Positions 1 to 64,000 of a DNA stretch of 64,000 nt are shown here, piece after piece. A program made the position numbers and the translations under genes. The first letter of the stretch is position 1; every line of letters starts with the position of its first letter. The notes below the pieces were generated by a model that had not been told where the DNA came from, made no database searches, and worked only from the letters and a program-made list of their open reading frames with translations. Origin of the DNA: a virus; IMG/VR virus record IMGVR_UViG_3300006841_000093, positions 1 to 64,000 of that record; one strand, given 5' to 3'.

Positions 1-342
1 AGTGGTTCTGTCACCAAATCTGTGATAGTGAATCTCAGAACACCGGCACAAGAAGCAGAAGAACCAGAACATATTATTTTAGAAGATAGTACATCTTTTA
101 CAACAAATTTTCTATTATTAGACGCTGATGCAGGATCACCAACCGCAACGGGTAATATGAAATTCATAACAGAAACTAGTTCGACAGGAACAGGCGCAGC
201 AGGGATAAAAACTAGACTTACAGTTACTCCGGGTCCCGGCGATGTTACTGCTAATGATGATTTTGGTTACACAGAATCTTTTGAATATTTTGATGATAAC
301 ATTGATACTAATTTAGGCACCGGATTGGATGTAACTCTGTAA
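1..342 (+). CDS. C-terminal part of a probable virion protein (5' end outside window)
   Basis: The reading frame is open from base 1, so the gene begins upstream; the GTG at 22 is probably not its start. About 113 residues are visible, rich in Thr, Gly, Ser and Asp with alternating hydrophobic residues, as in beta-rich phage structural proteins. It ends one base before the next gene, just upstream of the packaging genes, where T4-like phages carry neck and tail-completion genes. I do not recognise a specific family. Structural role is inferred from composition and position only. Confidence 0.5.
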   Translation, partial: SGSVTKSVIVNLRTPAQEAEEPEHIILEDSTSFTTNFLLLDADAGSPTATGNMKFITETSSTGTGAAGIKTRLTVTPGPGDVTANDDFGYTESFEYFDDNIDTNLGTGLDVTL

Positions 343-343
343 C

Positions 344-754
344 ATGTGGTTTCGGGGTTTTCTAATTGGTTGTTTCATTTGCGTTGGAACAGTATGTGTT
401 GCGCAAAGCCCAAGTGAAATACAACCAGAACATCAAGAAATAATACACAATAGATATCAACCCCATAAGTTAAACAAAGAAACTTATAAAACTGAAGATG
501 TTTTATTATTGTTTAAATCTTGTTATGAAACATTATATTTTCTAGGTAATACAAAATACAAAAGAAGTAAAAAAGAATTAAAAGAAGAAGAAGTATCTAG
601 ACAATGTTTTTGTATATGTGATAAAATTAGATCTATATATAAACCCGAAGAGTTTTTAGATAGACCTCCAATAGACATACATAATATTATTAAACCATTA
701 ACTACTGAATGTATGACAGAAAAGGGTCAAATTTGGCATGATGAGGAAAAATGA
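344..754 (+). CDS. Hypothetical exported protein with signal peptide
   Basis: 136 residues. The N-terminus has a basic residue, a hydrophobic stretch (about residues 5-20) and a likely signal peptidase I site after the AQ near residue 21, so export to the periplasm is likely. The mature part has six or so Cys residues, some possibly disulfide-bonded (CFCICDK near 86), and a charged Lys/Glu-rich middle. Its stop overlaps the start of the small terminase gene (ATGA), suggesting coupled translation. There is no clear Shine-Dalgarno sequence. No family recognised; a secreted protein at this place is unusual. Confidence 0.6.
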   Translation: MWFRGFLIGCFICVGTVCVAQSPSEIQPEHQEIIHNRYQPHKLNKETYKTEDVLLLFKSCYETLYFLGNTKYKRSKKELKEEEVSRQCFCICDKIRSIYKPEEFLDRPPIDIHNIIKPLTTECMTEKGQIWHDEEK

Positions 755-1161
755 CACAAGATACACGTATAGACGAAATTTTAGAAATCACAAGTTTAGT
801 TCCCACTACTGAACTTAAACCTGAACCGCCTGCCAGAATCATACCTAAATCTGGTAAGGATGATGACATTGATTATAATTATGCCCGTGAGAATTACTAC
901 AATTTAATTGAACGAAATCAAGATGCAATAGAGGAGATGTTGGAGATTGCTAAACAATCTGAACATCCACGTGCTTTTGAAGTAGTTGGTCAATTAATCA
1001 AATCCGGCTTGGATGCCAATAAAGAGTTAATGGGTCTACATAAAACCAAAAAAGAACTAAGTATAGAAAAGGGTGGACACACTACTACTGTCAATAACGC
1101 AGTATTTGTGGGATCTACAGCTGAATTACAAAAGTTACTGAAGGGGAAACGTGGCGAGTGA
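751..1161 (+). CDS. 16: Terminase small subunit (gp16-like)
   Basis: 136 residues. It probably recognises phage DNA and regulates the packaging ATPase at the start of headful packaging. The central segment (about residues 45-100), with YARENYYNLIERN, SEHPRAFEVV and LMGLHKTKK, matches the conserved helical core of T4-like gp16. The C-terminus is basic. It overlaps the large-subunit gene by 11 bases, the usual 16-17 arrangement. Identification rests on motif and context. Confidence 0.88.
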   Translation: MTQDTRIDEILEITSLVPTTELKPEPPARIIPKSGKDDDIDYNYARENYYNLIERNQDAIEEMLEIAKQSEHPRAFEVVGQLIKSGLDANKELMGLHKTKKELSIEKGGHTTTVNNAVFVGSTAELQKLLKGKRGE

Positions 1162-2782
1162 AACATATCTCGGCAATCCAAATTTAAAAAACGTAGGACA
1201 AAATGTAGAGTGGACAGAAGAAACACTTCAAGAATATGTGAAGTGTAAAGATGATCCTCTTCACTTTGTAGAGAACTATGTTAAAATTATTCATGTAGAT
1301 CAAGGACTCGTACCATTTGAAATGTACCCCTATCAAAGAGAAATGATTCATAAGTTCAATGATAATCGTTTTGTAATATGTAAAATGCCACGACAAACAG
1401 GAAAGTCAACCACAATAATAGCTTTTCTTCTTCATTATTTACTATTCAACGAAAGTGTCAATATCGCAATGTTGGCAAACAAAGGAGCAACCGCAAGAGA
1501 ACTTCTTTCAAGACTACAACTTGCCTATGAACATTTACCCAAATGGTTACAACAAGGAGTGGTGATATGGAATAAAGGTAATATTGAAGTAGAGAATGGT
1601 AGTAAAGTGGTAGCAGCGGCTACTTCTTCTAGTGCAGTTCGTGGTAGTTCTTTTAATATTATTTTTCTAGATGAGTTTGCTCACGTTCCCCAAAACATAG
1701 CAGAATCATTTTTCACTTCTGTATATCCTACAATTTCTTCTGGTGAATCTACAAAAGTCTTAATCGTTTCAACTCCACTTGGATTGAATATGTTCTATAA
1801 GATGTGGATAGAAGCTGAAGAAGGAAGAAGTGATTATGTTCCCATTGAAGTTCATTGGTCGGAGATGCCTGGCAGAGATGGTAAATGGAAAGAAGAAACG
1901 ATACGTAATACCTCTGAAGTACAATTTACTCAAGAGTTTGAATGTGAATTTGTGGGATCAACTTACACATTAATTGCTCCATCGAAACTTAGAACAATGG
2001 TCTTTAAGAGTCCCGTTCACTCTGCTAATAACTTAGATGTATATGAACAACCAAAGAAAAATCGTACATACGCATTAGTGGCTGATACGGCACAAGGAAA
2101 AGGTGTGGACTATTCTGCTTTTTCAGTATTTGATGTTTCTGAAATGCCGTACAAACAAGTTGCAGTTTATAGAGACAATCAAATTTCACCTATGTTATAT
2201 CCAAATGTAATTTATAATGTGGGAAATAAGTATAATAATGCTCATGTTCTAGTTGAAGTAAATGATATTGGATCTCAAGTTGCTGATACTTTACACTACG
2301 ATTTAGAGTATGAGAATATCATGATCATTACTATGAGAGGTAGAGCAGGTCAACAGATCGGTGGAGGATTTGCGAAGAACATTCAATTAGGATTAAGAAC
2401 AAGTAAACAGATCAAGAGAATTGGATGTGCGGCATTAAAAGATCTAATAGAACAGGATCAATTAATTGTTCCAGACTTTAATACAATTAAAGAACTTACA
2501 ACCTTTGCTCTACAGAATAACACATATCAGGCAGAGGAAGGATCTCACGATGATATTGCAATGACCTTAGTGATATTTGGGTGGTTAGTACAACAAAGAT
2601 ATTTTAAAGAAATGACAAATATGGATATACGAAAGAAAATGTGGGAAGAACAAATGGAAACTTTAGAACAAGATATGTTGCCATTTGGTATTATAGATGA
2701 TGGACAAGAACCAGAATCCTTTAAAGATGATAAAGGTACAGTATGGACAGTTGATGATGAAAGTCAAAGAGTTTATTATTAA
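1151..2782 (+). CDS. 17: Terminase large subunit, packaging ATPase/nuclease (gp17)
   Basis: 543 residues, starting with GTG at 1151 after an AAGGGGA ribosome site; no nearer ATG fits. It is the motor that pumps DNA into the prohead and cuts the concatemer. The N-terminal ATPase has a Walker A-like RQTGKST (81-87), Walker B IIFLDEF with D174 and catalytic E175, and the coupling motif VSTPLG near 207. The C-terminal RNase H-like nuclease shows acidic residues D312 (VADTAQG), D320, E369/D372 (VEVNDIG) and D467/D468 (SHDDIA). Length is slightly under T4 gp17 (610). Complete and apparently functional. Confidence 0.97.
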   Translation: MASETYLGNPNLKNVGQNVEWTEETLQEYVKCKDDPLHFVENYVKIIHVDQGLVPFEMYPYQREMIHKFNDNRFVICKMPRQTGKSTTIIAFLLHYLLFNESVNIAMLANKGATARELLSRLQLAYEHLPKWLQQGVVIWNKGNIEVENGSKVVAAATSSSAVRGSSFNIIFLDEFAHVPQNIAESFFTSVYPTISSGESTKVLIVSTPLGLNMFYKMWIEAEEGRSDYVPIEVHWSEMPGRDGKWKEETIRNTSEVQFTQEFECEFVGSTYTLIAPSKLRTMVFKSPVHSANNLDVYEQPKKNRTYALVADTAQGKGVDYSAFSVFDVSEMPYKQVAVYRDNQISPMLYPNVIYNVGNKYNNAHVLVEVNDIGSQVADTLHYDLEYENIMIITMRGRAGQQIGGGFAKNIQLGLRTSKQIKRIGCAALKDLIEQDQLIVPDFNTIKELTTFALQNNTYQAEEGSHDDIAMTLVIFGWLVQQRYFKEMTNMDIRKKMWEEQMETLEQDMLPFGIIDDGQEPESFKDDKGTVWTVDDESQRVYY

Positions 2783-3384
2783 TGTTTACACAAAGAACAA
2801 CAAGTGAATTATTCCCTGTTCCACTATGGGGATTTGATTTAGATAATTCTAAAGAAGTTAATACTAGTATAGAGAATCGGGTTTATCAAAAATCCAAAAA
2901 TGAAAAAACTAGACATGCTTCTAATGAAGGGGGATGGCATTCTCAAGGGAATATGTTTGATGATCCGGTGATGAAATCCCTTTTAAGATTTATTGAATGG
3001 GCGGTTGGTGAACTAAGTACTGAAGCTGGAATGAAATATAGCACTTATAAGATATTTCTTTGGACTAATTTAAATAGGCCAGGAGATTATAATTCTATGC
3101 ATTCACACCCTGATAGTCAGTTGAGTGGTGTTTATTATGTTAAAATTCCTTCTGGTGATTGTGGTACATTGAGACTCTATAATCCAATGTATCATTACAA
3201 TTATCCCAATTCTCAAGGTTATAATATACCATTTACTACTCCAACAGCTGATGTAATCAATAAAGAAGGAAGTTTGTATATTTTTAGATCACCGATTATG
3301 CATGATGTTACTAGGAATAATACTCAAGAAGATAGGATTAGTGTATCATTTAATATAGTATTTGATTCTAATCTTTATAAGTGA
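2782..3384 (+). CDS. Putative 2OG-Fe(II) oxygenase family protein (TIGR02466-like)
   Basis: 200 residues. The core has NxxRPGDYNSMHSHPDS..SGVYYVK (about 98-121), with H107/H109/D111 as candidate iron ligands, and a distal H174 plus R185 in the FRSPIMHDV...DRISVSFN segment, typical of double-stranded beta-helix oxygenases that occur next to gp17 in many marine T4-like phages. Substrate unknown; proline or lysine hydroxylation of a virion protein is one guess. The ATG overlaps the gp17 stop (TAATG). Its 3' end overlaps the convergent HNH gene by 17 bases. A second relative lies at 26648. Confidence 0.75.
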   Translation: MFTQRTTSELFPVPLWGFDLDNSKEVNTSIENRVYQKSKNEKTRHASNEGGWHSQGNMFDDPVMKSLLRFIEWAVGELSTEAGMKYSTYKIFLWTNLNRPGDYNSMHSHPDSQLSGVYYVKIPSGDCGTLRLYNPMYHYNYPNSQGYNIPFTTPTADVINKEGSLYIFRSPIMHDVTRNNTQEDRISVSFNIVFDSNLYK

Positions 3385-3829
3385 ATGGATCAAACTCAGA
3401 AAAATTTACTTCAGTAGGTGGATTATAAATTTCGTTTATTAACTCTTCAATTTTATCAACTAAATCAGGTCTTTCTTTCTTTAATCTTACTAAGAAATTA
3501 ATTGAACCTGTTTCTAATTGAGCTGGATTAACAGAAATTCTTTTACCTAATCTTCTTTTGTCTGATAATTCAAGGTGTTCGGGATTTACACAAGAAGGAT
3601 TAAAACAAGTTTGTGTTATTACTTCATGGTCTGCTACTTCACCTTTATACATCATGAAGGAATATCTACTAGCAGGTATCGTTTTCCCCATAACAGAAAA
3701 CATACCATGACCTGTTTTATTTTTTGAAGCAAGCCAGATGTGACACTTAGTATGTGTTTCTGATAGATCAACCTTTTTAAGAAATCGGTCTTTTATTTTT
3801 TTGGTATTAAATAATGTGAGCTTATCCAT
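3368..3829 (-). CDS. HNH endonuclease, possibly homing
   Basis: 153 residues on the opposite strand to all neighbours. The segment CHIWLASKNKTGHGMF (about 29-44), a following conserved RYSFMMYKG, and a metal-binding ADHEVITQTCFNPSCVNPEHLEL (about 66-88) match the HNH family with a C-x4-C zinc knuckle and a terminal NPxHL. The C-terminus (about 95-130) may bind DNA. It sits alone between gp17 and gp18, a typical place for a mobile endonuclease gene. AAGGA lies 7 bases before the start. Whether it cuts an intronless allele of gp17 or gp18 is inference. Confidence 0.8.
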   Translation of the reverse strand: MDKLTLFNTKKIKDRFLKKVDLSETHTKCHIWLASKNKTGHGMFSVMGKTIPASRYSFMMYKGEVADHEVITQTCFNPSCVNPEHLELSDKRRLGKRISVNPAQLETGSINFLVRLKKERPDLVDKIEELINEIYNPPTEVNFSEFDPFTYKD

Positions 3830-3862
3830 CTAAATCCTTGAATTATTTATGAGAACTCTTAA

Positions 3863-3870
3863 TATTTATG
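3863..3870 (-). promoter_or_regulatory. Candidate late promoter for the HNH gene
   Basis: On the - strand this reads CATAAATA, 7 of 8 to the T4 late -10 box TATAAATA, 33 bases upstream of the HNH start. A second copy of the same octamer lies at 3844-3851 but is too close to the start codon to serve well. Confidence 0.35.
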
Positions 3871-3890
3871 GTTTTAGAGAACTACAAAAT

Positions 3891-3898
3891 AATAAATA
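3891..3898 (+). promoter_or_regulatory. Candidate late promoter for the tail sheath gene
   Basis: AATAAATA, 7 of 8 to TATAAATA, 63 bases upstream of gp18 in the 132-base divergent gap between HNH and gp18. No better box is present in the gap. Confidence 0.4.
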
Positions 3899-3961
3899 AC
3901 AGTACAATGGTAAAAATACCCTTAAGAAACCAATCTTTCAATTTAATATAGGAGAGATAAG

Positions 3962-6154
3962 ATGCCTTTTACAATTAGTCCGGGCGTTGTAACCAAAGAA
4001 ATAGATTTAACGACTGTCGTTCCTGAAATTTCTATGACAGAGGGAGCAATCGCCGGTCCTTTTAGGTGGGGACCTTCATATTGGGCAACAACAGTATCAA
4101 ATGAATCAGAATTGTCGGGTACGTTTGGTAAACCAGACGCTGCTACGTATAAAACATTTTTTACTGCAGCAAGTTATCTCGCATATTCGGGAAATCTTAA
4201 AGTAGTCCGTACACCTAATACCTCAGATGCAAAAAATGCTACAATGGATGCAGCAAATACTGTTTACATTGCAAATGACGAAGCTTATGAAAATACTTAT
4301 GATCCAGATATGGGTGGAACACAGTCTGATGACTTTGGTCCGTTTGTAGCAAAATATGTTGGTGATCTTGGAAATAGTTTAAGAGTTTCCATGTGTGCCG
4401 CAACTAAAGCAAACACAAATAGTGATGGAACACTTAATAGTAATACAGATACCGCTCTAACAGGAACAGCCGCATGGACAGAATCAAGTGGTGCACTTGC
4501 CGGTTCAGGTACAGCATTTACTACAGAGTTAAGTGTGGGAGATACTATTACACTAGGTACTAAAGTATTAGTAATAGCAACAATTACAAATGCAACAACA
4601 GTAGTTGCACGTAGTGCTCACGGATCGGATCTTGGTTCAGGATCAATGGTTCGACATAAGAGATCAGGATTCCAAGAACCTGTTGGTCAAATGGTTGGAA
4701 CTTGTGCAGCAAGTGCAAATGGTGTTACTGTTACAGGAACAAGTACATTTTTTGATCTTCAAGTAACTGTAGGTGATTTAATTAAACTTGTAGGTACTGA
4801 AGAAGAACGAAAAGTTTCTTCAATTACAAGTAATACAGTATTAACAGTTTCAGAACCTTTTGTTTCAGCCGCTTCGGCTAACACTTGGTCACGAAGATGG
4901 GAATATGCAGATTCATTTGATGGTGAACCAGTTACTTCAGCACATTGTGCAAGAAATAGTGGAGCTCAAGATGAAATTCATGTTGTCGTTGTAGACGAAG
5001 ATGGAGAATTTGCGGGAGCAAATAATACTGTACTAGAAACTTATTCTGGATCAGTTGCCGGTGGAGCTAAAGGTGAAGATGGTCAAAGTATTTACTACAA
5101 AGACCTTGTTAATAGAGGATCAAAGTATATTCGATGGATGGATCATCATGCAGATGGTGATGTAGATGCCGCTCTTTCAACAACCGCATGGGGTGGAGCA
5201 GCAAGTGGAACATTCAATGGTAAAGGAATTATCGTATCTGGAAGTATGACAGGTGGTGCCGCAGGTTCAGCCTCGACAGCCGGTAATATTCAAACAGGTT
5301 TAGATAAATTCAAAAATACTGAAGAAATTGATGTAACACTTCTAATGACTGCTGATGCAGACGCTGCTACTCAGATACACGCAATTAATAACATTGCAGA
5401 ATATCGTAAAGATTGTGTAGCTTTTATTTCACCACTTCAAGCACATGTTGTAAATAACGCAGGAAGTGAAACTACAGATGTAGTGGGTCATAGAAATTCT
5501 ATGCCCAGTTCTTCTTATGCTGTTTTGGATTCTGGGTGGAAGTATATGTACGATAAGTACAATGATGTCTATCGATATATTCCATTAAATGGTGATATCG
5601 CAGGATGTTGTGCATTTACTGATGAATCAAGAGATCCTTTCTGGTCACCGGCTGGATTAGATCGTGGTAATATCAGAAATTGCATTAAACTTCCTTATAA
5701 TCCAAATAAAACACAAAGGGATGAACTTTATAAGAATGGAGTTAATCCTGTTACAGCAATGCCAGGAAGTGGAATACTTCTTTTTGGAGATAAAACTCTA
5801 TTAGCAAAACCTTCTGCGTTTGATCGTATCAACGTAAGACGATTGTTTATTCTTTTAGAAAAATCAATTGCTAGTATGGCCAAATCTTTCTTGTTTGAAT
5901 TCAACGATGCATTCTCACGAAGTAGATTCGTGGCAACAGTTGAGCCATTCTTGAGAGATGTTCAAGGTAGAGGTGGAATTCAAGACTTTGCAGTTATCTG
6001 TGATGACAGTAATAATACTGGAGATGTGGTAGATCGAAACGAATTTCGTGGAGATATTTACGTGAAACCATCACGTTCCATTAACTTCATACAATTACAA
6101 TTTGTTGCAGTTAGAACCGGAGTTGAATTCGAAGAAATTATCGGTGCAAGATAA
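3962..6154 (+). CDS. 18: Tail sheath protein (gp18)
   Basis: 730 residues, longer than T4 gp18 (659). It forms the contractile sheath. The N-terminus FTISPGVVTKEIDLTTVVPEI and the GAIAGPFRWGP segment are hallmark sheath sequences; the C-terminal third (RLFILLEKSIASMAKSFLF, FVATVEPFLRDV, FIQLQFVAVRTGVEFEEI) is the conserved sheath core. Residues about 150-330 are Thr/Ser/Ala/Gly-rich repeats, likely surface-exposed insert domains. AGGAGA lies 5-10 bases before ATG. It is followed by a late promoter and a structured leader before gp19. Confidence 0.96.
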   Translation: MPFTISPGVVTKEIDLTTVVPEISMTEGAIAGPFRWGPSYWATTVSNESELSGTFGKPDAATYKTFFTAASYLAYSGNLKVVRTPNTSDAKNATMDAANTVYIANDEAYENTYDPDMGGTQSDDFGPFVAKYVGDLGNSLRVSMCAATKANTNSDGTLNSNTDTALTGTAAWTESSGALAGSGTAFTTELSVGDTITLGTKVLVIATITNATTVVARSAHGSDLGSGSMVRHKRSGFQEPVGQMVGTCAASANGVTVTGTSTFFDLQVTVGDLIKLVGTEEERKVSSITSNTVLTVSEPFVSAASANTWSRRWEYADSFDGEPVTSAHCARNSGAQDEIHVVVVDEDGEFAGANNTVLETYSGSVAGGAKGEDGQSIYYKDLVNRGSKYIRWMDHHADGDVDAALSTTAWGGAASGTFNGKGIIVSGSMTGGAAGSASTAGNIQTGLDKFKNTEEIDVTLLMTADADAATQIHAINNIAEYRKDCVAFISPLQAHVVNNAGSETTDVVGHRNSMPSSSYAVLDSGWKYMYDKYNDVYRYIPLNGDIAGCCAFTDESRDPFWSPAGLDRGNIRNCIKLPYNPNKTQRDELYKNGVNPVTAMPGSGILLFGDKTLLAKPSAFDRINVRRLFILLEKSIASMAKSFLFEFNDAFSRSRFVATVEPFLRDVQGRGGIQDFAVICDDSNNTGDVVDRNEFRGDIYVKPSRSINFIQLQFVAVRTGVEFEEIIGAR

Positions 6155-6169
6155 TCGATAATAAAGTCA

Positions 6170-6177
6170 TATAAATA
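6170..6177 (+). promoter_or_regulatory. T4-type late promoter for tail tube gene
   Basis: Exact TATAAATA, 16 bases past the gp18 stop and 99 bases before gp19. gp55 (18948-19526) is the expected sigma factor. It would give gp19 a separate high-level late transcript with a structured leader of about 90 bases. Confidence 0.75.
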
Positions 6178-6187
6178 ATAATATACA

Positions 6188-6261
6188 GATGGGGGAAGAC
6201 GATGATTCCTGAAGAGGGTACTTATAAAAAAGACTTCCCCATCATCTCAATCTAATCATCG
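6188..6261 (+). other. Structured gp19 leader with crossing complementary segments
   Basis: Segment A (6188-6198, GATGGGGGAAG) is complementary to A' (6234-6243, CTTCCCCATC) with one bulged G. Segment B (6200-6207, CGATGATT) is perfectly complementary to B' (6254-6261, AATCATCG). The order A-B-A'-B' would give a pseudoknot or two alternative folds; GATGAT at 6201-6206 could also pair with ATCATC at 6241-6246. B' ends six bases before the GGAG ribosome site of gp19. It could act as transcript-end stabiliser, terminator for upstream mRNA, or translational control. Confidence 0.5.
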
Positions 6262-6275
6262 GATATGGAGAAAAC

Positions 6276-6830
6276 ATGCCAGATTTTAGTATTGACACAT
6301 TTACCTCTAACCTAACTAAAGGTGGAGCATTAGCAAGTTTATTTGAATGTGAACTTAGTGGAAGTAAAGGAAATGTAGCTACTACAGGAATAGGCTCTTT
6401 TAAATTTTTATGTAAAGGAGTAAATTTCCCAGCTTCAACTATAGAAGCCGCTACTGTTACCTATATGGGAAGATCAATAAATATTCCCGGTAATAGAGCT
6501 GCCCAGCAATTAACAACTTCTATCTATAATGATGAAAATATGGAAATTAGAAATCATATAGAAAGTTGGATGGAGAGAATCAATTCTCACAAATCAAATG
6601 TGAGAGAAGCTGGTTTTGCCGCTATTAACAGTTATACTGGATCGATGAAAGTTAAACAAGTCGCCAAAGATGGTGGATCTTACACTAAATCTTATGAATT
6701 TATTGATGTATGGCCATCAACTACTGGAGAAATAACTTTATCGTGGGATACTAATGATATCCAAACCTATGATGTAACATGGGAGTATAGCTATTGGAAA
6801 TCAAGTCAAAGTGGCGCTGGATTTAATTAA
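6276..6830 (+). CDS. 19: Tail tube protein (gp19)
   Basis: 184 residues (T4 gp19 has 163). It polymerises into the inner tube through which DNA passes. FKFLCKGVNFPASTIEAATVTYMGRSINIPGNR near 44-75 and the C-terminal YEFIDVWPSTTGEITLSWDTNDIQTYDVTWEYSYW segment are typical of the gp19 fold. GGAG lies 6 bases before the ATG. It follows gp18 and is closed by its own terminator. A related fold is encoded at 13569. Confidence 0.95.
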   Translation: MPDFSIDTFTSNLTKGGALASLFECELSGSKGNVATTGIGSFKFLCKGVNFPASTIEAATVTYMGRSINIPGNRAAQQLTTSIYNDENMEIRNHIESWMERINSHKSNVREAGFAAINSYTGSMKVKQVAKDGGSYTKSYEFIDVWPSTTGEITLSWDTNDIQTYDVTWEYSYWKSSQSGAGFN

Positions 6831-6861
6831 TATATATTTAAGTATGAAAAAAACGTTTTAC

Positions 6862-6888
6862 ATGGGAGTGGTAATCCGCTCCCATTTT
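6862..6888 (+). terminator. Rho-independent terminator after gp19
   Basis: Stem of 10 pairs (6862-6871 with 6876-6885, one G-T wobble), TAAT loop, then TTTT. It isolates the gp19 transcript from the portal gene. Confidence 0.8.
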
Positions 6889-6906
6889 ACCTATTAGGAA
6901 AGATGT

Positions 6907-8469
6907 ATGGCAGTTGAATTATTCGGTTTTTCTATAGGAAGAGTTGACAAAGATCAAAAGAGTAAAAAATCTTTTGCACTTCCTGAACCAGAAGATGGTG
7001 CACTTGAGGTTGGTCCTTCAGGCGGAGCATACGGAACGTATGTAGATCTTGAGGGTTATGCCAAAAATGAATTAGAATTAATTAGAAAATATCGGGAAAT
7101 GGCAACATATCCTGAGTGTGACCAAGCAATTGATGATGTTATTAATGAGGCCATTGTTACGAATAGGGAAGAATCTCCTGTCAGTATCAGCCTAGAGAAA
7201 TCAAATTTATCAGATACAATTAAAGAAGCAATAAAAGACGAATTTGCGGAACTAATACGTTTGCTAGATTTTCGAAGAGTGGGGTACGAACTATTTCGTA
7301 AATGGTATGTTGATGGTAGATTATATTTTCATGTTATTATTGATGAGAAAAATCCCAAACGTGGTATATTAGAACTACGCCCAATAGATCCCCTAAAAAT
7401 TAAAAAAGTTCGTCAACCAAAAGTGGTTCAAGGACCCAATGGTGCAGAACTTGATACTTCTGGTTTTCAAGAATATTTTATGTTCAATGAAAGGGGAATT
7501 TCACAAACTGCAGGTGGTACTACAGTTCAAATTGCAGGAGATTCCATTTCATATTGTCATTCAGGTGTATTAGATCCAGATAGAAAATTAGTTTTAAGTA
7601 ATCTACACAAAGCAATCAAACCACTCAATCAGTTACGAATGATCGAAGATGCAGTTGTCATCTATCGTATTTCACGTGCTCCAGAACGTAGAATATTCTA
7701 CATTGATGTTGGTAACTTACCTAAGATCAAAGCAGAACAGTATCTACGTGACATTATGAACAAATACAAGAACAAACTTGTATATGATTCTAATTCTGGC
7801 GAAATCAAGGATGAACGTAAGCACATGAGTATGTTAGAGGATTACTGGCTTCCACGAAGAGAAGGTGGTAGAGGTACAGAAATTTCAACTTTGCCAGGAG
7901 GGGAGAATCTTGGTGAGTTAGCTGATGTTGAATACTTCAAAACAAAATTATACAAAGCACTTAATGTTCCCCCTTCTAGACTAGAACAAGATTCTGGTTT
8001 CATACTTGGTAGAGCAGAAGAAATCTCAAGAGATGAAGTAAAATTTACACGTTTTATCGAGAGATTACGAGCAAGATTTAATCATTTATTCAATGATCTC
8101 ATAGAGAAACAACTATTACTTAAAGGAATTGTTTCATCTCAAGATTGGAAACTAGTAAAAGATCAACTTATTTATGAATGGCAAACTGATTCACATTTCG
8201 CGGAATTACAAAATGCTCAAATGATGAGAGAACGTTTGGGAATGTTAGTAAATGATATGGGATATAGAGATGAAGTTGTTGGTAAATATTTCTCACAAGA
8301 GTATGTTAATAAACATGTTCTTAAGTTGACTCAAGAGGAAATAGATGATATGAAAGAACAAATTGCCAAAGAAAAAGAAGAAGCTGGTGGTGAAGGTGAA
8401 GCTGAAGATCAACAATGGGAATTTGATCCTGCAGCAAATAAGCCAGATTTAAAGATTATATCTGGATAA
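6907..8469 (+). CDS. 20: Portal vertex protein (gp20)
   Basis: 520 residues, close to T4 gp20 (524). It forms the dodecameric portal at the unique capsid vertex where packaging starts and the tail joins. MATYPECDQAIDDVINEAIV (about 63-82), LRPIDPLKIKKVR, the clip/stem region with EDAVVIYRISRAPERRIFYIDVGNLPK and LNVPPSRLEQDSGF are strongly conserved in gp20. AGGAAAG precedes the ATG. The C-terminal tail is acidic (EEAGGEGEAEDQ), usual for these portals. Confidence 0.96.
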   Translation: MAVELFGFSIGRVDKDQKSKKSFALPEPEDGALEVGPSGGAYGTYVDLEGYAKNELELIRKYREMATYPECDQAIDDVINEAIVTNREESPVSISLEKSNLSDTIKEAIKDEFAELIRLLDFRRVGYELFRKWYVDGRLYFHVIIDEKNPKRGILELRPIDPLKIKKVRQPKVVQGPNGAELDTSGFQEYFMFNERGISQTAGGTTVQIAGDSISYCHSGVLDPDRKLVLSNLHKAIKPLNQLRMIEDAVVIYRISRAPERRIFYIDVGNLPKIKAEQYLRDIMNKYKNKLVYDSNSGEIKDERKHMSMLEDYWLPRREGGRGTEISTLPGGENLGELADVEYFKTKLYKALNVPPSRLEQDSGFILGRAEEISRDEVKFTRFIERLRARFNHLFNDLIEKQLLLKGIVSSQDWKLVKDQLIYEWQTDSHFAELQNAQMMRERLGMLVNDMGYRDEVVGKYFSQEYVNKHVLKLTQEEIDDMKEQIAKEKEEAGGEGEAEDQQWEFDPAANKPDLKIISG

Positions 8470-8473
8470 AATT

Positions 8474-8490
8474 TATAAATAGTATAAATA
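8474..8490 (+). promoter_or_regulatory. Tandem late promoters for the prohead genes
   Basis: Two exact TATAAATA boxes, 8474-8481 and 8483-8490, separated by one base, lie directly after the portal stop and 25 bases before the next start. A double exact box is striking and suggests strong late expression of the scaffold-protease-capsid operon. Confidence 0.8.
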
Positions 8491-8514
8491 TAATAGAACA
8501 ATAGAGGAAATTTT

Positions 8515-8754
8515 ATGTCTAATGAAACTACAGTTGGTGATATTATAGGATTATCCGTTAAAGGTGATGCAGCAGGAGTAAAATCGGCAATAGGTGATGT
8601 ACTTCAGCAAAAAGTGATGGTATCGTTAGAAGGTAAAAAACAGGATATCGCAAAAACTTTTTTAAACAAAACGCAGACAGACTCGAAAGAGCCGGAAAGT
8701 GTACCAAGCGAGGAGAAAATAGAAGATGGCAGCAGAGACGCAAGTACTACGTGA
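8515..8754 (+). CDS. Prohead core protein (gp67-like)
   Basis: 79 residues. Position between portal and protease, an N-terminal helical segment with VGDIIGLSVKGDAAGVKSAIGDVLQQKV and a LEGKKQDIAKTFLN motif fit the small prohead-core proteins of marine T4-like phages, which help form the scaffold and are degraded on maturation. The second half is charged and low-complexity. GAGG lies upstream. It overlaps the next gene by 29 bases. Family by pattern and place, not strong motif. Confidence 0.65.
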   Translation: MSNETTVGDIIGLSVKGDAAGVKSAIGDVLQQKVMVSLEGKKQDIAKTFLNKTQTDSKEPESVPSEEKIEDGSRDASTT

Positions 8755-9445
8755 TGACGAAAAAAAATACGTAGCAAAGTTTTTTTCAGATGCATCAGAA
8801 TCGGATGTTAAGAAGGTAGATTTATCGACACTTTCTTGGGCAAAACACACAATGACCTTATCAGGTGCAGCAAGCCCAAACTTTAAGATTGGTGAAGTAA
8901 TAACAACAGGCGGTGCAGAAACATTTCTTGTTACTGGTTTTACAGCCGGAGCATCTACAGTAGAAGTTGTAGGATGGGATAATACAAACAAAAAAGCAAC
9001 TTCAATCGATACAGGTATGTCTAATGGTGATGCAATTGTAGGTGGAGTATCTGGAGCCAATACTAGAACAGTAGCAAATAGTGGTAATTTTACAGGCTTA
9101 GAGTGGAATGTATTAGTTACTAAAATAATGTGGATTACGAATGGTTTACAAGTTGCTATTGAATGGGATGGATCAACCGCAGAAAAATATATTGCAGAAT
9201 TAAGTGGTAATGGTAGTTGGAATATGTCGGGTATGGAATGGCCAGGAATACCAATAAACGCAACTGGTGACACCTCTGAAGTTTTGGGAGACATACAATT
9301 TTCTACAACAGGACACGGATCTGGAGACTCTTATACAGTCATAATGGAATTAAAGAAACAAGCACCAGGCTTTGATATCCCAGCATACGAAGAAAATGGT
9401 TCGTTAGGATATAGAATAGACTACGCTAAAGGTAATTTCACATAA
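8726..9445 (+). CDS. Probable virion structural protein
   Basis: 239 residues, beta-rich with many Gly, Thr and Ser (for example TGGAETFLVTGFTAGASTVEVVG at about 51-73). No enzyme motif. A protein of this sort often occupies the gp67-gp21 interval in marine T4-like phages and is annotated as structural. GAGGAGA lies upstream of the ATG inside the preceding gene. It might be a head decoration or head-associated protein; that is inference from place in the head operon. Confidence 0.6.
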   Translation: MAAETQVLRDDEKKYVAKFFSDASESDVKKVDLSTLSWAKHTMTLSGAASPNFKIGEVITTGGAETFLVTGFTAGASTVEVVGWDNTNKKATSIDTGMSNGDAIVGGVSGANTRTVANSGNFTGLEWNVLVTKIMWITNGLQVAIEWDGSTAEKYIAELSGNGSWNMSGMEWPGIPINATGDTSEVLGDIQFSTTGHGSGDSYTVIMELKKQAPGFDIPAYEENGSLGYRIDYAKGNFT

Positions 9446-9458
9446 TAGGAGAAAATTA

Positions 9459-10106
9459 ATGAAACTTATATGCGAACAATTAGATAATGTAGAATTTATA
9501 TGTGAAGATACCAAAAAAGGAAAGAATTATTTTATCGAAGGTGTTTTTATGCAGGCCAATGTGAAAAATCGCAATGGTAGATTATACCCCAAAGCTATCC
9601 TACAAAAAGAGGCGCAAAGGTATGATCAAAATTACATAAAACAATCAAGAGCTTTTGGAGAATTAGGTCATCCAGAAGGACCTACAGTTAATTTAGAGAG
9701 AGTTTCCCATTTAATTCAGTCACTTGATGAGGATGGAGACAATTTCGTAGGTCGAGCAAAGATTATGGACACACCTTATGGTAAAATTGTAAAGAACCTT
9801 ATCGATGAGGGAGCCCGTTTGGGTGTCTCATCCAGAGGAATGGGTTCATTGAGACCCGTAGGACGCAATTGTAGTCATGTTCAAGATGATTTTTATCTTG
9901 CAACAGCTGCAGATATTGTTGCCGACCCTTCCGCTCCAGCGGCATTTGTCAATGGAATTATGGAAGGTAAAGAATGGATATGGGATAATGGTATTCTAGA
10001 TGAACGCCATGTTGCCCGAATCGAAAAACAAATAAAAATAACTAGTCAAAAGCAATTAGATGAAGTTCAGATAAAAGCATTTGATCAGTTTATGTCAAGT
10101 TTATAA
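9459..10106 (+). CDS. 21: Prohead core protease (gp21)
   Basis: 215 residues (T4 gp21 has 212). It is the serine protease that digests scaffold and trims the capsid protein. GELGHPEGPTVNLERVSHLI gives the likely catalytic His71, and LGVSSRGMGSL gives the likely catalytic Ser124 or Ser125, as in the phage prohead protease family. VADPSAPAAFV further on is also conserved. TAGGAGA precedes the ATG. Next to scaffold gp22 and capsid gp23, the standard order. Confidence 0.93.
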   Translation: MKLICEQLDNVEFICEDTKKGKNYFIEGVFMQANVKNRNGRLYPKAILQKEAQRYDQNYIKQSRAFGELGHPEGPTVNLERVSHLIQSLDEDGDNFVGRAKIMDTPYGKIVKNLIDEGARLGVSSRGMGSLRPVGRNCSHVQDDFYLATAADIVADPSAPAAFVNGIMEGKEWIWDNGILDERHVARIEKQIKITSQKQLDEVQIKAFDQFMSSL

Positions 10107-10164
10107 GTTTACTAAATAATAACAATAGTAAACACTCTAAAGTAACAGATACAGGAGACCCTAC

Positions 10165-11361
10165 ATGTCTGAAGAAATTTTGAACAAAGAGTCTGAAGAA
10201 ATGACAGAAGAAGAACTAGCTGAAAAGCGCAGAGCTGCTGCTGAACAAGATTCTTCAGACGAAGAAGAAGATGAAGAAGAAGTAGAAGAAAGTAAATCTT
10301 CTAAAGCTTCTGTGAAAAAAGAAGAAGAGGAAGAAGACGATGAAGAGGAAGTAGAAGAACAAAAAGCTTCCGTTAAAAAAGAAGAAGATGAGGAGGAAGA
10401 AGAGGAGGAAGAAGAACCCGCCGCTGAAGCCGTCCAAATCCCTAAGACTAAGAATCAAATGTTGAAAAACATTTATGATCAAGTCAATAAAATGAAAAAG
10501 TCTGACCTTTCAGGTAAATACGAATCTATCTTAAAAGCTACTCAAGAAGTAGTTAAAGAAGAGGAAGTCAAAGAAGAAGCAGAAACTACTAAGATTCAAG
10601 CTATTTCACCTCAAGAAATTGATCCCCCTAACGTTCAAGATGATGTAGAAGCGTTAGTTAGTGGAGAAGAGGGGCTTTCTGAAGATTTCAAGAAGAAAGC
10701 ATCTACAATTTTTGAAGCTGCTGTTCATGCAAAAGTTGTTGACGAAGTTAACAAACGTATGGAAGAGCAATCAAAAGAGGTTGACGCTTCTAAAGATGAA
10801 TTTCAAAAAGAACTTACTGAAAAAGTCGATGGATATCTCACTTACGTTGTAGAAGAGTGGATGAAGGAAAATGAATTGGCAATCGAAAGAGGAATTCGTT
10901 CCGAATTGGTTGAAGATTTCATGTCCGGACTCAAAACTCTTTTCACAGAGCATTACATTGACCTTCCAGAAGAGAAAGTTGACATGGTTGACGACTTATT
11001 CACAAAAGTCGAAGAACTTGAAGGCTCTCTGGATGAAGAAATTAATCGTGGAGTAGAACTCCAGAAAGAATTGGCTCAGTACAAAAAAACCGATGCCCTT
11101 AAATCAGCAACTAAAGATTTGGCCGATACAGATTCGGAGAAAATTGAGAAGTTAGCAGAAGGTATCGAATTTGAAAATACAGAGCAATACATTGAAAAAT
11201 TGAATGTTCTCAAGGAAAGTTATTTTCCTAAGTCTGATGCAGTGACCTCAGAAATTACTGAAACAGATGAAACAATCGAAGTTCAAAGTGAGGAAACTCC
11301 TGAGAAATTAGATGAGAGCATGGAACATTATACTTCAGCGATCCGTCGCTATAATTCTTAA
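10165..11361 (+). CDS. 22: Prohead core scaffold protein (gp22)
   Basis: 398 residues, larger than T4 gp22 (269). It builds the internal scaffold on which the capsid assembles. Residues about 1-95 are extremely acidic, with runs of Glu and Asp broken by Lys-rich SVKKEEE repeats; the middle and C-terminal parts are long amphipathic helices (for example 160-330) likely to form coiled coils, and the segment LTEHYIDLPEEKVDMVDDL is typical of gp22. The long acidic head accounts for the extra length. AGGAGA precedes the ATG. The purine-rich start is coding, not a repeat element. Confidence 0.9.
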   Translation: MSEEILNKESEEMTEEELAEKRRAAAEQDSSDEEEDEEEVEESKSSKASVKKEEEEEDDEEEVEEQKASVKKEEDEEEEEEEEEPAAEAVQIPKTKNQMLKNIYDQVNKMKKSDLSGKYESILKATQEVVKEEEVKEEAETTKIQAISPQEIDPPNVQDDVEALVSGEEGLSEDFKKKASTIFEAAVHAKVVDEVNKRMEEQSKEVDASKDEFQKELTEKVDGYLTYVVEEWMKENELAIERGIRSELVEDFMSGLKTLFTEHYIDLPEEKVDMVDDLFTKVEELEGSLDEEINRGVELQKELAQYKKTDALKSATKDLADTDSEKIEKLAEGIEFENTEQYIEKLNVLKESYFPKSDAVTSEITETDETIEVQSEETPEKLDESMEHYTSAIRRYNS

Positions 11362-11387
11362 TTTATATAACCCTATAGGAGAAAACT

Positions 11388-12668
11388 ATGTACCTAGCTG
11401 AAAACCTACAAAAGAAGTGGGGACCAGTCTTAGAGCACGAAGACCTTCCTAAGATTAAAGATAACTACCGCAAGGCCGTTACTGCAGTTCTCTTGGAAAA
11501 CCAAGAAACCGCAATGAAGGAACAGTCTCAACAAGGTAGTGGAGTCTTTATGACAGAGGCGGCTCACGCTAATAAGACCGGCGGTAATATCGATACCGTT
11601 GATCCCGTTTTGATTTCGTTGGTTCGTAGAGCTATGCCTAATCTTATCGCCTATGATGTTTGTGGTGTTCAACCAATGACTGGTCCTACCGGACTGATCT
11701 TTGCAATGAAATCACATATTACATCACAGGCCGGTGTTGAAGCGGCTGACTCTAAAGAAGCCGACACTTCTTTCTCTGGTAGTGGAACTCATTCCGCTAA
11801 CAGTAACCCCGCAGATGCCAGCATGACTACTGGTACTGGTACCGCTACAGCAACACAAGAAGCTGACGTTACCATTTCAGAGATGGCATTCGCAATCGAT
11901 AAAGTAACTGTAACCGCTAAGTCAAGAGCTCTGAAGGCCGAGTACACAGTAGAACTCGCCCAAGATCTTAAGGCCGTTCATGGTTTGGATGCAGAAACTG
12001 AGCTGTCAAATATTCTGTCAAGTGAAATCTTGGCTGAAATTAACCGCGAAGTTATGAGAACAATCTACACCAACGCTAAAACTGGTGCAGCTCATAATAC
12101 TACATCCGCAGGAACTTTTGACCTTGATACTGACTCTAATGGACGTTGGTCTGTTGAGAAGTTCAAAGGTTTGATGTTCCAGATTGAACGTGAAGCTAAC
12201 GCAATTGCTAAAGACACTCGCCGAGGTAAAGGTAATGTCTTGATTACATCTTCTGATGTAGCATCCGCATTGGCTATGGCCGGTCAACTTTCCGGAGCAC
12301 CTTCTGGAAACGATTTTGACCCAGATGACACAGGTTCAACTATGGTTGGAACTCTTAATGGTCGATTTAAAGTCTATGTTGATCCATATGCACCATCCGC
12401 TGCAACTAACTATTTCACAGTTGGTTACAAAGGTTCAAGTGCTTATGACGCCGGACTTTTCTATTGTCCTTATGTTCCATTACAGATGGTTCGTGCAGTT
12501 GGTGAGAACTCATTTCAACCGAAAATTGGTTTCAAGACTCGTTATGGTCTGGTTTCCAATCCTTTCGCAAACGAAACTGGATCCGCAAATAACGGAGCCG
12601 GTGATGGTTCACTTACTGCTAACGCTAACCGCTATTACAGGCACGTTATCGTTGCAAACCTTATGTAA
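11388..12668 (+). CDS. 23: Major capsid protein (gp23)
   Basis: 426 residues (T4 gp23 has 521). HK97-fold shell protein. The segments VDPVLISLVRRAMPNLIAYDVCGVQPMTGPTGLIFAMKS (about 65-103), AEYTVELAQDLKAVHGLDAE, GNVLITSSDVASALAMAG and RYGLVSNPF are classic gp23. A Thr/Ser/Ala-rich segment near 130-165 replaces part of the T4 insertion domain. GC content and codon choice look higher than in neighbours, as usual for the most abundant protein. TAGGAGA lies before ATG. A strong terminator follows. Confidence 0.97.
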   Translation: MYLAENLQKKWGPVLEHEDLPKIKDNYRKAVTAVLLENQETAMKEQSQQGSGVFMTEAAHANKTGGNIDTVDPVLISLVRRAMPNLIAYDVCGVQPMTGPTGLIFAMKSHITSQAGVEAADSKEADTSFSGSGTHSANSNPADASMTTGTGTATATQEADVTISEMAFAIDKVTVTAKSRALKAEYTVELAQDLKAVHGLDAETELSNILSSEILAEINREVMRTIYTNAKTGAAHNTTSAGTFDLDTDSNGRWSVEKFKGLMFQIEREANAIAKDTRRGKGNVLITSSDVASALAMAGQLSGAPSGNDFDPDDTGSTMVGTLNGRFKVYVDPYAPSAATNYFTVGYKGSSAYDAGLFYCPYVPLQMVRAVGENSFQPKIGFKTRYGLVSNPFANETGSANNGAGDGSLTANANRYYRHVIVANLM

Positions 12669-12694
12669 TCCTTTATCTAAGGATGAACTTAAAG

Positions 12695-12724
12695 AAGGGT
12701 GGACTTTTGTTCACCCTTTTTTTT
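12695..12724 (+). terminator. Rho-independent terminator after capsid gene
   Basis: Stem 12695-12703 with 12710-12718 (AAGGGTG against CACCCTT extended by a wobble pair), six-base loop, then eight T residues. It closes the head operon. Confidence 0.9.
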
Positions 12725-12731
12725 GTGCTTA

Positions 12732-12759
12732 TTGACATTACTAAATATTAGTGTATAAT
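12732..12759 (+). promoter_or_regulatory. Host-type (early) promoter
   Basis: TTGACA at 12732-12737, 16-base spacer, TATAAT at 12754-12759; read by host sigma-70-like polymerase. It overlaps an upstream in-frame GTG of the next gene, which argues for the later ATG. Confidence 0.8.
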
Positions 12760-12771
12760 GGAGGTAGTGAA

Positions 12772-13572
12772 ATGTTTGAAGGTGATGATGCTCAAGGAAT
12801 TGATAATGTTTTTGTACTAGGGAATGGTCCCAGTAGAAAAAATATAGATCCATCAAAATTAGATGGAACAGTTATAGGATGTAATGCTTGTCATAGAGAC
12901 TTTAATCCCGATGTGATTTGTGCCATAGATGCTGGAATAATAAGTGAAATTATTGATTCAGGATTTGATGGAGATTGTTATTTTACACATAATTCTTGGA
13001 ATTTACTTCCCGCTGAATCTTATGATGCATTAAAATATGGATTGGATGGAAAAGAGAAAGAATCTTACAGAAGATTTGATGATGAATATTTTGTATATAT
13101 TTCCGGACTAGATGAAAACTGTTCAGGCACAGAAAATTATATTATTTGGTTAAGAAGAGGTAAGGAAGACAAAATTCGTAATATAGGTACTGAAGTGATA
13201 GGATGGTCTACAGGAACTTCAGCTTTACATATTGCGTGTAGGGATTTTACTTGTGAAGATTATGAAAAGGTTTATCTATTAGGTTTTGATCACAAAAATG
13301 ATGAATATGATAATCTTTATGCGAATACCAAACATTATTTCAATAAAGATAGTAAAATTCGCGATGGTTACATACATGAAAATGGAGTTAAAACAATAAG
13401 ACAAGGAAATGAAAAAACTAAAGGTTGGATTGATGTTCATCAAAGTTGGACAGAACAAATTCTTAAAGTTGTTAAAGAACATCCAGCACTACAGTTTATT
13501 TGGGTTAATTATCAAGGAAATAATTTTCCAAATCTACCAAATTTATTTTCAAAGAATGAAAAGGAAATATGA
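12772..13572 (+). CDS. Uncharacterised Rossmann-like protein (DUF115/glycan-related?)
   Basis: 266 residues from the ATG at 12772, chosen because GGAGG ends 6 bases upstream; the in-frame GTG at 12751 overlaps the promoter. The N-terminus VFVLGNGPSRKNIDPSKLDGTVIGCNACHRDF resembles proteins with an LGNGPS nucleotide-binding loop such as DUF115/MptE-like and some glycosyltransferase-linked proteins. A second conserved-looking block is STGTSALHIACRDF...YLLGFDHKN (about 143-180). No catalytic assignment is safe. It lies before a tail-tube-like gene and two methyltransferases, so a role in sugar or surface modification is only a guess. Confidence 0.6.
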   Translation: MFEGDDAQGIDNVFVLGNGPSRKNIDPSKLDGTVIGCNACHRDFNPDVICAIDAGIISEIIDSGFDGDCYFTHNSWNLLPAESYDALKYGLDGKEKESYRRFDDEYFVYISGLDENCSGTENYIIWLRRGKEDKIRNIGTEVIGWSTGTSALHIACRDFTCEDYEKVYLLGFDHKNDEYDNLYANTKHYFNKDSKIRDGYIHENGVKTIRQGNEKTKGWIDVHQSWTEQILKVVKEHPALQFIWVNYQGNNFPNLPNLFSKNEKEI

Positions 13573-14042
13573 CAAGTTTAACAGAACAACCTAAAAATAT
13601 TAATCCTCTGGCCGATGTTCAGTTTAGATTTGATGTTGCGGCAATACCGAAAACTTCCTTTTTTGTTCAAACAGTTAATTTACCAGGCATAACATTAGAA
13701 GGTGCGGTTATGGCCACACCACAACTTCAAAATTTTACTCGCCATACTGGTATTATAACCTATGAGCCTCTTAATGTAACTTTTATGATTGATGAATATT
13801 TAAAAAATTGGCAAGAAGTTTTTCAATGGATGGTCGGTGAAGAAAACAAATATACAACAGCTGTATTAACTATTTTAAGTAGTTCTATGAATCCCACAAT
13901 GGAATTTCATTTCAAAGATATTTTTCCTACCTCATTATCAGAAGTATCTTTTGACAGTACTACAACAGATCCAGTATATCAAGTAGCAACCGTTAATTTT
14001 AATTATACAGAATATATTATTAAAAATTTATTAAACGATTAA
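13569..14042 (+). CDS. Tail-tube-fold virion protein (gp19 paralog-like)
   Basis: 157 residues. FFVQTVNLPGITLEGAVMATP (about 31-51), ITYEPLNVTFMIDEYLKNWQEVFQWM (about 65-90) and the C-terminal VATVNFNYTEYII strand resemble the tail tube / tube-initiator family of T4-like phages. It is distinct from the gp19 gene at 6276. A baseplate or tube-terminal role is likely but cannot be fixed. Its start overlaps the previous stop (ATGA). Confidence 0.6.
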   Translation: MTSLTEQPKNINPLADVQFRFDVAAIPKTSFFVQTVNLPGITLEGAVMATPQLQNFTRHTGIITYEPLNVTFMIDEYLKNWQEVFQWMVGEENKYTTAVLTILSSSMNPTMEFHFKDIFPTSLSEVSFDSTTTDPVYQVATVNFNYTEYIIKNLLND

Positions 14043-14043
14043 A

Positions 14044-15327
14044 ATGAAACCGATTTCGGGTGAAGATATTTTAAAGGCTTGGAGCAATACCAAGTTAAAA
14101 ACGGGGGTTTACATTCACAGCCCATTTTGTAAAGAGCAATGCACTTATTGTACTTTTAAGGGTACAATGTTTGAAAAGGACGCCTTCCAACGTTATTATT
14201 CAGAATATTTACCAAATCAAATAAAATTTTATGAACCAATATTAAGTTCAGATCATATTCATAGCTATTTTTGGGGCGGTGGAACACCTACATTAATGTC
14301 TGCAGAAATAATGAATAATATATTTGGTCTTATACCCAATTTTAAAGATTGTAACAAAAAGATCATGGAAGTTCACATGTGCGATTGGACTAAAGAAAAA
14401 TTAGATGTTCTGAAAGAATATAATTTTAATACGGTAATAGCTTGTGTACAAAGTTTTGATAGAGAAATAGTTAAACAACAAAAACGTAGAGCACCCAAAA
14501 ATGATGATGTCATTTTTAACTTCTTAGACTATGCAAATTCATTAGGATTATTTATAATGTCAGATGTTATCTTTTTTGACACGGGTAATTTACAAACAGA
14601 TATAAATAGACTTATTTTAGATATACAAAACTTAATAGATCATAATGTATCAGAAATAAGTGTACAGACAATTTTTGATGAAGTGGGAAAATATGATACT
14701 TTAGTTTCTGGGATAGTTAATAAATTTTTGAATGATAATAAACAATATTGTGTGGCAGGCGCCGAAAATCAACAATTCGAAGATTATTTTTGTGATGACA
14801 CAGGAAGAAAATGTAGAAAAGAATTGAAGATGTATAAAAAAGAAATAGATTGGCAAGAAATGTCTTCACAAGATATGTTTCTTGACGGAATAATGACTAG
14901 TACTCCTATGATTATAACGACAAATTATAATGTATTGGGAATAGGATCTTATAAAAATCATAAATATACATTTTCTAGAATAGGTGATCAACTAGAATAC
15001 ATTGAAGATGGTGATACTTATAATCCTAAATGGATGTGTACTTATGATAAAAAAGATTGGTCTATAAAAAAACTGATAGCAGAGTTTTTTGAATCATTGG
15101 AAGAACATGGTTTAGGTGATCTTCCAGATGGAATAGATATTTACTTCAGCACGTATGTTGCTCAAGATGATGAAGATGATAGCAGAAAGAAAAGAGTTAA
15201 AAGAGTATTATTACCACGTTTTACATATTTGAGGAATGATATAGATCCTATTATTACAATTTATGATTATGTACCCAAATTAGAAAACTTTATTAATAAT
15301 GTATGGAATGAAAAATATAAAGAATAA
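14044..15327 (+). CDS. Radical SAM protein, HemN/HemW-like
   Basis: 427 residues. VYIHSPFCKEQCTYCTF places the radical-SAM CxxxCxxC cysteines at 29, 33 and 36, and FWGGGTPT (about 77-84) is the Gly-rich motif of the HemN/HemW branch. These enzymes use a 4Fe-4S cluster and SAM to make a 5'-deoxyadenosyl radical. The C-terminal third diverges from coproporphyrinogen oxidase and has several extra Cys (CVAGAENQQ, CDDTGRKC), perhaps a second cluster. The gene abuts the tail-tube-like gene and overlaps a methyltransferase gene. Substrate unknown; haem role not established. Confidence 0.8.
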   Translation: MKPISGEDILKAWSNTKLKTGVYIHSPFCKEQCTYCTFKGTMFEKDAFQRYYSEYLPNQIKFYEPILSSDHIHSYFWGGGTPTLMSAEIMNNIFGLIPNFKDCNKKIMEVHMCDWTKEKLDVLKEYNFNTVIACVQSFDREIVKQQKRRAPKNDDVIFNFLDYANSLGLFIMSDVIFFDTGNLQTDINRLILDIQNLIDHNVSEISVQTIFDEVGKYDTLVSGIVNKFLNDNKQYCVAGAENQQFEDYFCDDTGRKCRKELKMYKKEIDWQEMSSQDMFLDGIMTSTPMIITTNYNVLGIGSYKNHKYTFSRIGDQLEYIEDGDTYNPKWMCTYDKKDWSIKKLIAEFFESLEEHGLGDLPDGIDIYFSTYVAQDDEDDSRKKRVKRVLLPRFTYLRNDIDPIITIYDYVPKLENFINNVWNEKYKE

Positions 15328-15907
15328 TTTTGTGAATTTATTATGGTTATTTAATTCGCCCAGAGAAACAAGAGATATAATCCGATTAGATTTACATGAA
15401 GCAGGATTGTTATATAAGTATGCGGCTCAGCAATGGACAAGAATGCCCAAAGATGAACATGGTAATATTATATTAGAGATTGGTAGATATTGGGGAGGAT
15501 CAACAGTTTTACTCGCAATGGCTACTCATGATACCAAAGTAAAAGTAGTTTCAGTTGATGTAGTTGAGGGGTGTCATGACCCTGATGCAGATGATTGGTT
15601 GAATGAATATGAAGAAAAACACCGAATAGATATTAGAGTAGACAATTCGTGGGCAATGGAAAATATACCATTGTGTATGTTATTTGTTGATGGTGATCAT
15701 TCGTATGAAGGTGTTAAAAAAGATTTAATACATCATTGGAATTATTTGAATGGTCCGTGTTTAGCACATGATTATACTGATCCAACTTGTAGGGGTGTGA
15801 CACAATTTATAGATGAGTGGATTGAAGATGGTTATGCAGAAATAATTGAACAGGTAGGTACGATGGTTGCCCTTAAAAAATTAAAAGATTATGAAATTAA
15901 CAAGTGA
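15299..15907 (+). CDS. Class I SAM methyltransferase (Methyltransf_24-like)
   Basis: 202 residues. ILEIGRYWGGSTVLLAMA (about 53-70) is the SAM-binding glycine loop, VVSVDVVEG the acidic motif II, and MLFVDGDHSYEGVKKDLIHHW followed by LAHDY is the signature of the Methyltransf_24/cephalosporin-hydroxylase group, usually acting on sugars or small metabolites. It overlaps the radical SAM gene by 29 bases; the in-frame ATG at 15308 is an alternative start. Followed by an FkbM-type gene. Confidence 0.75.
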   Translation: MYGMKNIKNNFVNLLWLFNSPRETRDIIRLDLHEAGLLYKYAAQQWTRMPKDEHGNIILEIGRYWGGSTVLLAMATHDTKVKVVSVDVVEGCHDPDADDWLNEYEEKHRIDIRVDNSWAMENIPLCMLFVDGDHSYEGVKKDLIHHWNYLNGPCLAHDYTDPTCRGVTQFIDEWIEDGYAEIIEQVGTMVALKKLKDYEINK

Positions 15908-16631
15908 TAAAAGAATATGGATTCCCGATGATGAAGATTGGTATAAATGGGGTGGAGATTATGAACAGACTCAATTCAATGAGGTGATGCCCCACATATC
16001 TAATCGAGATGTGGCACTTGATATTGGAGCACATGTAGGTATTTGGACTAGAAGGTTAGCACAAAATTTTAAAAGAGTCTATGCATTTGAACCCGTTCCC
16101 AAACATATAGAATGTTGGAAAAAAAATATGGAGAGTTTTATTAAAGATAATTCTGATTGGGGTAACATTAGTACTCTAGAGACAGTAGCACTTGGGCATG
16201 AGAATGGTACTGCTACAATGAAAGTACCAAATACTACCAATACTGGAATGGCATCACTTGTACATGAACCTAAACAAAAGACAGGTGACAGATGGGTACA
16301 ACCCGAATGGGAAAATTTTCCAAAAATACAAGTTAAAACAAAAACGTTGGATAGTTATAACTTTAATCAACTTGATTTTATAAAAATAGATGTTGAATGG
16401 TTTGAACTTAGAGTTTTACAAGGAGCTGAAAATACAATAAGAAAACATAAACCTATCATGTATATAGAGATGAGTGATTCTGAAGCTTATACCTATATAA
16501 AAGATTTAGATCTTGGTTATAGGAGTCTTTATGCTCATGGTGCAGATCGTTTATATAAGGTAGATACAAGCCATGAATGGAAGCAACACATAAAAAAGAT
16601 TGATAATTTGAAAGATATATTGAATAAATGA
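15891..16631 (+). CDS. FkbM family methyltransferase
   Basis: 246 residues. VALDIGAHVGIWTRRLAQ (about 42-59), VYAFEPVPKHIECWKKN (about 65-82) and LDFIKIDVEWFELRVLQGAENTI (about 162-185) are the standard FkbM blocks, with Asp/Glu positions for SAM and substrate. FkbM enzymes O-methylate sugars, lipids or polyketides and occur in several marine phages. It overlaps its neighbours at both ends, so it belongs to the same transcript as uvsY. Target in this phage unknown. Confidence 0.85.
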   Translation: MKLTSDKRIWIPDDEDWYKWGGDYEQTQFNEVMPHISNRDVALDIGAHVGIWTRRLAQNFKRVYAFEPVPKHIECWKKNMESFIKDNSDWGNISTLETVALGHENGTATMKVPNTTNTGMASLVHEPKQKTGDRWVQPEWENFPKIQVKTKTLDSYNFNQLDFIKIDVEWFELRVLQGAENTIRKHKPIMYIEMSDSEAYTYIKDLDLGYRSLYAHGADRLYKVDTSHEWKQHIKKIDNLKDILNK

Positions 16632-17062
16632 AATTTGAAGAAATACAGAAATTGTGGTCAGGAGATTGTGAAATTGATGAAACAGAACTATCTCAAGAAT
16701 CTGTTAAAATCCCACAACTACATAACAAATATTTAATTCTCTTTCATGATGAAAGATTGAGACTCCGTACTATGAAGTTTGATCATAGTAAACTTTTAAA
16801 AGTTAAAAGGGAGTATTATTCTGGAAGGATGGATGAAACCGAATTAGAGGCTTATGATTGGGAGCCATTCCAATATAAGTTACTCAAGGCAGATGTACAA
16901 GAGTATATAGATGCTGATGATGACATAATAGAGGGTAAGAAAAAAATATCACTACAAGAAGAAAAGGTGGATTATCTTGAAGCCATAGTAAAGGGATTAT
17001 CGAATAGAGGATATTTAATTAAAAATGCAATCGATTGGAAACGATTCACAGAAGGTCATTGA
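16628..17062 (+). CDS. uvsY: UvsY recombination mediator
   Basis: 144 residues, close to T4 UvsY (137). It loads UvsX recombinase on gp32-coated ssDNA. The pattern KxWxxDCEIDxTxLxxES near the start, KVKREYYSGRMDETELE (about 58-75), and SNRGYLIKNAIDWKRFTEG at the C-terminus match UvsY. It overlaps uvsW by 38 bases, and uvsY next to uvsW is conserved in T4-like phages. uvsX is at 63076. Confidence 0.92.
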   Translation: MKFEEIQKLWSGDCEIDETELSQESVKIPQLHNKYLILFHDERLRLRTMKFDHSKLLKVKREYYSGRMDETELEAYDWEPFQYKLLKADVQEYIDADDDIIEGKKKISLQEEKVDYLEAIVKGLSNRGYLIKNAIDWKRFTEGH

Positions 17063-18506
17063 AGTAATTGAGGTTACTAAGAAAGATGAAGTATTCCTCA
17101 AAATAAGCTGTGAAGCTGGAGTAGCACAAGAAATTTGTGATTATTTCACATTTACTGTACCGGGCCACACATTCATGCCAGCATATCGTATGAAAATTTG
17201 GGATGGTAAGATAAGATTATTCAATATTCACAATAGGTTACTGTATGGTGGATTACTTGAGTACGTGTTTATCTTTGCGGAGCCCCGAAATTATCGAGTG
17301 GCCCCGATAGGTTTTGATTGGAAACCTAGAAAAATAGCAAAAAATCAAGCTTTCCTTGATGACTTAAAGTTACCTTTTGAACCAAGAGATTATCAATTAG
17401 ATGGATTTCATCATGCCTTATCATACAAAAAAAGTTTATTAGTATCACCTACCGCAAGTGGAAAATCCCTAATCATCTATTTAATTGTACGAGCACTCAA
17501 TGTTAAAACATTAATAATCGTTCCTACCACTTCACTTGTTTCACAATTATATTCAGATTTTCAAGAGTATGGATGGGATTCCGCAAAGTATTGTCATCAA
17601 GTCTATGCCGGACAAGATAAGGTTTCCGATAAACTAGTGGTTATTTCAACGTGGCAATCTATTTACAAACTTAACAAAAAAACATTTGAACCATATAGGT
17701 TAGTGATTGGTGATGAGGCACATGGATTTAAATCTAAATCCCTTACAACTCTTATGACTAAATGTGTGAACGCTGAATATAGAATTGGAACTACAGGAAC
17801 ATTAGATGGAACACAAACACATAAATTAGTACTTGAAGGTTTATTTGGTAAGGTTTATAAAGTTACAACAACTAAAAAGTTGATGGATCGAAAAGAGTTA
17901 TCTTCTTTAAATGTGGAAATTATATTGTTAAAGTATCCTGATGTGATCTGTGAGCAATTTAAACAAATTAAGTATGCAGATGAGATAGAATTCTTGGTAG
18001 GTCATGAGAAAAGGAATAAATATATAAGAAACTTAGTATTGTCTTTGGAAGGTAATACTTTGTTACTCTTTAGATTAGTGAAAAAACATGGACGTATTTT
18101 ATACGATATGATCGAGGAGAAGACAGATGACAATAGGAAGACTTTTTTTGTATTTGGAGGAACAGAAACCGAGACTAGAGAACAGATACGAGCAATCGCA
18201 GAAACAGAACGAGATGCCATCATCGTGGCAAGTTATGGGGTATTCAGTACCGGCATCAACATTAGGAATTTGCATAACATTGTGTTCGCTTCTCCTTCTA
18301 AATCTCGCATACGAAATCTTCAATCGATAGGTCGAGGATTACGATTATCAGATACAACAGATAAAACTACCTTATACGATATAGCAGATGACTTGAGATG
18401 GAAGAATAGAAAAAATTATGCTTATCGCCATCATGAAGATAGATTAAAAATATATGATGAGGAAAAGTTTCCATACAAGATTCACAATATTACATTAAAG
18501 GTATAA
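17025..18506 (+). CDS. uvsW: UvsW DNA/RNA helicase
   Basis: 493 residues (T4 UvsW has 503). SF2 helicase that unwinds branched DNA and R-loops and shifts replication from origin- to recombination-dependent mode. N-terminal dsDNA-binding domain about 1-100, Walker A SPTASGKS (141-148), DEAH box at 230-233 (VIGDEAHGF), motif III GTTGT near 254, and motif VI QSIGRGLR near 440. Start ATG inside uvsY. Complete. Confidence 0.95.
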   Translation: MQSIGNDSQKVIEVIEVTKKDEVFLKISCEAGVAQEICDYFTFTVPGHTFMPAYRMKIWDGKIRLFNIHNRLLYGGLLEYVFIFAEPRNYRVAPIGFDWKPRKIAKNQAFLDDLKLPFEPRDYQLDGFHHALSYKKSLLVSPTASGKSLIIYLIVRALNVKTLIIVPTTSLVSQLYSDFQEYGWDSAKYCHQVYAGQDKVSDKLVVISTWQSIYKLNKKTFEPYRLVIGDEAHGFKSKSLTTLMTKCVNAEYRIGTTGTLDGTQTHKLVLEGLFGKVYKVTTTKKLMDRKELSSLNVEIILLKYPDVICEQFKQIKYADEIEFLVGHEKRNKYIRNLVLSLEGNTLLLFRLVKKHGRILYDMIEEKTDDNRKTFFVFGGTETETREQIRAIAETERDAIIVASYGVFSTGINIRNLHNIVFASPSKSRIRNLQSIGRGLRLSDTTDKTTLYDIADDLRWKNRKNYAYRHHEDRLKIYDEEKFPYKIHNITLKV

Positions 18507-18884
18507 ATGGAAAAATTGGATAAAGATAATCTAAAAGTAATTAGATTAGATAATGGTGAAATAATTTTCTCTAAAGTTGTAGTAAATGATAGAAGTAAGG
18601 ATAATGGTTATTTAGAACTTCATTGGCCGATGAAAGTGATGATGAAATTTAATGATGATAAAAGAGAATCACAAATGGCACTACTTAAATGGCTACCCTT
18701 TACAGATACTACATTTGTACCCCTAGCAGCAAGGTGTATTATGTCTGTTTCGGAATTGGGAGAAGATTATCAAGAATTTTATATAAATTCTGTAAAAGAA
18801 GATATGGGACATAATAAAGATCAAGAAATGAACAAAATGACAAAAATATTAGAAGATTTTGAACCTGAAGGATTAATGAACTAA
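18507..18884 (+). CDS. Hypothetical protein, possibly Sm-like beta barrel
   Basis: 125 residues. LKVIRLDNGEIIFSKVV...YLELHWPMKVMM resembles the Sm/LSm-type strand pattern found in small hypothetical proteins of marine T4-like phages. The C-terminus is helical and charged. It starts immediately after uvsW without a gap and precedes the gp55 promoter. No function can be assigned. Confidence 0.55.
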   Translation: MEKLDKDNLKVIRLDNGEIIFSKVVVNDRSKDNGYLELHWPMKVMMKFNDDKRESQMALLKWLPFTDTTFVPLAARCIMSVSELGEDYQEFYINSVKEDMGHNKDQEMNKMTKILEDFEPEGLMN

Positions 18885-18886
18885 AC

Positions 18887-18914
18887 TTGACATCTACCAA
18901 ATTTATGATATAAT
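18887..18914 (+). promoter_or_regulatory. Host-type promoter before gp55
   Basis: TTGACA at 18887-18892, 16-base spacer, TATAAT at 18909-18914, 34 bases before the gp55 start. It starts the 55-47-46 transcript. Confidence 0.85.
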
Positions 18915-18947
18915 AATAATACGACATTAATTGAAATAAAGAATATT

Positions 18948-19526
18948 ATGGCTAAACGAAAATCAAGTAAGAATAAACTACACTATGTGGACAATGCCAA
19001 ATTTTTAGAGGCAATGATTGAATATAAAGCAGAATATGATAATGCACGTAAAAAGAATAAAGAACTTCCTCAAATTTCAGAATATCTAGGTTCAGTATTT
19101 TTAAAGATTGCTCAAAGATTATCATTCAGACCAAACTTCATAAATTATGCATTTAAAAATGATATGATTTCTGATGGAATAGAAAACTGTTTACATTATA
19201 TCCACAATTTCAATCCAGAAAAATCCAACAATCCCTTTGCTTATTTTACTCAAATAATTTATTACGCCTTTATTCGAAGAATTCAAAAAGAGAAAAAACA
19301 GTTATACATAAAATATAAAAGTATGCAAAACTATGAAACAAATCCTAATTATATGGATATTGATCTTAGTGGTGAAGCAAATGAGCATGAAAACATTAAT
19401 GATTATAAAAATTCAGATTTCAAAGTAATAGTTGATGAATTTGTAGATACCTTTGAAAAGAGTAAGAAAAAGAAAGTTACTAAGAAACAAGATACAGCTT
19501 TAGAACTTTTTATGAGTGCAGCATGA
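18948..19526 (+). CDS. 55: Late transcription sigma factor (gp55)
   Basis: 192 residues (T4 gp55 has 185). It directs host RNA polymerase to TATAAATA late boxes. The segment LSFRPNFINYAFKNDMISDGIENCLHYIHNFNPEKSNNPFAYFTQIIYYAFIRRIQKEK (about 64-122) is the conserved sigma region 2 core. The C-terminus is Lys-rich and, in T4, contacts the clamp gp45. Its own gene is read from a host-type promoter, consistent with middle/early synthesis. Overlaps gp47 (ATGA). Confidence 0.95.
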   Translation: MAKRKSSKNKLHYVDNAKFLEAMIEYKAEYDNARKKNKELPQISEYLGSVFLKIAQRLSFRPNFINYAFKNDMISDGIENCLHYIHNFNPEKSNNPFAYFTQIIYYAFIRRIQKEKKQLYIKYKSMQNYETNPNYMDIDLSGEANEHENINDYKNSDFKVIVDEFVDTFEKSKKKKVTKKQDTALELFMSAA

Positions 19527-20596
19527 AAATAGCTTTAATCACAGATACCCATTGGGGAGCACGTGGAGATAGTCTCACCTTTCTAAATTATTTTAAAAAG
19601 TTTTATGATAATATTTTCTTTCCCTACCTTGAAGAACATAATATCAAAACATTAATTCATTTAGGTGATGTAGTTGATCGTAGAAAATTTATTAACTTCA
19701 AGATACTGAATGATCTACGAACAAATTTTGTTGAACGCCTATGGAAGATGGGAATTGATACACATATCATTATAGGTAATCACGATACTTTCCATAAAAA
19801 TACTAATGAATTAAATTCCATAGAAGAAATATTTACTACACATGAGGGTAAGGTAGAGCCGTGGATGTATTCTTCACCAAAAGAAGTTGATTTTGATGGA
19901 TTGGGTATACTTATGATGCCGTGGATAAATGAAGATAATTATGGTGAGTGTATGAAATCAATTCAGAATACACAATGTCAAATTCTTATGGGTCATCTTG
20001 AAGTAAAAGGATTTGAACAACATATTGGATCATGGAGTCATGAAGGTGTAGAAGCAAAACTCTTTGATAAGTTCGATATGGCTATGAGTGGACATTTTCA
20101 TCACAAGTCTGACAATGGAACAGTTTATTATCTTGGAAATCCTTATGAGATAACATGGAGTGATTATAAGGACGCCAGGGGTTTCCATATCTTTGATACA
20201 GAGACAAGAGAGTTAGAATTCATACAAAACCCCTATAGAATGTTCAGAAAATTTTATTATGATGACAGCGAAGAAACCTTTGAATCATTAACTGAAAAAG
20301 ATTATAGTGAATATGAAAATACACATGTAAAAGTAGTAGTTCAAAAGAAAACAAATCCCTTTTGGTTTGATACTGTATTAGATAAGTTGTATACAGAAAA
20401 TGTAGCTAATTTAGTAGTGGTTGAAGATTTTTCAGATTTGGAGTTTATGGAAGATGATGAATTAATAGATGAAGCACAAGACACCCTAACAATTTTAAGT
20501 AAATATGTAGACTCATTAAACATAGAAAATAAAACTGAATTAAATATGTTGATGAGAAATTTATATAATGAAGCCTTAACTGTGGAGTCAATATGA
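19523..20596 (+). CDS. 47: Recombination exonuclease subunit gp47 (SbcD/Mre11-like)
   Basis: 357 residues (T4 gp47 has 339). Metallophosphoesterase nuclease of the gp46-gp47 complex that resects DNA ends. Motifs: DTHWGARG (8-15), HLGDVVDRR (about 47-55), IIGNHDTFHKN (about 83-93), MGHLEVKG (about 156) and SGHFHHKSD (about 189), supplying the two-metal ligands. Overlaps gp55 and the next gene by four bases each. Complete. Confidence 0.95.
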   Translation: MKIALITDTHWGARGDSLTFLNYFKKFYDNIFFPYLEEHNIKTLIHLGDVVDRRKFINFKILNDLRTNFVERLWKMGIDTHIIIGNHDTFHKNTNELNSIEEIFTTHEGKVEPWMYSSPKEVDFDGLGILMMPWINEDNYGECMKSIQNTQCQILMGHLEVKGFEQHIGSWSHEGVEAKLFDKFDMAMSGHFHHKSDNGTVYYLGNPYEITWSDYKDARGFHIFDTETRELEFIQNPYRMFRKFYYDDSEETFESLTEKDYSEYENTHVKVVVQKKTNPFWFDTVLDKLYTENVANLVVVEDFSDLEFMEDDELIDEAQDTLTILSKYVDSLNIENKTELNMLMRNLYNEALTVESI

Positions 20597-21027
20597 TGGA
20601 AACCTATGCAGAAAGACTTGAAAGAGAAAAAAAGGAGAAAATGACTAATTATAATTTTGATGAAATGAAAAGACAAGAAAAGGCCAAAGTAGAACGTAAT
20701 TTGGGTTCTGCAGACTATGATGGTTGTTTAGGTCAAACTGATATACCGGCTGTTGCTCCTGAATGGGATGCAAGAAGGAGTGAAGAAGAACTACAAAAAA
20801 GAAAAGAATTCGCTCAAGACTTAATCGAGAGTGAACAACTACCAAAAGGATCTACAAATGTAGAACTAGAAATATCAAATAGTGATCTCCTACATCTAGC
20901 CAAAGCGGCACATGATAGAGATATAACCTTAAATCAATTATGTATTGATGTTCTTAAAAGTGCTTTTGATGATCTTGATTATCGATTTGAACATTCCTCA
21001 AAACCTGTCGTACTCAAAGAATACTAA
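20593..21027 (+). CDS. Hypothetical protein with possible ribbon-helix-helix C-terminus
   Basis: Up to 144 residues. The start is ambiguous: the ATG at 20593 overlaps the gp47 stop, while another at 20641 has AAAGGAG only 3 bases away. The charged N-terminal half is probably disordered or helical. The C-terminal part VELEISNSDLLHLAKAAHDRDITLNQLCIDVLKSAF (about 93-128) has the strand-helix-helix spacing of Arc/HicB-type DNA-binding domains. A small gene between 47 and 46 is common in T4-like phages. Confidence 0.6.
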   Translation: MMETYAERLEREKKEKMTNYNFDEMKRQEKAKVERNLGSADYDGCLGQTDIPAVAPEWDARRSEEELQKRKEFAQDLIESEQLPKGSTNVELEISNSDLLHLAKAAHDRDITLNQLCIDVLKSAFDDLDYRFEHSSKPVVLKEY

Positions 21028-21030
21028 ACC

Positions 21031-22698
21031 TTGATATATTTTAAAAATATTAGGTGGAAGAATTTACTGAGTACCGGCAATCAATTTACAGAAATAGAAT
21101 TAAATAAAACTTCCACTACACTAATTGTCGGAGAAAACGGATCAGGCAAATCTACTGTTTTAGATGCGTTGTGCTTTGGTCTATTCAGTAAACCATTTAG
21201 AAGAATTAATAGACCCCAATTAATCAACTCTATTAATGATGGTGGACTGTTAGTAGAGATTGAGTTTGAAGTTGGTAGTAAATCCTACATGGTTCGTAGG
21301 GGAATCAAGAAAAACATCTTTGAAATTTTTGTTGATGGTCAAAGATTAAATCAAGATGCCAAGACTCAAGATCAACAAGAATACCTTGAAAAGACAATAC
21401 TCAAACTGAACTACAAATCATTTACACAAATTGTTTTATTGGGAGCAAATCATTATATCCCATTTATGCAATTAAAGACACAAGATCGTAAAGGTATTGT
21501 TGAAGATTTACTTGATATTCAAATTTTCTCTGTAATGAATCACTTATTGAGATATAAAATATCAGAAAATAAAGAAGAACATCAAAATGTTGAAGTCAAT
21601 AGAAAATTATCTGTAGGAAATATTGATACTACTGAAGGTGTAATTAATGATTTAAAAAAGACCAAGAAAAATCAAATTCAACAAAATGAACGTGATATTA
21701 GTAACAATGAAAAAGAAATTGAGTCATTAAATACAAAAATACAAGAATTGATAGATTCAATATCAAATGATAAAACGGCTCAAACTCTTAAGGAGTTAGA
21801 AGGATATCAAGATGGTATTGAACGAAAGATGTTAGCAGCCGAAAAGGAAATCGAATTTTATGAACAAAACGATACGTGTTCTACTTGTAGTCAAGAACTA
21901 AATGAAGAACACAAAAAGAAGATGATTTCCGCACATCATGGAATAATGCATACGAGTAAAGGTGGATTATGGGAACTTGGTAACAAAATTAAAGATTTAA
22001 AAAAACGATTAGAAGAAGTAACAAATACTCAAACAGCTATAACTACACATCAAAATCAAGTTCAAGCAATTGGTGGTTATATTACAAAGCTAAAAGATCA
22101 AATTAAAGAAATAGAAGAAAGAGAAGATGATCTTGATGAAAAGGTAAAAAAGTTAAAAGAATTGAAAGAAGAATTTAAATCATGTATAGAACAGTTAGAA
22201 AAATTATCAGAACAGAAACAGTTGTATGAAACTGCAACTATTTTATTAAAAGATACTGGTATCAAAACACGTATCATTAAACAATATCTTCCTATAATGA
22301 ATACGTTAATTAATAAATATCTGGCCTCAATGGATTTCTTTGTGTCTTTTAATTTAGATGAAAAATTTGAAGAAAGCATTAAGTCAAGACATAGAGATGA
22401 ATTCACTTATGATTCATTTAGTGAAGGTGAAAAGATGAGAATAGACTTGGCACTTCTTTTCACTTGGCGAACTATTGCTAAGATGAAGAATAGTGTAAAT
22501 ACAAATTTACTGATTTTAGATGAAGTATTTGATTCCTCTTTAGATGCAAATGGTACAGATGAATTTTTAAAGATACTTAATCATTTAACAGGAAAACAAA
22601 ATGTTTTTATTATTAGTCATAAGGGAGATGTACTCTTTGACAAATTTAAAGATGTTATTAGATTTGAGAAATTTAAAAACTTTTCGAGGATAGTATGA
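21031..22698 (+). CDS. 46: Recombination endonuclease subunit gp46 (SbcC/Rad50-like)
   Basis: 555 residues (T4 gp46 has 560). ATPase partner of gp47 in end resection. The start is TTG at 21031: homology to gp46 begins right there (IYFKNIRWKNLLSTGNQ) and no ATG fits. Walker A VGENGSGKST (about 33-42), Q-loop region, long coiled coil about 180-400 with a zinc hook Cys283-x2-Cys286, signature FSEGEKMRIDLALLF and Walker B LLILDEVFDSSLD. Overlaps the deformylase gene by four bases. Confidence 0.95.
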   Translation: MIYFKNIRWKNLLSTGNQFTEIELNKTSTTLIVGENGSGKSTVLDALCFGLFSKPFRRINRPQLINSINDGGLLVEIEFEVGSKSYMVRRGIKKNIFEIFVDGQRLNQDAKTQDQQEYLEKTILKLNYKSFTQIVLLGANHYIPFMQLKTQDRKGIVEDLLDIQIFSVMNHLLRYKISENKEEHQNVEVNRKLSVGNIDTTEGVINDLKKTKKNQIQQNERDISNNEKEIESLNTKIQELIDSISNDKTAQTLKELEGYQDGIERKMLAAEKEIEFYEQNDTCSTCSQELNEEHKKKMISAHHGIMHTSKGGLWELGNKIKDLKKRLEEVTNTQTAITTHQNQVQAIGGYITKLKDQIKEIEEREDDLDEKVKKLKELKEEFKSCIEQLEKLSEQKQLYETATILLKDTGIKTRIIKQYLPIMNTLINKYLASMDFFVSFNLDEKFEESIKSRHRDEFTYDSFSEGEKMRIDLALLFTWRTIAKMKNSVNTNLLILDEVFDSSLDANGTDEFLKILNHLTGKQNVFIISHKGDVLFDKFKDVIRFEKFKNFSRIV

Positions 22699-23204
22699 GA
22701 GAATTAGTATTAGAAGATGATCCTATTTTAAGGAAACGAGCAGTTCCTTTTGATTTTGATAATCCACAAGAAGACCCAGAAAAATTAACAGAAGAATTGT
22801 TAGATGCAATGCAAAAGTATGAAGGAATCGGTTTATCTGCTTGTCAAATAGGAGTTGACTTAAAAGTATTTGTGATGAGATATAATGGTGGTGCACTAGC
22901 AATGTTTAATCCAAGAATAGTTGAATATTCTCCACAAACCACATATATTAGCGAGGGATGTTTATCTTTTCCGGGATTATTTTTTCCAGTAGAGAGGGCG
23001 TATGGAGTTTCTACAGAATATTATCGAAAAGACGGAATTAAGATGAGTGGTACATTTGTTGATATAACAGCAAAATGTTTTCAACATGAGTATGATCACA
23101 TGTTAGGTAAATTATATACAGATGGAGTCAGCAATTTAAAATTAAAGAATGCCAGAAAAAAACAAGCACTCTGGAAAAGGAAAAATGGAAGAGTTCAAAG
23201 TTAA
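22695..23204 (+). CDS. def: Peptide deformylase
   Basis: 169 residues. Removes the formyl group from nascent proteins. All three motifs are present: GIGLSACQ (44-51), EGCLS (87-91) with metal ligand Cys89, and HEYDH (131-135) with metal-binding His131/His135 and catalytic Glu132. Phage deformylases are known from marine T4-like phages, where they favour turnover of specific host proteins. It lies at the end of the gp55-47-46 transcript. Confidence 0.95.
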   Translation: MRELVLEDDPILRKRAVPFDFDNPQEDPEKLTEELLDAMQKYEGIGLSACQIGVDLKVFVMRYNGGALAMFNPRIVEYSPQTTYISEGCLSFPGLFFPVERAYGVSTEYYRKDGIKMSGTFVDITAKCFQHEYDHMLGKLYTDGVSNLKLKNARKKQALWKRKNGRVQS

Positions 23205-23322
23205 AAAAGATAAGAAAATCAGTAGGAAGAAAAGACGCCAAAATAATGATTATAAAAATTGGTCTGTAGATGATGTAGAAGACTTAGAAGAGGAGGAAGA
23301 AAAAGAGATAAATATTAGATAG
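23185..23322 (+). CDS. Small charged hypothetical protein
   Basis: 45 residues from ATG 23185, overlapping the deformylase 3' end; GGAAAAGG lies upstream. The N-terminal half is strongly basic (KKDKK, RKKRR), the C-terminal half strongly acidic (DDVEDLEEEEE). No known domain. It fills the gap before the channel operon. Real coding is likely from spacing and ribosome site but unproven. Confidence 0.5.
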   Translation: MEEFKVKKDKKISRKKRRQNNDYKNWSVDDVEDLEEEEEKEINIR

Positions 23323-23344
23323 AAAGAACTTTTAAGGAGAATAA

Positions 23345-23830
23345 ATGAAAATAGGAACAAAACTTTTAAAATGGTGGTTAATATTTTGCTTGATACTTAT
23401 AGGGTTTGGCACATCATATCATTTTAACTTGCATTCACTTTTATATTATGCAGATGTTACTAAACTTAGTTTTCTGATTATTATCATTTTCGTATTTACC
23501 TCAGTTTGGATTGGAAGAAAAACTTACGATTTAGAAACTAATTCTGACATTGATAATAAAATCGATGTTGGATGGTTTATTGCTGAAACTTGTCTTGCAT
23601 TAGGAATGGTTGGAACAGTAACCGGCTTTTTGTATATGTTAGGAACAGCATTCGAAAATATAGATGTTTCCAATACACAAACGTTACAAGACGCCCTTGC
23701 CTCAATGGCGAAGGGAATGTCTACCGCACTATATACAACCTTAACGGGTTTAATTGCTTCAATAGTCATTAAAGTACAATTAGTGAATTATGAAGTGGGC
23801 GAAGAAACTAATGAGTTACTTCAAGGATAG
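23345..23830 (+). CDS. MotA/TolQ/ExbB-type proton channel protein
   Basis: 161 residues, inner-membrane. Four hydrophobic segments at about 8-27, 40-57, 80-104 and 120-145. The last two, CLALGMVGTVTGFLYMLGTAF and ASMAKGMSTALYTTLTGLIASI, carry the Gly/Thr-rich pattern of the MotA/TolQ/ExbB family, whose members form a pentameric channel around a MotB/TolR/ExbD dimer and turn proton flow into mechanical work. It lacks the large cytoplasmic part of MotA and is short. AAGGAGA precedes ATG. The next gene supplies the partner. Confidence 0.82.
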   Translation: MKIGTKLLKWWLIFCLILIGFGTSYHFNLHSLLYYADVTKLSFLIIIIFVFTSVWIGRKTYDLETNSDIDNKIDVGWFIAETCLALGMVGTVTGFLYMLGTAFENIDVSNTQTLQDALASMAKGMSTALYTTLTGLIASIVIKVQLVNYEVGEETNELLQG

Positions 23831-23833
23831 CCC

Positions 23834-24646
23834 ATGTTCGATAAAAATAGATATAAGTCAACTATCGGGTTTACCGATATGTTGTTTAACGTATTGGTCG
23901 GTTTTGCCTTTCTTTTTATTGTGGCATTTTTACTTATAAAGCCCGAATCTAAAAAAGAAGATTTTGAAAGAAAAGCAGAATTTGTTATTGTTATGGAATG
24001 GGATCATGATCAACCTGATGATATTGATCTTTATGTACAAGATCCAACAGAAAATAAAGTACACTTTAGATTACCCATAATTAATTTTATGTATTTAGAT
24101 AAAGATGATTTGGGCTTTGCAAATGATGTTGTAACAAATGTCGATGGTACAGTACAAAAAGTAAATATCAATAGGGAAGTAGTTACTATTCGTGGAATCA
24201 TTCCTGGCGAATATATTGTTAATGCACATTATTATTCTTCAAGAGAGTGGACACGCATGGGACAATTAGCTACGAATGTTGGAGTTGTTCCAGAAGTCTC
24301 AAGTGAGAAAGTTTATAATAAAAAAGAACCATTAACTGTAAAAATAGAACTACATAGAGTTGATCCTTATAAAATTATGTGGGTAGGTGAAAAGAAATTT
24401 TTTCGCAAAGGCCAAGAAGAAACTTTTGTGAGATTTAAAATAGATAAAGAGGGAGAACAAATTGGAGCTTTTTCTTATGAAGAAAAAAAGTTTGTGACTC
24501 CATTTGATAATAGAGTAGGAATGGTCGCCCCTGCTCATGAACCAACAGGTTCACCATATATAAATTCGGGTACAGAAGAATCTCATTATTCTGAACGAGA
24601 TACAGGTACGGTTTCTGAAGAGTATGATGGGGTGGGGGGATTTTAG
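23834..24646 (+). CDS. ExbD/MotB-like stator with YfaP-like periplasmic domain
   Basis: 270 residues. Short cytoplasmic N-terminus, then one TM helix FTDMLFNVLVGFAFLFIVAFLLI (about 13-35) with a membrane Asp15 where ExbD/TolR/MotB have their proton-carrying Asp. The periplasmic part begins with MEWDHDQPDDIDLYVQDP (about 55-72) and REVVTIRGIIPGEYIVNAHYYS (about 115-136), the pattern of YfaP/DUF2135 domains. The C-terminal 60 residues are Gly/Ser/Glu-rich and probably disordered. No peptidoglycan-binding OmpA domain is seen, unlike MotB. It follows the channel gene by three bases. Confidence 0.75.
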   Translation: MFDKNRYKSTIGFTDMLFNVLVGFAFLFIVAFLLIKPESKKEDFERKAEFVIVMEWDHDQPDDIDLYVQDPTENKVHFRLPIINFMYLDKDDLGFANDVVTNVDGTVQKVNINREVVTIRGIIPGEYIVNAHYYSSREWTRMGQLATNVGVVPEVSSEKVYNKKEPLTVKIELHRVDPYKIMWVGEKKFFRKGQEETFVRFKIDKEGEQIGAFSYEEKKFVTPFDNRVGMVAPAHEPTGSPYINSGTEESHYSERDTGTVSEEYDGVGGF

Positions 24647-24648
24647 AT

Positions 24649-25140
24649 ATGATAGGAATTTTAGTTTTTGGATTAGTAGTTCTTTCTACTGTTTGTCTTT
24701 GGTTATTAATCGAACAAAGAAAGAGTTGGAAATTTTTGATTTGGTTTATCCCTATTCTTTTAGTATTAAGCGCTTCAACTTATGTTACTTATACTTCAAT
24801 ATTAGGTTTTCCAAAAGTTGGAATACCACAAAAAGGAATGTATTTAAAACACTTTGTGGATGAACCAAGATGGATTTATCTATGGGTTTTGGGTAAAGAT
24901 AAAATACCAATGTCATATCAAATAGTTTATTCTAAAGAAACACATAATTCATTAGAGGGAGTTAAAGGTAAATCAGAAGAAGGTGCTTTTATGGTTTTAG
25001 GAGAAGATTCTGATTTAGAAGTAGATGAAGGAGATGGTAAAGAGCAAAACACTCGGCGAGGTTTTACAATAGGTGGTGATATAGGATTTTATGAATGGGA
25101 TTTTGAAACAAGTCTTACACCAAAAGACACACAACAATAA
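24649..25140 (+). CDS. Two-TM membrane protein of the channel module
   Basis: 163 residues. TM helices at about 3-21 and 28-48, then a soluble domain (about 60-163) that would face the periplasm. It contains PRWIYLWVLGKDKIPMSYQIVYS (about 73-95). No known family. Two bases separate it from the ExbD-like gene, so it is part of the same operon and may be a further component of the complex. Confidence 0.65.
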   Translation: MIGILVFGLVVLSTVCLWLLIEQRKSWKFLIWFIPILLVLSASTYVTYTSILGFPKVGIPQKGMYLKHFVDEPRWIYLWVLGKDKIPMSYQIVYSKETHNSLEGVKGKSEEGAFMVLGEDSDLEVDEGDGKEQNTRRGFTIGGDIGFYEWDFETSLTPKDTQQ

Positions 25141-25151
25141 TAAAGGAACAA

Positions 25152-25385
25152 ATGCAAAAAAAGCTATTATTAGTTTTTATAATGGCGACATGGATGGTTG
25201 TTGGTTGTACAACAAATTTTACAAATACAGATAAAGATGGTTGTTATGGATTTTGGGAAGATAATCGATGGGGATTGAAAAGAGGTACTATAGCAGGCAA
25301 AAATACTAACTATAAGAAACCTTATCGACAATGTGTAGATGAAGATAATCATATATTAAATAAAGAAAAAAGACCTTATGGTTAA
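25152..25385 (+). CDS. Small lipoprotein
   Basis: 77 residues. Signal with a lipobox VVGC, lipid attachment at Cys19, no Asp at +2, so outer-membrane sorting is possible. The mature part is small and polar with two more Cys (GCYGFWEDN; RQCVDEDN) that may pair. TAAAGGA is 7 bases before ATG. It lies between the channel genes and the SbmA-like transporter and may link the complex to the outer membrane. Function unknown. Confidence 0.7.
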   Translation: MQKKLLLVFIMATWMVVGCTTNFTNTDKDGCYGFWEDNRWGLKRGTIAGKNTNYKKPYRQCVDEDNHILNKEKRPYG

Positions 25386-25398
25386 ATAGGAGATTATT

Positions 25399-26367
25399 AT
25401 GTTTAGATTCTTTTTGAATAAAAAATGGTGGTTGTGGTCTTGGCTTGGTTCAATAATTATTTTGGGATCACTTTGGGTTCAAGTAAAAATTGATGTAAAA
25501 ATAAATGAATGGTTTGGTGTTTTTTATGACATGATACAAAAAGCACTTGCTACACCAAATGCAGTTACAATAGAAGAATATTTTGCGAGTTTATTTTCTT
25601 TTATTACACTAGCAGGAATATATGTTGGACTTTATGTTGTAATAAGTTATTTTACAGCCCATTATTTGTTTAGATGGCGTACAGCAATGGTTGAGTGGTA
25701 TCATAGTGTATATGAGAAAGCCAGAACAATAGAAGGAGCATCACAAAGGGTTCAAGAAGATACAATTAAATTTACCCGTATAATGGAAAGTTTAGGAACA
25801 TCTTTAATTGAATCAGTTATGGTTTTGGTTCAGTTTATTCCTATACTATTTGGATTGTCAATAGGTATTCCAATATTCTTTTTTGGTGAATGGGAATATG
25901 GATTGATTACAGGTGCATTACTTTGGACATTAGGTGGTACTGCTTTTTTAATTGGATTAGGGTGGATATTACGTCTAGTTGGTATAGAATATGATATACA
26001 AGCAAAGGAAGCGGCATATAGAAAAATACTTGTCATTGCCGAAGATGATGGAACAGTTAGACCAAAGAAAATTGAGGAGTTTTTTGAAGATGTTCGTAAG
26101 ATTCATTTTTTAAGTTACTTACGTTATCTATATTTTAATATTGGTCGAATGGCATACTTACAAGCAAATGTATTATCAGCTTATGTATTCCTAGCACCAG
26201 CAATAGTTGCAGGAGTGATGACTCTAGGTGTAATGCAACAAATAATAAGGGCATTTGGTCGAGTAGAAGGATCAATGCAATATCTATTAAAGGCGTGGCC
26301 TACCATTATTGAATTAATGAGTGTCTATAGGCGTTTACGTGAATTTGAAACTAAATTGAAAGGATAA
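25399..26367 (+). CDS. SbmA/BacA family peptide transporter
   Basis: 322 residues. SbmA/BacA proteins are inner-membrane, proton-driven importers of peptides (microcins, antimicrobial and NCR peptides) without an ATPase domain. This one has about seven TM segments and family features: WVQVKIDVKINEWFGVFYDMIQ near 26-47, FRWRTAMVEWY (about 91-101), RVQEDTIKFTRIMESLG (about 117-133), and LRYLYFNIGRMAYLQANVLSAYVFLAP near 240-266. Slightly shorter than E. coli SbmA (406). AGGAG lies upstream. No ABC ATPase is nearby. Confidence 0.85.
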   Translation: MFRFFLNKKWWLWSWLGSIIILGSLWVQVKIDVKINEWFGVFYDMIQKALATPNAVTIEEYFASLFSFITLAGIYVGLYVVISYFTAHYLFRWRTAMVEWYHSVYEKARTIEGASQRVQEDTIKFTRIMESLGTSLIESVMVLVQFIPILFGLSIGIPIFFFGEWEYGLITGALLWTLGGTAFLIGLGWILRLVGIEYDIQAKEAAYRKILVIAEDDGTVRPKKIEEFFEDVRKIHFLSYLRYLYFNIGRMAYLQANVLSAYVFLAPAIVAGVMTLGVMQQIIRAFGRVEGSMQYLLKAWPTIIELMSVYRRLREFETKLKG

Positions 26368-26368
26368 C

Positions 26369-26515
26369 ATGGAAAGTTACGATATGTGTACTCAAATAAT
26401 ACATGAAATGTCAGATACCCATAAGTGGATGGGATTATTTATGTTCGGTTTTGGACTTTTTGTAGGAGTTATATTTCAAAAAATCCAAGATGGTGAGGTG
26501 GAAAGGACGCCATAA
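26369..26515 (+). CDS. Small single-TM protein
   Basis: 48 residues from ATG 26369, one base after the transporter stop, with AAAGGA upstream. One hydrophobic segment MGLFMFGFGLFVGVIF (about 21-36) flanked by charged ends. Likely a small membrane subunit or regulator of the preceding transporter, judged only from coupling and size. Confidence 0.6.
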   Translation: MESYDMCTQIIHEMSDTHKWMGLFMFGFGLFVGVIFQKIQDGEVERTP

Positions 26516-26517
26516 TA

Positions 26518-26661
26518 ATAGACAGAACAAACGAACAAAGAGAAAAGGCTAAGTTTTTTAGACAATATCGTTATAGGTGGGCTAAAATATTTGGTAAAAT
26601 GTCAATGAAACAAGAAAATGAATTATGGGAGATGTGGATAAGACCGAATGAAAAAACATGA
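26518..26661 (+). CDS. Possible small ORF without standard start codon
   Basis: An open frame of about 47 codons with protein-like content (NEQREKAKFFRQYRYRWAKIF, ELWEMWIRP) fills the gap before the next oxygenase gene and overlaps it by 14 bases. It has only ATA codons at its 5' end (26512-26520); the first ATG is at 26599. Either an ATA start is used or the gene is decayed. Confidence 0.3.
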   Translation: MDRTNEQREKAKFFRQYRYRWAKIFGKMSMKQENELWEMWIRPNEKT

Positions 26662-27196
26662 GCCGTTTAAAATTCCTATTTGGGAATTTGACCAACTAGG
26701 AATAGATAATGATTTACTAACAACTTATTGTTTAGAGTTTGAAGCAGAAAACCCCTCTATAACAAAAAGTAATCAAGGTGGTTATCAATCACCAAATTTA
26801 CTATTAAGCAATATGGAAATTTGTACATTGGTTACTGATATAGAATGGAAACTGCGTGAAATACAAGAAACTCCTTTAGTTGTATCTAATATATGGTTTA
26901 ATATTAATAGATACAAAGATACCAATCTTCCTCACGTACATCCAATGTCTCATTATTCTGGTGTATATTACGTTAAAACTTCTAAAGATTGTGGAAACAT
27001 TAATTTAGAACATCCGGCTCTTGATCTTTTACATCATTATCCTAATGGTGGAAAGGGTGCACTCTTTATTGGAGAGGCGCTAGAAAAAAGATTATATATA
27101 TTTCCAAGTTGGTTAAAGCATTATGTTTCACCCAATCTTAATAAAGATCAAGAAAGAATATCTATATCTTTCAATACTACGAATGGGGGTGGATAA
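26648..27196 (+). CDS. 2OG-Fe(II) oxygenase-like protein (TIGR02466-like)
   Basis: 182 residues, related in pattern to the protein at 2782: NIWFNINRYKDTNLPHVHPMSHYSGVYYVK and FPSWLKHYVSPN...ERISISFN. The HxH pair and distal His of the jelly-roll are kept, but the Asp seen in HSHPD of the first copy is Met here (HVHPM), so iron binding may differ or be lost. Its stop abuts the next gene. Substrate unknown. Confidence 0.65.
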   Translation: MKKHEPFKIPIWEFDQLGIDNDLLTTYCLEFEAENPSITKSNQGGYQSPNLLLSNMEICTLVTDIEWKLREIQETPLVVSNIWFNINRYKDTNLPHVHPMSHYSGVYYVKTSKDCGNINLEHPALDLLHHYPNGGKGALFIGEALEKRLYIFPSWLKHYVSPNLNKDQERISISFNTTNGGG

Positions 27197-27441
27197 TGCC
27201 TATTTATGAGTATAAATGTGACAAGTGTAATTGTATGTGGGAAGAAATTCAAAAGTTTAGTGATCCCACATTAACCTTATGCAAGGGATGTGAGCAAGAA
27301 GGAGGTGTTCATAAGCTCATTCCCGGCCAAATGAATTTTATATTAAAAGGTGATGGATGGTTCAAGGATGGATATTCCACACCAGCTAAAGAAAATGAGG
27401 GTGCTGATTCTGGGGCGGCGCAGGTGACTACTGACCAGTAA
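27196..27441 (+). CDS. FmdB-type zinc ribbon protein
   Basis: 81 residues. The start MPIYEYKCDKCNCMWEEIQ with Cys8/Cys11 and a second pair in LCKGCEQ (about 34-37) form the zinc ribbon of the FmdB/CxxC-CxxC regulatory family, frequent in marine T4-like phages. The typical GWFKDGYS follows near 54. Possibly a nucleic-acid-binding regulator. GC content rises sharply at the gene's 3' end. Confidence 0.85.
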   Translation: MPIYEYKCDKCNCMWEEIQKFSDPTLTLCKGCEQEGGVHKLIPGQMNFILKGDGWFKDGYSTPAKENEGADSGAAQVTTDQ

Positions 27442-27550
27442 CCAGATCGGCGGGTTTCGTCATCCGTCAGCAGTAGAGTCGTAAACACGTTGGACTCTTT
27501 GACTGTAGCACTCTCATCTTATATTATGTACCTATGAAAAAGAAACCCAA
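27442..27550 (+). other. GC-rich intergenic segment with hairpin
   Basis: No gene. By hand count about 55 of the 100 bases 27411-27510 are G or C, against roughly a third in the surroundings. A six-pair stem AGAGTC/GACTCT spans 27475-27498 with a 12-base loop, followed by TTTG, so a weak terminator is possible. The change in composition suggests a junction of acquired DNA. Confidence 0.5.
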
Positions 27551-29107
27551 ATGAAAATAGTTATTGTTGGTGGCGGCACTGCTGGTTGGATTAGTGCAAT
27601 AATTGCTAGTGCAAGACATCCTAATCACAATATTACTGTTATAGAAAGCAGTAAAATAGCAGTTGTAGGAGTAGGTGAAAGTACAACAGGATTTTTTACT
27701 TCTATACTTGCAAACGGAGCAACAAACTTTGGTTGTGACCAACATGAATTTATCAAAGAAACAGGTGCAACACTAAAATATGCTATCAAACATAAAGGCT
27801 GGACTAATAATATAGATGATTATTACATAGGACCGATAGATGGAACGACCACTAACTGGTTTGTACCTGACATTATGTTTAATTATGGTTTAGATAAGCT
27901 ATCGCGACAAGATATGTTAAAATTATCAAGGCTTGGCCATAGGATTTATCATGGTAGTAGTAATTTTAACATACATACTAAACAATTTACAAATGTAAAA
28001 GATCATGCATATCATATAGACGCACACCTTACTGGTCAATATTTTAAGAAAATTTGTCTACAAAGAAATAACATAAAATTTATTGATTCAGAGGTATTGG
28101 ATGTGTCACTTAATGAACAGGGATATGTTAAAGACTTGAGCCTATCTAATGGCCAGACTGTTGATGGTGACTTATTTATTGACTGTTCAGGCTTTAATCG
28201 TGTAATAATGAAACACCTACCAAGCAAATGGATCAGTTATAAAGACAACTTACCATTAAACGTCGGTATGCCATTCAATTTAAAATATAAACAAGATGAA
28301 ATTCCTGAACCATATACAACAGCTTGGGCTCAAAAAGCAGGATGGATGTGGCAAATTCCATTAATGGACAGAAAAGGATGTGGGTATGTGTATTGTGATG
28401 CATATACTACTCCAGACAAAGCACAAGAAGAAATAGAAACTATACTAGGACAGGAGATTGATCCTATTAGAACAATTAAATTTTCTTCTGGACGGCAAGA
28501 ATCTGCATGGATCAAAAACTGTGTAACAATAGGACTTAGTAGTGCTTTCTTAGAACCATTGGAAGCAATTAGTATACATTCAACTATTGCACAAGCAAAC
28601 AATCTATTCTTAGAATGTGTAAAACCTACCATCAACAATACAATAAATAAAGGCAGTATTGCAATTTATAACAAGCGTACAAGAATAATGTATGATGATT
28701 TAAAAGATTTTCTTGTAATGCACTATATGGGTGGCCGAGAAGATAGTGAATTCTGGAAATATATAAAAACTGGTGTAACAAAAACCGAAATGGTTAAAGA
28801 ATTACTAGAAATGGCTAAAACTAATATACCTAATATTAATGCAGTCCCAGATAATCCAGGCGGTGCAAATTGGGGTTTATGGAGTTATGTAATGGAAGGC
28901 ATTAATGTAATCAATAAAGATGTAGCGGGTGCAGAATTGTCATGTATATATGACGGGATCAACTTGGCTGAACTTGCACAACTAGATTATTATGAGATGA
29001 ATAAACAATGGGATCAAGACTTACAAAATGAGTCTACATACAAAGAATTTATTGAATATTTTAGGGGATTAACAGATGAAAAAGAAACATCGAACACTTT
29101 ACGATAA
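27551..29107 (+). CDS. Flavin-dependent tryptophan-halogenase-like enzyme
   Basis: 518 residues, full length. FAD-binding IVGGGTAGW (about 5-13), VGVGESTTGFF (about 39-49), the lysine expected to form the chloramine at about K76 in TLKYAIKHKGW, WMWQIP (265-270; the halogenase WxWxIP motif) and SSAFLEPLEAISIH (about 333-346). Chemistry known for the family: halogenation of tryptophan or other electron-rich aromatics with FADH2, O2 and halide; a reductase partner is not seen here. Substrate is not predictable. Its upstream composition break hints at acquisition. Confidence 0.85.
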   Translation: MKIVIVGGGTAGWISAIIASARHPNHNITVIESSKIAVVGVGESTTGFFTSILANGATNFGCDQHEFIKETGATLKYAIKHKGWTNNIDDYYIGPIDGTTTNWFVPDIMFNYGLDKLSRQDMLKLSRLGHRIYHGSSNFNIHTKQFTNVKDHAYHIDAHLTGQYFKKICLQRNNIKFIDSEVLDVSLNEQGYVKDLSLSNGQTVDGDLFIDCSGFNRVIMKHLPSKWISYKDNLPLNVGMPFNLKYKQDEIPEPYTTAWAQKAGWMWQIPLMDRKGCGYVYCDAYTTPDKAQEEIETILGQEIDPIRTIKFSSGRQESAWIKNCVTIGLSSAFLEPLEAISIHSTIAQANNLFLECVKPTINNTINKGSIAIYNKRTRIMYDDLKDFLVMHYMGGREDSEFWKYIKTGVTKTEMVKELLEMAKTNIPNINAVPDNPGGANWGLWSYVMEGINVINKDVAGAELSCIYDGINLAELAQLDYYEMNKQWDQDLQNESTYKEFIEYFRGLTDEKETSNTLR

Positions 29108-29132
29108 TTGGAAATATAAAAAAGGAAACTTT

Positions 29133-29570
29133 ATGGAATTTAATAATCCTATTTTTCAAACTCTTTTGGGTTTGGTAATTTTTTACATTGGTTTAAAAAT
29201 GTTTTCAGGTGGTATGAAGTCAATGGGAAAACTAGAACATCTTGAATATTTTATACACAATCCCTATTGGATGTTTTTCGGAGCAATAGGATGTACCCTC
29301 CTCTGGCAATCTTCATCACTTTCTACAACTGCTATAATAGGTCTAGTTGCTTCAGGCGCACTACCACTTCCTTCTGCGATTGCTGCAGTATTGGGAGCAA
29401 ATATAGGAACGACAGGCACTATATGGTTAGCAGGAATAATGGTTTCTGATGGAATGCCTCAAGGAATAACAAAACAAATAGCAATAGTACATACAGGAGT
29501 AAATGCAGCTATGGCAATTGCTTTACTTCCATTTTGTCAAGTTATAGCACGATTCGTGTCAAGATTTTGA
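29133..29570 (+). CDS. Half-size Na/Pi cotransporter protein
   Basis: 145 residues from ATG 29133, chosen because AAAGGA lies 7 bases upstream; the longer frame from 29076 overlaps the halogenase gene and has no matching sequence. The repeat FFGAIGCTLLWQSSSLSTTAIIGLVASGALPLPSAIAAVLGANIGTT carries the QSSS motif and GANIGTT of the Na_Pi_cotrans family (NptA/PhoU-linked). Normal transporters have two such inverted repeats; one is present here, so it would have to dimerise, or act as a modifier of the host carrier. Role in phosphate supply is inferred. Confidence 0.8.
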   Translation: MEFNNPIFQTLLGLVIFYIGLKMFSGGMKSMGKLEHLEYFIHNPYWMFFGAIGCTLLWQSSSLSTTAIIGLVASGALPLPSAIAAVLGANIGTTGTIWLAGIMVSDGMPQGITKQIAIVHTGVNAAMAIALLPFCQVIARFVSRF

Positions 29571-29573
29571 TTT

Positions 29574-29608
29574 GATAAATAGAGATAAGAGATGGAAGGT
29601 TTCTTATC
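29574..29608 (+). promoter_or_regulatory. Possible late box and hairpin before the purine operon
   Basis: GATAAATA (29574-29581) is 7 of 8 to the late box. GATAAGA (29584-29590) pairs with TCTTATC (29602-29608). The 73-base gap contains nothing else visible besides the AAGGA ribosome site of the next gene. Confidence 0.35.
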
Positions 29609-29643
29609 CACACACTTTTAATTATTAATGTCGGAAGGACGTA

Positions 29644-30636
29644 ATGCGAATTATTGATGATACTAAATTGGATTTTAGTGATGTTTTAATTACCCCCAAA
29701 AGATCTCAACTTACCTCACGCAAAGAAGCAGAACTCTCCAGACATTTTACCTTCAAACATTCAAATCACACTTGGACAGGAATTCCTATAATTGCGGCCA
29801 ATATGGATCATACAGGAACAATTGCTATGGCACATGTTCTTATGGAATATCCTATGCTTACAGCACTATGTAAGTTTGTTGAATCTTCTGAGTGGGGATG
29901 GAACAAAAATATAATAAGAACAGTCGGATTAGATCAAAATTTGGATGAACTACCTTATATGTCTGACTCGGCGCCATGGATTTGTCTTGATGTGGCGAAT
30001 GGATATACAGAACGATTTAATGATTATGTTGCATTAATGAGAGAACACGAAGCAACCAAAGGAAAAATAATCATAGCAGGAAATGTATGTACACCAGAAG
30101 CAACTGAACAAATAATTTTAGCAGGAGCAGATATTGTAAAGATAGGAATAGGTCCGGGCTCTGTTTGTACTACTCGTAAAATGACAGGGATAGGATATCC
30201 ACAATTATCTGCAATAATAGAATGTGCAGACGCGGCACATGGATTAGGTGGTCACATTGTTGCAGATGGTGGATGTACAGTAGTAGGAGATATAGCAAAG
30301 GCTTTTGGTGGTGGAGCAGATTTTGTAATGTTAGGTGGTATGTTAGCAGGACACAAAGAATGTGAAGGCGAAGTTGAAGATGATACAATGACATTTTATG
30401 GTATGTCTTCAGAAGAGGCACAACTCAAGTATTATGGTGAAAAGAAAACACATAGAGCATCAGAAGGAAAGAAAGTTCAAGTTCCATACAAAGGAAATGT
30501 TGCAGATACAATAGAAGAAATTTTAGGAGGATTACGAAGTTCTTGTACTTATGCCGGAGCACGAACATTAAAAGCATTACCAAAATGTTGTACATTTGTA
30601 AAAGTTAATAGACAATTAAATGAGGTATTTTCATGA
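29644..30636 (+). CDS. guaC: GMP reductase (GuaC)
   Basis: 330 residues (E. coli GuaC 347). NADPH-dependent deamination of GMP to IMP. The barrel shows IPIIAANMDHTGT (about 47-59), IIAGNVCTPEAT, and the active loop KIGIGPGSVCTTRKMTGIGYPQLSA with catalytic Cys175; LGGMLAGHKECEGE follows. The GxGxGSVCTTR loop with the TGIGYPQ context fits GMP reductase better than IMP dehydrogenase, and no CBS domain is present. GGAAGGA precedes the ATG. First gene of the purine operon; overlaps the next by four bases. Confidence 0.9.
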   Translation: MRIIDDTKLDFSDVLITPKRSQLTSRKEAELSRHFTFKHSNHTWTGIPIIAANMDHTGTIAMAHVLMEYPMLTALCKFVESSEWGWNKNIIRTVGLDQNLDELPYMSDSAPWICLDVANGYTERFNDYVALMREHEATKGKIIIAGNVCTPEATEQIILAGADIVKIGIGPGSVCTTRKMTGIGYPQLSAIIECADAAHGLGGHIVADGGCTVVGDIAKAFGGGADFVMLGGMLAGHKECEGEVEDDTMTFYGMSSEEAQLKYYGEKKTHRASEGKKVQVPYKGNVADTIEEILGGLRSSCTYAGARTLKALPKCCTFVKVNRQLNEVFS

Positions 30637-31091
30637 GTGTAGATTTATGGTATGGATGGAGAGAAATGCGAAGAGATGTAAATACTCTTTGTAGAGAAAT
30701 AACATTAGATAAATTTAATCCTGAAGTTGTAGTAGGAATTTCAAGAGGTGGACTATTACCAGGCGTTATGATGTCACATTGGATGGAAAAACCATTTAAA
30801 CCAATTAAAGCGGCACTTAGAGATCATCCCGAATGGGAAGATTATTTACCAAGAAAAACAGATAAGCGTGTTTTAATTGTAGATGATGTATGTGATTCTG
30901 GTGAAACTTTTCATAAAATGAGAAACCACATTACAGAAAGAGCCAATGGAGTAGATGTTAGATTTGCTACTCTTTGGTGGAATAATGAGTGTAATTTTGA
31001 ACCTCATTATTATGCACAGCAATGTGCAAAGGATTCAGAAAATATCTGGATTCATTTCCCGTGGGAGAATTGGTGGAATTCTCCTAATTAA
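30633..31091 (+). CDS. Purine phosphoribosyltransferase, Gpt/Hpt-like
   Basis: 152 residues. EVVVGISRGGLLPGVMMSHWM (about 31-51) is the PPi loop region and VLIVDDVCDSGETF (80-93) is the PRPP-binding motif. Size and SRGG match xanthine-guanine phosphoribosyltransferases, converting guanine, xanthine or hypoxanthine plus PRPP to the nucleotide. Placed directly after GuaC and before a nucleoside-binding protein, it fits purine salvage. Exact base specificity cannot be read. Confidence 0.8.
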   Translation: MSVDLWYGWREMRRDVNTLCREITLDKFNPEVVVGISRGGLLPGVMMSHWMEKPFKPIKAALRDHPEWEDYLPRKTDKRVLIVDDVCDSGETFHKMRNHITERANGVDVRFATLWWNNECNFEPHYYAQQCAKDSENIWIHFPWENWWNSPN

Positions 31092-31116
31092 CAATAAAAC
31101 TCGGAAGGAGTTAAAT

Positions 31117-32205
31117 ATGAAGAAAATTATTGCTATTTTAGCAGTTACGGCTCTTGTTGTAACTACTGGAATAATGGCAGTTGGTAAAAAAGTACCTTCA
31201 GTTGGTTATGTTTTAGTGGGACCAAAAAACGATGGTGGTTGGTCAATGAGACATTATCATGGTTTCATGTCCTTAAAAAAACATGGTTATAATGTATCTG
31301 GTGTTGAAATGGTGCCAGAAGCAGAATCAACAAAAGTATTCCGAAAATTAGCACGAAAACATGATATTGTTTTTGCAACATCTTTCGGTTATATGGATCA
31401 CATGTTGAAAGCTGCAAAGAAAGATTCTAGTACAGTTTTTATGCACGCCACAGGATATAAGGGTAATGATACAAATATGGACAACTACGTTTGTCATTCA
31501 TTCCAAGCACGATACCTCACAGGAATTGCAGCTGGAATGTTGACAAAAACAAATAAGATTGGTGTAGTTGGTTCACACCCAATTCCTGAAATTATTCGTA
31601 ACATTAATGCTCTAACTATTGGAGCCCAAACAGTAAATCCAGACATTGAAGTGAATATCGTATGGATTAATTCGTGGTTTGATCCGCCTAAAGATATGGA
31701 TGCGGCCAAAGCACTTTTGGAATCTGGAAATGATATACTTTATACAACAACCGATTCACCTAGTGTAGTTTCTCTTGCTCAAAAAGCATGGAAAACTGAG
31801 GGTAAGGAAGTATGGAGTATGGGCAATGATGCACCTATGGGAAGTAACGGCCCAGACAGATACATCACAGGAATGATGTTTAATTGGAATGTTCTTTACA
31901 AACATATAGTTGATCAACTTGCAGAAGGTAAACTTCAAATGAATCAACGTTGGGCATGGGGATTACAAGAAAATTGTGTAGCTCTATCGCCGTGGGGTAA
32001 AAATGTTCCAGGTGATGTAGTGAATAAAGTTGAAACTATCAAGATGCAATGGATTCAAGATGATCTAGGTACATACTTTCCTTTTGATCAAGGAGTTACA
32101 AAAGCAGATGGTAGTACAGTTGGTAAAGGTGAAATTGCAAGACCTCAATTAGAAACTATGCAATATTTTGTCAAAGGAGTGGCTTCACCATTTCCTGTAA
32201 AATAA
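31117..32205 (+). CDS. BMP/PnrA family periplasmic nucleoside-binding protein
   Basis: 362 residues from ATG 31117, selected by GGAAGGAG 6 bases upstream and a following signal peptide (basic start, hydrophobic residues about 5-22). The mature protein has the BMP family marks: VGYVLVGPKNDGGWSMRHYHG near 29-49, FATSFGYMDHML, IGVVGSHPIPEIIRNINALTIGAQ, and SMGNDAP. BMP proteins bind purine nucleosides or related ligands for ABC importers. No ABC permease or ATPase genes occur here; the next gene is a secondary-type permease, so it may feed the host importer or that permease. Confidence 0.85.
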   Translation: MKKIIAILAVTALVVTTGIMAVGKKVPSVGYVLVGPKNDGGWSMRHYHGFMSLKKHGYNVSGVEMVPEAESTKVFRKLARKHDIVFATSFGYMDHMLKAAKKDSSTVFMHATGYKGNDTNMDNYVCHSFQARYLTGIAAGMLTKTNKIGVVGSHPIPEIIRNINALTIGAQTVNPDIEVNIVWINSWFDPPKDMDAAKALLESGNDILYTTTDSPSVVSLAQKAWKTEGKEVWSMGNDAPMGSNGPDRYITGMMFNWNVLYKHIVDQLAEGKLQMNQRWAWGLQENCVALSPWGKNVPGDVVNKVETIKMQWIQDDLGTYFPFDQGVTKADGSTVGKGEIARPQLETMQYFVKGVASPFPVK

Positions 32206-32210
32206 TAATT

Positions 32211-32240
32211 GGGGATGCCCTCATGGATGAGAAATTCCCC
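32211..32240 (+). other. Intergenic hairpin between BMP and permease genes
   Basis: GGGGA (32211-32215) pairs with TCCCC (32236-32240), enclosing CTCAT/ATGAG (32220-32224, 32227-32231). There is no T-run, so rather an mRNA processing or stability element than a full terminator. Confidence 0.45.
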
Positions 32241-32263
32241 CCAAAAGAAAATGAAAGGTTAAT

Positions 32264-33397
32264 ATGGAAGGTCTGTTAGAAAGCATTTTAACAGCGGTTG
32301 CGGTGGTGATTAATGGTATACCTCAAGGGATTTTAGCACTATCTTTTGGGTTTGCCGCCTTTCCTACTGCAATAGCATTCGTTATTGGTATTATAGGATC
32401 AATAGCATTTGCTTCAGTAGCAACTATTTCGTTTCAAGCAGAAACGATTACATTAGCCGGTACTTTAGGTAAAACTATGAAAGAGAGGTTATCTCTCATA
32501 TTTTGGGGTGCCGCATTATTGTTGATTCCGTCATTGCTAGGAATGAACGAAGCACTTGTACAGTTTATCGGTCCGATTGTTGTCACATCGATGATGTGTG
32601 GAGTTGGATTGATGCTTGCAAATGTGTCAATAGATTTGTTTAATTCAGAAAAATGGACAGGCATAGTCTCTATGGTTAGTGCCTTGGCTGTTTGGTTTTG
32701 GACAAAAGATTTGGCATGGACAATTATTTCTTCTGTACTTATTTCTACTGCATTTTACGTTTTACTTAAACAAAATGCAATGTTACGAGAAACATTGGGA
32801 GTAGAAATAGAAGAGATTGAAGTTGATAAGTCAAGAGAAAAATTCACTACAGGAAATATTGAGTGGAAGTTTTGGACAAATAAAAATATTGTTTTAGGCG
32901 CATTATCTCTTGCGTGTCTAAACATTGGTGCAAATATCTCATTTGGTAAGATTACAGGATCTATTGCGGGTGCAAATACAAATATAGACCATTTAGCAAT
33001 TTATTCAAGTCTTGCAGACATGGGATCTGCATTCTTTGGTGGTGGGCCGGTTGAGGCAATCATCTCAGGAACTGCTGCAGCTCCAATGCCTATAGTTGCA
33101 TCTTGTATTATGATGGGAATTATGGCAGTCATACTTTTGACTAAATTACTTCCTGTTATTGGACAATATGTTCATCGTGCATCTATTGCGGGATTTCTTT
33201 TTGTCTTAGGAGTATTCGTTACTTTCATGACAAACATTAATGGTGCAATAGCTCAAGGTGGTGAATTTGCTGGCCCATACGGATTCGGTCCAATGGGAAT
33301 GGTAATTGGTGCAACCGCCTTTGTAACTATGAAGTGGAATCCTTTTTATGGATTAGTTGCAGGATTTGTTACTCAAATGATTTTTGTGGGAGCATAA
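32264..33397 (+). CDS. NCS2/AzgA-like nucleobase permease
   Basis: 377 residues with about 10-12 hydrophobic segments. GIPQGILALSFGFAAFPTAIAFVIG (about 18-42) and the central NIGANISFGKITGSIAGANTNIDHLAIYSSLADMGSAFFGGGPVEAI (about 224-270) resemble the NCS2/AzgA purine permease fold, with alanine/glycine-rich half-helices around the substrate site. A charged loop (about 178-200) interrupts the TM helices. Family assignment is tentative; neighbours (three phosphoribosyltransferases and GuaC) support a purine base as cargo. AAAGG precedes the ATG. Confidence 0.65.
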   Translation: MEGLLESILTAVAVVINGIPQGILALSFGFAAFPTAIAFVIGIIGSIAFASVATISFQAETITLAGTLGKTMKERLSLIFWGAALLLIPSLLGMNEALVQFIGPIVVTSMMCGVGLMLANVSIDLFNSEKWTGIVSMVSALAVWFWTKDLAWTIISSVLISTAFYVLLKQNAMLRETLGVEIEEIEVDKSREKFTTGNIEWKFWTNKNIVLGALSLACLNIGANISFGKITGSIAGANTNIDHLAIYSSLADMGSAFFGGGPVEAIISGTAAAPMPIVASCIMMGIMAVILLTKLLPVIGQYVHRASIAGFLFVLGVFVTFMTNINGAIAQGGEFAGPYGFGPMGMVIGATAFVTMKWNPFYGLVAGFVTQMIFVGA

Positions 33398-33952
33398 ATG
33401 GAAACGTATACTCTTAACGTAGCAGGTCTACAACGAGAGTTACCCAAAGTACAAATTAATGACGAGCTCGCAATAGCGAGCTTTGTCATGTTTGGTGACA
33501 CTCAGTTGATAGAATCTTGTGCAGAAGCAATTATTTTACATGCAGATTTTCCAAATCCTGTAAGTCAAATTGATATTTTGTGTTCGCCTGAAGCAAAATC
33601 AATTCCTTTAGTTCATGCTGTTGCGAGAAGATTAAATGTAGATTATGTGATTGCAAGAAAATCTGTTAAAGGATATATGTCTGAACCAATGGTTGAGAAA
33701 GTTCAATCTATCACGACAATAGGAGCTCAAACTCTTGTACTTGATAAGAGTGATGTTGAAAAATTAGAAGGTAAAAATATTTGTATAGTTGATGATGTTG
33801 TATCTACTGGTGGTTCAATTATTGGATTAGAAAATATGTTAAAAAAGATTGAATGTAATATAGTATGTAAAGCGGCGGTCTTATTGGAAGAGGCCGGTTA
33901 TGATAAAGATGATCTAGTGTATCTAGAAAAATTACCAATTTTTAAAGTATGA
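33398..33952 (+). CDS. Adenine-phosphoribosyltransferase-like enzyme
   Basis: 184 residues. SPEAKSIPLVHAVARRLNVDYVIARKSVKGYM (about 63-94) and the PRPP motif ICIVDDVVSTGGS (128-140) match the Apt-like branch of type I phosphoribosyltransferases, including VQSITT and LVLDKSDVEKLEGK ahead of the motif. Expected reaction: adenine (or another purine) plus PRPP to nucleotide. Starts one base after the permease stop and overlaps the next gene (ATGA). Confidence 0.78.
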   Translation: METYTLNVAGLQRELPKVQINDELAIASFVMFGDTQLIESCAEAIILHADFPNPVSQIDILCSPEAKSIPLVHAVARRLNVDYVIARKSVKGYMSEPMVEKVQSITTIGAQTLVLDKSDVEKLEGKNICIVDDVVSTGGSIIGLENMLKKIECNIVCKAAVLLEEAGYDKDDLVYLEKLPIFKV

Positions 33953-34338
33953 TTGATTTATTTCAAAAGGTAGATTTCAAATCCCACGCAGGATTAGATT
34001 TGAAATGGAAAATCGAAATGGATGCACTTTCACATGGAGAGTGGGAGTGTATTGCTCAAATGATTATGGAACTTTCTCCCCCATTTAAAGAAGCAATTGG
34101 AATTCCTAGAGGTGGTAATATACTAGGAAAATTAATGAATAAACACGGCACAGGAAAAAGAGAAGATCCAATATGTATTGTTGATGATGTCCTTACTACA
34201 GGCGGATCAATGAATGAATTTAGAACAAAGAGACATTGGAGAAACCCATCTAAGTACATTGGATGGGTAGTTTTTGCTAGATCAAAACCTCCAGATTGGG
34301 TAACTGCCCTTTTTCAAATGCCATCAACTACTAAATAG
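33949..34338 (+). CDS. Short phosphoribosyltransferase-family protein
   Basis: 129 residues. EAIGIPRGGNILGKLM (about 48-63) and the PRPP motif ICIVDDVLTTGGSM (76-89) are present, but the protein is short and lacks most of a hood domain, like orotate- or ComF-type members. It is the third PRT of the operon. It may be a regulatory or reduced enzyme. Last gene of the unit, ending 8 bases before the convergent tRNA gene. Confidence 0.7.
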   Translation: MIDLFQKVDFKSHAGLDLKWKIEMDALSHGEWECIAQMIMELSPPFKEAIGIPRGGNILGKLMNKHGTGKREDPICIVDDVLTTGGSMNEFRTKRHWRNPSKYIGWVVFARSKPPDWVTALFQMPSTTK

Positions 34339-34559
34339 TTTTTTATGGCTGCGGGGGTAGGATTCGAACCTACAGATTTTCTGCCAACAACAGATCGCGT
34401 TTGCCGGTTTCGCCACCCCGCAGTAAGTTTTTCAGCTCTTTTCGTTTGTTCTTCTAATGTTAGTTTTCCTAATTCACGTGCTCCTCTATTTAATTCCTCA
34501 ATAACTTTATAAATATCGTTTGGCTCATAAATTGGAATAACTTTCTTACTCTTCATCAT
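34314..34559 (-). CDS. Small ORF that runs through the tRNA gene
   Basis: 81 codons from ATG 34559, which overlaps the 3' end of the synthetase-like gene. The first 45 or so residues (KKVIPIYEPNDIYKVIEELNRGARELGKL) look like real protein. Codons about 46-72 are the tRNA itself (34346-34422) read as protein, and the stop lies beyond it. Either a gene lost its natural end when the tRNA arrived, or the ORF is a translated leader between synthetase and tRNA. No known domain. Confidence 0.4.
   Translation of the reverse strand: MMKSKKVIPIYEPNDIYKVIEELNRGARELGKLTLEEQTKRAEKLTAGWRNRQTRSVVGRKSVGSNPTPAAIKNYLVVDGI
34346..34422 (-). tRNA. tRNA, anticodon probably GTT (Asn)
   Basis: Cloverleaf on the - strand: acceptor TGCGGGG/CCCCGCA (34416-34422 with 34350-34356), D-stem GCG/CGC, anticodon loop TTGTTGG (34384-34390) with GTT at 34386-34388, T-arm GTAGG-TTCGAAT-CCTAC, discriminator G and encoded CCA (34346-34348). 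The anticodon stem has one A-A mismatch and position 37 is G, both unusual. It would read AAC/AAU (Asn). It follows a class II synthetase-like gene. Confidence 0.75.
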
Positions 34560-35433
34560 TTTTAAGAATCAAATTAGCACGTTTCATTGCACTAATCATT
34601 CTAGTTACACCGATTCCGCCCCCATATCTAGGTATAAAATCGTGTGATAAAAATTCATCGAGTTCAGCTTCTACTCTTTCTTTTCCGAATAGATTAAATA
34701 ACAAGTCTGCATAACCGCCTTCAGAGATAGTATAGAATTGTTTTCTCATTTCATCAACATCTGTACCACGTTCAGCACTACCGATAGTTTCCATGCCTCC
34801 CATGATAACATCACATTTATTAGCAAGCTTATGTTGTTTTTTTACATCCATTTCACCAAGTTTCATATTCCAAAAAGGACTTGTAGATTGGGGAAAATGT
34901 GTTAGAAAAAATACATCACCATATTCTTGATACATTTCTTCTTCATGGTGGGCTTCTAATTCTGAGCCAGTATATTTTGCTAATACACTCTGATAAAATC
35001 CGCCAGGAAAATCTTCAGTATACATATTTTTTTCAATTCCGGCTTTAAATCCAAGATGTTTACAAAGATCATTTTCCATTTGAAGAAGATCCTCAAAATC
35101 ACCAGGAGCTTCAAATTCAAACATAGGAAAAATTAATTCATGTCTCCCCTCTTTTGGATTTTGTTCTTGTCGATATGAAGTTGATAAACAATAACATCCA
35201 GCAAGTTCAGGTCTTGTCAGTAGTTCATATTCTAACCACATTTGACCAGTTTGAGGAAGTGGCCAGATTTGTCCTGAATATTCGTATGTAGCAACAGTAG
35301 TAGGATCTTCACATGCTGCTAAAATAGATAATCTGTTTTGGGTATGTACTTCTTGAAATCCTCTATCATCAAAAAAGGATCGTAGTTGGCGAGTTACTTC
35401 TGTGAAATCATAAGGTGATATAATTGAGCTCAT
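34546..35433 (-). CDS. Class II tRNA-synthetase-like catalytic domain (AsnRS/AspRS/AsnA-like)
   Basis: 295 residues without an anticodon-binding domain. Motif 2 region CLSTSYRQEQNPKEGRHELIFPMFEFE with R88-Q-E90, a GGMETIGSAERG block near 212-223, and motif 3 RYGGGIGVTRM (269-279) place it in the class IIb Asp/Asn group or with its stand-alone relatives: AsnA-type aspartate-ammonia ligase and the archaeal asparagine synthetase derived from AsnRS. It might make asparagine from aspartate, or charge the tRNA next door. GGAAAGGAG precedes ATG; an exact late box lies 54 bases upstream. Confidence 0.75.
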   Translation of the reverse strand: MSSIISPYDFTEVTRQLRSFFDDRGFQEVHTQNRLSILAACEDPTTVATYEYSGQIWPLPQTGQMWLEYELLTRPELAGCYCLSTSYRQEQNPKEGRHELIFPMFEFEAPGDFEDLLQMENDLCKHLGFKAGIEKNMYTEDFPGGFYQSVLAKYTGSELEAHHEEEMYQEYGDVFFLTHFPQSTSPFWNMKLGEMDVKKQHKLANKCDVIMGGMETIGSAERGTDVDEMRKQFYTISEGGYADLLFNLFGKERVEAELDEFLSHDFIPRYGGGIGVTRMISAMKRANLILKNDEE

Positions 35434-35486
35434 TTCTCCTTTCCAAAAAAATAATCACTAGTGAGCTTTCAGTAGAGATTTCTTTT

Positions 35487-35494
35487 TATTTATA
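35487..35494 (-). promoter_or_regulatory. Late promoter for the - strand synthetase-tRNA unit
   Basis: On the - strand an exact TATAAATA, 54 bases before the synthetase-like start. It indicates late expression of the only multi-gene - strand unit in the window. Confidence 0.7.
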
Positions 35495-35506
35495 AAATTT
35501 GATTTC

Positions 35507-35534
35507 TTGACAAAATGGAAAACTATGATATAAT
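35507..35534 (+). promoter_or_regulatory. Host-type promoter before the U32-like gene
   Basis: TTGACA 35507-35512, 16-base spacer, TATAAT 35529-35534. Divergent from the late - strand promoter at 35487. Confidence 0.85.
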
Positions 35535-35563
35535 AATAGTAAATAAATATTTAAAAGGAAGAA

Positions 35564-36529
35564 ATGCGATTAAAATCTAACAAAGTACCACACGGACAAG
35601 ATATATTGAACCCAGAATGGCCAGATGCTAAATGGGATGTTGGTGGACTGTTTGTACATGATGATAATATTTTTCAGCTTTTAGATAATATAAAGCAAAG
35701 ATATGATTGTGTATTACCAATTACTTCAGTATTTGGATGTTATAATGTGAGATGGCAGGGAGGTAGAACCGCCTGTACTTCACCTATTAGTAATTATAGT
35801 GGATGGACACCAGAAGATTTAATTAGACAATATAACGATAGAGGAATCGGAGTTACATTTACTTTTTCCAATACTTTAATCAAAGAAGAACATTTATCAG
35901 ATCCAAGTTGTAATTATTTGTTAGATATTTTAGCAACACAAGGATATGAAAATAATGCAGTTGCTATTACTTGTGATATTTTGTCAGATTACATTAGAAA
36001 TAAATGGCCACATGTAACACAAAAAGCATCGATTGTAAAACTAGCATCAGAAATGCCTAAGAGAAGAACATTTGAATATTACGAAAGTTTATTTGAAAAA
36101 TATGATAAAATATATTTACATCCAGATGATAATCTTAATCTTAGACTATGTGAAAAAATAGCAGAATCTGGAAAAGTTGATAAGTATGAACTTTTAGTGA
36201 ACGAAAAATGTACTATAAATTGTAGTATACGAAAAGAACATTATGATGAAACTTCTTCAGCAGTTATAGAAGGATGGCATGGAATGTTTAATTTTTCTAA
36301 TGTTGATTTTATTCATAATCCTAGTCACCCCAATAGTATATGTGAAAGGTGGACAAAATCAGACTTAAGATCGTGTGTGCTCTCTAAGGCCGAATTTAAA
36401 GAACTTTATGATATGGGATTTCGAAATTTTAAATTACAAGGAAGAGATGCACCGTGGGGATTTGTAAATTATAATATTTCAGATTGGTTAGTAGAACAAG
36501 ATACCATTGCACCAATGTTAAATTTTTAA
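35564..36529 (+). CDS. U32-family-like Fe-S protein
   Basis: 321 residues. The C-terminal half has MGFRNFKLQGRDAP (284-297), close to the GVDSLKIEGR signature of peptidase U32 proteins, and four cysteines C216, C220, C260, C271 spaced as possible 4Fe-4S ligands. U32 members RlhA, TrhP and UbiU/UbiV take part in hydroxylation of RNA bases or ubiquinone; proteolysis is doubtful for most. The N-terminal half is barrel-like without clear motif. It is one base from the methyltransferase gene at 36531, so the two likely work together. AAAAGGAAG is the ribosome site. Confidence 0.55.
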   Translation: MRLKSNKVPHGQDILNPEWPDAKWDVGGLFVHDDNIFQLLDNIKQRYDCVLPITSVFGCYNVRWQGGRTACTSPISNYSGWTPEDLIRQYNDRGIGVTFTFSNTLIKEEHLSDPSCNYLLDILATQGYENNAVAITCDILSDYIRNKWPHVTQKASIVKLASEMPKRRTFEYYESLFEKYDKIYLHPDDNLNLRLCEKIAESGKVDKYELLVNEKCTINCSIRKEHYDETSSAVIEGWHGMFNFSNVDFIHNPSHPNSICERWTKSDLRSCVLSKAEFKELYDMGFRNFKLQGRDAPWGFVNYNISDWLVEQDTIAPMLNF

Positions 36530-36530
36530 T

Positions 36531-37715
36531 ATGTTAAATTTAAAATCATTCATTGTGGATGATGAGTTGATAATTGATAAACCAAATTGGTATAAACTCA
36601 AAAATGAGTATTCACAACAAGAATTGAAAGATGCAATATCTGATACTATTGAGGGCTTACCATTACCATTATTTCCAATTACCGAAAAAGAAGCTAAAGA
36701 AGAATTTGAAGAATTAGTAAAGTTTGATGCAAGAACTTTATTAACTAAAGACAATCTGTATTCCAAAGCAGATTACAAGTATGAGTTGTCTCATTGGTAT
36801 TTAAAAAATAGTGTAGTGGGTAGAAAATCATCTAATTATTTTCATCAACTTGCTAGGTGGAGAGTACAACATGCAAGACATACTAGCCCCTATCGTTCTT
36901 GGACTATTAAAAAATTCCATCAAACATTTTTAAATCCTCTATGGACATTAAGTATGCCAGAGGTAAATAGTAAATATTTAAGAATGTGTATTCAAATGAG
37001 AATGTATATGGCGGCACAATATCCACCAGCAGTAGCAAAATCTCTTTACAATTTATTTGAAGCAAAAGATGTTTTAGATTTTTCTATGGGGTGGGGTGAT
37101 AGATTGGCAGGATTTCACGCCTCTAATGCAGAAAGTTATACAGGCATTGATCCTAATGAAGAAGTGATGAAAAATTATCCAAGACAAAATGAACTTTATG
37201 AAACTTATAAGAAAACAAAATTTATACAAGCTCCTGCTGAAGATGTGGACTTGAGTGATAGTGAATTTGATATGGTCTTTACATCGCCACCATATTTTCA
37301 TGTTGAAAGATATGCAGATGATGAAACACAATCTTGGAAACGATATGGAAAAGATATAGATGTTTGGTTAGGAGATTTTCTATTTCCAGTTTTGGAAAAA
37401 TGTTGGAACTCCTTAAAGGATGGTGGAACAATGATTGTCAATATAGCAGATGTATATGCAACAGATAAAGGACAAAATAAATCTTATGTATCTATTTGTG
37501 ATCCTATGAACGATTTTATAAAAACCCTTCCACAATCAGAATATACGGGATGTATCGGACTACAATTAAATCGAAGGCCTGGAAGTAATAATGATAAGCC
37601 AGAGTCAAAGAATAAAAAAATTATTGAACCAATGTGGGTATGGAAAAAAGGAGATGATAGGACATTGGATCAAATAATTGATGATACTTCCCCCTTAAGC
37701 AAATTTTTTCAATAA
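36531..37715 (+). CDS. SPPYF-type methyltransferase, copy A
   Basis: 394 residues. SAM-binding VLDFSMGWGDRLAGFHASN (about 182-200), acidic IDPNE, and catalytic motif IV FTSPPYFHVERY (about 250-261), in alpha/gamma order (motif I before IV). SPPY is typical of N4-cytosine and some N6-adenine DNA methyltransferases. Two paralogs occur at 45789 and 49107, all with SPPYF followed by E(K/R)Y and a QS pair. The N-terminal 170 residues may carry target recognition. Coupled to the U32-like gene. Confidence 0.75.
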   Translation: MLNLKSFIVDDELIIDKPNWYKLKNEYSQQELKDAISDTIEGLPLPLFPITEKEAKEEFEELVKFDARTLLTKDNLYSKADYKYELSHWYLKNSVVGRKSSNYFHQLARWRVQHARHTSPYRSWTIKKFHQTFLNPLWTLSMPEVNSKYLRMCIQMRMYMAAQYPPAVAKSLYNLFEAKDVLDFSMGWGDRLAGFHASNAESYTGIDPNEEVMKNYPRQNELYETYKKTKFIQAPAEDVDLSDSEFDMVFTSPPYFHVERYADDETQSWKRYGKDIDVWLGDFLFPVLEKCWNSLKDGGTMIVNIADVYATDKGQNKSYVSICDPMNDFIKTLPQSEYTGCIGLQLNRRPGSNNDKPESKNKKIIEPMWVWKKGDDRTLDQIIDDTSPLSKFFQ

Positions 37716-37720
37716 AAGAC

Positions 37721-37749
37721 TTGACATTTCACCCCAATTGTGCTATACT
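37721..37749 (+). promoter_or_regulatory. Promoter of tRNA-Tyr leader, repeated cassette copy 1
   Basis: TTGACA 37721-37726, 17-base spacer, TATACT 37744-37749, followed by a conserved AACAATGAG that recurs after three other promoters (37948, 40338, 53777). Confidence 0.8.
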
Positions 37750-37807
37750 ATAAGTAAACAATGAGAATTGTTGATGTGGGCCGGTGAGTGTAGGTACTTA
37801 CTGGGAG

Positions 37808-37833
37808 CCTATGAGGATGGGGCGGGTCATAGG
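37808..37833 (+). other. Hairpin in tRNA-Tyr leader
   Basis: CCTATGA (37808-37814) pairs perfectly with TCATAGG (37827-37833) around a GC-rich 12-base loop, 8 bases before the tRNA. The leader 37762-37841 is unusually G-rich and non-coding; it could be a processing signal or a small RNA. Confidence 0.5.
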
Positions 37834-37841
37834 ATTTCAAT

Positions 37842-37926
37842 GGGGAGGCTGAGCACGTGGTGAGCCCAACGGACTGTAAATCCGCCGGATATTCCTGTGA
37901 AGGTTCGACTCCTTCTCTCCCCACCA
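37842..37926 (+). tRNA. tRNA-Tyr (GTA)
   Basis: 85 bases. Acceptor GGGGAGG/TCTCCCC, anticodon loop CTGTAAA with GTA at 37876-37878, long variable arm as in bacterial tRNA-Tyr, T-arm GAAGG-TTCGACT-CCTTC, discriminator A and encoded CCA. It has its own host-type promoter. It reads UAC/UAU, codons abundant in this AT-rich phage. Confidence 0.92.
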
Positions 37927-37947
37927 AAAAAAACTTTTAATAAACAC

Positions 37948-37977
37948 TTGACATTTTCCCTATTTTCATGGTATAAT
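37948..37977 (+). promoter_or_regulatory. Promoter of CobT-like gene, repeated cassette copy 2
   Basis: TTGACA 37948-37953, 18-base spacer, TATAAT 37972-37977, then ATAATTAAACAATGAGAG. Near-identical to the copy at 40338. Confidence 0.85.
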
Positions 37978-38019
37978 ATAATTAAACAATGAGAGAAAAA
38001 CTTCTTTTAGAGAGAATTT

Positions 38020-40320
38020 ATGAAAATGGAATTAGCCAATAAACAGTCAAAGTCAATTCTGGCGAAACTTCTCGCCACAGAAAACGTGACTGTTGAACAC
38101 GGCAAATACAATACAGCATCATTTGACGTAAAGAATCGTGTCCTCAGACTTCCAATTTGGAAAGAGATGAGCGGGAATCTTTACGATTTACTTGTGCTAC
38201 ACGAAGTTGGACACGCCCTGTTCACTCCTGAAGAAGGTATGCACGATGCAAAAGGAGTTGGAAGGGGTTTCAAATCTTTTCTTAATGTAGTTGAAGATGC
38301 ACGAATTGAGAGAAAAATTAAAGTTAAATATCCAGGTGGTCGCCGTTCCTTTATTGAAGGATATTCGAATTTGATGGAACGAGATTTTTTCGGCCTCAAA
38401 GATATGGATATAAGTGGTTTGGGTTTGATTGACAAGATTAATCTTCACTACAAAGTGGGAGATCATGTTGATCTTACTTTTTCTGATGAAGAAAGTGTTT
38501 TTCTTGATAGAATTGATAAAGCAAATACTTGGAAAGAAGTTGTCAAGATTTGTGAAGATCTTTACGATTATGCAAAAGAAAATGAATCTGAAACCGATAT
38601 GTCTGACCACGATTGGGAAGAACAAATGATGGAAGGTGATGAAGAATCAGATGATTATTTTGAAGATTATGAAGATTCAGAAGATGATTCAGAAGAAAAT
38701 CCTATGGAGAATGAAGCCGGTGGAGAAAATGAAGAAGGCGAGGAAGAAGAAAAAGAAGGCGAAGGTTCTGAAAAAACTCCTGCAGATGAAGGTGAAGAAG
38801 CCTTAGAAGATGATATGAGATCATTTGGTGATGAAGGTGGAGAAGATGGAGATTTTGAGCCTGAGTCAAAGACCGATAACAATTTTAGGAATAATGAAAT
38901 AGAATTGGTTTCAGAAGAATCAAAGCCTTATCGATATGTTGATCTTCCAAACAAAGTTGATTTAAAGAAAATTATTGTTTCTCACAAAGAAATTTACGAG
39001 AAGTATGTAAAATATTATTCAGCAGGTTACACAAGCCGATATAGTGATGGAGTTACTGGTGATGAATTAAAGAACGAAGCTACAAAGTTATTTCAAGAGT
39101 TTCGTAGTAAGAATAAAAAAGTTGTTGAATATCTCGCAAAAGAGTTTGAGTTGAAAAAAGCAGCGAAAGAACACGCGAGAACAGCAACGGCTAATTCAGG
39201 AATACTTGATTCCGAAAGACTTTACACTTACAAGTATAATGAACATATTTTCAAAAAGTTGAATGTTGTTCCAGATGGAAAGAATCACGGCTTGGTAATG
39301 TTTGTCGATTGGTCTGGTTCAATGTCAAGAAATATGAAAGGAACTATCGAACAAATGATGACCTTAGTTATGTTTTGTAAGAGAGTCAACATTCCTTTTG
39401 AAGTATATGCCTTTAGTGATTCTTACACAAGGTATGATGATGAAGTTAAGAACAAGTGGTATCGTGATAATTATATGTCAGATGAAAGAATTATGGATCA
39501 TGGTACTGTAGCAGTTACTCGTTTCAATCTTTTGAACTTGTTTTCTTCAAAGATGAGAGCGAAAGAACTTCACGAAGCATATATCTATATGACAGCTACC
39601 GCAGAATATTATACTGACCGATACAGATGGGATAGATCACATGATTTTAATATTCCTGATGTGATGCATTTAGGTGGAACTCCTTTGAACTCTACTTTGT
39701 TTGTTGGATTTTCAGTAATGAGAGAATTTCAAAAGAAAAATCAAGTTGATGTTATTAACAGTATTTTTCTTACTGATGGTGATTCACATTCCAGCAATGG
39801 ATATTGGAATACTGAAGGAAAGATAAGTAATTTTGATATAAGAGATGAAAATGTTATTCTTAGAGATTCAGTTTCTAAAAAATCAGTAAGGTTACAATCA
39901 AACGGACATAATCGAACAAAAGATGTAACAACTTCATTAGTTAAATTTTATAGAGAGGTTTTTGATATTAATATTGTAAACTTCTTCTTGATAGGTAGTA
40001 TGAGAAAATACGATATGGCACATTACCTTGATTCTCAAAAAAGAGCAGAAGGAGAAATTTTGGGAGCCAATTACGAAGAAATAAATACCTCACTCAGAAA
40101 ATTTCGTAAAGACAAATATATGATTATGCCTGAAATGATGGGATTCAATGAGCAGTATTTGGTTCAAGGTGGAAAGGCCTTAGAAGTTGCAGATCAACCT
40201 TTGGAAGTTGCAGAAGGAGCAACAGTAGCCCAAATGGCAAAAGCATTTAAGAAGTTCTCTACTGGAAAATTACAAAACAGAAAGCTTCTTTCAAGATTTA
40301 TTGATATGGTAGCGGCGTAA
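38020..40320 (+). CDS. CobT-like VWA protein with metallopeptidase-like N-terminus
   Basis: 766 residues. N-terminal LHEVGHALF gives H61-E62-x2-H65 with E92 in NVVEDARIER as third ligand, a gluzincin-like pattern seen in VWA partners of MoxR-type ATPases. Residues about 200-300 are an acidic linker. The C-terminal VWA domain has the MIDAS MFVDWSGSMS (D430, S432, S434) and FLTDGDS near 588. With the AAA protein at 40422 it forms a CobS/CobT-like pair; CobS/CobT in bacteria insert cobalt into corrin rings, but in phages the pair may serve as a chaperone for another target. Same promoter cassette as its partner. Confidence 0.85.
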   Translation: MKMELANKQSKSILAKLLATENVTVEHGKYNTASFDVKNRVLRLPIWKEMSGNLYDLLVLHEVGHALFTPEEGMHDAKGVGRGFKSFLNVVEDARIERKIKVKYPGGRRSFIEGYSNLMERDFFGLKDMDISGLGLIDKINLHYKVGDHVDLTFSDEESVFLDRIDKANTWKEVVKICEDLYDYAKENESETDMSDHDWEEQMMEGDEESDDYFEDYEDSEDDSEENPMENEAGGENEEGEEEEKEGEGSEKTPADEGEEALEDDMRSFGDEGGEDGDFEPESKTDNNFRNNEIELVSEESKPYRYVDLPNKVDLKKIIVSHKEIYEKYVKYYSAGYTSRYSDGVTGDELKNEATKLFQEFRSKNKKVVEYLAKEFELKKAAKEHARTATANSGILDSERLYTYKYNEHIFKKLNVVPDGKNHGLVMFVDWSGSMSRNMKGTIEQMMTLVMFCKRVNIPFEVYAFSDSYTRYDDEVKNKWYRDNYMSDERIMDHGTVAVTRFNLLNLFSSKMRAKELHEAYIYMTATAEYYTDRYRWDRSHDFNIPDVMHLGGTPLNSTLFVGFSVMREFQKKNQVDVINSIFLTDGDSHSSNGYWNTEGKISNFDIRDENVILRDSVSKKSVRLQSNGHNRTKDVTTSLVKFYREVFDINIVNFFLIGSMRKYDMAHYLDSQKRAEGEILGANYEEINTSLRKFRKDKYMIMPEMMGFNEQYLVQGGKALEVADQPLEVAEGATVAQMAKAFKKFSTGKLQNRKLLSRFIDMVAA

Positions 40321-40337
40321 AAAAATTGAATAAACAC

Positions 40338-40367
40338 TTGACTTTTTACCCCAAACCGTGGTATAAT
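40338..40367 (+). promoter_or_regulatory. Promoter of CobS-like gene, repeated cassette copy 3
   Basis: TTGACT 40338-40343, 18-base spacer, TATAAT 40362-40367, then ATAATTAAACAATGAGGG. Confidence 0.85.
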
Positions 40368-40421
40368 ATAATTAAACAATGAGGGAATAATCCCAAAACC
40401 ATATAATGAGAGAAAAGTGAT

Positions 40422-41636
40422 ATGGAATATACTGACAAACAAATGAGTTTTCTTAGTGCAGCAGTTACCAAGTATGGTGAAGGCGCAGTTGTTTCTAAGG
40501 AAAACATTACAGAAACCGCCGAAGAAAATGGATTGAAATTTCCATTTTGGTTGACAGATACAAGGCGTATGGGTTCTTTTACTAAGGTTGATAAGGACAC
40601 ATACCGATTACCGGCGCTTAATGGTGGTGAGGGAGCTACAATAGCTGATGTTGTTGAAACAACAGTAGTAGTTGATAAAGCATCTGAAGTTGTCGTTGAA
40701 TCTAAGAATTCAGAAAGTTCAATGGATATGAGTACATATTTTAATCCAGCAGAATTGATTCCTAAAAAAGATCCGTTGTTTGTAGCACATGGACATTTTG
40801 GTGATTTGACTAAAGTTATTCAGTCAAGGAAATTCTATCCAGTATTTGAAACTGGAGAATCTGGAACTGGTAAAACTTATATGACCGAACAAGCGTGTGC
40901 CAAACTCAAGAGAGAATTTATCAGAGTAAACATTACTGTTGAAACCGATGAAGATGATCTTTTGGGTCACTACGCATTGATTGATGGTAATACAGTTTGG
41001 CAGGACGGCCCTGTAGTCATCGCAATGGAGCGTGGAGCAGTTCTTCTCCTTGATGAGATTGACTTGGCATCCAACAAAGTGATGTGTCTACAACCAATAC
41101 TTGAAGGTAAAGGTGTTTATCTGAAGAAGGTAAATCGAATGGTAAAACCAGCTGATGGTTTCACAGTAGTCGCAACCGCCAATACTAAAGGTAAAGGTTC
41201 TGAAGATGGAAGATTCGTTTTTACAAATATTTTGAACGAAGCTTTCCTTGAAAGATTTCCGATTACAATGGAAGTTGGATATCCTTCAGCACAAACCGAA
41301 AAGAAAATCGTGAACAAAGTTCTCGATTCACTTGGTGTTTCCGATACTGATTTTTCAGAAAAGTTAGTAAATTGGGCAAACGCCATTCGCAAGACTTTTT
41401 ATGATGGTGGAATTGACGAAGTTATCGCAACTCGCCGATTGGTTCATATCTCTAACGCATTCGCAATTTTCAGAGATAGAATGAAAGCCATTGAAATGTG
41501 TGTCAATCGTTTTGATGAAGACACAAAAACTAGTTTCTTGGATTTGTATTCCAAGATTGACGCCGGTGTTGACCTTGAAGAAACTGAAGAAGTTTCAGAA
41601 GAGGAATATCCCGAAGAAAATGTTAATCCTTATTAG
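40422..41636 (+). CDS. cobS: CobS/MoxR-like AAA ATPase
   Basis: 404 residues. N-terminal about 100 residues hold a small helical domain and a linker. AAA core: Walker A ETGESGTGKTYMTEQ (about 145-159), Walker B VLLLDEIDLAS (about 207-217), sensor VVATANTKGKG (about 248-258). The order and sequence match CobS/MoxR ATPases reported as cobS in marine T4-like phages. It probably works with the VWA protein encoded just upstream. The tail is acidic. Confidence 0.88.
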   Translation: MEYTDKQMSFLSAAVTKYGEGAVVSKENITETAEENGLKFPFWLTDTRRMGSFTKVDKDTYRLPALNGGEGATIADVVETTVVVDKASEVVVESKNSESSMDMSTYFNPAELIPKKDPLFVAHGHFGDLTKVIQSRKFYPVFETGESGTGKTYMTEQACAKLKREFIRVNITVETDEDDLLGHYALIDGNTVWQDGPVVIAMERGAVLLLDEIDLASNKVMCLQPILEGKGVYLKKVNRMVKPADGFTVVATANTKGKGSEDGRFVFTNILNEAFLERFPITMEVGYPSAQTEKKIVNKVLDSLGVSDTDFSEKLVNWANAIRKTFYDGGIDEVIATRRLVHISNAFAIFRDRMKAIEMCVNRFDEDTKTSFLDLYSKIDAGVDLEETEEVSEEEYPEENVNPY

Positions 41637-41644
41637 GAGAGATA

Positions 41645-41881
41645 ATGAAAATAAATGTTGAAACTCTTGTGGCAAATAACTATAAATATGTCGCAAGAGA
41701 TATGAATGGTGAAATTTACGCCTTTGAAAATGAACCGAGTCTCGCAACAGACATTGCTTGTGATACTTGGGATGTTAAAGAAGGTGAAATTTTAAAACTT
41801 ACTTCTGCAATCGAAGGAGAAACCGCAGTTGCGATTGATTCTGAGTTAGGTGATTGGAGAGATTCTTTAGTGGAGTTATAA
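41645..41881 (+). CDS. Small hypothetical protein
   Basis: 78 residues, acidic, with a short beta-rich start (YKYVARDMNGEIYAFENEP). TAGGAGAG precedes the ATG, 8 bases after the CobS-like gene, so co-transcribed. No family recognised. Confidence 0.65.
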   Translation: MKINVETLVANNYKYVARDMNGEIYAFENEPSLATDIACDTWDVKEGEILKLTSAIEGETAVAIDSELGDWRDSLVEL

Positions 41882-41882
41882 T

Positions 41883-41969
41883 ATGAAAATGTGGTTAGAA
41901 GAAATAGGAACATTTGTCTTAATGATGGGATTGTTATATCTTGTCGTAGTATTAATGTTTAGTCTATAA
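41883..41969 (+). CDS. Tiny membrane protein
   Basis: 28 residues from ATG 41883, one base after the previous stop, with GGAG upstream. One hydrophobic helix (about 9-26) makes up most of the protein. Probably translated by coupling; function unknown. Confidence 0.5.
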   Translation: MKMWLEEIGTFVLMMGLLYLVVVLMFSL

Positions 41970-42003
41970 AATAAATATGTTAACCTATATTTGGAGCCAA
42001 GGT

Positions 42004-42180
42004 ATGGTCGATAAAATAGCAAAAAAAGTTGCTGAAGAACCAATAGAAGATATGAAGTCTCAGCACATTGATCACGTTGAAACTGAAAGATTAGTTGATC
42101 TTGCAAGAGAACGAGAACGTGATCGCAGACAAATGGAAATGTTTGATGATCCGTGGGAAAACTGGAGTGGACATCGATGA
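42004..42180 (+). CDS. Small charged hypothetical protein
   Basis: 58 residues from ATG 42004, preferred over the ATG at 41977 because GGAG lies 8 bases upstream. Helical and highly charged (VETERLVDLARERERDRRQ), ending in FDDPWENWSG. Overlaps the next tiny ORF (ATGA). No known family. Confidence 0.55.
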   Translation: MVDKIAKKVAEEPIEDMKSQHIDHVETERLVDLARERERDRRQMEMFDDPWENWSGHR

Positions 42181-42248
42181 TAATTGGTTTATGGTGGGCA
42201 TATTTTTACATAAGAATAATGCTTTATTTACAATATGGAAACATTTAA
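42177..42248 (+). CDS. Tiny hydrophobic peptide
   Basis: 23 residues from ATG 42177 overlapping the previous stop. Aromatic and hydrophobic (WWAYFYIRIMLYL), likely membrane-inserted if made. Supported only by coupling. Confidence 0.35.
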   Translation: MIIGLWWAYFYIRIMLYLQYGNI

Positions 42249-42274
42249 AAATATGCTGACTGAGGAGAAGTTTA

Positions 42275-42496
42275 ATGAAAGCAATACTTGAATTTGAATT
42301 TCCAAGAGATCAGATAAAATTTGATACAGCTTCAAGGGGTTTGGATTGGGCACTTGTAGTGCGGGATATGGATCAAATAATGCACAAGAAGGTGAAATAT
42401 TCAGAACTATCCAATGAGGCCAAATTGGCGATAGAACAACTTAGATTAACAATGAGTGATATGTTAATTAATAGGGGGTTACTATATCCAGAATAA
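42275..42496 (+). CDS. Small hypothetical protein
   Basis: 73 residues. AKAILEFEFPRD-type beta start, then helices (DWALVVRDMDQIMHKKVKYS). GAGGAG precedes the ATG. The pattern resembles small conserved proteins of T4-like phages but gives no function. Confidence 0.65.
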   Translation: MKAILEFEFPRDQIKFDTASRGLDWALVVRDMDQIMHKKVKYSELSNEAKLAIEQLRLTMSDMLINRGLLYPE

Positions 42497-42513
42497 ATTT
42501 AAAAGAGATAATT

Positions 42514-42648
42514 ATGAATCCGTTTAAACCAAATACTAGTAGAGTTGATAAACTAGAAAACCAAATAATAAATCTCAGAGAACGGGTAGCAACGTTGGAA
42601 AGAGATTTACATTTTTTTATGAGACATTATGAAAAAAGCAACGATTGA
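42514..42648 (+). CDS. Small coiled-coil protein
   Basis: 44 residues from ATG 42514 after AAAGAGA. Heptad-like LENQIINLRERVATLERDL suggests a short coiled coil, perhaps oligomeric. Overlaps the next gene by 20 bases. Function unknown. Confidence 0.5.
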   Translation: MNPFKPNTSRVDKLENQIINLRERVATLERDLHFFMRHYEKSND

Positions 42649-42811
42649 AATTTTACATGAAGGTGAAACTATTTTTGGTTCTCCTACAAATGGTCCATAT
42701 TTTGTACAGGAATATGAAAACGGAGAAGTGATGGGCGCCAGTTTCCACAAGTATCTTCACGATGCAGTATCTCATGTAAAGAAATATCAGGAGATGGATT
42801 ATGAAGATTAA
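42629..42811 (+). CDS. Small hypothetical protein
   Basis: 60 residues, mixed alpha/beta (ATIEILHEGETIFGSP..., DAVSHVKKYQEMD). Overlaps both neighbours; same transcript. No family recognised. Confidence 0.5.
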   Translation: MKKATIEILHEGETIFGSPTNGPYFVQEYENGEVMGASFHKYLHDAVSHVKKYQEMDYED

Positions 42812-43136
42812 TGAATTTATACAGAAGTACAGAACAGTTAAAAAAATTATTCCAGGCATGACTAGTAGTTATTGTCCTTATGTGATTTGTAAAGATGGAT
42901 TTAAAATGTCTGTTCAAGCAGGACAATCTAATTATAGTGAACCGAAAGAGGTGGCAGATCATTACGAAGAAGCTGAAGTTGGTTATCCATCTAAAGAAGA
43001 ACATTTACTTGCAAGGTATGCAGAAGACGGCGAAAATCTTTGTGATACTGTATATGGTTATGTTCCGTGTTCAGTCATTGATAAAGTGATTGAAAAACAT
43101 GGTGGAATAGATGAGTCTAAAATTAAAAGTATATAA
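42801..43136 (+). CDS. Hypothetical protein
   Basis: 111 residues. Cys pairs in SSYCPYVICKDGFKMSVQAGQSNYSEP (about 23-49) and a typical GYPSKEEHLLARYAED stretch (about 61-76), frequent in uncharacterised phage proteins of this size. GGAG precedes the ATG within the preceding gene. Function unknown. Confidence 0.6.
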   Translation: MKINEFIQKYRTVKKIIPGMTSSYCPYVICKDGFKMSVQAGQSNYSEPKEVADHYEEAEVGYPSKEEHLLARYAEDGENLCDTVYGYVPCSVIDKVIEKHGGIDESKIKSI

Positions 43137-43139
43137 ATA
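43132..43139 (+). promoter_or_regulatory. Late promoter for the glycosyltransferase-like gene
   Basis: Exact TATAAATA overlapping the previous stop codon, 42 bases before the next start. Confidence 0.65.
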
Positions 43140-43180
43140 TTTTAGTGATATTGATTATTAATTTATAATAGGAAAGTGAA

Positions 43181-44128
43181 ATGAAAATTTCTATTGATAT
43201 AAATGAATTAAGAGAAAAGAAAATATTTGTAGGTACACCGATGTATGGTGGAATGTGTACGGGAATGTACACTAAAGCATCAGCTGATTTAGCAACCACT
43301 GCTACAAAATATGGTATGGACATAAAGTTCTTTTATCTCTTTAATGAAAGTTTAATTACAAGAGCAAGAAATTATCTAGTCGATGAATTTTTGCGTTCCC
43401 CATATACCCACCTGATGTTCATTGATTCGGACATTAATTTTAATCCACAAGATGTATTAGCACTCGCTTCATTGTGTAATGAGGACAAACCTATTATTGG
43501 TGGTCCGTACCCAAAGAAATGTATTGCATGGGAAAAAGTTCGAAACGCAGTTGATGCAGGACTTGCAGATGAAAATCCCAATGAGTTAGAAAAATATACT
43601 GGTGATTTTGTATTTAATCCAACAGCAGGAACAACTCAAATTAAAATCGATGAACCTACAGAAGTATTAGAAGTTGGTACTGGATTTGTAATGATTAGGC
43701 GAGAAGTGTTTGAAAAATTTAGAGAAGAATATCCTCAATTTTCATATAAGCCAGATCATAACCGCTCAGAACATTTTGATGGTTCACGTTATATACACGC
43801 CTTTTTTGATACTGTCATTGATAATGATACTTATGCAGGAAAAGGTTCAGGAGGTTCAGATCGTTATTTGTCTGAAGATTATATGTTTTGTCAATGGTCT
43901 AGAAAGATTGGTTTTACAACTTGGTTGTGCCCCTGGATGGAAGTAAATCATGTAGGTACTTATGTGTTTAATGGAACATTAAAAGAATTAGGTAAGTTAG
44001 AATATGCTTCACATGGTGTAGATATTACAACTAGACCTCAACAAGAAGAACGAAAGAAAAATAGAGCAGAAAGGAGGGCTGAAGCAAAGAAAGGAAAGAA
44101 GAAAAAAATAACGCAACCTCATGGTTGA
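43181..44128 (+). CDS. GT-A glycosyltransferase-like protein
   Basis: 315 residues. IFVGTPMYGGMCTGMY at the start, LITRARNYLVDEFL (about 52-65) and HLMFIDSDINFNP (about 72-84) with a DxD metal motif are typical of a GT-A family common in T4-like phages. A catalytic-type EDYMFCQWSRKIGF follows near 233-246. The C-terminal 30 residues are Lys/Arg-rich. Late promoter implies action on virion or host surface late in infection; target unknown. AGGAAAG is the ribosome site. Confidence 0.75.
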   Translation: MKISIDINELREKKIFVGTPMYGGMCTGMYTKASADLATTATKYGMDIKFFYLFNESLITRARNYLVDEFLRSPYTHLMFIDSDINFNPQDVLALASLCNEDKPIIGGPYPKKCIAWEKVRNAVDAGLADENPNELEKYTGDFVFNPTAGTTQIKIDEPTEVLEVGTGFVMIRREVFEKFREEYPQFSYKPDHNRSEHFDGSRYIHAFFDTVIDNDTYAGKGSGGSDRYLSEDYMFCQWSRKIGFTTWLCPWMEVNHVGTYVFNGTLKELGKLEYASHGVDITTRPQQEERKKNRAERRAEAKKGKKKKITQPHG

Positions 44129-44152
44129 CAAATCAAAAATATATGTTATAAT
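44125..44152 (+). promoter_or_regulatory. Host-type promoter of the clamp operon
   Basis: TTGACA 44125-44130, 16-base spacer, TATAAT 44147-44152, 40 bases before gp45. Confidence 0.85.
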
Positions 44153-44191
44153 AAGAGAATATACAGTTAATAAATCAACATACGGAGTTAT

Positions 44192-44851
44192 ATGAAACTT
44201 ACAGCAGAAACAGTCGCGATACTTAAAAATTACGCAGCAATAAATCAAAACATACAGTTTAAGGAAGGTAAGACATTATCAACCATTTCCCCCCAAAAAA
44301 ATATTTTATCAAGTGCAGAAATTAGTGAAGAGATTTCACAAACATTTGCTATCTATGATCTTAATAGATTATTAGCGGCAATGAGTGCTTATGATAAAAT
44401 TCCAGAATTAATACTTGAAGAGAATCGATTGTTAATTAATGGTCAAACAAAATATACTTATGGTGATCCGGCCATGTTAGTATTACCTCCAGAGAAAAAA
44501 CTTGATTTTCCGGAGCCGGAGATACAATTTAAAATGCCAAAAGATAAGTATGATATGTGTTTGAAAATGGCATCGATTTTACAAGTTCCAGAATTAGTTG
44601 TACAAGGAGATGGAAGTAAAATATTTTTAGTTGCAACTGATACTAATAATTCTTCAGCAGATCAACATCCAGAAGAAGTTGGAACTACAGATAAACAATT
44701 TCAGATGGTTTTCAAGATTGAAAATATGAAACTTTTAAGTGGAAATTATGAAGTTGGAATCTCTTCTAAAGGTATTTCACATTTTTCACATGAACATTCT
44801 AAATTACAATATTGGATAGCAACAGAACAAAATTCAACGTTTAATGGATAA
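44192..44851 (+). CDS. 45: Sliding clamp (gp45)
   Basis: 219 residues (T4 gp45 has 228). Trimeric processivity clamp of the replisome and, in T4, co-activator of late transcription with gp55. The start KLTAETVAILKNYAAINQNIQFKEG and IYDLNRLLAAMSAYDKIPELILEENRLLI (about 52-82) are characteristic. CGGAG precedes the ATG. Two bases before gp44. Confidence 0.93.
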   Translation: MKLTAETVAILKNYAAINQNIQFKEGKTLSTISPQKNILSSAEISEEISQTFAIYDLNRLLAAMSAYDKIPELILEENRLLINGQTKYTYGDPAMLVLPPEKKLDFPEPEIQFKMPKDKYDMCLKMASILQVPELVVQGDGSKIFLVATDTNNSSADQHPEEVGTTDKQFQMVFKIENMKLLSGNYEVGISSKGISHFSHEHSKLQYWIATEQNSTFNG

Positions 44852-44853
44852 AC

Positions 44854-45792
44854 ATGGAAAACTTTTTATGGGTCGAAGAATTCCGTCCTAAGACTGTAGC
44901 GGATTGTATTCTTATAGAACCAACTAAAGAAGTCTTTCAAGGTTTCGTTGATGATGGTAAAATTCCTAATTTACTTTTATCTGGCGGAGCGGGAGTAGGT
45001 AAAACTACTGTTGCTCGTGCTATGTGTGATGAAATTGGTGTAGACCATTTAATGATCAACGGATCTAATGAGGGAAGAAATATAGATACAGTAAGAACTA
45101 CTTTACAACAATACTGTAGTTCAGTTTCCATGTCAGGTGGAAGAAAAGTAGTAATAGTCGATGAGGCAGATTATATGAATGCTGATTCGGTACAACCTGC
45201 ATTAAGGGGGTTCATTGAAAAATTTAGTGCCAATGTTAGTTTTATCTTTACTTGTAATTTCCGTAATCGGATTATTGATCCTATCCATAGTCGTTGCTCT
45301 GTAGTAGAATTTATTACTCCAAGATCAGAGAAACCAAAACTCGCTCAAGAGTGTTTAGTTAGGGTTAAAGAAATTCTAACACAAAAAGGAATTAAGTTTG
45401 AAGAAAAAGTACTTGCAGAATTAGTTTTGAAACATTTTCCAGATATGAGGAGAGTGATAAATGAACTTCAAAGATATGCAGCGGGTGGAATTATTGATGC
45501 CGGTATCTTAGCACAGATTGGTGAAATCAATCTTCTTGAACTGATGAAGGCGTTGAAGGAAAAACATTTTTCAGAAGTTCGTAAATGGGTTACACAAAAT
45601 ATCGATAATGATCCAGTAAAGATTTTTAGAAAGATTTATGATGGTGTACATGAACATCTCAAAGATACTTCAATTCCACAAGCTGTTCTTGTTATTGCAG
45701 AATATCAATATAAATCTGCGTTTGTTGCAGATCAAGAAATTAACTTAGTTGCCTGTCTCACAGAGATGATGGTTGATTGCGAGTTTAAATGA
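44854..45792 (+). CDS. 44: Clamp loader large subunit (gp44)
   Basis: 312 residues (T4 gp44 has 319). AAA ATPase that opens gp45. LWVEEFRPKTVADCIL at the start, Walker A SGGAGVGKTTVA (about 43-54), Walker B VVIVDEADYMN (about 98-108), and the SRC finger HSRCSVVEF (about 148-156). Its partner gp62 is not next but at 56451, an unusual separation. Overlaps the following methyltransferase by four bases. Confidence 0.95.
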   Translation: MENFLWVEEFRPKTVADCILIEPTKEVFQGFVDDGKIPNLLLSGGAGVGKTTVARAMCDEIGVDHLMINGSNEGRNIDTVRTTLQQYCSSVSMSGGRKVVIVDEADYMNADSVQPALRGFIEKFSANVSFIFTCNFRNRIIDPIHSRCSVVEFITPRSEKPKLAQECLVRVKEILTQKGIKFEEKVLAELVLKHFPDMRRVINELQRYAAGGIIDAGILAQIGEINLLELMKALKEKHFSEVRKWVTQNIDNDPVKIFRKIYDGVHEHLKDTSIPQAVLVIAEYQYKSAFVADQEINLVACLTEMMVDCEFK

Positions 45793-47237
45793 ACGAAGAA
45801 CTATTAAAAATATATGAAGATAATACAAATGAATATGGATTGCCGGTATTCGATTTATTTACTTGGCAAAATATAAATACAAAATATATTGATCCTGATA
45901 CTTCTTTGCCTATGTCTAAACGGGCTAAAGTCATGATCGATACTATGATACATTTCTTTGAAAAACACAAACCTAAATTTCCATTTAGAGATTTTGATGA
46001 GCACGATGTTAGACAAAACTTTTATACTTTATGTAATCTCAATCTAAAAGATAATATCTTCCCTAAAGAAAAATGTAAAACTGTACATGAAAAATACGAT
46101 GACTATGTAGGAAATTTTCCAGAATGGGGAATGGGTATTTTAAATTTTAGTTCAAATTATAATAATATTTCAGATATGTTCATGAATCGTGAACGAATGA
46201 AATGTAGTTATGATCGTTCACCTAGCCCAATTACTATGTGGAATGATCAAACAGATTTAAAACAAATTCTTTCTCCAATATGGAGACTTCATCCTGATTG
46301 TGGAATGCCACTCAAGAATAATTTATATATTGAGGGTGTTAGAGTCGGAGCATATTTTGCTACTCAGTTTAAACCTTCAGTAGCAAAAGCCTTTTATGAT
46401 TTTACTAAGTCTAAAAAAGTTCTTGACACAAGTTCAGGATGGGGTGATCGAATGGCAGGATTCTTTGCATCAAATGCCGAAGAATATTATGGTATGGACC
46501 CGAATGGTGATCTACATCAAAACTATCACTCAATGGCCGTACAATATAATAATTGGTTAGGTGCAGAGAATCCCCAAACTACAACTGGAGATAATTGGTT
46601 TCAAGTTGAAGGTAAAAAGAAAGTAAAAATTTATAGATCACCGGCAGAGGATTTGCCGTGGGATGAAATTCCAGATGATATTGATATCATGTTTAGTTCA
46701 CCTCCGTATTTTGCTACTGAAAAATATGCAGAAGGAAGCAAGTTCGAAAATGATCAATCATGGAGTCGTTATAATTCTTATGAAGCATGGAGAGATGGGT
46801 TTTATCTTCCAGTAATGAAAAAAGCATTTGAGAAATTATCTCCCGGTGGATGGTTAATGGTGAATATCATGGACCCAAAAGTTAAAGGTAAAAGACATAA
46901 ATCTTGTGATGATTTGGTAAATGATCTTAAAGAATATTTTGTAGGTCAAATTGGAATGAGAATTATGGCTAGACCTAAAAGTATTAAATCTTTTGAGGGA
47001 GATACCCATGAAGAAAGAAAAGCAAAATATGATGAATGGCAAGCAAAATGGTTTATTGAATCAGTTTGGTGTTTTAGAAAGCCTGATCCTAGTAATAATA
47101 ATGTTGATATCTTTGCTCCTTATAAAGATTCTACTTTGGATGGCATGGGGCCAATCGTTGTTCAACAACCTATTAAAAAGAAAAAGTTATCAGAAGCAAC
47201 AACTGAGAAATCTTCATTAGAGGGGTTTTTTGATTAA
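45789..47237 (+). CDS. SPPYF-type methyltransferase, copy B
   Basis: 482 residues, the longest of the three. VLDTSSGWGDRMAGFFASN (about 214-232), MDPNGD acid motif and catalytic FSSPPYFATEKYAEG (about 300-314) match copies at 36531 and 49107. The shared core also contains a conserved APAED/SPAED before motif IV. N-terminal about 200 residues (with a SPSPITMW region) and a 60-residue Lys-rich tail are specific. First of the accessory genes that separate gp44 from gp62. DNA-base target inferred. Confidence 0.75.
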   Translation: MNEELLKIYEDNTNEYGLPVFDLFTWQNINTKYIDPDTSLPMSKRAKVMIDTMIHFFEKHKPKFPFRDFDEHDVRQNFYTLCNLNLKDNIFPKEKCKTVHEKYDDYVGNFPEWGMGILNFSSNYNNISDMFMNRERMKCSYDRSPSPITMWNDQTDLKQILSPIWRLHPDCGMPLKNNLYIEGVRVGAYFATQFKPSVAKAFYDFTKSKKVLDTSSGWGDRMAGFFASNAEEYYGMDPNGDLHQNYHSMAVQYNNWLGAENPQTTTGDNWFQVEGKKKVKIYRSPAEDLPWDEIPDDIDIMFSSPPYFATEKYAEGSKFENDQSWSRYNSYEAWRDGFYLPVMKKAFEKLSPGGWLMVNIMDPKVKGKRHKSCDDLVNDLKEYFVGQIGMRIMARPKSIKSFEGDTHEERKAKYDEWQAKWFIESVWCFRKPDPSNNNVDIFAPYKDSTLDGMGPIVVQQPIKKKKLSEATTEKSSLEGFFD

Positions 47238-48036
47238 TGAAATCACACCATTAGAACAGTATAAAATAAAAGATAAAACTGTTCATGTAAAACGTGATGA
47301 TCTCATGGGAGATGGAGTTGAACATCCACCGTGGGGTAAACTGACTGCTCTACGTAAGGTGTTAGAGACTATTAATCCTCAAAAACCATTAATACATCTT
47401 TCTGTTTATGGGTCTTGGTCTGGATGGGCACTCTCTGAAGTGTCAAAAGAATTAGATTATGAATTTATTATGGCCTATCCTGACTCTAAGAAATTCCCAA
47501 AACATATTTTAGACAAATCAGAAAATGTTCTTCCTATTAAACCTAATATGATGAACGTGATGTATAATAAAGTGGGACAGATAGCAAGAGAAAAAGATTA
47601 CATTAGATTACCATATGCGTTTGATCATCTAGAGTATATTAAAACACAAAAAGCTAGACTATACGAAGTTAAACAAGAATTAGAGTTTGATCATTTAGTA
47701 GTTTCTTCTGGATCGGGAGTTACTTGTCTTGGAATGGTGATGGAACATGAACCGTGGCCACAATTATTTGATACAGGAAATACAAGAACTTTTCATACTG
47801 TATGTGTATCAAGTGAAGGAACTATTAAAAAGAAATTTAAAAAATATGGTATCGAACCAACAGAACAAGTTGAAATAGTCAAGAGTAAATTTGCATTTGA
47901 TGATATGATGGATTCGTATGAAACTCCATTTCCTTGTAATGAATTTTGGGATAAGAAGGCTTGGTATTGGTTAGAACAAAACATTGACAAATTTAAAGGT
48001 GAAATTTTATTTTGGAATCTGGGAGGTAACTGGTGA
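47230..48036 (+). CDS. PLP-dependent enzyme-like protein (ACC deaminase fold)
   Basis: 268 residues, starting with TTG 47230 inside the methyltransferase gene; no in-frame ATG fits. KRDDLMGDGVEHPPWGKLTALRKVLE (21-46) resembles the PLP-lysine region of fold-type II enzymes of the D-cysteine desulfhydrase/ACC deaminase group, with K37 as candidate Schiff-base lysine, and LVVSSGSGVTCLGM (about 157-170) is a phosphate-binding loop. Several family residues are missing, so it could be non-enzymatic. Neighbours suggest a link with base modification. Confidence 0.6.
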   Translation: MINEITPLEQYKIKDKTVHVKRDDLMGDGVEHPPWGKLTALRKVLETINPQKPLIHLSVYGSWSGWALSEVSKELDYEFIMAYPDSKKFPKHILDKSENVLPIKPNMMNVMYNKVGQIAREKDYIRLPYAFDHLEYIKTQKARLYEVKQELEFDHLVVSSGSGVTCLGMVMEHEPWPQLFDTGNTRTFHTVCVSSEGTIKKKFKKYGIEPTEQVEIVKSKFAFDDMMDSYETPFPCNEFWDKKAWYWLEQNIDKFKGEILFWNLGGNW

Positions 48037-48245
48037 AAAAATTAGATGAAGATGTAATTAGAGTTTGTGGATGGGTATGTTCTTTGTTATGTGTATTAAT
48101 AGGATCATATTTTGTTTGGCCACACATTCATGTAGCACTATTAGGAATTGCATTTTTTTACTTTGCAGTGAGAATTTTCAATTTCTCCACTTTTAAAGAA
48201 TACGCAGAAGATCGTAAAAAACTTTTACATAGATTACAGGGGTAA
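48033..48245 (+). CDS. Small two-TM membrane protein
   Basis: 70 residues, GTG start at 48033 overlapping the previous stop, GGGAGG 6 bases upstream. Hydrophobic segments about 10-27 and 33-50, then a basic tail. No family recognised. Confidence 0.6.
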   Translation: MKKLDEDVIRVCGWVCSLLCVLIGSYFVWPHIHVALLGIAFFYFAVRIFNFSTFKEYAEDRKKLLHRLQG

Positions 48246-48247
48246 CT

Positions 48248-49126
48248 GTGAGTAGAGTTGTATTAAAAGACAAAAAAGATATGAATGAAATCCATCAATT
48301 TGGTGATCACTTCAAAACGTGGGATGAAGTTACAGATAATGGAATGGAGTGGGAAGATTATAAAATCATGGGCTCACAAGATGAAATTGAACGTGATCTT
48401 GAAACACAAGTATTGAGTGTTAAGTTTTCCAAGATAGGACAAAAAACATTTGATGCATATCCAAATCTAAAATGGATTCAATGTAGAGCACACGGATCGG
48501 ATAATATCAATTTAGAATTAGCTGAAGCTCGTAGAGTGGGAGTTGTTTGTTTAGATCCAGATACAGAAAATGTTGCAAATTGGATTAACCGATGGAAAAG
48601 GGGTAAACGAATTTTATTATTAGGTGCAGGTAAAATTGGTAAGATGTTAGCTCTTGGTTTAGATCATGAAGTAACAGAAGTGACTTCCCAAACTGATTAT
48701 AATACAATTTATCCATACATGGACACGTTTGATACAATAATCGTTGCTTCATCACCTACATCTCAACCAATCGTAGATCACGCATTGTTAGAAAAATTTA
48801 ATGGAAGTATTATTTCTATATCAAGACCGGCGTGTATAGATAATGAGGCATTACTTGAAGCGGCGAAGGATGGTAGAATAACACATGCTCAAATGGATAT
48901 GTTAGATCCTAAAGGAAGAGAAGAATTAATAGAAACAGGAAAAGTAAAGTATCATAAACACACTGCATGGGAAGCACAAGGACTAAGCCAATATGATATG
49001 AGATATTTTGCTATGGTGTTTCAAGAAATACAATGGTTATTAGTGGATAAACCAACGTATGAACCGCCCATACGAAATAGTAGAATTGTTTTAGAACGAA
49101 AAGGTAATGCATTGTTTGGAGACTAA
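48248..49126 (+). CDS. D-2-hydroxyacid dehydrogenase-like protein
   Basis: 292 residues, GTG start. NAD-binding ILLLGAGKIGKMLALGL (about 121-137), SISRPACIDNEALLEAAKDGRITHAQMDML (about 196-225), corresponding to the family ARG...DxxAL..AL..G..., and a candidate catalytic HKHTAWEAQG (about 238-247). The cofactor loop GAGKIG fits NAD(H). A typical GAG-H-R dyad is partly altered (SRP for ARG). Reduces or oxidises a 2-hydroxyacid if active. Sits between the PLP-like gene and methyltransferase C. Confidence 0.65.
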   Translation: MSRVVLKDKKDMNEIHQFGDHFKTWDEVTDNGMEWEDYKIMGSQDEIERDLETQVLSVKFSKIGQKTFDAYPNLKWIQCRAHGSDNINLELAEARRVGVVCLDPDTENVANWINRWKRGKRILLLGAGKIGKMLALGLDHEVTEVTSQTDYNTIYPYMDTFDTIIVASSPTSQPIVDHALLEKFNGSIISISRPACIDNEALLEAAKDGRITHAQMDMLDPKGREELIETGKVKYHKHTAWEAQGLSQYDMRYFAMVFQEIQWLLVDKPTYEPPIRNSRIVLERKGNALFGD

Positions 49127-50051
49127 CGAATTTCCTTATTATCCTACAGATGATGTTTGGAGGAGAGAAGAATTTTCTAAATTTATTCAGTATCAAGGAA
49201 ACTTATTGGATAATAAAATAATAAAACAGACTATGCATGGTCTAGCACTTTCGTGGTCTTATATGCCACACGCCTTTGATGTTAAATGTGGTAATATGAA
49301 TACACCTTTACAAACTTTTCTTAATGACAAAGAAAAGATCAAAAAGAAGATGGAGCAACTTGGTCATGTTGATTCGCCTTCAGGTTTGAGAAAAGCATTA
49401 AAGGTTATGTCAGGCTCACAAGGAGTTAGTAATTTTAGACCTACTGCGGCTCAAGCAATATATGAAAAGTTTTTACCAAATGGTGGAACTACATGGGATA
49501 TGTCTGGAGGTTATGGTGGAAGATTATTGGGAGCAATAAAAACTCAAATAAATTATATTGCTACTGAACCGGCGAAAGAAACGTTTGATGGATTGACTCA
49601 GATCGCAAAGGATTGGGGTCAACAATCAAACCTTTTTGGAATAAAACAACGTTTAGAAATAGTTCAGAGTGGAAGTGAAGATTATGTTCCAGAGGAAGAT
49701 TCATTAGATTTGTGTTTCACTTCACCGCCCTATTTTGATACAGAAAAATATTCTAATGAAGATACTCAAAGTTATAAAAAGTTTCCAAAGAAAGTAGATT
49801 GGTTAGAAGGTTTTTTACGAAAGACAATTCAAAACTGTCACCGAGGCTTAAAGAAAAATCGTTATTTAATTATCAATATAGCTAATGTTAGCTCATTTGA
49901 TACATTAGAAGATGAAACTGGAAATATAGTTTTGTCTGAAGGATTTGAATACTTAGATACATTTCAACTTTCTCTGTCAAAGATGCCAGGAAAGAATATT
50001 GCAAATGATGTATTCAAATATGAACCCGTATTTCTTTTCAGAAAGAAATGA
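49107..50051 (+). CDS. SPPYF-type methyltransferase, copy C
   Basis: 314 residues, the shortest copy. TTWDMSGGYGGRLLGA (about 128-143) as SAM loop, TEP acidic motif and FTSPPYFDTEKYSNEDTQSYKKF (about 209-231) as motif IV. LRPTAAQAIYEKF-type helix precedes motif I as in the others. It overlaps the dehydrogenase-like gene by 20 bases. Likely DNA methyltransferase fold; specific base unknown. Confidence 0.75.
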   Translation: MHCLETNEFPYYPTDDVWRREEFSKFIQYQGNLLDNKIIKQTMHGLALSWSYMPHAFDVKCGNMNTPLQTFLNDKEKIKKKMEQLGHVDSPSGLRKALKVMSGSQGVSNFRPTAAQAIYEKFLPNGGTTWDMSGGYGGRLLGAIKTQINYIATEPAKETFDGLTQIAKDWGQQSNLFGIKQRLEIVQSGSEDYVPEEDSLDLCFTSPPYFDTEKYSNEDTQSYKKFPKKVDWLEGFLRKTIQNCHRGLKKNRYLIINIANVSSFDTLEDETGNIVLSEGFEYLDTFQLSLSKMPGKNIANDVFKYEPVFLFRKK

Positions 50052-50069
50052 AATTCGGATATAGTACAC

Positions 50070-50131
50070 TTGACAAATTAAAAAGTCATGATATACTATA
50101 TAATAGTAGATAACAATATGGTTTTGTTATC
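50070..50131 (+). promoter_or_regulatory. Promoter and 5' hairpin before the ParB-like gene
   Basis: TTGACA 50070-50075, 16-base spacer, TATACT 50092-50097. Just downstream GATAACAA (50109-50116) pairs with TTGTTATC (50124-50131), putting a stable hairpin near the 5' end of the mRNA. The following 60 bases also contain AGTTG/CAACT complementarity. Confidence 0.7.
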
Positions 50132-50194
50132 AAGTAAGTTGTTATACCTTAAACGTGGTGGACGCAACTCTAAATAACTTTTTTGGAGATAGTA

Positions 50195-51229
50195 ATGGAA
50201 AATTACACAAATGGCAGTAGACTGCTACAAAATAAGACTGTACCTATTACAGTTATAGCTGAAAGATTAAATCTCTCACCTAAAAGAAAATCGTTCAATA
50301 AAAACGATTACCTACCAATAACTTACCTCAAAGCAAGTCAACTTAAAGTAGCCACAGATATTCAGAGAATAGTCATAATCTCGATGATTAAAGGGGCTAA
50401 AGTTTTTAATGGTAAATTAGCAAGACCTTTATATGTCTTTAAAAGACCAAATGGTGATTATGTTGTAACAGATGGACAACATACTGCAATTATTGCAATT
50501 TTGTATACTGAGGAACGTGGTGATGTTATATTGCCTTGTCAAATAGATATACATCCCTCACATTATACCATTGAAGAATGTGAAGCGGCGGAAGCCCAAA
50601 AGTTTAGGGAGTTAAACAGTAAACGTAGACAAGCTGGTAAAGTAGATAGACTTAGGGCAGATATTGCAGAAGGACTTGAAGAGGCCTTACAGACTTTATC
50701 AGACCTAGTAGATATGGGTGTCCATGTTGAAAGACTTGGAAACGAAGATGGGCCTGAAGTTCATGGTTATTCTAAGTTAATGGAGGCACATAAAGCCTAT
50801 GGACTTAAAAGTGTTTGTTTAGCAATCGAACTATATCAAAAACTTCAAAACGATTCCAAATTTAGGAAGTGGAATAATATTGAAAAACCCCTTAATGGTG
50901 GTTTAATTGGTGGACTGGCAGCAGTTTACTATTTTATCAGAGAATATCTTGGAGAAGGTGATAAAAGGTTCGCTCTTGAAACTTTTTTAGATGATTATCT
51001 GGGTAAATTCAAACCAAAAGATTTGTTAGAGGGTACAGCAGGTGTTTCACAAGCTGTTCTTATTGCCCGAAAAATTATTATTAGTTGCAATACCCAAATA
51101 GATCTAGAACATATAACAAAGAAAAATGGTAATGTTCTAGAAGTAAATATTGGAGAAGAACTTTTGTCTCAAGCTGGATTGGGTGATCCTAGTAAAATGA
51201 AAAGGGAATTGACCAACTCCAGAACCTGA
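50195..51229 (+). CDS. ParB-like / DGQHR-domain protein
   Basis: 344 residues from ATG 50195 with GGAG 6 bases upstream (the in-frame TTG at 50183 is rejected). VFKRPNGDYVVTDGQHTAIIAIL (about 80-102) is like the DGQHR motif of ParB/sulfiredoxin-fold proteins, and the EAQKFRELNSKRRQ stretch follows as in phage DGQHR/DUF6551-type proteins. Function unknown; ParB-fold proteins may bind nucleotides or act as nucleases. It has its own promoter. Confidence 0.65.
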   Translation: MENYTNGSRLLQNKTVPITVIAERLNLSPKRKSFNKNDYLPITYLKASQLKVATDIQRIVIISMIKGAKVFNGKLARPLYVFKRPNGDYVVTDGQHTAIIAILYTEERGDVILPCQIDIHPSHYTIEECEAAEAQKFRELNSKRRQAGKVDRLRADIAEGLEEALQTLSDLVDMGVHVERLGNEDGPEVHGYSKLMEAHKAYGLKSVCLAIELYQKLQNDSKFRKWNNIEKPLNGGLIGGLAAVYYFIREYLGEGDKRFALETFLDDYLGKFKPKDLLEGTAGVSQAVLIARKIIISCNTQIDLEHITKKNGNVLEVNIGEELLSQAGLGDPSKMKRELTNSRT

Positions 51230-51238
51230 AAATATTAA

Positions 51239-52675
51239 ATGTGTGGATTCGTAGCTGGAAATATTTTTAAAGATACAAAACACTTTCATGCCGCGTTGAG
51301 TCTTATTGATCATCGCGGTAGAGATTATAAAGGTGTTAATTATTGTATTAAAACAAATACTTACTTAGGTCATAATAGACTTTCTATTCAGGGGTTGACT
51401 GAGGAATCTAATCAACCTATGATTAAAGATAATTATACATTAGTTTATAATGGTGAATTATGGCACAGTATGAATCCACATAAAGAAAAATTCAATTTAC
51501 AGACTAGTAGTGATACAGAGTTGTTACTCAATATGTTTCACTTAGACCAACAAGATTGTATCAAAACACTTGATGGTATGTTTGGGTTTGCGGTCTTGGA
51601 TAATAAAAGAAATTACTTGACCTTTGCTAGAGATTTTATGGGTAGAATTCCCTTGTACTTTTTCAAGAGAGGTAAAGAAATTATCGTAGCAAGTGAACTA
51701 AAAGCAATTACAAACTCATTGAACATTAATGCTTCTGATGTAGTATTAGCAGATCCAGGTTGTTACTATCAATTTGATTATGTAACAGGAGAATTGACAA
51801 AGAGAACATATTATGAATTTCCTGCAATGGATGATATTGAAGATATGTCAGAAGAAGAAGTGATGGATGGTATACGTAATTTATTAACTGAAGGTGTACA
51901 TAATGAGTTAATAAGTGATGTACCTGTTTGTACAATTTTGTCAGGCGGAGTAGATTCTACTGTCGTTACATATCTACTCAAACAAAAAATTCCAGATCTA
52001 CAAGCATTTGTAGTGAGTATGGGTGATACTGGAAAGAAAGATGATTTGTACTATGCAAGAATGGCGGCTAAAGAAATTGGTGTTCCACTCCATGAAGTTA
52101 TTATTGATGAGGAGTGGGTAGAACAAAATTTAACTGAAGCAGTCTATGCAGTCGAAGATTTTAGTTGGACACAAGTTTCTCCGGCGGTTGCTCAATTAGC
52201 ACTTTCCAAAAGAATTCATGATGAAGGGTTTAAGGTCGTCTTTGGTGGAGAAGGTAGTGATGAATTGTTTGCTTCCTATGGACATGTATTTGCGTGGAAC
52301 TATGAAGATAAAGATTACATCAAAGAACGATATAAGCTGGTAGTAAATCTCCACAAAAACAATTTAATACGAACCAACAAAGCAATGATGTATGGTGGAA
52401 CAGTAGAATTAAGAACACCATTTCTTCACAAAGATTTGGTCGAATTTTGTTTGAGAATTCCCCCGAAGTATAAGCAAACAGCCGATAGAGTGTGGAAACC
52501 AATGTTAAGAAAAGCTTTTTCTGGCAAACTTTCAGATGAATTATTATTCAGACCAAAAAAGACTTTTCAAGATGGTTGTCACACTATCTACCTCAAGAAT
52601 CATAAGGAAAGAATTAAAGAAACGTATTTGACGCATTATGGTCAAAAAAATCCATTAGAGAGTTTTTTCGGATGA
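51239..52675 (+). CDS. asnB: Asparagine synthetase B (glutamine-hydrolysing)
   Basis: 478 residues (E. coli AsnB 554). N-terminal glutaminase with nucleophile Cys2 after removal of Met (MCGF), HRGRDYKG and NGELWH substrate loops; synthetase domain with PP-loop LSGGVDST (234-241), and GGEGSDELFASY near 337-348. Makes Asn from Asp, Gln and ATP. Shorter C-terminus than bacterial AsnB. No clear ribosome site. asnB-like genes occur in marine T4-like phages; here it joins a second Asn-related locus at 34346-35433. Confidence 0.9.
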   Translation: MCGFVAGNIFKDTKHFHAALSLIDHRGRDYKGVNYCIKTNTYLGHNRLSIQGLTEESNQPMIKDNYTLVYNGELWHSMNPHKEKFNLQTSSDTELLLNMFHLDQQDCIKTLDGMFGFAVLDNKRNYLTFARDFMGRIPLYFFKRGKEIIVASELKAITNSLNINASDVVLADPGCYYQFDYVTGELTKRTYYEFPAMDDIEDMSEEEVMDGIRNLLTEGVHNELISDVPVCTILSGGVDSTVVTYLLKQKIPDLQAFVVSMGDTGKKDDLYYARMAAKEIGVPLHEVIIDEEWVEQNLTEAVYAVEDFSWTQVSPAVAQLALSKRIHDEGFKVVFGGEGSDELFASYGHVFAWNYEDKDYIKERYKLVVNLHKNNLIRTNKAMMYGGTVELRTPFLHKDLVEFCLRIPPKYKQTADRVWKPMLRKAFSGKLSDELLFRPKKTFQDGCHTIYLKNHKERIKETYLTHYGQKNPLESFFG

Positions 52676-53772
52676 AATTATATAATGAAGATTGCATGAA
52701 ACAAATGCAAGAGATGATTGATGATGGAATTCAAGTTGATTCTGTTGTTACAGATCCCCCATACGGTATTCATTTTATGGGTAAGGATTGGGATAAATTT
52801 AAAGGTACTAAAGTTACCAAGAGTCAAGTAGTTACAAATTTGGGAGCAGGAATGAGAATGACTACTCACAAAGAAAATATGGATTTTCAGAAATGGTGTA
52901 ACGAATGGGCAATTTTGTGTTTAGAGTTATTAAAGCCAGGTGGTTATATTTTAGCATTTAGTTCTTCAAGGACTTATCATCATTTGGCTTGTGGTATTGA
53001 ATCAGCAGGATTTGAAGTACGAGATCAACTTATGTGGTTGTATGGTTCAGGATTTCCAAAGAGTATGAATATCGGAAAAGGTTGGGGAACTGCACTCAAA
53101 CCAGCACACGAACCTGTTGTTATGGCGAGGAAACCAGTTGAAGGAACTGTCGCAGATAATGTTTTGAAACATGGAACAGGTGGTATCAATATTGATGATT
53201 GTAGAATAGATTTATCTGAAGGTGATGATCCAAGATTGGGCGGTAAAGGAACTTGGAAAACTGATAAGATGGCAAAAGATGTTTATGTTGGTGGATATGC
53301 AGGAGAAGATCAAGGATCAAGTGAGTTGGGTAGATTTCCAGCAAATGTGATGCACGATGGTTTAGAACAAGAGTGGGCACGATTCTTCTATTGTCCAAAA
53401 GTTTCTAGAAATGAAAGGAACGGGGGATTGGAAAATATGGAAGAAAAGATACACAATACAGAAGATTGTACTAATTTACCATCTATAAGAACTAATAGTG
53501 TAAATACTTCTAGTGGGAAACAAAGAACAGTCAATCCTACCAAAAATAATCATCCAACAGTCAAACCGATTGAGTTGATGAAATACCTTTGTCGCCTTGT
53601 AACTCCAAAAGGTGGAATTGTTCTTGATCCATTTATGGGTTCAGGTTCTACTGGAATGGCTGCGAAGGATGAAGGATTTGATTTTGTGGGAATTGAACGG
53701 GAGAAGGAATATTTTGAGATTGCAGAAGCACGTATCAATGCTTCTTCACCTTTATTGGATTTTTTTGAATAA
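52672..53772 (+). CDS. DNA methyltransferase, beta-class (N4/N6)
   Basis: 366 residues. Catalytic VVTDPPYGIHFMGKDWD with DPPY at 28-31 comes first; SAM-binding LDPFMGSGSTGMAAKDEGFDFVGIE lies near 316-340, so beta order (motif IV before I), unlike the SPPYF family. The region 110-260 between is the target-recognition part. Typical of phage-borne N6-adenine or N4-cytosine DNA methyltransferases. Overlaps asnB by four bases. Confidence 0.88.
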   Translation: MKLYNEDCMKQMQEMIDDGIQVDSVVTDPPYGIHFMGKDWDKFKGTKVTKSQVVTNLGAGMRMTTHKENMDFQKWCNEWAILCLELLKPGGYILAFSSSRTYHHLACGIESAGFEVRDQLMWLYGSGFPKSMNIGKGWGTALKPAHEPVVMARKPVEGTVADNVLKHGTGGINIDDCRIDLSEGDDPRLGGKGTWKTDKMAKDVYVGGYAGEDQGSSELGRFPANVMHDGLEQEWARFFYCPKVSRNERNGGLENMEEKIHNTEDCTNLPSIRTNSVNTSSGKQRTVNPTKNNHPTVKPIELMKYLCRLVTPKGGIVLDPFMGSGSTGMAAKDEGFDFVGIEREKEYFEIAEARINASSPLLDFFE

Positions 53773-53776
53773 ACAC

Positions 53777-53806
53777 TTGACTTTTTCATCAAAACCGTGG
53801 TATAAT
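53777..53806 (+). promoter_or_regulatory. Promoter of the R-M-like unit, repeated cassette copy 4
   Basis: TTGACT 53777-53782, 18-base spacer, TATAAT 53801-53806, then ATAACTGAACAATGAG; AAACACTTGACTTTTT upstream matches the copy at 40338 almost base for base. Confidence 0.85.
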
Positions 53807-53845
53807 ATAACTGAACAATGAGTAATAACCTTAATGAGAGAGAAT

Positions 53846-54103
53846 ATGTTTGAGTTCAGAGCGGGTAGAAAACGAGTCGTAAAAACAGTTGAAACTGTAG
53901 ATGAAGCTAACAAATTGATGAGAGCAATGATTGCGATTCGCAATAACGATTCCCTTTGGGAAAATATTAATGTGAAAACTGGACATCTCCGTGCAGTTGA
54001 TGAATTGGAAAAGTTAGTCGGCACTATCTTTGATGTGTTTGATACTATGTCCATTTATGTAAATGGTAAATCTGTAAGGAAAATTTGGGCGAGGGGTTTC
54101 TAA
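53846..54103 (+). CDS. Small protein leading the R-M-like operon
   Basis: 85 residues from ATG 53846, chosen over 53834 because the leader ATGAGAGA is shared with the other cassette promoters, where it precedes the start codon. Basic N-terminus (RAGRKRVVK) then two helices (DEANKLMRAMIAIRN; DELEKLVGTIFDVFDTM). Could be a small DNA-binding or regulatory protein; no HTH is evident. Its stop overlaps the next start (TAATG). Confidence 0.55.
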   Translation: MFEFRAGRKRVVKTVETVDEANKLMRAMIAIRNNDSLWENINVKTGHLRAVDELEKLVGTIFDVFDTMSIYVNGKSVRKIWARGF

Positions 54104-54654
54104 TGAGAGACTTTAGTATTGTAGAAACTGCTTCTAGGGCAGAAATGAAAGAAATTTTATTTTATGTTTTGAAGTGGTTTAAGAAAAAAACACTTGGTAA
54201 TCCATTTAATTATAATCGAGCATTTGAGTGGTTACAGGCTGAAATTCTTGGTTTTGAATTAGAGAAAGTAGGTGGTGGTTCTGATGGAAAAGATAAAGAT
54301 GGTGTAACAGCGGAGTTTAAAGCTTCTGCTTGGAAAGGTCTTGGCGCGAAGGGTCAAGAATTGACAAACTCTTTTACATACAATGGAACAAGTCGATATG
54401 AAGATTGGAATGAACAAGAAGATTATTGTCTGAAAAAGATTTTTCGTGATCCTTTTCATTTTTGGTCTATCATCAATTATGAGGAAGGGAAATTCGTAAA
54501 AACATTTAAAGTTCCTGCAGAAACAGTTTGTAATTTACTTATGCCTAAATGGACAAATAGTTGGAAAAATCCTAGTAAAAAAGATCCGAGAATAGGTGGT
54601 TCAGTTTCAACTAAAGATTTAGCAGGAGAAAATTTTGAAATCATCAATCACTAA
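54103..54654 (+). CDS. Putative type II restriction endonuclease (PD-(D/E)xK-like)
   Basis: 183 residues from ATG 54103, overlapping the previous stop. GGGSDGKDKDGVTAEFKASAW (58-77) gives a PD-(D/E)xK-like core: D61 (or D64/D66) with E71-x-K73 and possibly E44 from the preceding helix. The following WxxGxGAKGQELT and a compact C-terminus suit small type IIP enzymes. Its last 20 bases overlap a DNA methyltransferase gene, the standard layout of an R-M pair. No family name can be given by eye; a Holliday-junction or repair nuclease of the same fold is the alternative. Confidence 0.6.
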   Translation: MRDFSIVETASRAEMKEILFYVLKWFKKKTLGNPFNYNRAFEWLQAEILGFELEKVGGGSDGKDKDGVTAEFKASAWKGLGAKGQELTNSFTYNGTSRYEDWNEQEDYCLKKIFRDPFHFWSIINYEEGKFVKTFKVPAETVCNLLMPKWTNSWKNPSKKDPRIGGSVSTKDLAGENFEIINH

Positions 54655-55363
54655 ACAAACAGATTTAGAATTACTTTCTACGATTAAAAATAATTCTGTT
54701 GATCTGGTTCTTACAGATCCACCGTATATTATCTCTAGAAAATCTGGGATGCAATCCTATAAAAATAGTTTAGAGAAGGGTGGAAAGGTAGATGAAAAAT
54801 TTGGAAAGAAATATGCTATAACTACTGAATTTGGTGAGTGGGATAATTCTTACACTATAGATGATTTAGAAAAAGCGATAAATGAATTTTATAGAATACT
54901 AAAATCTGGTGGTTCATGTATTATATTTTTTGATATATGGAAAATAGAAACTCTGTCAAAGTTGTTAAGTAAATTTTCCAAACATAGATTTATTGAATGG
55001 GTTAAATCAAATCCAATGCCAGTCAATCAATATGCAACATATCTATCAAATGCAAGAGAGATAGCTATTAGTTGTGTAAAAGGTGGTAAGGCAACATTTA
55101 ACAGTAAATATGATAATGGAATTTATGATTATCCAATATATGGCGGAAAAGATAGATTTCATCCTACTCAAAAATCTTTACCGATGTTTGAGGAATTAAT
55201 TAAAAAACATTCTAATGAAGGAGATACAGTAGTTGATCCTTATGCCGGAAGTGGTACTACTGCGGTAGCCGCTATAAACACAAATAGAAATTATTTGTGC
55301 TGTGAACCCTCTGATGAATATTTTGAGAAGGGGAAAAAAAGATGTGAAGATGCAAAAGCATAA
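54635..55363 (+). CDS. DNA methyltransferase, partner of the putative endonuclease
   Basis: 242 residues, TTG start at 54635 with AGGAG 6 bases upstream inside the endonuclease gene. VDLVLTDPPYIISRKSG (22-38) with DPPY at 28-31, and VVDPYAGSGTTAVAAINTNRNYLCCEPS near 200-227, beta class. In between FHPTQKSLPMFEELI is the usual TQKP-type motif. N6-adenine or N4-cytosine methylation expected. Pairing with the upstream nuclease suggests self-protection. Pattern resembles the small second methylases of DpnII/MboI-type systems; that likeness is only suggestive. Confidence 0.85.
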   Translation: MKSSITKQTDLELLSTIKNNSVDLVLTDPPYIISRKSGMQSYKNSLEKGGKVDEKFGKKYAITTEFGEWDNSYTIDDLEKAINEFYRILKSGGSCIIFFDIWKIETLSKLLSKFSKHRFIEWVKSNPMPVNQYATYLSNAREIAISCVKGGKATFNSKYDNGIYDYPIYGGKDRFHPTQKSLPMFEELIKKHSNEGDTVVDPYAGSGTTAVAAINTNRNYLCCEPSDEYFEKGKKRCEDAKA

Positions 55364-55371
55364 ATAATTTT

Positions 55372-56472
55372 ATGGAATTACAGCAGTTTAAAGAAGTTAG
55401 TCAATTATTCATGGATTATGATGGAGAAGTTCAGATTAATCCATTTGCAAAGGTTCATTGGGGTACTGTTCAAGAGAATCACCTCAATGGAAAACTGTTT
55501 GTTGACAATGATAAAAACTATGGTATAATAGGTAGTGAGGCTAAAACAAGTAGAGAAGTAAAAGATTTTTCTAATCAAGTTGTTGGTCAAATTAAAGTAG
55601 GAGATATCTGTATCAAGAGATTTTTCTACAAAGAAGGATATAGAGAAAATGTAGTAAATCATATTTCGAAAATGAGAGAATCAACATTCGGAGATCGTGA
55701 TTTATGGTTTACTCATATTAATATGGAACATGAAGGAGATAAAGCGGTTGCTAAAGAATTTAATGCAACTTGGTTATCTTCAAGAATAGACGCGGTAGCA
55801 GCAGAAGTTAGAGGAGTATATTATTCTGGAGAACAAAAACAAATAGGATTAGGAAAACATGAAAATATTCCTTGTTGTAGATTAGATTATCCATATATTG
55901 AAGGATTAGATGAATTTTCAGAAGAATTAGATGAATACGTGAAAGATGGATGGGGAATAGCAGATCATCAAAAATCTTATGGTGGTAAAGATAAAACGTG
56001 GACATCTATCGAAATAATACCATTAATAGTTACTTATGGTACTAAAAAAGCAAAACAAGGTCTTAGGGGCGATTTAAACGAAGAATATATTAAGAGATTT
56101 CCTATTATTGAGAATATTATCAATCAGATAACCACTTTTGATGACTGTTTGTGGTTAGCAGTTGCTAAAGTATCTCCAAAAGGTGGTAATATATCAAGAC
56201 ATAGTGATAAAGGTATCGACAAAATGAATGCCGGAATACAGATTGGTAAAACGGCAAGAATACATTATGTGATGAAATCTAATCCTGAAACATATTTTCA
56301 ATTACAAGACCTTCAGGGAAAGACTCATAAATATTCTATGAAACAAGGTGAATATTGGTATATGGATAAGAGAAAACCCCACTCCGTATACAATAAAGGT
56401 GATACATTTAGGTATCACATGATTTTTGATATGAAAGTAACACAAGATTTATGGGACCATTTGATTTTATAA
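55372..56472 (+). CDS. Two-domain protein with C-terminal 2OG-Fe(II) oxygenase-like jelly roll
   Basis: 366 residues. The C-terminal half contains RHSDKGIDKMN (about 279-289; HxD), ARIHYVMKSNPETYFQLQD and the distal KPHSVYNKGDTFRYHMIFDM (about 333-352; second His and 2OG-binding Arg), the pattern of Asp/Arg-hydroxylase or AlkB-neighbour jelly rolls. The N-terminal half (about 50-190) has an acetyltransferase-like alternation but no firm motif. Next to methyltransferases, a base- or protein-hydroxylating role is possible. Overlaps gp62 by 22 bases. Confidence 0.65.
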   Translation: MELQQFKEVSQLFMDYDGEVQINPFAKVHWGTVQENHLNGKLFVDNDKNYGIIGSEAKTSREVKDFSNQVVGQIKVGDICIKRFFYKEGYRENVVNHISKMRESTFGDRDLWFTHINMEHEGDKAVAKEFNATWLSSRIDAVAAEVRGVYYSGEQKQIGLGKHENIPCCRLDYPYIEGLDEFSEELDEYVKDGWGIADHQKSYGGKDKTWTSIEIIPLIVTYGTKKAKQGLRGDLNEEYIKRFPIIENIINQITTFDDCLWLAVAKVSPKGGNISRHSDKGIDKMNAGIQIGKTARIHYVMKSNPETYFQLQDLQGKTHKYSMKQGEYWYMDKRKPHSVYNKGDTFRYHMIFDMKVTQDLWDHLIL

Positions 56473-56855
56473 AAGCAATCAATACACATAAAAATATCAT
56501 GAAAGATGGTGATCCATTGGCTGAAAAGGATTATGTACCTTTTCTTGTTAATCGTGGTTTATCGTTTTTTCAAGATACTGTTATACAAGTCAATGAAATG
56601 AATAGGTTACATTTTATTGACCACAAGCTCCAATTCGATTATTTGCTAAATAACATTAGACCAAGAAAGAGATGGTCTAAGTGGTTGAAACCAGACAAAA
56701 TTGATAATCTAGAACTAGTCAAAGAGTATTTTGGTTTCGGTAATGAAAAAGCAAAGGATGCTCTTGAAATCCTTTCTAGTGAGGATATCGAAGAGATTAA
56801 GAGAAAACTTGCAAAAGGTGGAATGGAGAAAAATAATGACAGTAAACATAGATGA
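56451..56855 (+). CDS. 62: Clamp loader small subunit (gp62)
   Basis: 134 residues (T4 gp62 has 187; marine versions are shorter). KDYVPFLVNRGLSFFQDTVIQVNEMN (about 26-51), FDYLLNNIRPRKRWSKWLK (about 62-80) and EYFGFGNEKAKDALEILS (about 91-108) are conserved gp62 blocks. It works with gp44, encoded 10.7 kb upstream instead of adjacent. The next gene regA overlaps it by 20 bases, as in T4 order. Confidence 0.9.
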   Translation: MGPFDFIKAINTHKNIMKDGDPLAEKDYVPFLVNRGLSFFQDTVIQVNEMNRLHFIDHKLQFDYLLNNIRPRKRWSKWLKPDKIDNLELVKEYFGFGNEKAKDALEILSSEDIEEIKRKLAKGGMEKNNDSKHR

Positions 56856-57270
56856 GATGGTGGAATGTACATTAACAGAACCTGATGATTTTTTAAAAAT
56901 TAGAGAGACATTGACTAGAATTGGAGTAGCATCCAGAAAAGATAAAACTCTGTATCAATCATGTCATATATTACATAAACAAGGAAGATATTTTATTGTA
57001 CACTTTAAAGAATTATTTGCACTTGATGGTAAACCAACCAATTTTTCAGAAAATGATCAAGCGAGAAGAAACACAATAGCAAACTTATTAGCAGAATGGG
57101 GATTAATTAAATTAGTAAATCCTGATCAATCTTCTGCATTAGTTGTCCCGTTAAATCAATTAAAAATTCTAGCATATAAAGAAAAAGATGAATGGGCATT
57201 AACCGCAAAATACAATATTGGAAGTAAGAAAGTAAATTATGAGTACGGCGAAGAAGAAGGTGGTAACTAA
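56836..57270 (+). CDS. regA: RegA translational repressor
   Basis: 144 residues from ATG 56836 (T4 RegA has 122); the in-frame extension to 56731 lies inside gp62 and is rejected because RegA homology starts here and GGAG precedes this ATG. TEPDDFLKIRETLTRIGVASRKDKTLYQSCHILHKQGRYFIVHFKELF (about 14-60) is nearly a T4 RegA signature. RegA binds start regions of early mRNAs and lowers their translation. Confidence 0.94.
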   Translation: MTVNIDEMVECTLTEPDDFLKIRETLTRIGVASRKDKTLYQSCHILHKQGRYFIVHFKELFALDGKPTNFSENDQARRNTIANLLAEWGLIKLVNPDQSSALVVPLNQLKILAYKEKDEWALTAKYNIGSKKVNYEYGEEEGGN

Positions 57271-57823
57271 AACAGAGTCATCACCAACAACCAATACAAG
57301 TACATCTTTAAAATTTTACAGATTGAACGAACAAGCCATATTACCAACATTTGCAACAAAACAATCAGCTTGTTTTGATTTATATGCAAATTTGATAAAT
57401 GGTGAGGAAGTTCAGTATTATCAGGCAATAGCTACTAAAGTACTACCCAGAAAAGTTTCATTTGATATAAATAGTAATAGATCATTTATACCAATCAATA
57501 ATGAAGAAAGAATGTTGATCCCTCTAGGGCTTATCGCAGATATACCAGAGGGATTTTCTGTTAGATTACATTCGAGATCTGGTATGGCATTTAAACAGGG
57601 AGTTTATCTTACAAATTGTGAAGGGATTATCGATAGTGATTATGTTGATCCAATGTTTGCAATGGTTACGAATATGAGTAATGTACCCGTAAAGATTTAT
57701 GATGGAGACAGGATATGCCAAGGAGAACTAGTTCGATGTGAAAAATATACATTGGATGAGTCTGATGAAGCACCAACTCAAAAAACAGATAGAGAAGGTG
57801 GATTTGGTTCAACTGGTACGTAA
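57239..57823 (+). CDS. dut: dUTPase
   Basis: 194 residues. Hydrolyses dUTP to dUMP, keeping uracil out of DNA. All five motifs: ACFDLYA (about 44-50), RSGMAFK (about 116), LTNCEGIIDSDYVDP (about 127-141), DGDRICQGELV (about 158-168), and DREGGFGSTG at the C-terminus. Longer than the usual 150 because of an N-terminal Ser/Thr-rich tail and a loop near 52-80. Overlaps regA by 32 bases. Confidence 0.92.
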   Translation: MSTAKKKVVTKTESSPTTNTSTSLKFYRLNEQAILPTFATKQSACFDLYANLINGEEVQYYQAIATKVLPRKVSFDINSNRSFIPINNEERMLIPLGLIADIPEGFSVRLHSRSGMAFKQGVYLTNCEGIIDSDYVDPMFAMVTNMSNVPVKIYDGDRICQGELVRCEKYTLDESDEAPTQKTDREGGFGSTGT

Positions 57824-57865
57824 ATAACTACCAGTTAGTCTTTAACTTAATTTAACGGAGTTTAT

Positions 57866-58096
57866 ATGTTAGATAAAGCAGTCGGATGGATGCGCAGCCT
57901 TACCGAAGCCGGAATTGCATTAATCGCTCTTGGAGTGGTTTTACAAATAATCTGGCCAGGAGCCGCAGCGATTCCATTTATTGGAATAGACATTGTAGGA
58001 AACGTTCTTGCCCTAGTTGCAAAACTTGGTGGAGAAGGTCTTGTAGGTCTAGTTGCGTTATGGGTTCTTTGGGGCATCTATAGTAGAGGTCAGTAA
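57866..58096 (+). CDS. Small two-TM membrane protein, holin-like size
   Basis: 76 residues. Hydrophobic segments about 15-33 and 43-71, rich in Gly and Ala, polar short ends, matching small membrane proteins of T4-like marine phages. CGGAG 7 bases before ATG. It could be a holin or antiholin, but a better holin candidate is at 59093. Isolated between dut and a promoter. Confidence 0.6.
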   Translation: MLDKAVGWMRSLTEAGIALIALGVVLQIIWPGAAAIPFIGIDIVGNVLALVAKLGGEGLVGLVALWVLWGIYSRGQ

Positions 58097-58102
58097 AGGA
58101 TC

Positions 58103-58130
58103 TTGACAAATCCAAATTCCATGATATAAT
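58103..58130 (+). promoter_or_regulatory. Host-type promoter of a short RNA
   Basis: TTGACA 58103-58108, 16-base spacer, TATAAT 58125-58130. A strong terminator follows 37 bases after, so the primary transcript would be very short. Confidence 0.85.
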
Positions 58131-58136
58131 AAACCT

Positions 58137-58203
58137 AAGTGAATTTTATATTATGGAAGTAGAACTGAAGGGGTACAAACTACTGTTTGGCCCCTTCTTT
58201 TAA
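58137..58203 (+). ncRNA. Putative small RNA or attenuated leader
   Basis: Transcript expected from about 58137. Terminator hairpin: GAAGGGG (58167-58173) with CCCCTTC (58191-58197), inner CAAAC (58176-58180) with GTTTG (58185-58189), loop TACT, then TTTT. ATG 58153 opens a 16-codon peptide (MEVELKGYKLLFGPFF) that ends with the terminator, so either a non-coding sRNA of about 65 bases or a leader peptide controlling read-through into the next genes. Confidence 0.6.
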
Positions 58204-58212
58204 TTACAAATA

Positions 58213-58347
58213 ATGATGAAAACAAAATTTAAGTTAGTAGTAAAAGACTCTGGTGAATATACAGCAGATTCGTTTAGTGAACTAATTTGGATAGTTATAA
58301 AACACAGATTTGGACACTTCTTCAAAGGAGAAGGGTTCATTGACTGA
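58213..58347 (+). CDS. Small hypothetical protein
   Basis: 44 residues from ATG 58213 (or 58216). FKLVVKDSGEYTADSFSELIWIVIKHRFGHFFKGEGF reads like a small conserved phage protein: one strand pair and a helix. Expressed only if the terminator before it is passed. No function known. Confidence 0.55.
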   Translation: MMKTKFKLVVKDSGEYTADSFSELIWIVIKHRFGHFFKGEGFID

Positions 58348-58377
58348 GGTTGTCCATAGTGGAAACCTCTTTTACAC

Positions 58378-58434
58378 AACGATTGCTCAAGCGAAAGAGA
58401 ATCGTTATTTTATTAACCTCGCTTTATAAGGAGG
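58378..58434 (+). promoter_or_regulatory. Structured leader of hsp20
   Basis: AACGATT (58378-58384) pairs with AATCGTT (58400-58406), with CTC/GAG inside. Next, CCTC (58417-58420) can pair with GAGG (58431-58434) of the AAGGAGG ribosome site. A weak pairing of this site with CCTC fits an RNA thermometer, as known for other small heat shock genes, but the stem is only four pairs. Confidence 0.4.
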
Positions 58435-58438
58435 AATT

Positions 58439-58915
58439 ATGGTACTTCGCGCAGCACACACCCCTTTAAATTTTGGTGATTTAGAAAAAGTTCTAGGATT
58501 TTCCGTAGGATTTGATTCAATGTTTGATCGTTGGGAATCGGTTTTTGATTTCAATACGGCGAACAATACAAATTATCCCCCATACAACATTCGGAGAGAA
58601 GGAGATGAAAAATATTTCATCGAACTTGCGATTGCTGGTCTAAATGAAGATGATTTGGAAGTTTCATTACAGAGTCAAGTTCTTAATATTCGTTCTAAGA
58701 AGGAATCGGATCAGGAACCAGAAGATAATTATGTACATCGTGGAATTGCTAAAAGGCAATTTGAAAGAGAATTTACATTATCTGATGACATTGTAGTTAA
58801 GGGTTGTGATTTAACGAATGGAATGTTAACCATTGAACTTGAAAGAATAATTCCAGAGGAAAAACGAGCACGTTTAATTCCTATTGGAAAAAATAAAGTC
58901 AAGTCGATTAACTAA
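58439..58915 (+). CDS. Small heat shock protein Hsp20
   Basis: 158 residues. Alpha-crystallin domain from about 45 to 140: PPYNIRREGDEKYFIELAIAGLNEDDLEVSLQSQVLNI and GIAKRQFEREFTL, ending GMLTIELERIIPE with the I/L-x-I/L-like tail. ATP-independent holdase. Hsp20 genes are common in marine T4-like phages and may help scaffold or capsid folding. Near-perfect AAGGAGG. Closed by a terminator. Confidence 0.95.
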   Translation: MVLRAAHTPLNFGDLEKVLGFSVGFDSMFDRWESVFDFNTANNTNYPPYNIRREGDEKYFIELAIAGLNEDDLEVSLQSQVLNIRSKKESDQEPEDNYVHRGIAKRQFEREFTLSDDIVVKGCDLTNGMLTIELERIIPEEKRARLIPIGKNKVKSIN

Positions 58916-58923
58916 TTCGATGC

Positions 58924-58957
58924 GCCCATCAATACTTTTGTATTGGTGGGCTTTTTT
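58924..58957 (+). terminator. Rho-independent terminator after hsp20
   Basis: Stem of 12 pairs, GCCCATCAATAC (58924-58935) with GTATTGGTGGGC (58940-58951), TTTT loop, six T's after. One T-G wobble. Confidence 0.92.
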
Positions 58958-58989
58958 GTTATCTAAATATTAGAAAAAAAGGAGAAAAT

Positions 58990-59076
58990 ATGTGTAATAA
59001 CGAACATTGTCATTGTGAGGGTTGTACTTGTGATCCTTGTGAATGTTCAGCAGATGATCTGTGTGGATGTGAATAA
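58990..59076 (+). CDS. Cys-rich metallothionein-like micropeptide
   Basis: 28 residues from ATG 58990 with AAAGGAGA 5 bases upstream. Nine cysteines (positions 2, 7, 9, 12, 14, 17, 19, 25, 27) and two His, in CxC/CxxC spacing typical of metallothioneins, plus acid residues. It could bind zinc or iron. Ends 16 bases before the holin-like gene. Too short for family assignment. Confidence 0.6.
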   Translation: MCNNEHCHCEGCTCDPCECSADDLCGCE

Positions 59077-59092
59077 TTTTTGAAAGGTTATA

Positions 59093-59554
59093 ATGCTTAC
59101 AATATTAGGAAGTGTATTAGGATTTGCTACTTCTACTGTACCTACCATAATGGACTTCTTTAAAGAAAAAGAAGAGAAGAAAGCAAAACAAGAAGAATTT
59201 AAATTACAGATAGAAGCAAAAAAAGCAGGTGTAGATTTAGACATTAAATTGTTTGAAGCAAAAAAAGATTTTGATGAACAGAAAATGCTTCTTGAACATG
59301 ATAAGGCATTAGGTCAACAAGGGGGTTTTATAAACTCGTTAAGAGCATTTGTAAGACCTTTTATAACTTATGTGTTTGTATTGACATTTATAGGTATTAA
59401 AGTAGTACTTGTATGGCAAGCAATACAAATAGATGCAGATTTAAATCAAACTATTGATATTGTGTGGGATGATGAAACTGAGGCTCTATTTGCAGCAATA
59501 ATTAGTTTTTGGTTCGGTTCTCGCGCAATGCCAGCGAAAAAGACCAATAAGTGA
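59093..59554 (+). CDS. Holin-like membrane protein (3TM family)
   Basis: 153 residues. First hydrophobic segment about 2-20; a long charged helix about 25-85 (coiled coil); then TM helices about 88-108 and 128-145 with GGFINSLRAFVRPFITYVFV and FAAIISFWFGSRAMPAKK, the pattern of the '3TM' holin family in marine phages. Placed nine bases before the endolysin gene. It would form holes or release the endolysin across the inner membrane. Confidence 0.75.
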   Translation: MLTILGSVLGFATSTVPTIMDFFKEKEEKKAKQEEFKLQIEAKKAGVDLDIKLFEAKKDFDEQKMLLEHDKALGQQGGFINSLRAFVRPFITYVFVLTFIGIKVVLVWQAIQIDADLNQTIDIVWDDETEALFAAIISFWFGSRAMPAKKTNK

Positions 59555-59563
59555 GGAAATGAA

Positions 59564-60040
59564 ATGGCAGGAAATATACAATTATCAAAGAACTTTTGGC
59601 TTAGTGAATTAATCAAGAGTTCTACTGCAGAAAGAAAGGGTATTGATAATACACCAGAGACAGAACATTTAGTTAATCTTACAGTAATAACACAACAAAT
59701 TTTACAACCGGTCAGAGAACATTTCGGAGTAATCACAGTCAATTCTGGATATCGAGGACCCAAATTAAATGCAGCTATTGGTGGATCAAAAACCTCTCAG
59801 CACATGAATGGTGAGGCGGTAGATTTTGAGCAATTAGGTACTCCTAATCCAACAGTAGCAAAATGGATAACAGAAAATCTAGTATGGGATCAAATCATAT
59901 TAGAGTTTTATAAAAAAGGTGAACCTAATTCGGGGTGGATACATTGTTCATACAAAAAAAATGGTCAAAATCGAAAGAAGATAACTACAGCATTAGTACA
60001 AAATGGAAAGACAGTTTACAAAAACGGGTTTGTTGTTTAA
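59564..60040 (+). CDS. Peptidase M15 family endolysin
   Basis: 158 residues. SKNFWLSELIKSSTA at the start, VNSGYRGPKLNAAIGGSKTSQHMNGEAVDF (about 63-92) with zinc ligands His (SQH) and Asp (AVDF), and GWIHCSY (about 125-131) with the third His: D-Ala-D-Ala carboxypeptidase/endopeptidase type M15_3. It cuts peptidoglycan cross-links for lysis. GAGG precedes the ATG. Lysis genes between hsp20 and the polymerase are unusual for T4 order. Confidence 0.88.
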   Translation: MAGNIQLSKNFWLSELIKSSTAERKGIDNTPETEHLVNLTVITQQILQPVREHFGVITVNSGYRGPKLNAAIGGSKTSQHMNGEAVDFEQLGTPNPTVAKWITENLVWDQIILEFYKKGEPNSGWIHCSYKKNGQNRKKITTALVQNGKTVYKNGFVV

Positions 60041-60109
60041 TCGAATTTTACATTAAATTTTATCTTCAAATACTTTTCACGGTGGGCGCGTTCATGGGTC
60101 GCTCATGGG

Positions 60110-60138
60110 TTGACAAACACATAAAACTGTGTTATAAT
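60110..60138 (+). promoter_or_regulatory. Host-type promoter of gp43
   Basis: TTGACA 60110-60115, 17-base spacer, TATAAT 60133-60138. The 164 bases between endolysin and polymerase hold only this; the small frames across it are out of frame with known genes. An apparent 35-codon frame ends exactly at the gp43 start. Confidence 0.82.
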
Positions 60139-60204
60139 AGGTTAGATGAAATTAATAGTGATTATGATAAAGAAACGCGAACAAACTGGTATCCCAAAAA
60201 CTAA

Positions 60205-62679
60205 ATGTCAAAATTTTATACTAACGTAGTATGTCTAGGTAATTATATTTTCGAAAGGGGAATAGAAAATGGATTACCTTTTGAAGAAAGACATGAATTT
60301 AAACCTACCTTATATATTCCTACCACAACTGAAACTAAATGGCGAACACTTGAAGATGAGCCAGTAGCCCCTGTTCAATGGGGATCTATTAAAGAAACCC
60401 GCGAATCAGTAAAAAAGTATGAAGGTGTAGATAACATGAAAATCTACGGCCATACAAATTATAATTATTCTTTTATTGCTGAAACATATCCAGAAAATAT
60501 TGATTACAATTTAGAACATCTTAAAATGATGTTTCTAGATATTGAAGTTGCTTCTGAACAAGGATTTCCTGATCCTGAAAACGCATCAGAAGAAGTAGTT
60601 GCCATTACTACAAAGATGGGTGATGATATTCAAGTTTGGGGTTGTAATGAATTTAAGAATGATAAAGAGGATATTACATATAATAGATGTTTTGATGAAC
60701 GACAATTATTAGAAGAATTTGTCATGTATTGGCAGAAGAATTGTCCTCATGTAATTTCTGGTTGGAACACAAAAACATTTGATACTCCATATCTTATTAA
60801 CAGAATTCGTAATATCTTAAATGAAACGTGGGTCAAGAAACTTTCACCGTGGGGATTTGTTAAAGAACAAAAAATCTTTGGTATGGGTGGTCGTGAAGTT
60901 CAGACTTATGAAATCTATGGTGTGTCTGAAATTGATTACTTGGATGCCTACAAGAAGTTTACTTATACTAATCAAGAGTCATATAGATTAGATCATATTG
61001 CTTATGTAGAATTGGGTCAAACTAAACTAGACTTTTCTGAAGTAGCAACACTCCATGAATTGTACAAGAAAGATTTTCAAAAGTTCATTGAATACAATAT
61101 TCAAGATACATTATTGGTTAGTCGCCTTGAAGATAAATTAAAACTTTTAGAATTGATTATTTCTCTGGCATATCTGTCGAAGTGTAATCTCACAGATGTA
61201 TTTGCACAGACTAGAATGTGGGATTGTATTATTTACAATCATCTTTTGAGAGAGAAAATTGTAATTCCTCAAAAGACTAAACATAGTAAAGGTGATATGT
61301 ATGAGGGTGCTTATGTTAAAGCACCACAATGTGGTAGACATGAATGGATTGTGAGTTTTGATTTAAACAGTCTATATCCACATTTGATTATGCAATATAA
61401 TATTTCTCCTGAAACCATCTTAGGACAATGGAAAGATGAAATAGGAGTAGAAGGTTTAATCGATAAAGAATTTGATACATCAGTTTGGAAACAAAAAGAT
61501 ATAACAGTTACACCGAATGGATCTGTTTATCGTAGAGATAAGCAAGGGTTTCTTCCCCAATTAATGGAAAGTATGTACAATGATAGGGTGAAATATAAAA
61601 AGAAAATGTTAGATGAACAGAAAAAGGGAAGAAACTCTGATCCAAATAAATTATCACAATATTACAACTATCAACAAAATTTAAAGATTGCATTAAACTC
61701 CGCCTATGGAGCAATGGGTAATCAATGGTTTCGTTATTATGATGAACGTAATGCAGAAGCAGTTACTGCAGCAGGTCAGTTATCAATTCAATGGGCCGAG
61801 AATGCAGTAAACAATTATTTAAACAAAACATTAGGTACACAAGATGTTGACTATATTGTTGCTATGGATACTGATTCTTTATATGTTCGTCTTGATGATC
61901 TTGTTTCTAGAATTGGTATTACCGATAAGGAAAAAATCATTGGATTCTTGGACAAGGCCTGTGGAAGAATCGAAGAAGTAATTGAAAAATGTTATACTGA
62001 ATTAGCGGAGTACATGAACGCCTATCAACAAAAGATGGTCATGAAACGTGAGGTCATTGCTGATACAGGAATTTGGACAGCAAAGAAACATTATATTCTG
62101 AACGTTCACGATTCTGAGGGTGTTCGATATGAAGAACCAAAATTAAAGATTGTGGGTATTGAAGCAATTAAAAGTTCAACACCAGAAGCATGTAGACAAT
62201 CACTTAGAGAGATTTTCAATATTATTATTTCAGGCACAGAAGATGATGTTATTGGTTATATTGAAAAGTTTAAAGAGAAGTTTTTTGGTTTGAATATGGA
62301 AGCTGTAGCATTTCCAAGATCTGTTAATGGATTAAAAAAATATAAAGATTCAGCAACAATTTATAAAAAATCAACTCCAATTCATGTTAAGGGAAGTTTA
62401 ATTTATAATCACATGTTGAGGACTAAGAAATTAACTAGAAGATATCCTGTTATACAAGAGGGTGAAAAGGTTAAGTTCACTTATCTCAAAGATCCAAATC
62501 CAGCAGGTGATAAAGTAATTTCTGTATTAAATAGTTTACCAAAAGAATTTGAATTAGAGAAATATATAGATTATGATACCCAATTTGAGAAAGCATTTAT
62601 CGAACCATTAAAAGGTGTATTAGATGTAATTGGGTGGGAAACAGAGAGAAAGTCAAGTCTTGACAATTTTTTTATATAG
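60205..62679 (+). CDS. 43: DNA polymerase, family B (gp43)
   Basis: 824 residues (T4 gp43 has 898). Exonuclease motif I FLDIEVAS (about 111-118), exo II VISGWNTKTFDTPYLI (about 184-199), exo III YNIQDTLLV (about 290), polymerase motif A FDLNSLYPHLI (about 385-395), B KIALNSAYGAMGN (about 494-506), C MDTDSLYVRL (about 554-563). The C-terminal tail ESSLDNFFI-like (SSLDNFF) is a clamp-binding peptide. No RegA-like operator was tested. No clear Shine-Dalgarno. Confidence 0.97.
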   Translation: MSKFYTNVVCLGNYIFERGIENGLPFEERHEFKPTLYIPTTTETKWRTLEDEPVAPVQWGSIKETRESVKKYEGVDNMKIYGHTNYNYSFIAETYPENIDYNLEHLKMMFLDIEVASEQGFPDPENASEEVVAITTKMGDDIQVWGCNEFKNDKEDITYNRCFDERQLLEEFVMYWQKNCPHVISGWNTKTFDTPYLINRIRNILNETWVKKLSPWGFVKEQKIFGMGGREVQTYEIYGVSEIDYLDAYKKFTYTNQESYRLDHIAYVELGQTKLDFSEVATLHELYKKDFQKFIEYNIQDTLLVSRLEDKLKLLELIISLAYLSKCNLTDVFAQTRMWDCIIYNHLLREKIVIPQKTKHSKGDMYEGAYVKAPQCGRHEWIVSFDLNSLYPHLIMQYNISPETILGQWKDEIGVEGLIDKEFDTSVWKQKDITVTPNGSVYRRDKQGFLPQLMESMYNDRVKYKKKMLDEQKKGRNSDPNKLSQYYNYQQNLKIALNSAYGAMGNQWFRYYDERNAEAVTAAGQLSIQWAENAVNNYLNKTLGTQDVDYIVAMDTDSLYVRLDDLVSRIGITDKEKIIGFLDKACGRIEEVIEKCYTELAEYMNAYQQKMVMKREVIADTGIWTAKKHYILNVHDSEGVRYEEPKLKIVGIEAIKSSTPEACRQSLREIFNIIISGTEDDVIGYIEKFKEKFFGLNMEAVAFPRSVNGLKKYKDSATIYKKSTPIHVKGSLIYNHMLRTKKLTRRYPVIQEGEKVKFTYLKDPNPAGDKVISVLNSLPKEFELEKYIDYDTQFEKAFIEPLKGVLDVIGWETERKSSLDNFFI

Positions 62680-62687
62680 TGTATAAT
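62660..62687 (+). promoter_or_regulatory. Host-type promoter before uvsX unit
   Basis: TTGACA 62660-62665, 16-base spacer, TATAAT 62682-62687, overlapping the 3' end of gp43. It drives two small genes and uvsX. Confidence 0.85.
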
Positions 62688-62698
62688 AGGGGGTATAC

Positions 62699-62929
62699 AT
62701 GGCAGGAAGTGTAATGGTAAGATATGCAAAGAAGACTACAAAACAATTAAGAAAAGAAAATTCAGGGTCACATGCTCAAATGTCAAAACAATTAAATTAT
62801 TCAATAGATATAGATCCAGATTCAATTAGTTATATGACTTTTGAAACTCAATCAGAAGCAAAGGCTTTTGCACAAAGAATGCAAGAAGATGGAAACCATA
62901 TAATTGAGATAAAAGATGATTACAGATGA
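62699..62929 (+). CDS. Small hypothetical protein
   Basis: 76 residues from ATG 62699; the promoter -10 is 12 bases before the start, so the transcript may be nearly leaderless, with GGGGG at 62690 the only purine-rich site. Basic N-terminus, then IDIDPDSISYMTFETQSEAKAFAQRMQEDG. No family recognised; overlaps the next gene. Confidence 0.6.
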   Translation: MAGSVMVRYAKKTTKQLRKENSGSHAQMSKQLNYSIDIDPDSISYMTFETQSEAKAFAQRMQEDGNHIIEIKDDYR

Positions 62930-63083
62930 TTTTGGTGGTTGGCTCACAGAAGATTTGCTACTTTTATTATCAGATTTAAAATTTCAAAGAGATCGTGTGG
63001 AAACATATTCTGAACGAGTAGATATAAATCAAGAAATTAGAGCAGTTAAAACAGAACTTAGATTAAGGAAAGATAATGAGTGA
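62916..63083 (+). CDS. Small helical hypothetical protein
   Basis: 55 residues from ATG 62916 within the previous gene. Acidic start, [15 protein letters not shown] helix, then [17 protein letters not shown]; probably helical bundle. Its stop overlaps the uvsX start by 8 bases, implying coupling. No known family. Confidence 0.55.
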
Positions 63084-64000
63084 TTATTTAGATAATTTAG
63101 TAAAAGTGACAGGTAATGAATTCGCAACAAAAGTTTCAGATGGGGTTGAAGCTGGTGATGTTACTGGTCATGTAGATACAGGAAGTTATATTTTAAATGC
63201 ATTAGTTTCAGGAGACATTTATGGAGGAATCCCATCAAACAAAATTACAGCTCTGGCAGGAGAAACTGCAACGGGTAAAACATTTTTCGCTCTTGGTATG
63301 GTCAAACAGTTTCTTTCAGATAATCCTAGCGGCGGCGTTTTGTATTTTGAGTCTGAGTCTGCACTCACTAAAGACATGATTGAGAGTAGGGGAATCGATT
63401 CAAAACGAATGATAATTCTCCCCGTAACTACTATACAAGAATTTACTCACCAAGCAGTTAAAATAGTAGAAAATCATACAGAAGATAAACCGATAATGAT
63501 GTGTCTCGATTCACTTGGAATGTTATCAACAACAAAAGAAGTTGGTGATATTACAGAAGGTAAGGAGACTAAAGATATGACACGGGCACAACTTGTTAAA
63601 GGGTGTTTCAGGGTCTTGACATTGAAATTAGGTAAAGCAGGAATTCCATTATTAGTAACCAATCATACATACAAACAAGTTGGAACTATGTTTCCACAAG
63701 ATGTGATGGGTGGTGGTAGTGGACTACAGTATGCAGCATCTACAATTATTTTCCTTTCCAAGAGAAAAGAAAAAGAGGGCACAGATGTTGTTGGTAATGT
63801 AATACATTGTAAGAATTTTAAATCTAGATTAACGAAAGAAAATAAAAAGGTAGATGTTCTCTTGAGGTATGATCAAGGTTTGAATAGATATTATGGGTTA
63901 CTTGAATTAGCAGAAGAAGCGGGGATTTTTAAAAAGGTTTCTACAAGATATGAGATGCCGGATGGTGGTAAAATTTTTGGAAAGGCAATACTGAATGAGC
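63076..64000 (+). CDS. uvsX: UvsX RecA-like recombinase (3' end outside window)
   Basis: 308 codons visible, open to the end. ATG 63076 after GGAAAG. Walker [13 protein letters not shown] (about 62-73), Walker [11 protein letters not shown] (about 138-147), [10 protein letters not shown] (about 195) and a L2-like [13 protein letters not shown] (about 212-224). It carries strand exchange in recombination-dependent replication with UvsY (16628). Follows gp43 as in T4. Confidence 0.95.

Follow-up and report, generated by a model that had tools for sequence, protein, structure and literature searches.

A phage-borne gene cassette predicted to acquire and salvage purine bases

A putative purine-base acquisition and salvage cassette

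Six genes encoded head to tail in an IMG/VR virus record (IMGVR_UViG_3300006841_000093) are likely to constitute a phage-borne cassette for purine-base acquisition and salvage. The stretch of DNA analysed, referred to as the window, covers positions 1 to 64,000 of a marine, T4-like source record of 134,505 bases (134.5 kb), and the six ORFs, all of them open, occupy positions 29644-34338 on its plus strand. They encode a GMP reductase (GMPR), a Gpt-type purine phosphoribosyltransferase (PRT1), a BMP-family binding protein (BMP), a permease (PERM), an APRT-like phosphoribosyltransferase (PRT2) and a short PRT-like protein (PRT3). The first-pass annotation had described the block as a complete purine capture and salvage set. 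The capture and salvage reading is supported by the fold of PERM, its linkage to the APRT-like gene, the purine-binding group to which BMP belongs and the PRPP loops; "complete", however, is too strong, since the activity of PRT3 is uncertain and the conversion of IMP to AMP and GMP needs host enzymes. The predicted fold that PERM shares with SLC26 anion transporters, the weak match of PRT3 and the lack of a riboswitch count against this explanation, as does the fact that PRT sequences do not reveal catalytic specificity.

From what is known of the protein families, the following course is proposed. The genes would be expressed during infection, and BMP would be exported to the periplasm, bind adenine or guanine-type bases, and pass them to a BMP-type ABC importer of the host, while PERM would independently take one of the purine bases, adenine most probably, through the inner membrane. 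Using PRPP, PRT2 would convert adenine to AMP and PRT1 would convert guanine, hypoxanthine or xanthine to GMP, IMP or XMP; GMP reductase would then turn GMP into IMP, from which host enzymes would make AMP. The outcome would be extra purine nucleotides, and, as the phage genome is AT-rich, a supply biased towards A would suit it. The purine reading is further supported by dN/dS ratios against other phages that, for the pairs computed, are well below 1 throughout the cassette (approximately 0.15-0.17 for GMPR and 0.05-0.11 for PERM, the other genes staying below 0.3); purifying selection acts on all cassette genes.

A variant of this explanation, with the same gene identities, is that the cassette recaptures bases leaking from the breakdown of host DNA and RNA rather than bases from seawater, so that transport would keep them from being lost while host nucleic acids are degraded. 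The T4-like phage has its own replication genes and the block adjoins the DNA polymerase gene in relatives, both of which favour recapture, but the sub-micromolar guanine affinity of the BMP group suggests a dilute external substrate. Recapture would still be compatible with such an affinity, and we regard it as a real, if minority, possibility.

Layout and genomic context

The head-to-tail order was confirmed, whereas the earlier statement that genes overlap at most junctions was slightly overstated: two of the five junctions overlap, by 4 nt each (GMPR/PRT1 and PRT2/PRT3), and one abuts (PERM/PRT2, 0 nt), and gaps of 25 nt and 58 nt separate PRT1 from BMP and BMP from PERM, respectively. A promoter scan was no richer than shuffled sequence (40 versus 39.7 matches) and gives no operon limits. 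Upstream of GMPR, at 29076..29570 (+), lies a half-size protein of 164 aa with a Na/Pi-cotransporter domain (PF02690, 57 bits), which shows good conservation among viral relatives; there it often adjoins GMPR, as in several viral contigs, or an AsnRS-like gene. It is a frequent neighbour in relatives and may be a member of the cassette.

The record contains T4-like terminase, portal, scaffold, capsid, sheath and DNA polymerase genes, and the DNA polymerase shares approximately 51% identity with its counterparts in cyanomyophages and in marine viruses from single cells. Alongside this core are encoded ribosomal protein S21 and peptide deformylase, which have been described as features of pelagimyophages, the T4-like phages of SAR11 (PMC7029224), and psbA is absent from the record. 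A SAR11-type host is plausible by this analogy, given the lack of psbA and the presence of S21 and peptide deformylase as in pelagimyophages.

Several other genes surround the block. Further upstream are a MotA/TolQ/ExbB proton-channel family protein (PF01618, 23345-23830), which adjoins an uncharacterised membrane-anchored ORF, a SbmA/BacA-family transporter (PF05992, 444 bits, 25399-26367), which is unexpected in a phage, and a tryptophan-halogenase family protein (PF04820, 320 bits, 27551-29107). The genome also encodes a ribonucleotide reductase of class II, the B12 type (L040, 9710-11671), and it is a passing thought, prompted by the presence of both genes, that the SbmA/BacA transporter might import cobalamin for this enzyme. 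Downstream, a tRNA-Asn(GTT) gene (34346-34422, minus strand) sits beside a 295-aa AsnRS/AspRS-like class II catalytic core (34546-35433, minus strand), which gives a partial match to AsnRS models and is conserved in relatives L002 and L009, and an AsnB-type asparagine synthase is encoded at 51239-52675. A perfect sigma-70 consensus promoter (TTGACA-16-TATAAT, 35507-35534) lies just upstream of an uncharacterised ORF at 35564-36529.

GMP reductase and phosphoribosyltransferases

The first gene of the block (29644..30636, +) is solidly assigned by sequence to GMP reductase. Its product scores 474 bits against NCBIfam PRK05096 (cut-off 397), matches human GMPR1 and GMPR2 with E values of 1e-106 to 3e-110, and is of the GuaC/GMPR1-2 type. 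The catalytic-loop motif GPGSVCTTR is present, and the active-site cysteine loop SVCTTR aligns with that of human GMPR1.

PRT1 (30633..31091, +) matches PF00156 with 60 bits, possesses the PRPP loop VLIVDDVCDSG, and has as its nearest solved relatives the archaeal Pyrococcus purine PRT 1VDM and Sulfolobus GpT (4TRB/4Z1O); its substrates are probably guanine, hypoxanthine or xanthine. PRT2 (33398..33952, +) scores 218 bits against NCBIfam PRK07322 (cut-off 143), has solved relatives 5ZGO and 6FSP, and possesses the PRPP loop ICIVDDVVSTGGS. Both therefore combine a family match with a PRPP loop, as expected of purine PRTs. PRT3 (33949..34338, +, 129 aa) possesses a PRPP loop, ICIVDDVLTTGGS, and a GIPRGG motif; its PF00156 score of 14 bits is below the cut-off, its profile matches PRT1 and PRT2 weakly, and an AlphaFold model built with four sequences (pLDDT 38) was unusable. 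PRT3 thus appears PRT-like, with uncertain activity. HMM searches against NCBIfam and Pfam bear out the initial family assignments of GMPR, PRT1, PRT2 and BMP, and the PRPP loop motif, the lack of which would have spoken against salvage, is found in all three PRTs; membership of the PRT family, however, holds firmly for only two of them.

The permease

PERM (32264..33397, +) had been described as an NCS2-like permease. No Pfam, NCBIfam or PHROG model matches the protein, the NCS2 Pfam model included, and a profile search against solved structures gave only a marginal match to SLC23A1 (E 0.05). An AlphaFold model for which 27 relatives from phages and bacteria were aligned (pLDDT 86, pTM 0.84) depicts a polytopic protein with the UraA/SLC26/AZG fold: the 7+7 transmembrane arrangement of UraA, which is common to SLC26 and SLC4, is present, and Foldseek returned SLC26, UraA, AZG1 and SVCT1 with query TM scores of 0.61-0.74. 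The only good match in BFVD was a giant-virus STAS-domain protein. On the predicted structure, PERM is a secondary transporter with the NCS2 fold, so that a permease with a UraA fold stands, whereas the sequence-family models do not place it in NCS2.

The substrate of PERM is predicted to be a purine base, most likely adenine, because its relatives in Synergistota and Bacillota adjoin the same APRT-like gene as in the phage. A search for riboswitches at the bacterial and phage loci found none that would hint at a substrate. Alternatively, the cargo of PERM may be a pyrimidine or an anion (sulfate or bicarbonate, for example), in which case its position next to a PRT would reflect another pathway. 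The best Foldseek matches are indeed SLC26 anion transporters, and the absence of an NCS2 Pfam match is in line with such a role, but UraA, AZG1 and SVCT1 match nearly as well, and the linkage to APRT-like PRT2 recurs in bacteria of two phyla and in several groups of phages, which makes this alternative unlikely.

The binding protein

BMP (31117..32205, +) is predicted to be a periplasmic purine-base-binding protein. It matches PF02608 with 145 bits, and its N-terminus forms a hydrophobic, signal-like segment in which a lipobox cysteine is absent. The first-pass annotation had called it nucleoside-binding, but among solved structures it is far nearer to the base-binding AtzT (6PI5, E 2e-56) and a Brucella protein (3S99, 5e-56) than to the nucleoside-binding PnrA (2FQW, only 5e-7). 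AtzT binds guanine with a KD of approximately 0.11 uM and adenine with a KD of 2.5 uM, and contacts the base through Tyr45, Ser97, Phe98, Glu165, Trp194, Asn218 and Asn220, with Asn169 behind (PMC6834077). In the phage protein, S97, F98, E165, N169 and W194 are identical, Y45 is replaced by W, which is still aromatic, N218 by T and N220 by D; the Asp at the latter position is the same as in 3S99, whose structure was modelled with adenine. The family match together with most of the purine-contact residues places BMP in the AtzT group, and, given that AtzT and 3S99 are closest, that most base contacts are kept, and that the Asp is as in 3S99, BMP probably binds bases rather than nucleosides.

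BMP and PERM do not appear to form one importer. Each occurs without the other, and a search of the 134.5-kb record, possibly an incomplete one, returned no BMP-type ABC permease (PF02653). The sole ATPase match in the phage is weak and partial, located at 21094 inside an unrelated 555-aa ORF, which we take to be a putative recombination nuclease. As BMP and PERM are separable and no BMP-type ABC permease was found in the phage, BMP probably serves a hypothetical host BMP-type ABC importer, with PERM as a second route. That BMP instead hands bases straight to PERM, forming a binding-protein-dependent secondary importer from two bacterial parts, is quite improbable; such an importer is not known for the UraA fold.

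Modularity in uncultured ocean phages

Smaller modules make up the cassette, a mosaic that related uncultured ocean phages have in pieces. Among viral contigs with enough flanking sequence, some of which are near-duplicates, PRT1 immediately precedes BMP in 44/54 and follows GMPR in 18/22, and BMP is upstream of PERM in 18/20. PRT2 is located just downstream of PERM in all 24 such marine phage contigs, and the two genes also adjoin each other in the further phage contigs L227, L229 and L231. In 36/55 BMP contigs, some of them near-duplicates, PERM was not found within the available contig DNA.

In the relatives L017 and L083, the block lies between the DNA polymerase and recA/helicase-like genes, as identified by reading the sequences rather than by family search, and in L005 (6034-7976) an adenosine deaminase, with a score above the NCBIfam cut-off, is encoded together with a 2OG-Fe(II) oxygenase between BMP and the permease. 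Both the adenosine deaminase and the proximity to replication genes support the purine reading. An oxygenase similar to that of L005 recurs near BMP in L083 and L017. In L110 (11080-13831), a complete NMT1-type ABC importer, consisting of a binding protein, an ATPase and a permease, directly follows BMP and is followed in turn by an arylsulfotransferase-like gene. In several relatives (L083, 9668-9889; L005, 4628-4849; L110, 9714-9941), PRT1 and BMP are separated by the gene for a hydrophobic membrane protein of 73-75 aa and of no known family, which is absent from the block in the window.

Bacterial relatives and origin

PERM exhibits 67-72% identity to relatives in Synergistota and approximately 43-47% to those in Bacillota. 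At an E value of 0.001, relatives were found in 36 of 151 sampled Synergistota and 12 of 300 Bacillota genomes, some of these matches being partial or very weak. Bacterial sampling comprised these two phyla and a scan of GTDB contigs by exact peptide patterns, which can miss distant relatives, Alphaproteobacteria included. A gene of the PRT2 type adjoins the permease gene at all 13 distinct Synergistota loci inspected and at most of the Bacillota loci inspected. In Synergistota, the relative of BMP is encoded next to an ABC ATPase; at two of three loci it also has a Gpt-like PRT as a neighbour, which is the same pairing as PRT1 and BMP in the phage.

On a phylogenetic tree, the marine phage permeases form one clade beside Synergistota, and the phage copies L230/L231 and L229 fall outside it, L229 on a long branch that makes its placement unsure. 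The separation of these copies from the marine clade, and the presence of the permease-PRT2 pair in unrelated large phages, indicate that phages captured the pair more than once.

The block is not a chimera, since a separate viral contig (L138) matches it at 100% across GMPR, PRT1 and the start of BMP, and permeases 84-96% identical to PERM occur in 28 other viral contigs; contamination was ruled out on these grounds together with the T4-like genes and GC content. In GC content, both overall and at third positions, the block is similar to the genes for DNA polymerase and halogenase of the phage, PERM being slightly higher. That the block is an artefact of assembly, or cellular DNA wrongly classed as viral, would fit the bacterial ancestry of the permease gene, but is exceedingly improbable given the T4-like genes of the 134.5-kb record, the dozens of independent viral contigs that carry the same genes, and GC and GC3 values like those of most of the genome.

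Comparison with known systems

GMPR and PRTs are already known singly in phages, and GMPR is encoded, as here, by Caulobacter phage Cr30 and by a deep-ocean group of pelagimyophages (PMC7029224). A permease of the PERM kind, in contrast, is absent from the isolate phages searched, with no match in 50,697 records; BMP and PRT2 matches among isolate phages were mostly to short, unannotated human-gut contigs that are possibly bacterial, and were set aside. A non-exhaustive literature search returned no such cassette and no combination of a transporter with three PRTs in phages, in agreement with the earlier suggestion that the combination is unreported. One study describes purine synthesis genes without purine transport (PMC13288924). 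A mention of "adenine phosphoribosyltransferase (Pta)" (PMC7785012) concerns acetate metabolism and is no precedent.

If the proposed function is correct, phages alter what an infected cell imports, beyond what it makes, and phage infection is linked to the purines dissolved in seawater. The finding also draws attention to a family of permeases for which Pfam has no model.

PERM shares the UraA fold with the NCS2/NAT/AzgA permeases UraA, AZG1 and SVCT1, but has no NCS2 Pfam match and forms a separate sequence family. The phage protein BMP belongs to the same subgroup as AtzT and Brucella 3S99, with most base contacts kept, whereas those proteins serve ABC importers and the phage has neither the PF02653 permease nor a convincing transport ATPase. 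The closest counterpart of the permease module is the PERM-APRT (PRK07322) pair of Synergistota and Bacillota, in which the gene for the same APRT-like PRT comes directly after that for a homologous permease, as in the phage; no BMP, GMPR or Gpt-type PRT, however, was found next to the bacterial pair, and the BMP relative lies elsewhere, in an ABC operon. Relative to these systems, what is new here is the addition of a transport step to phage nucleotide-metabolism genes, in modules that are also present in uncultured relatives from the ocean.
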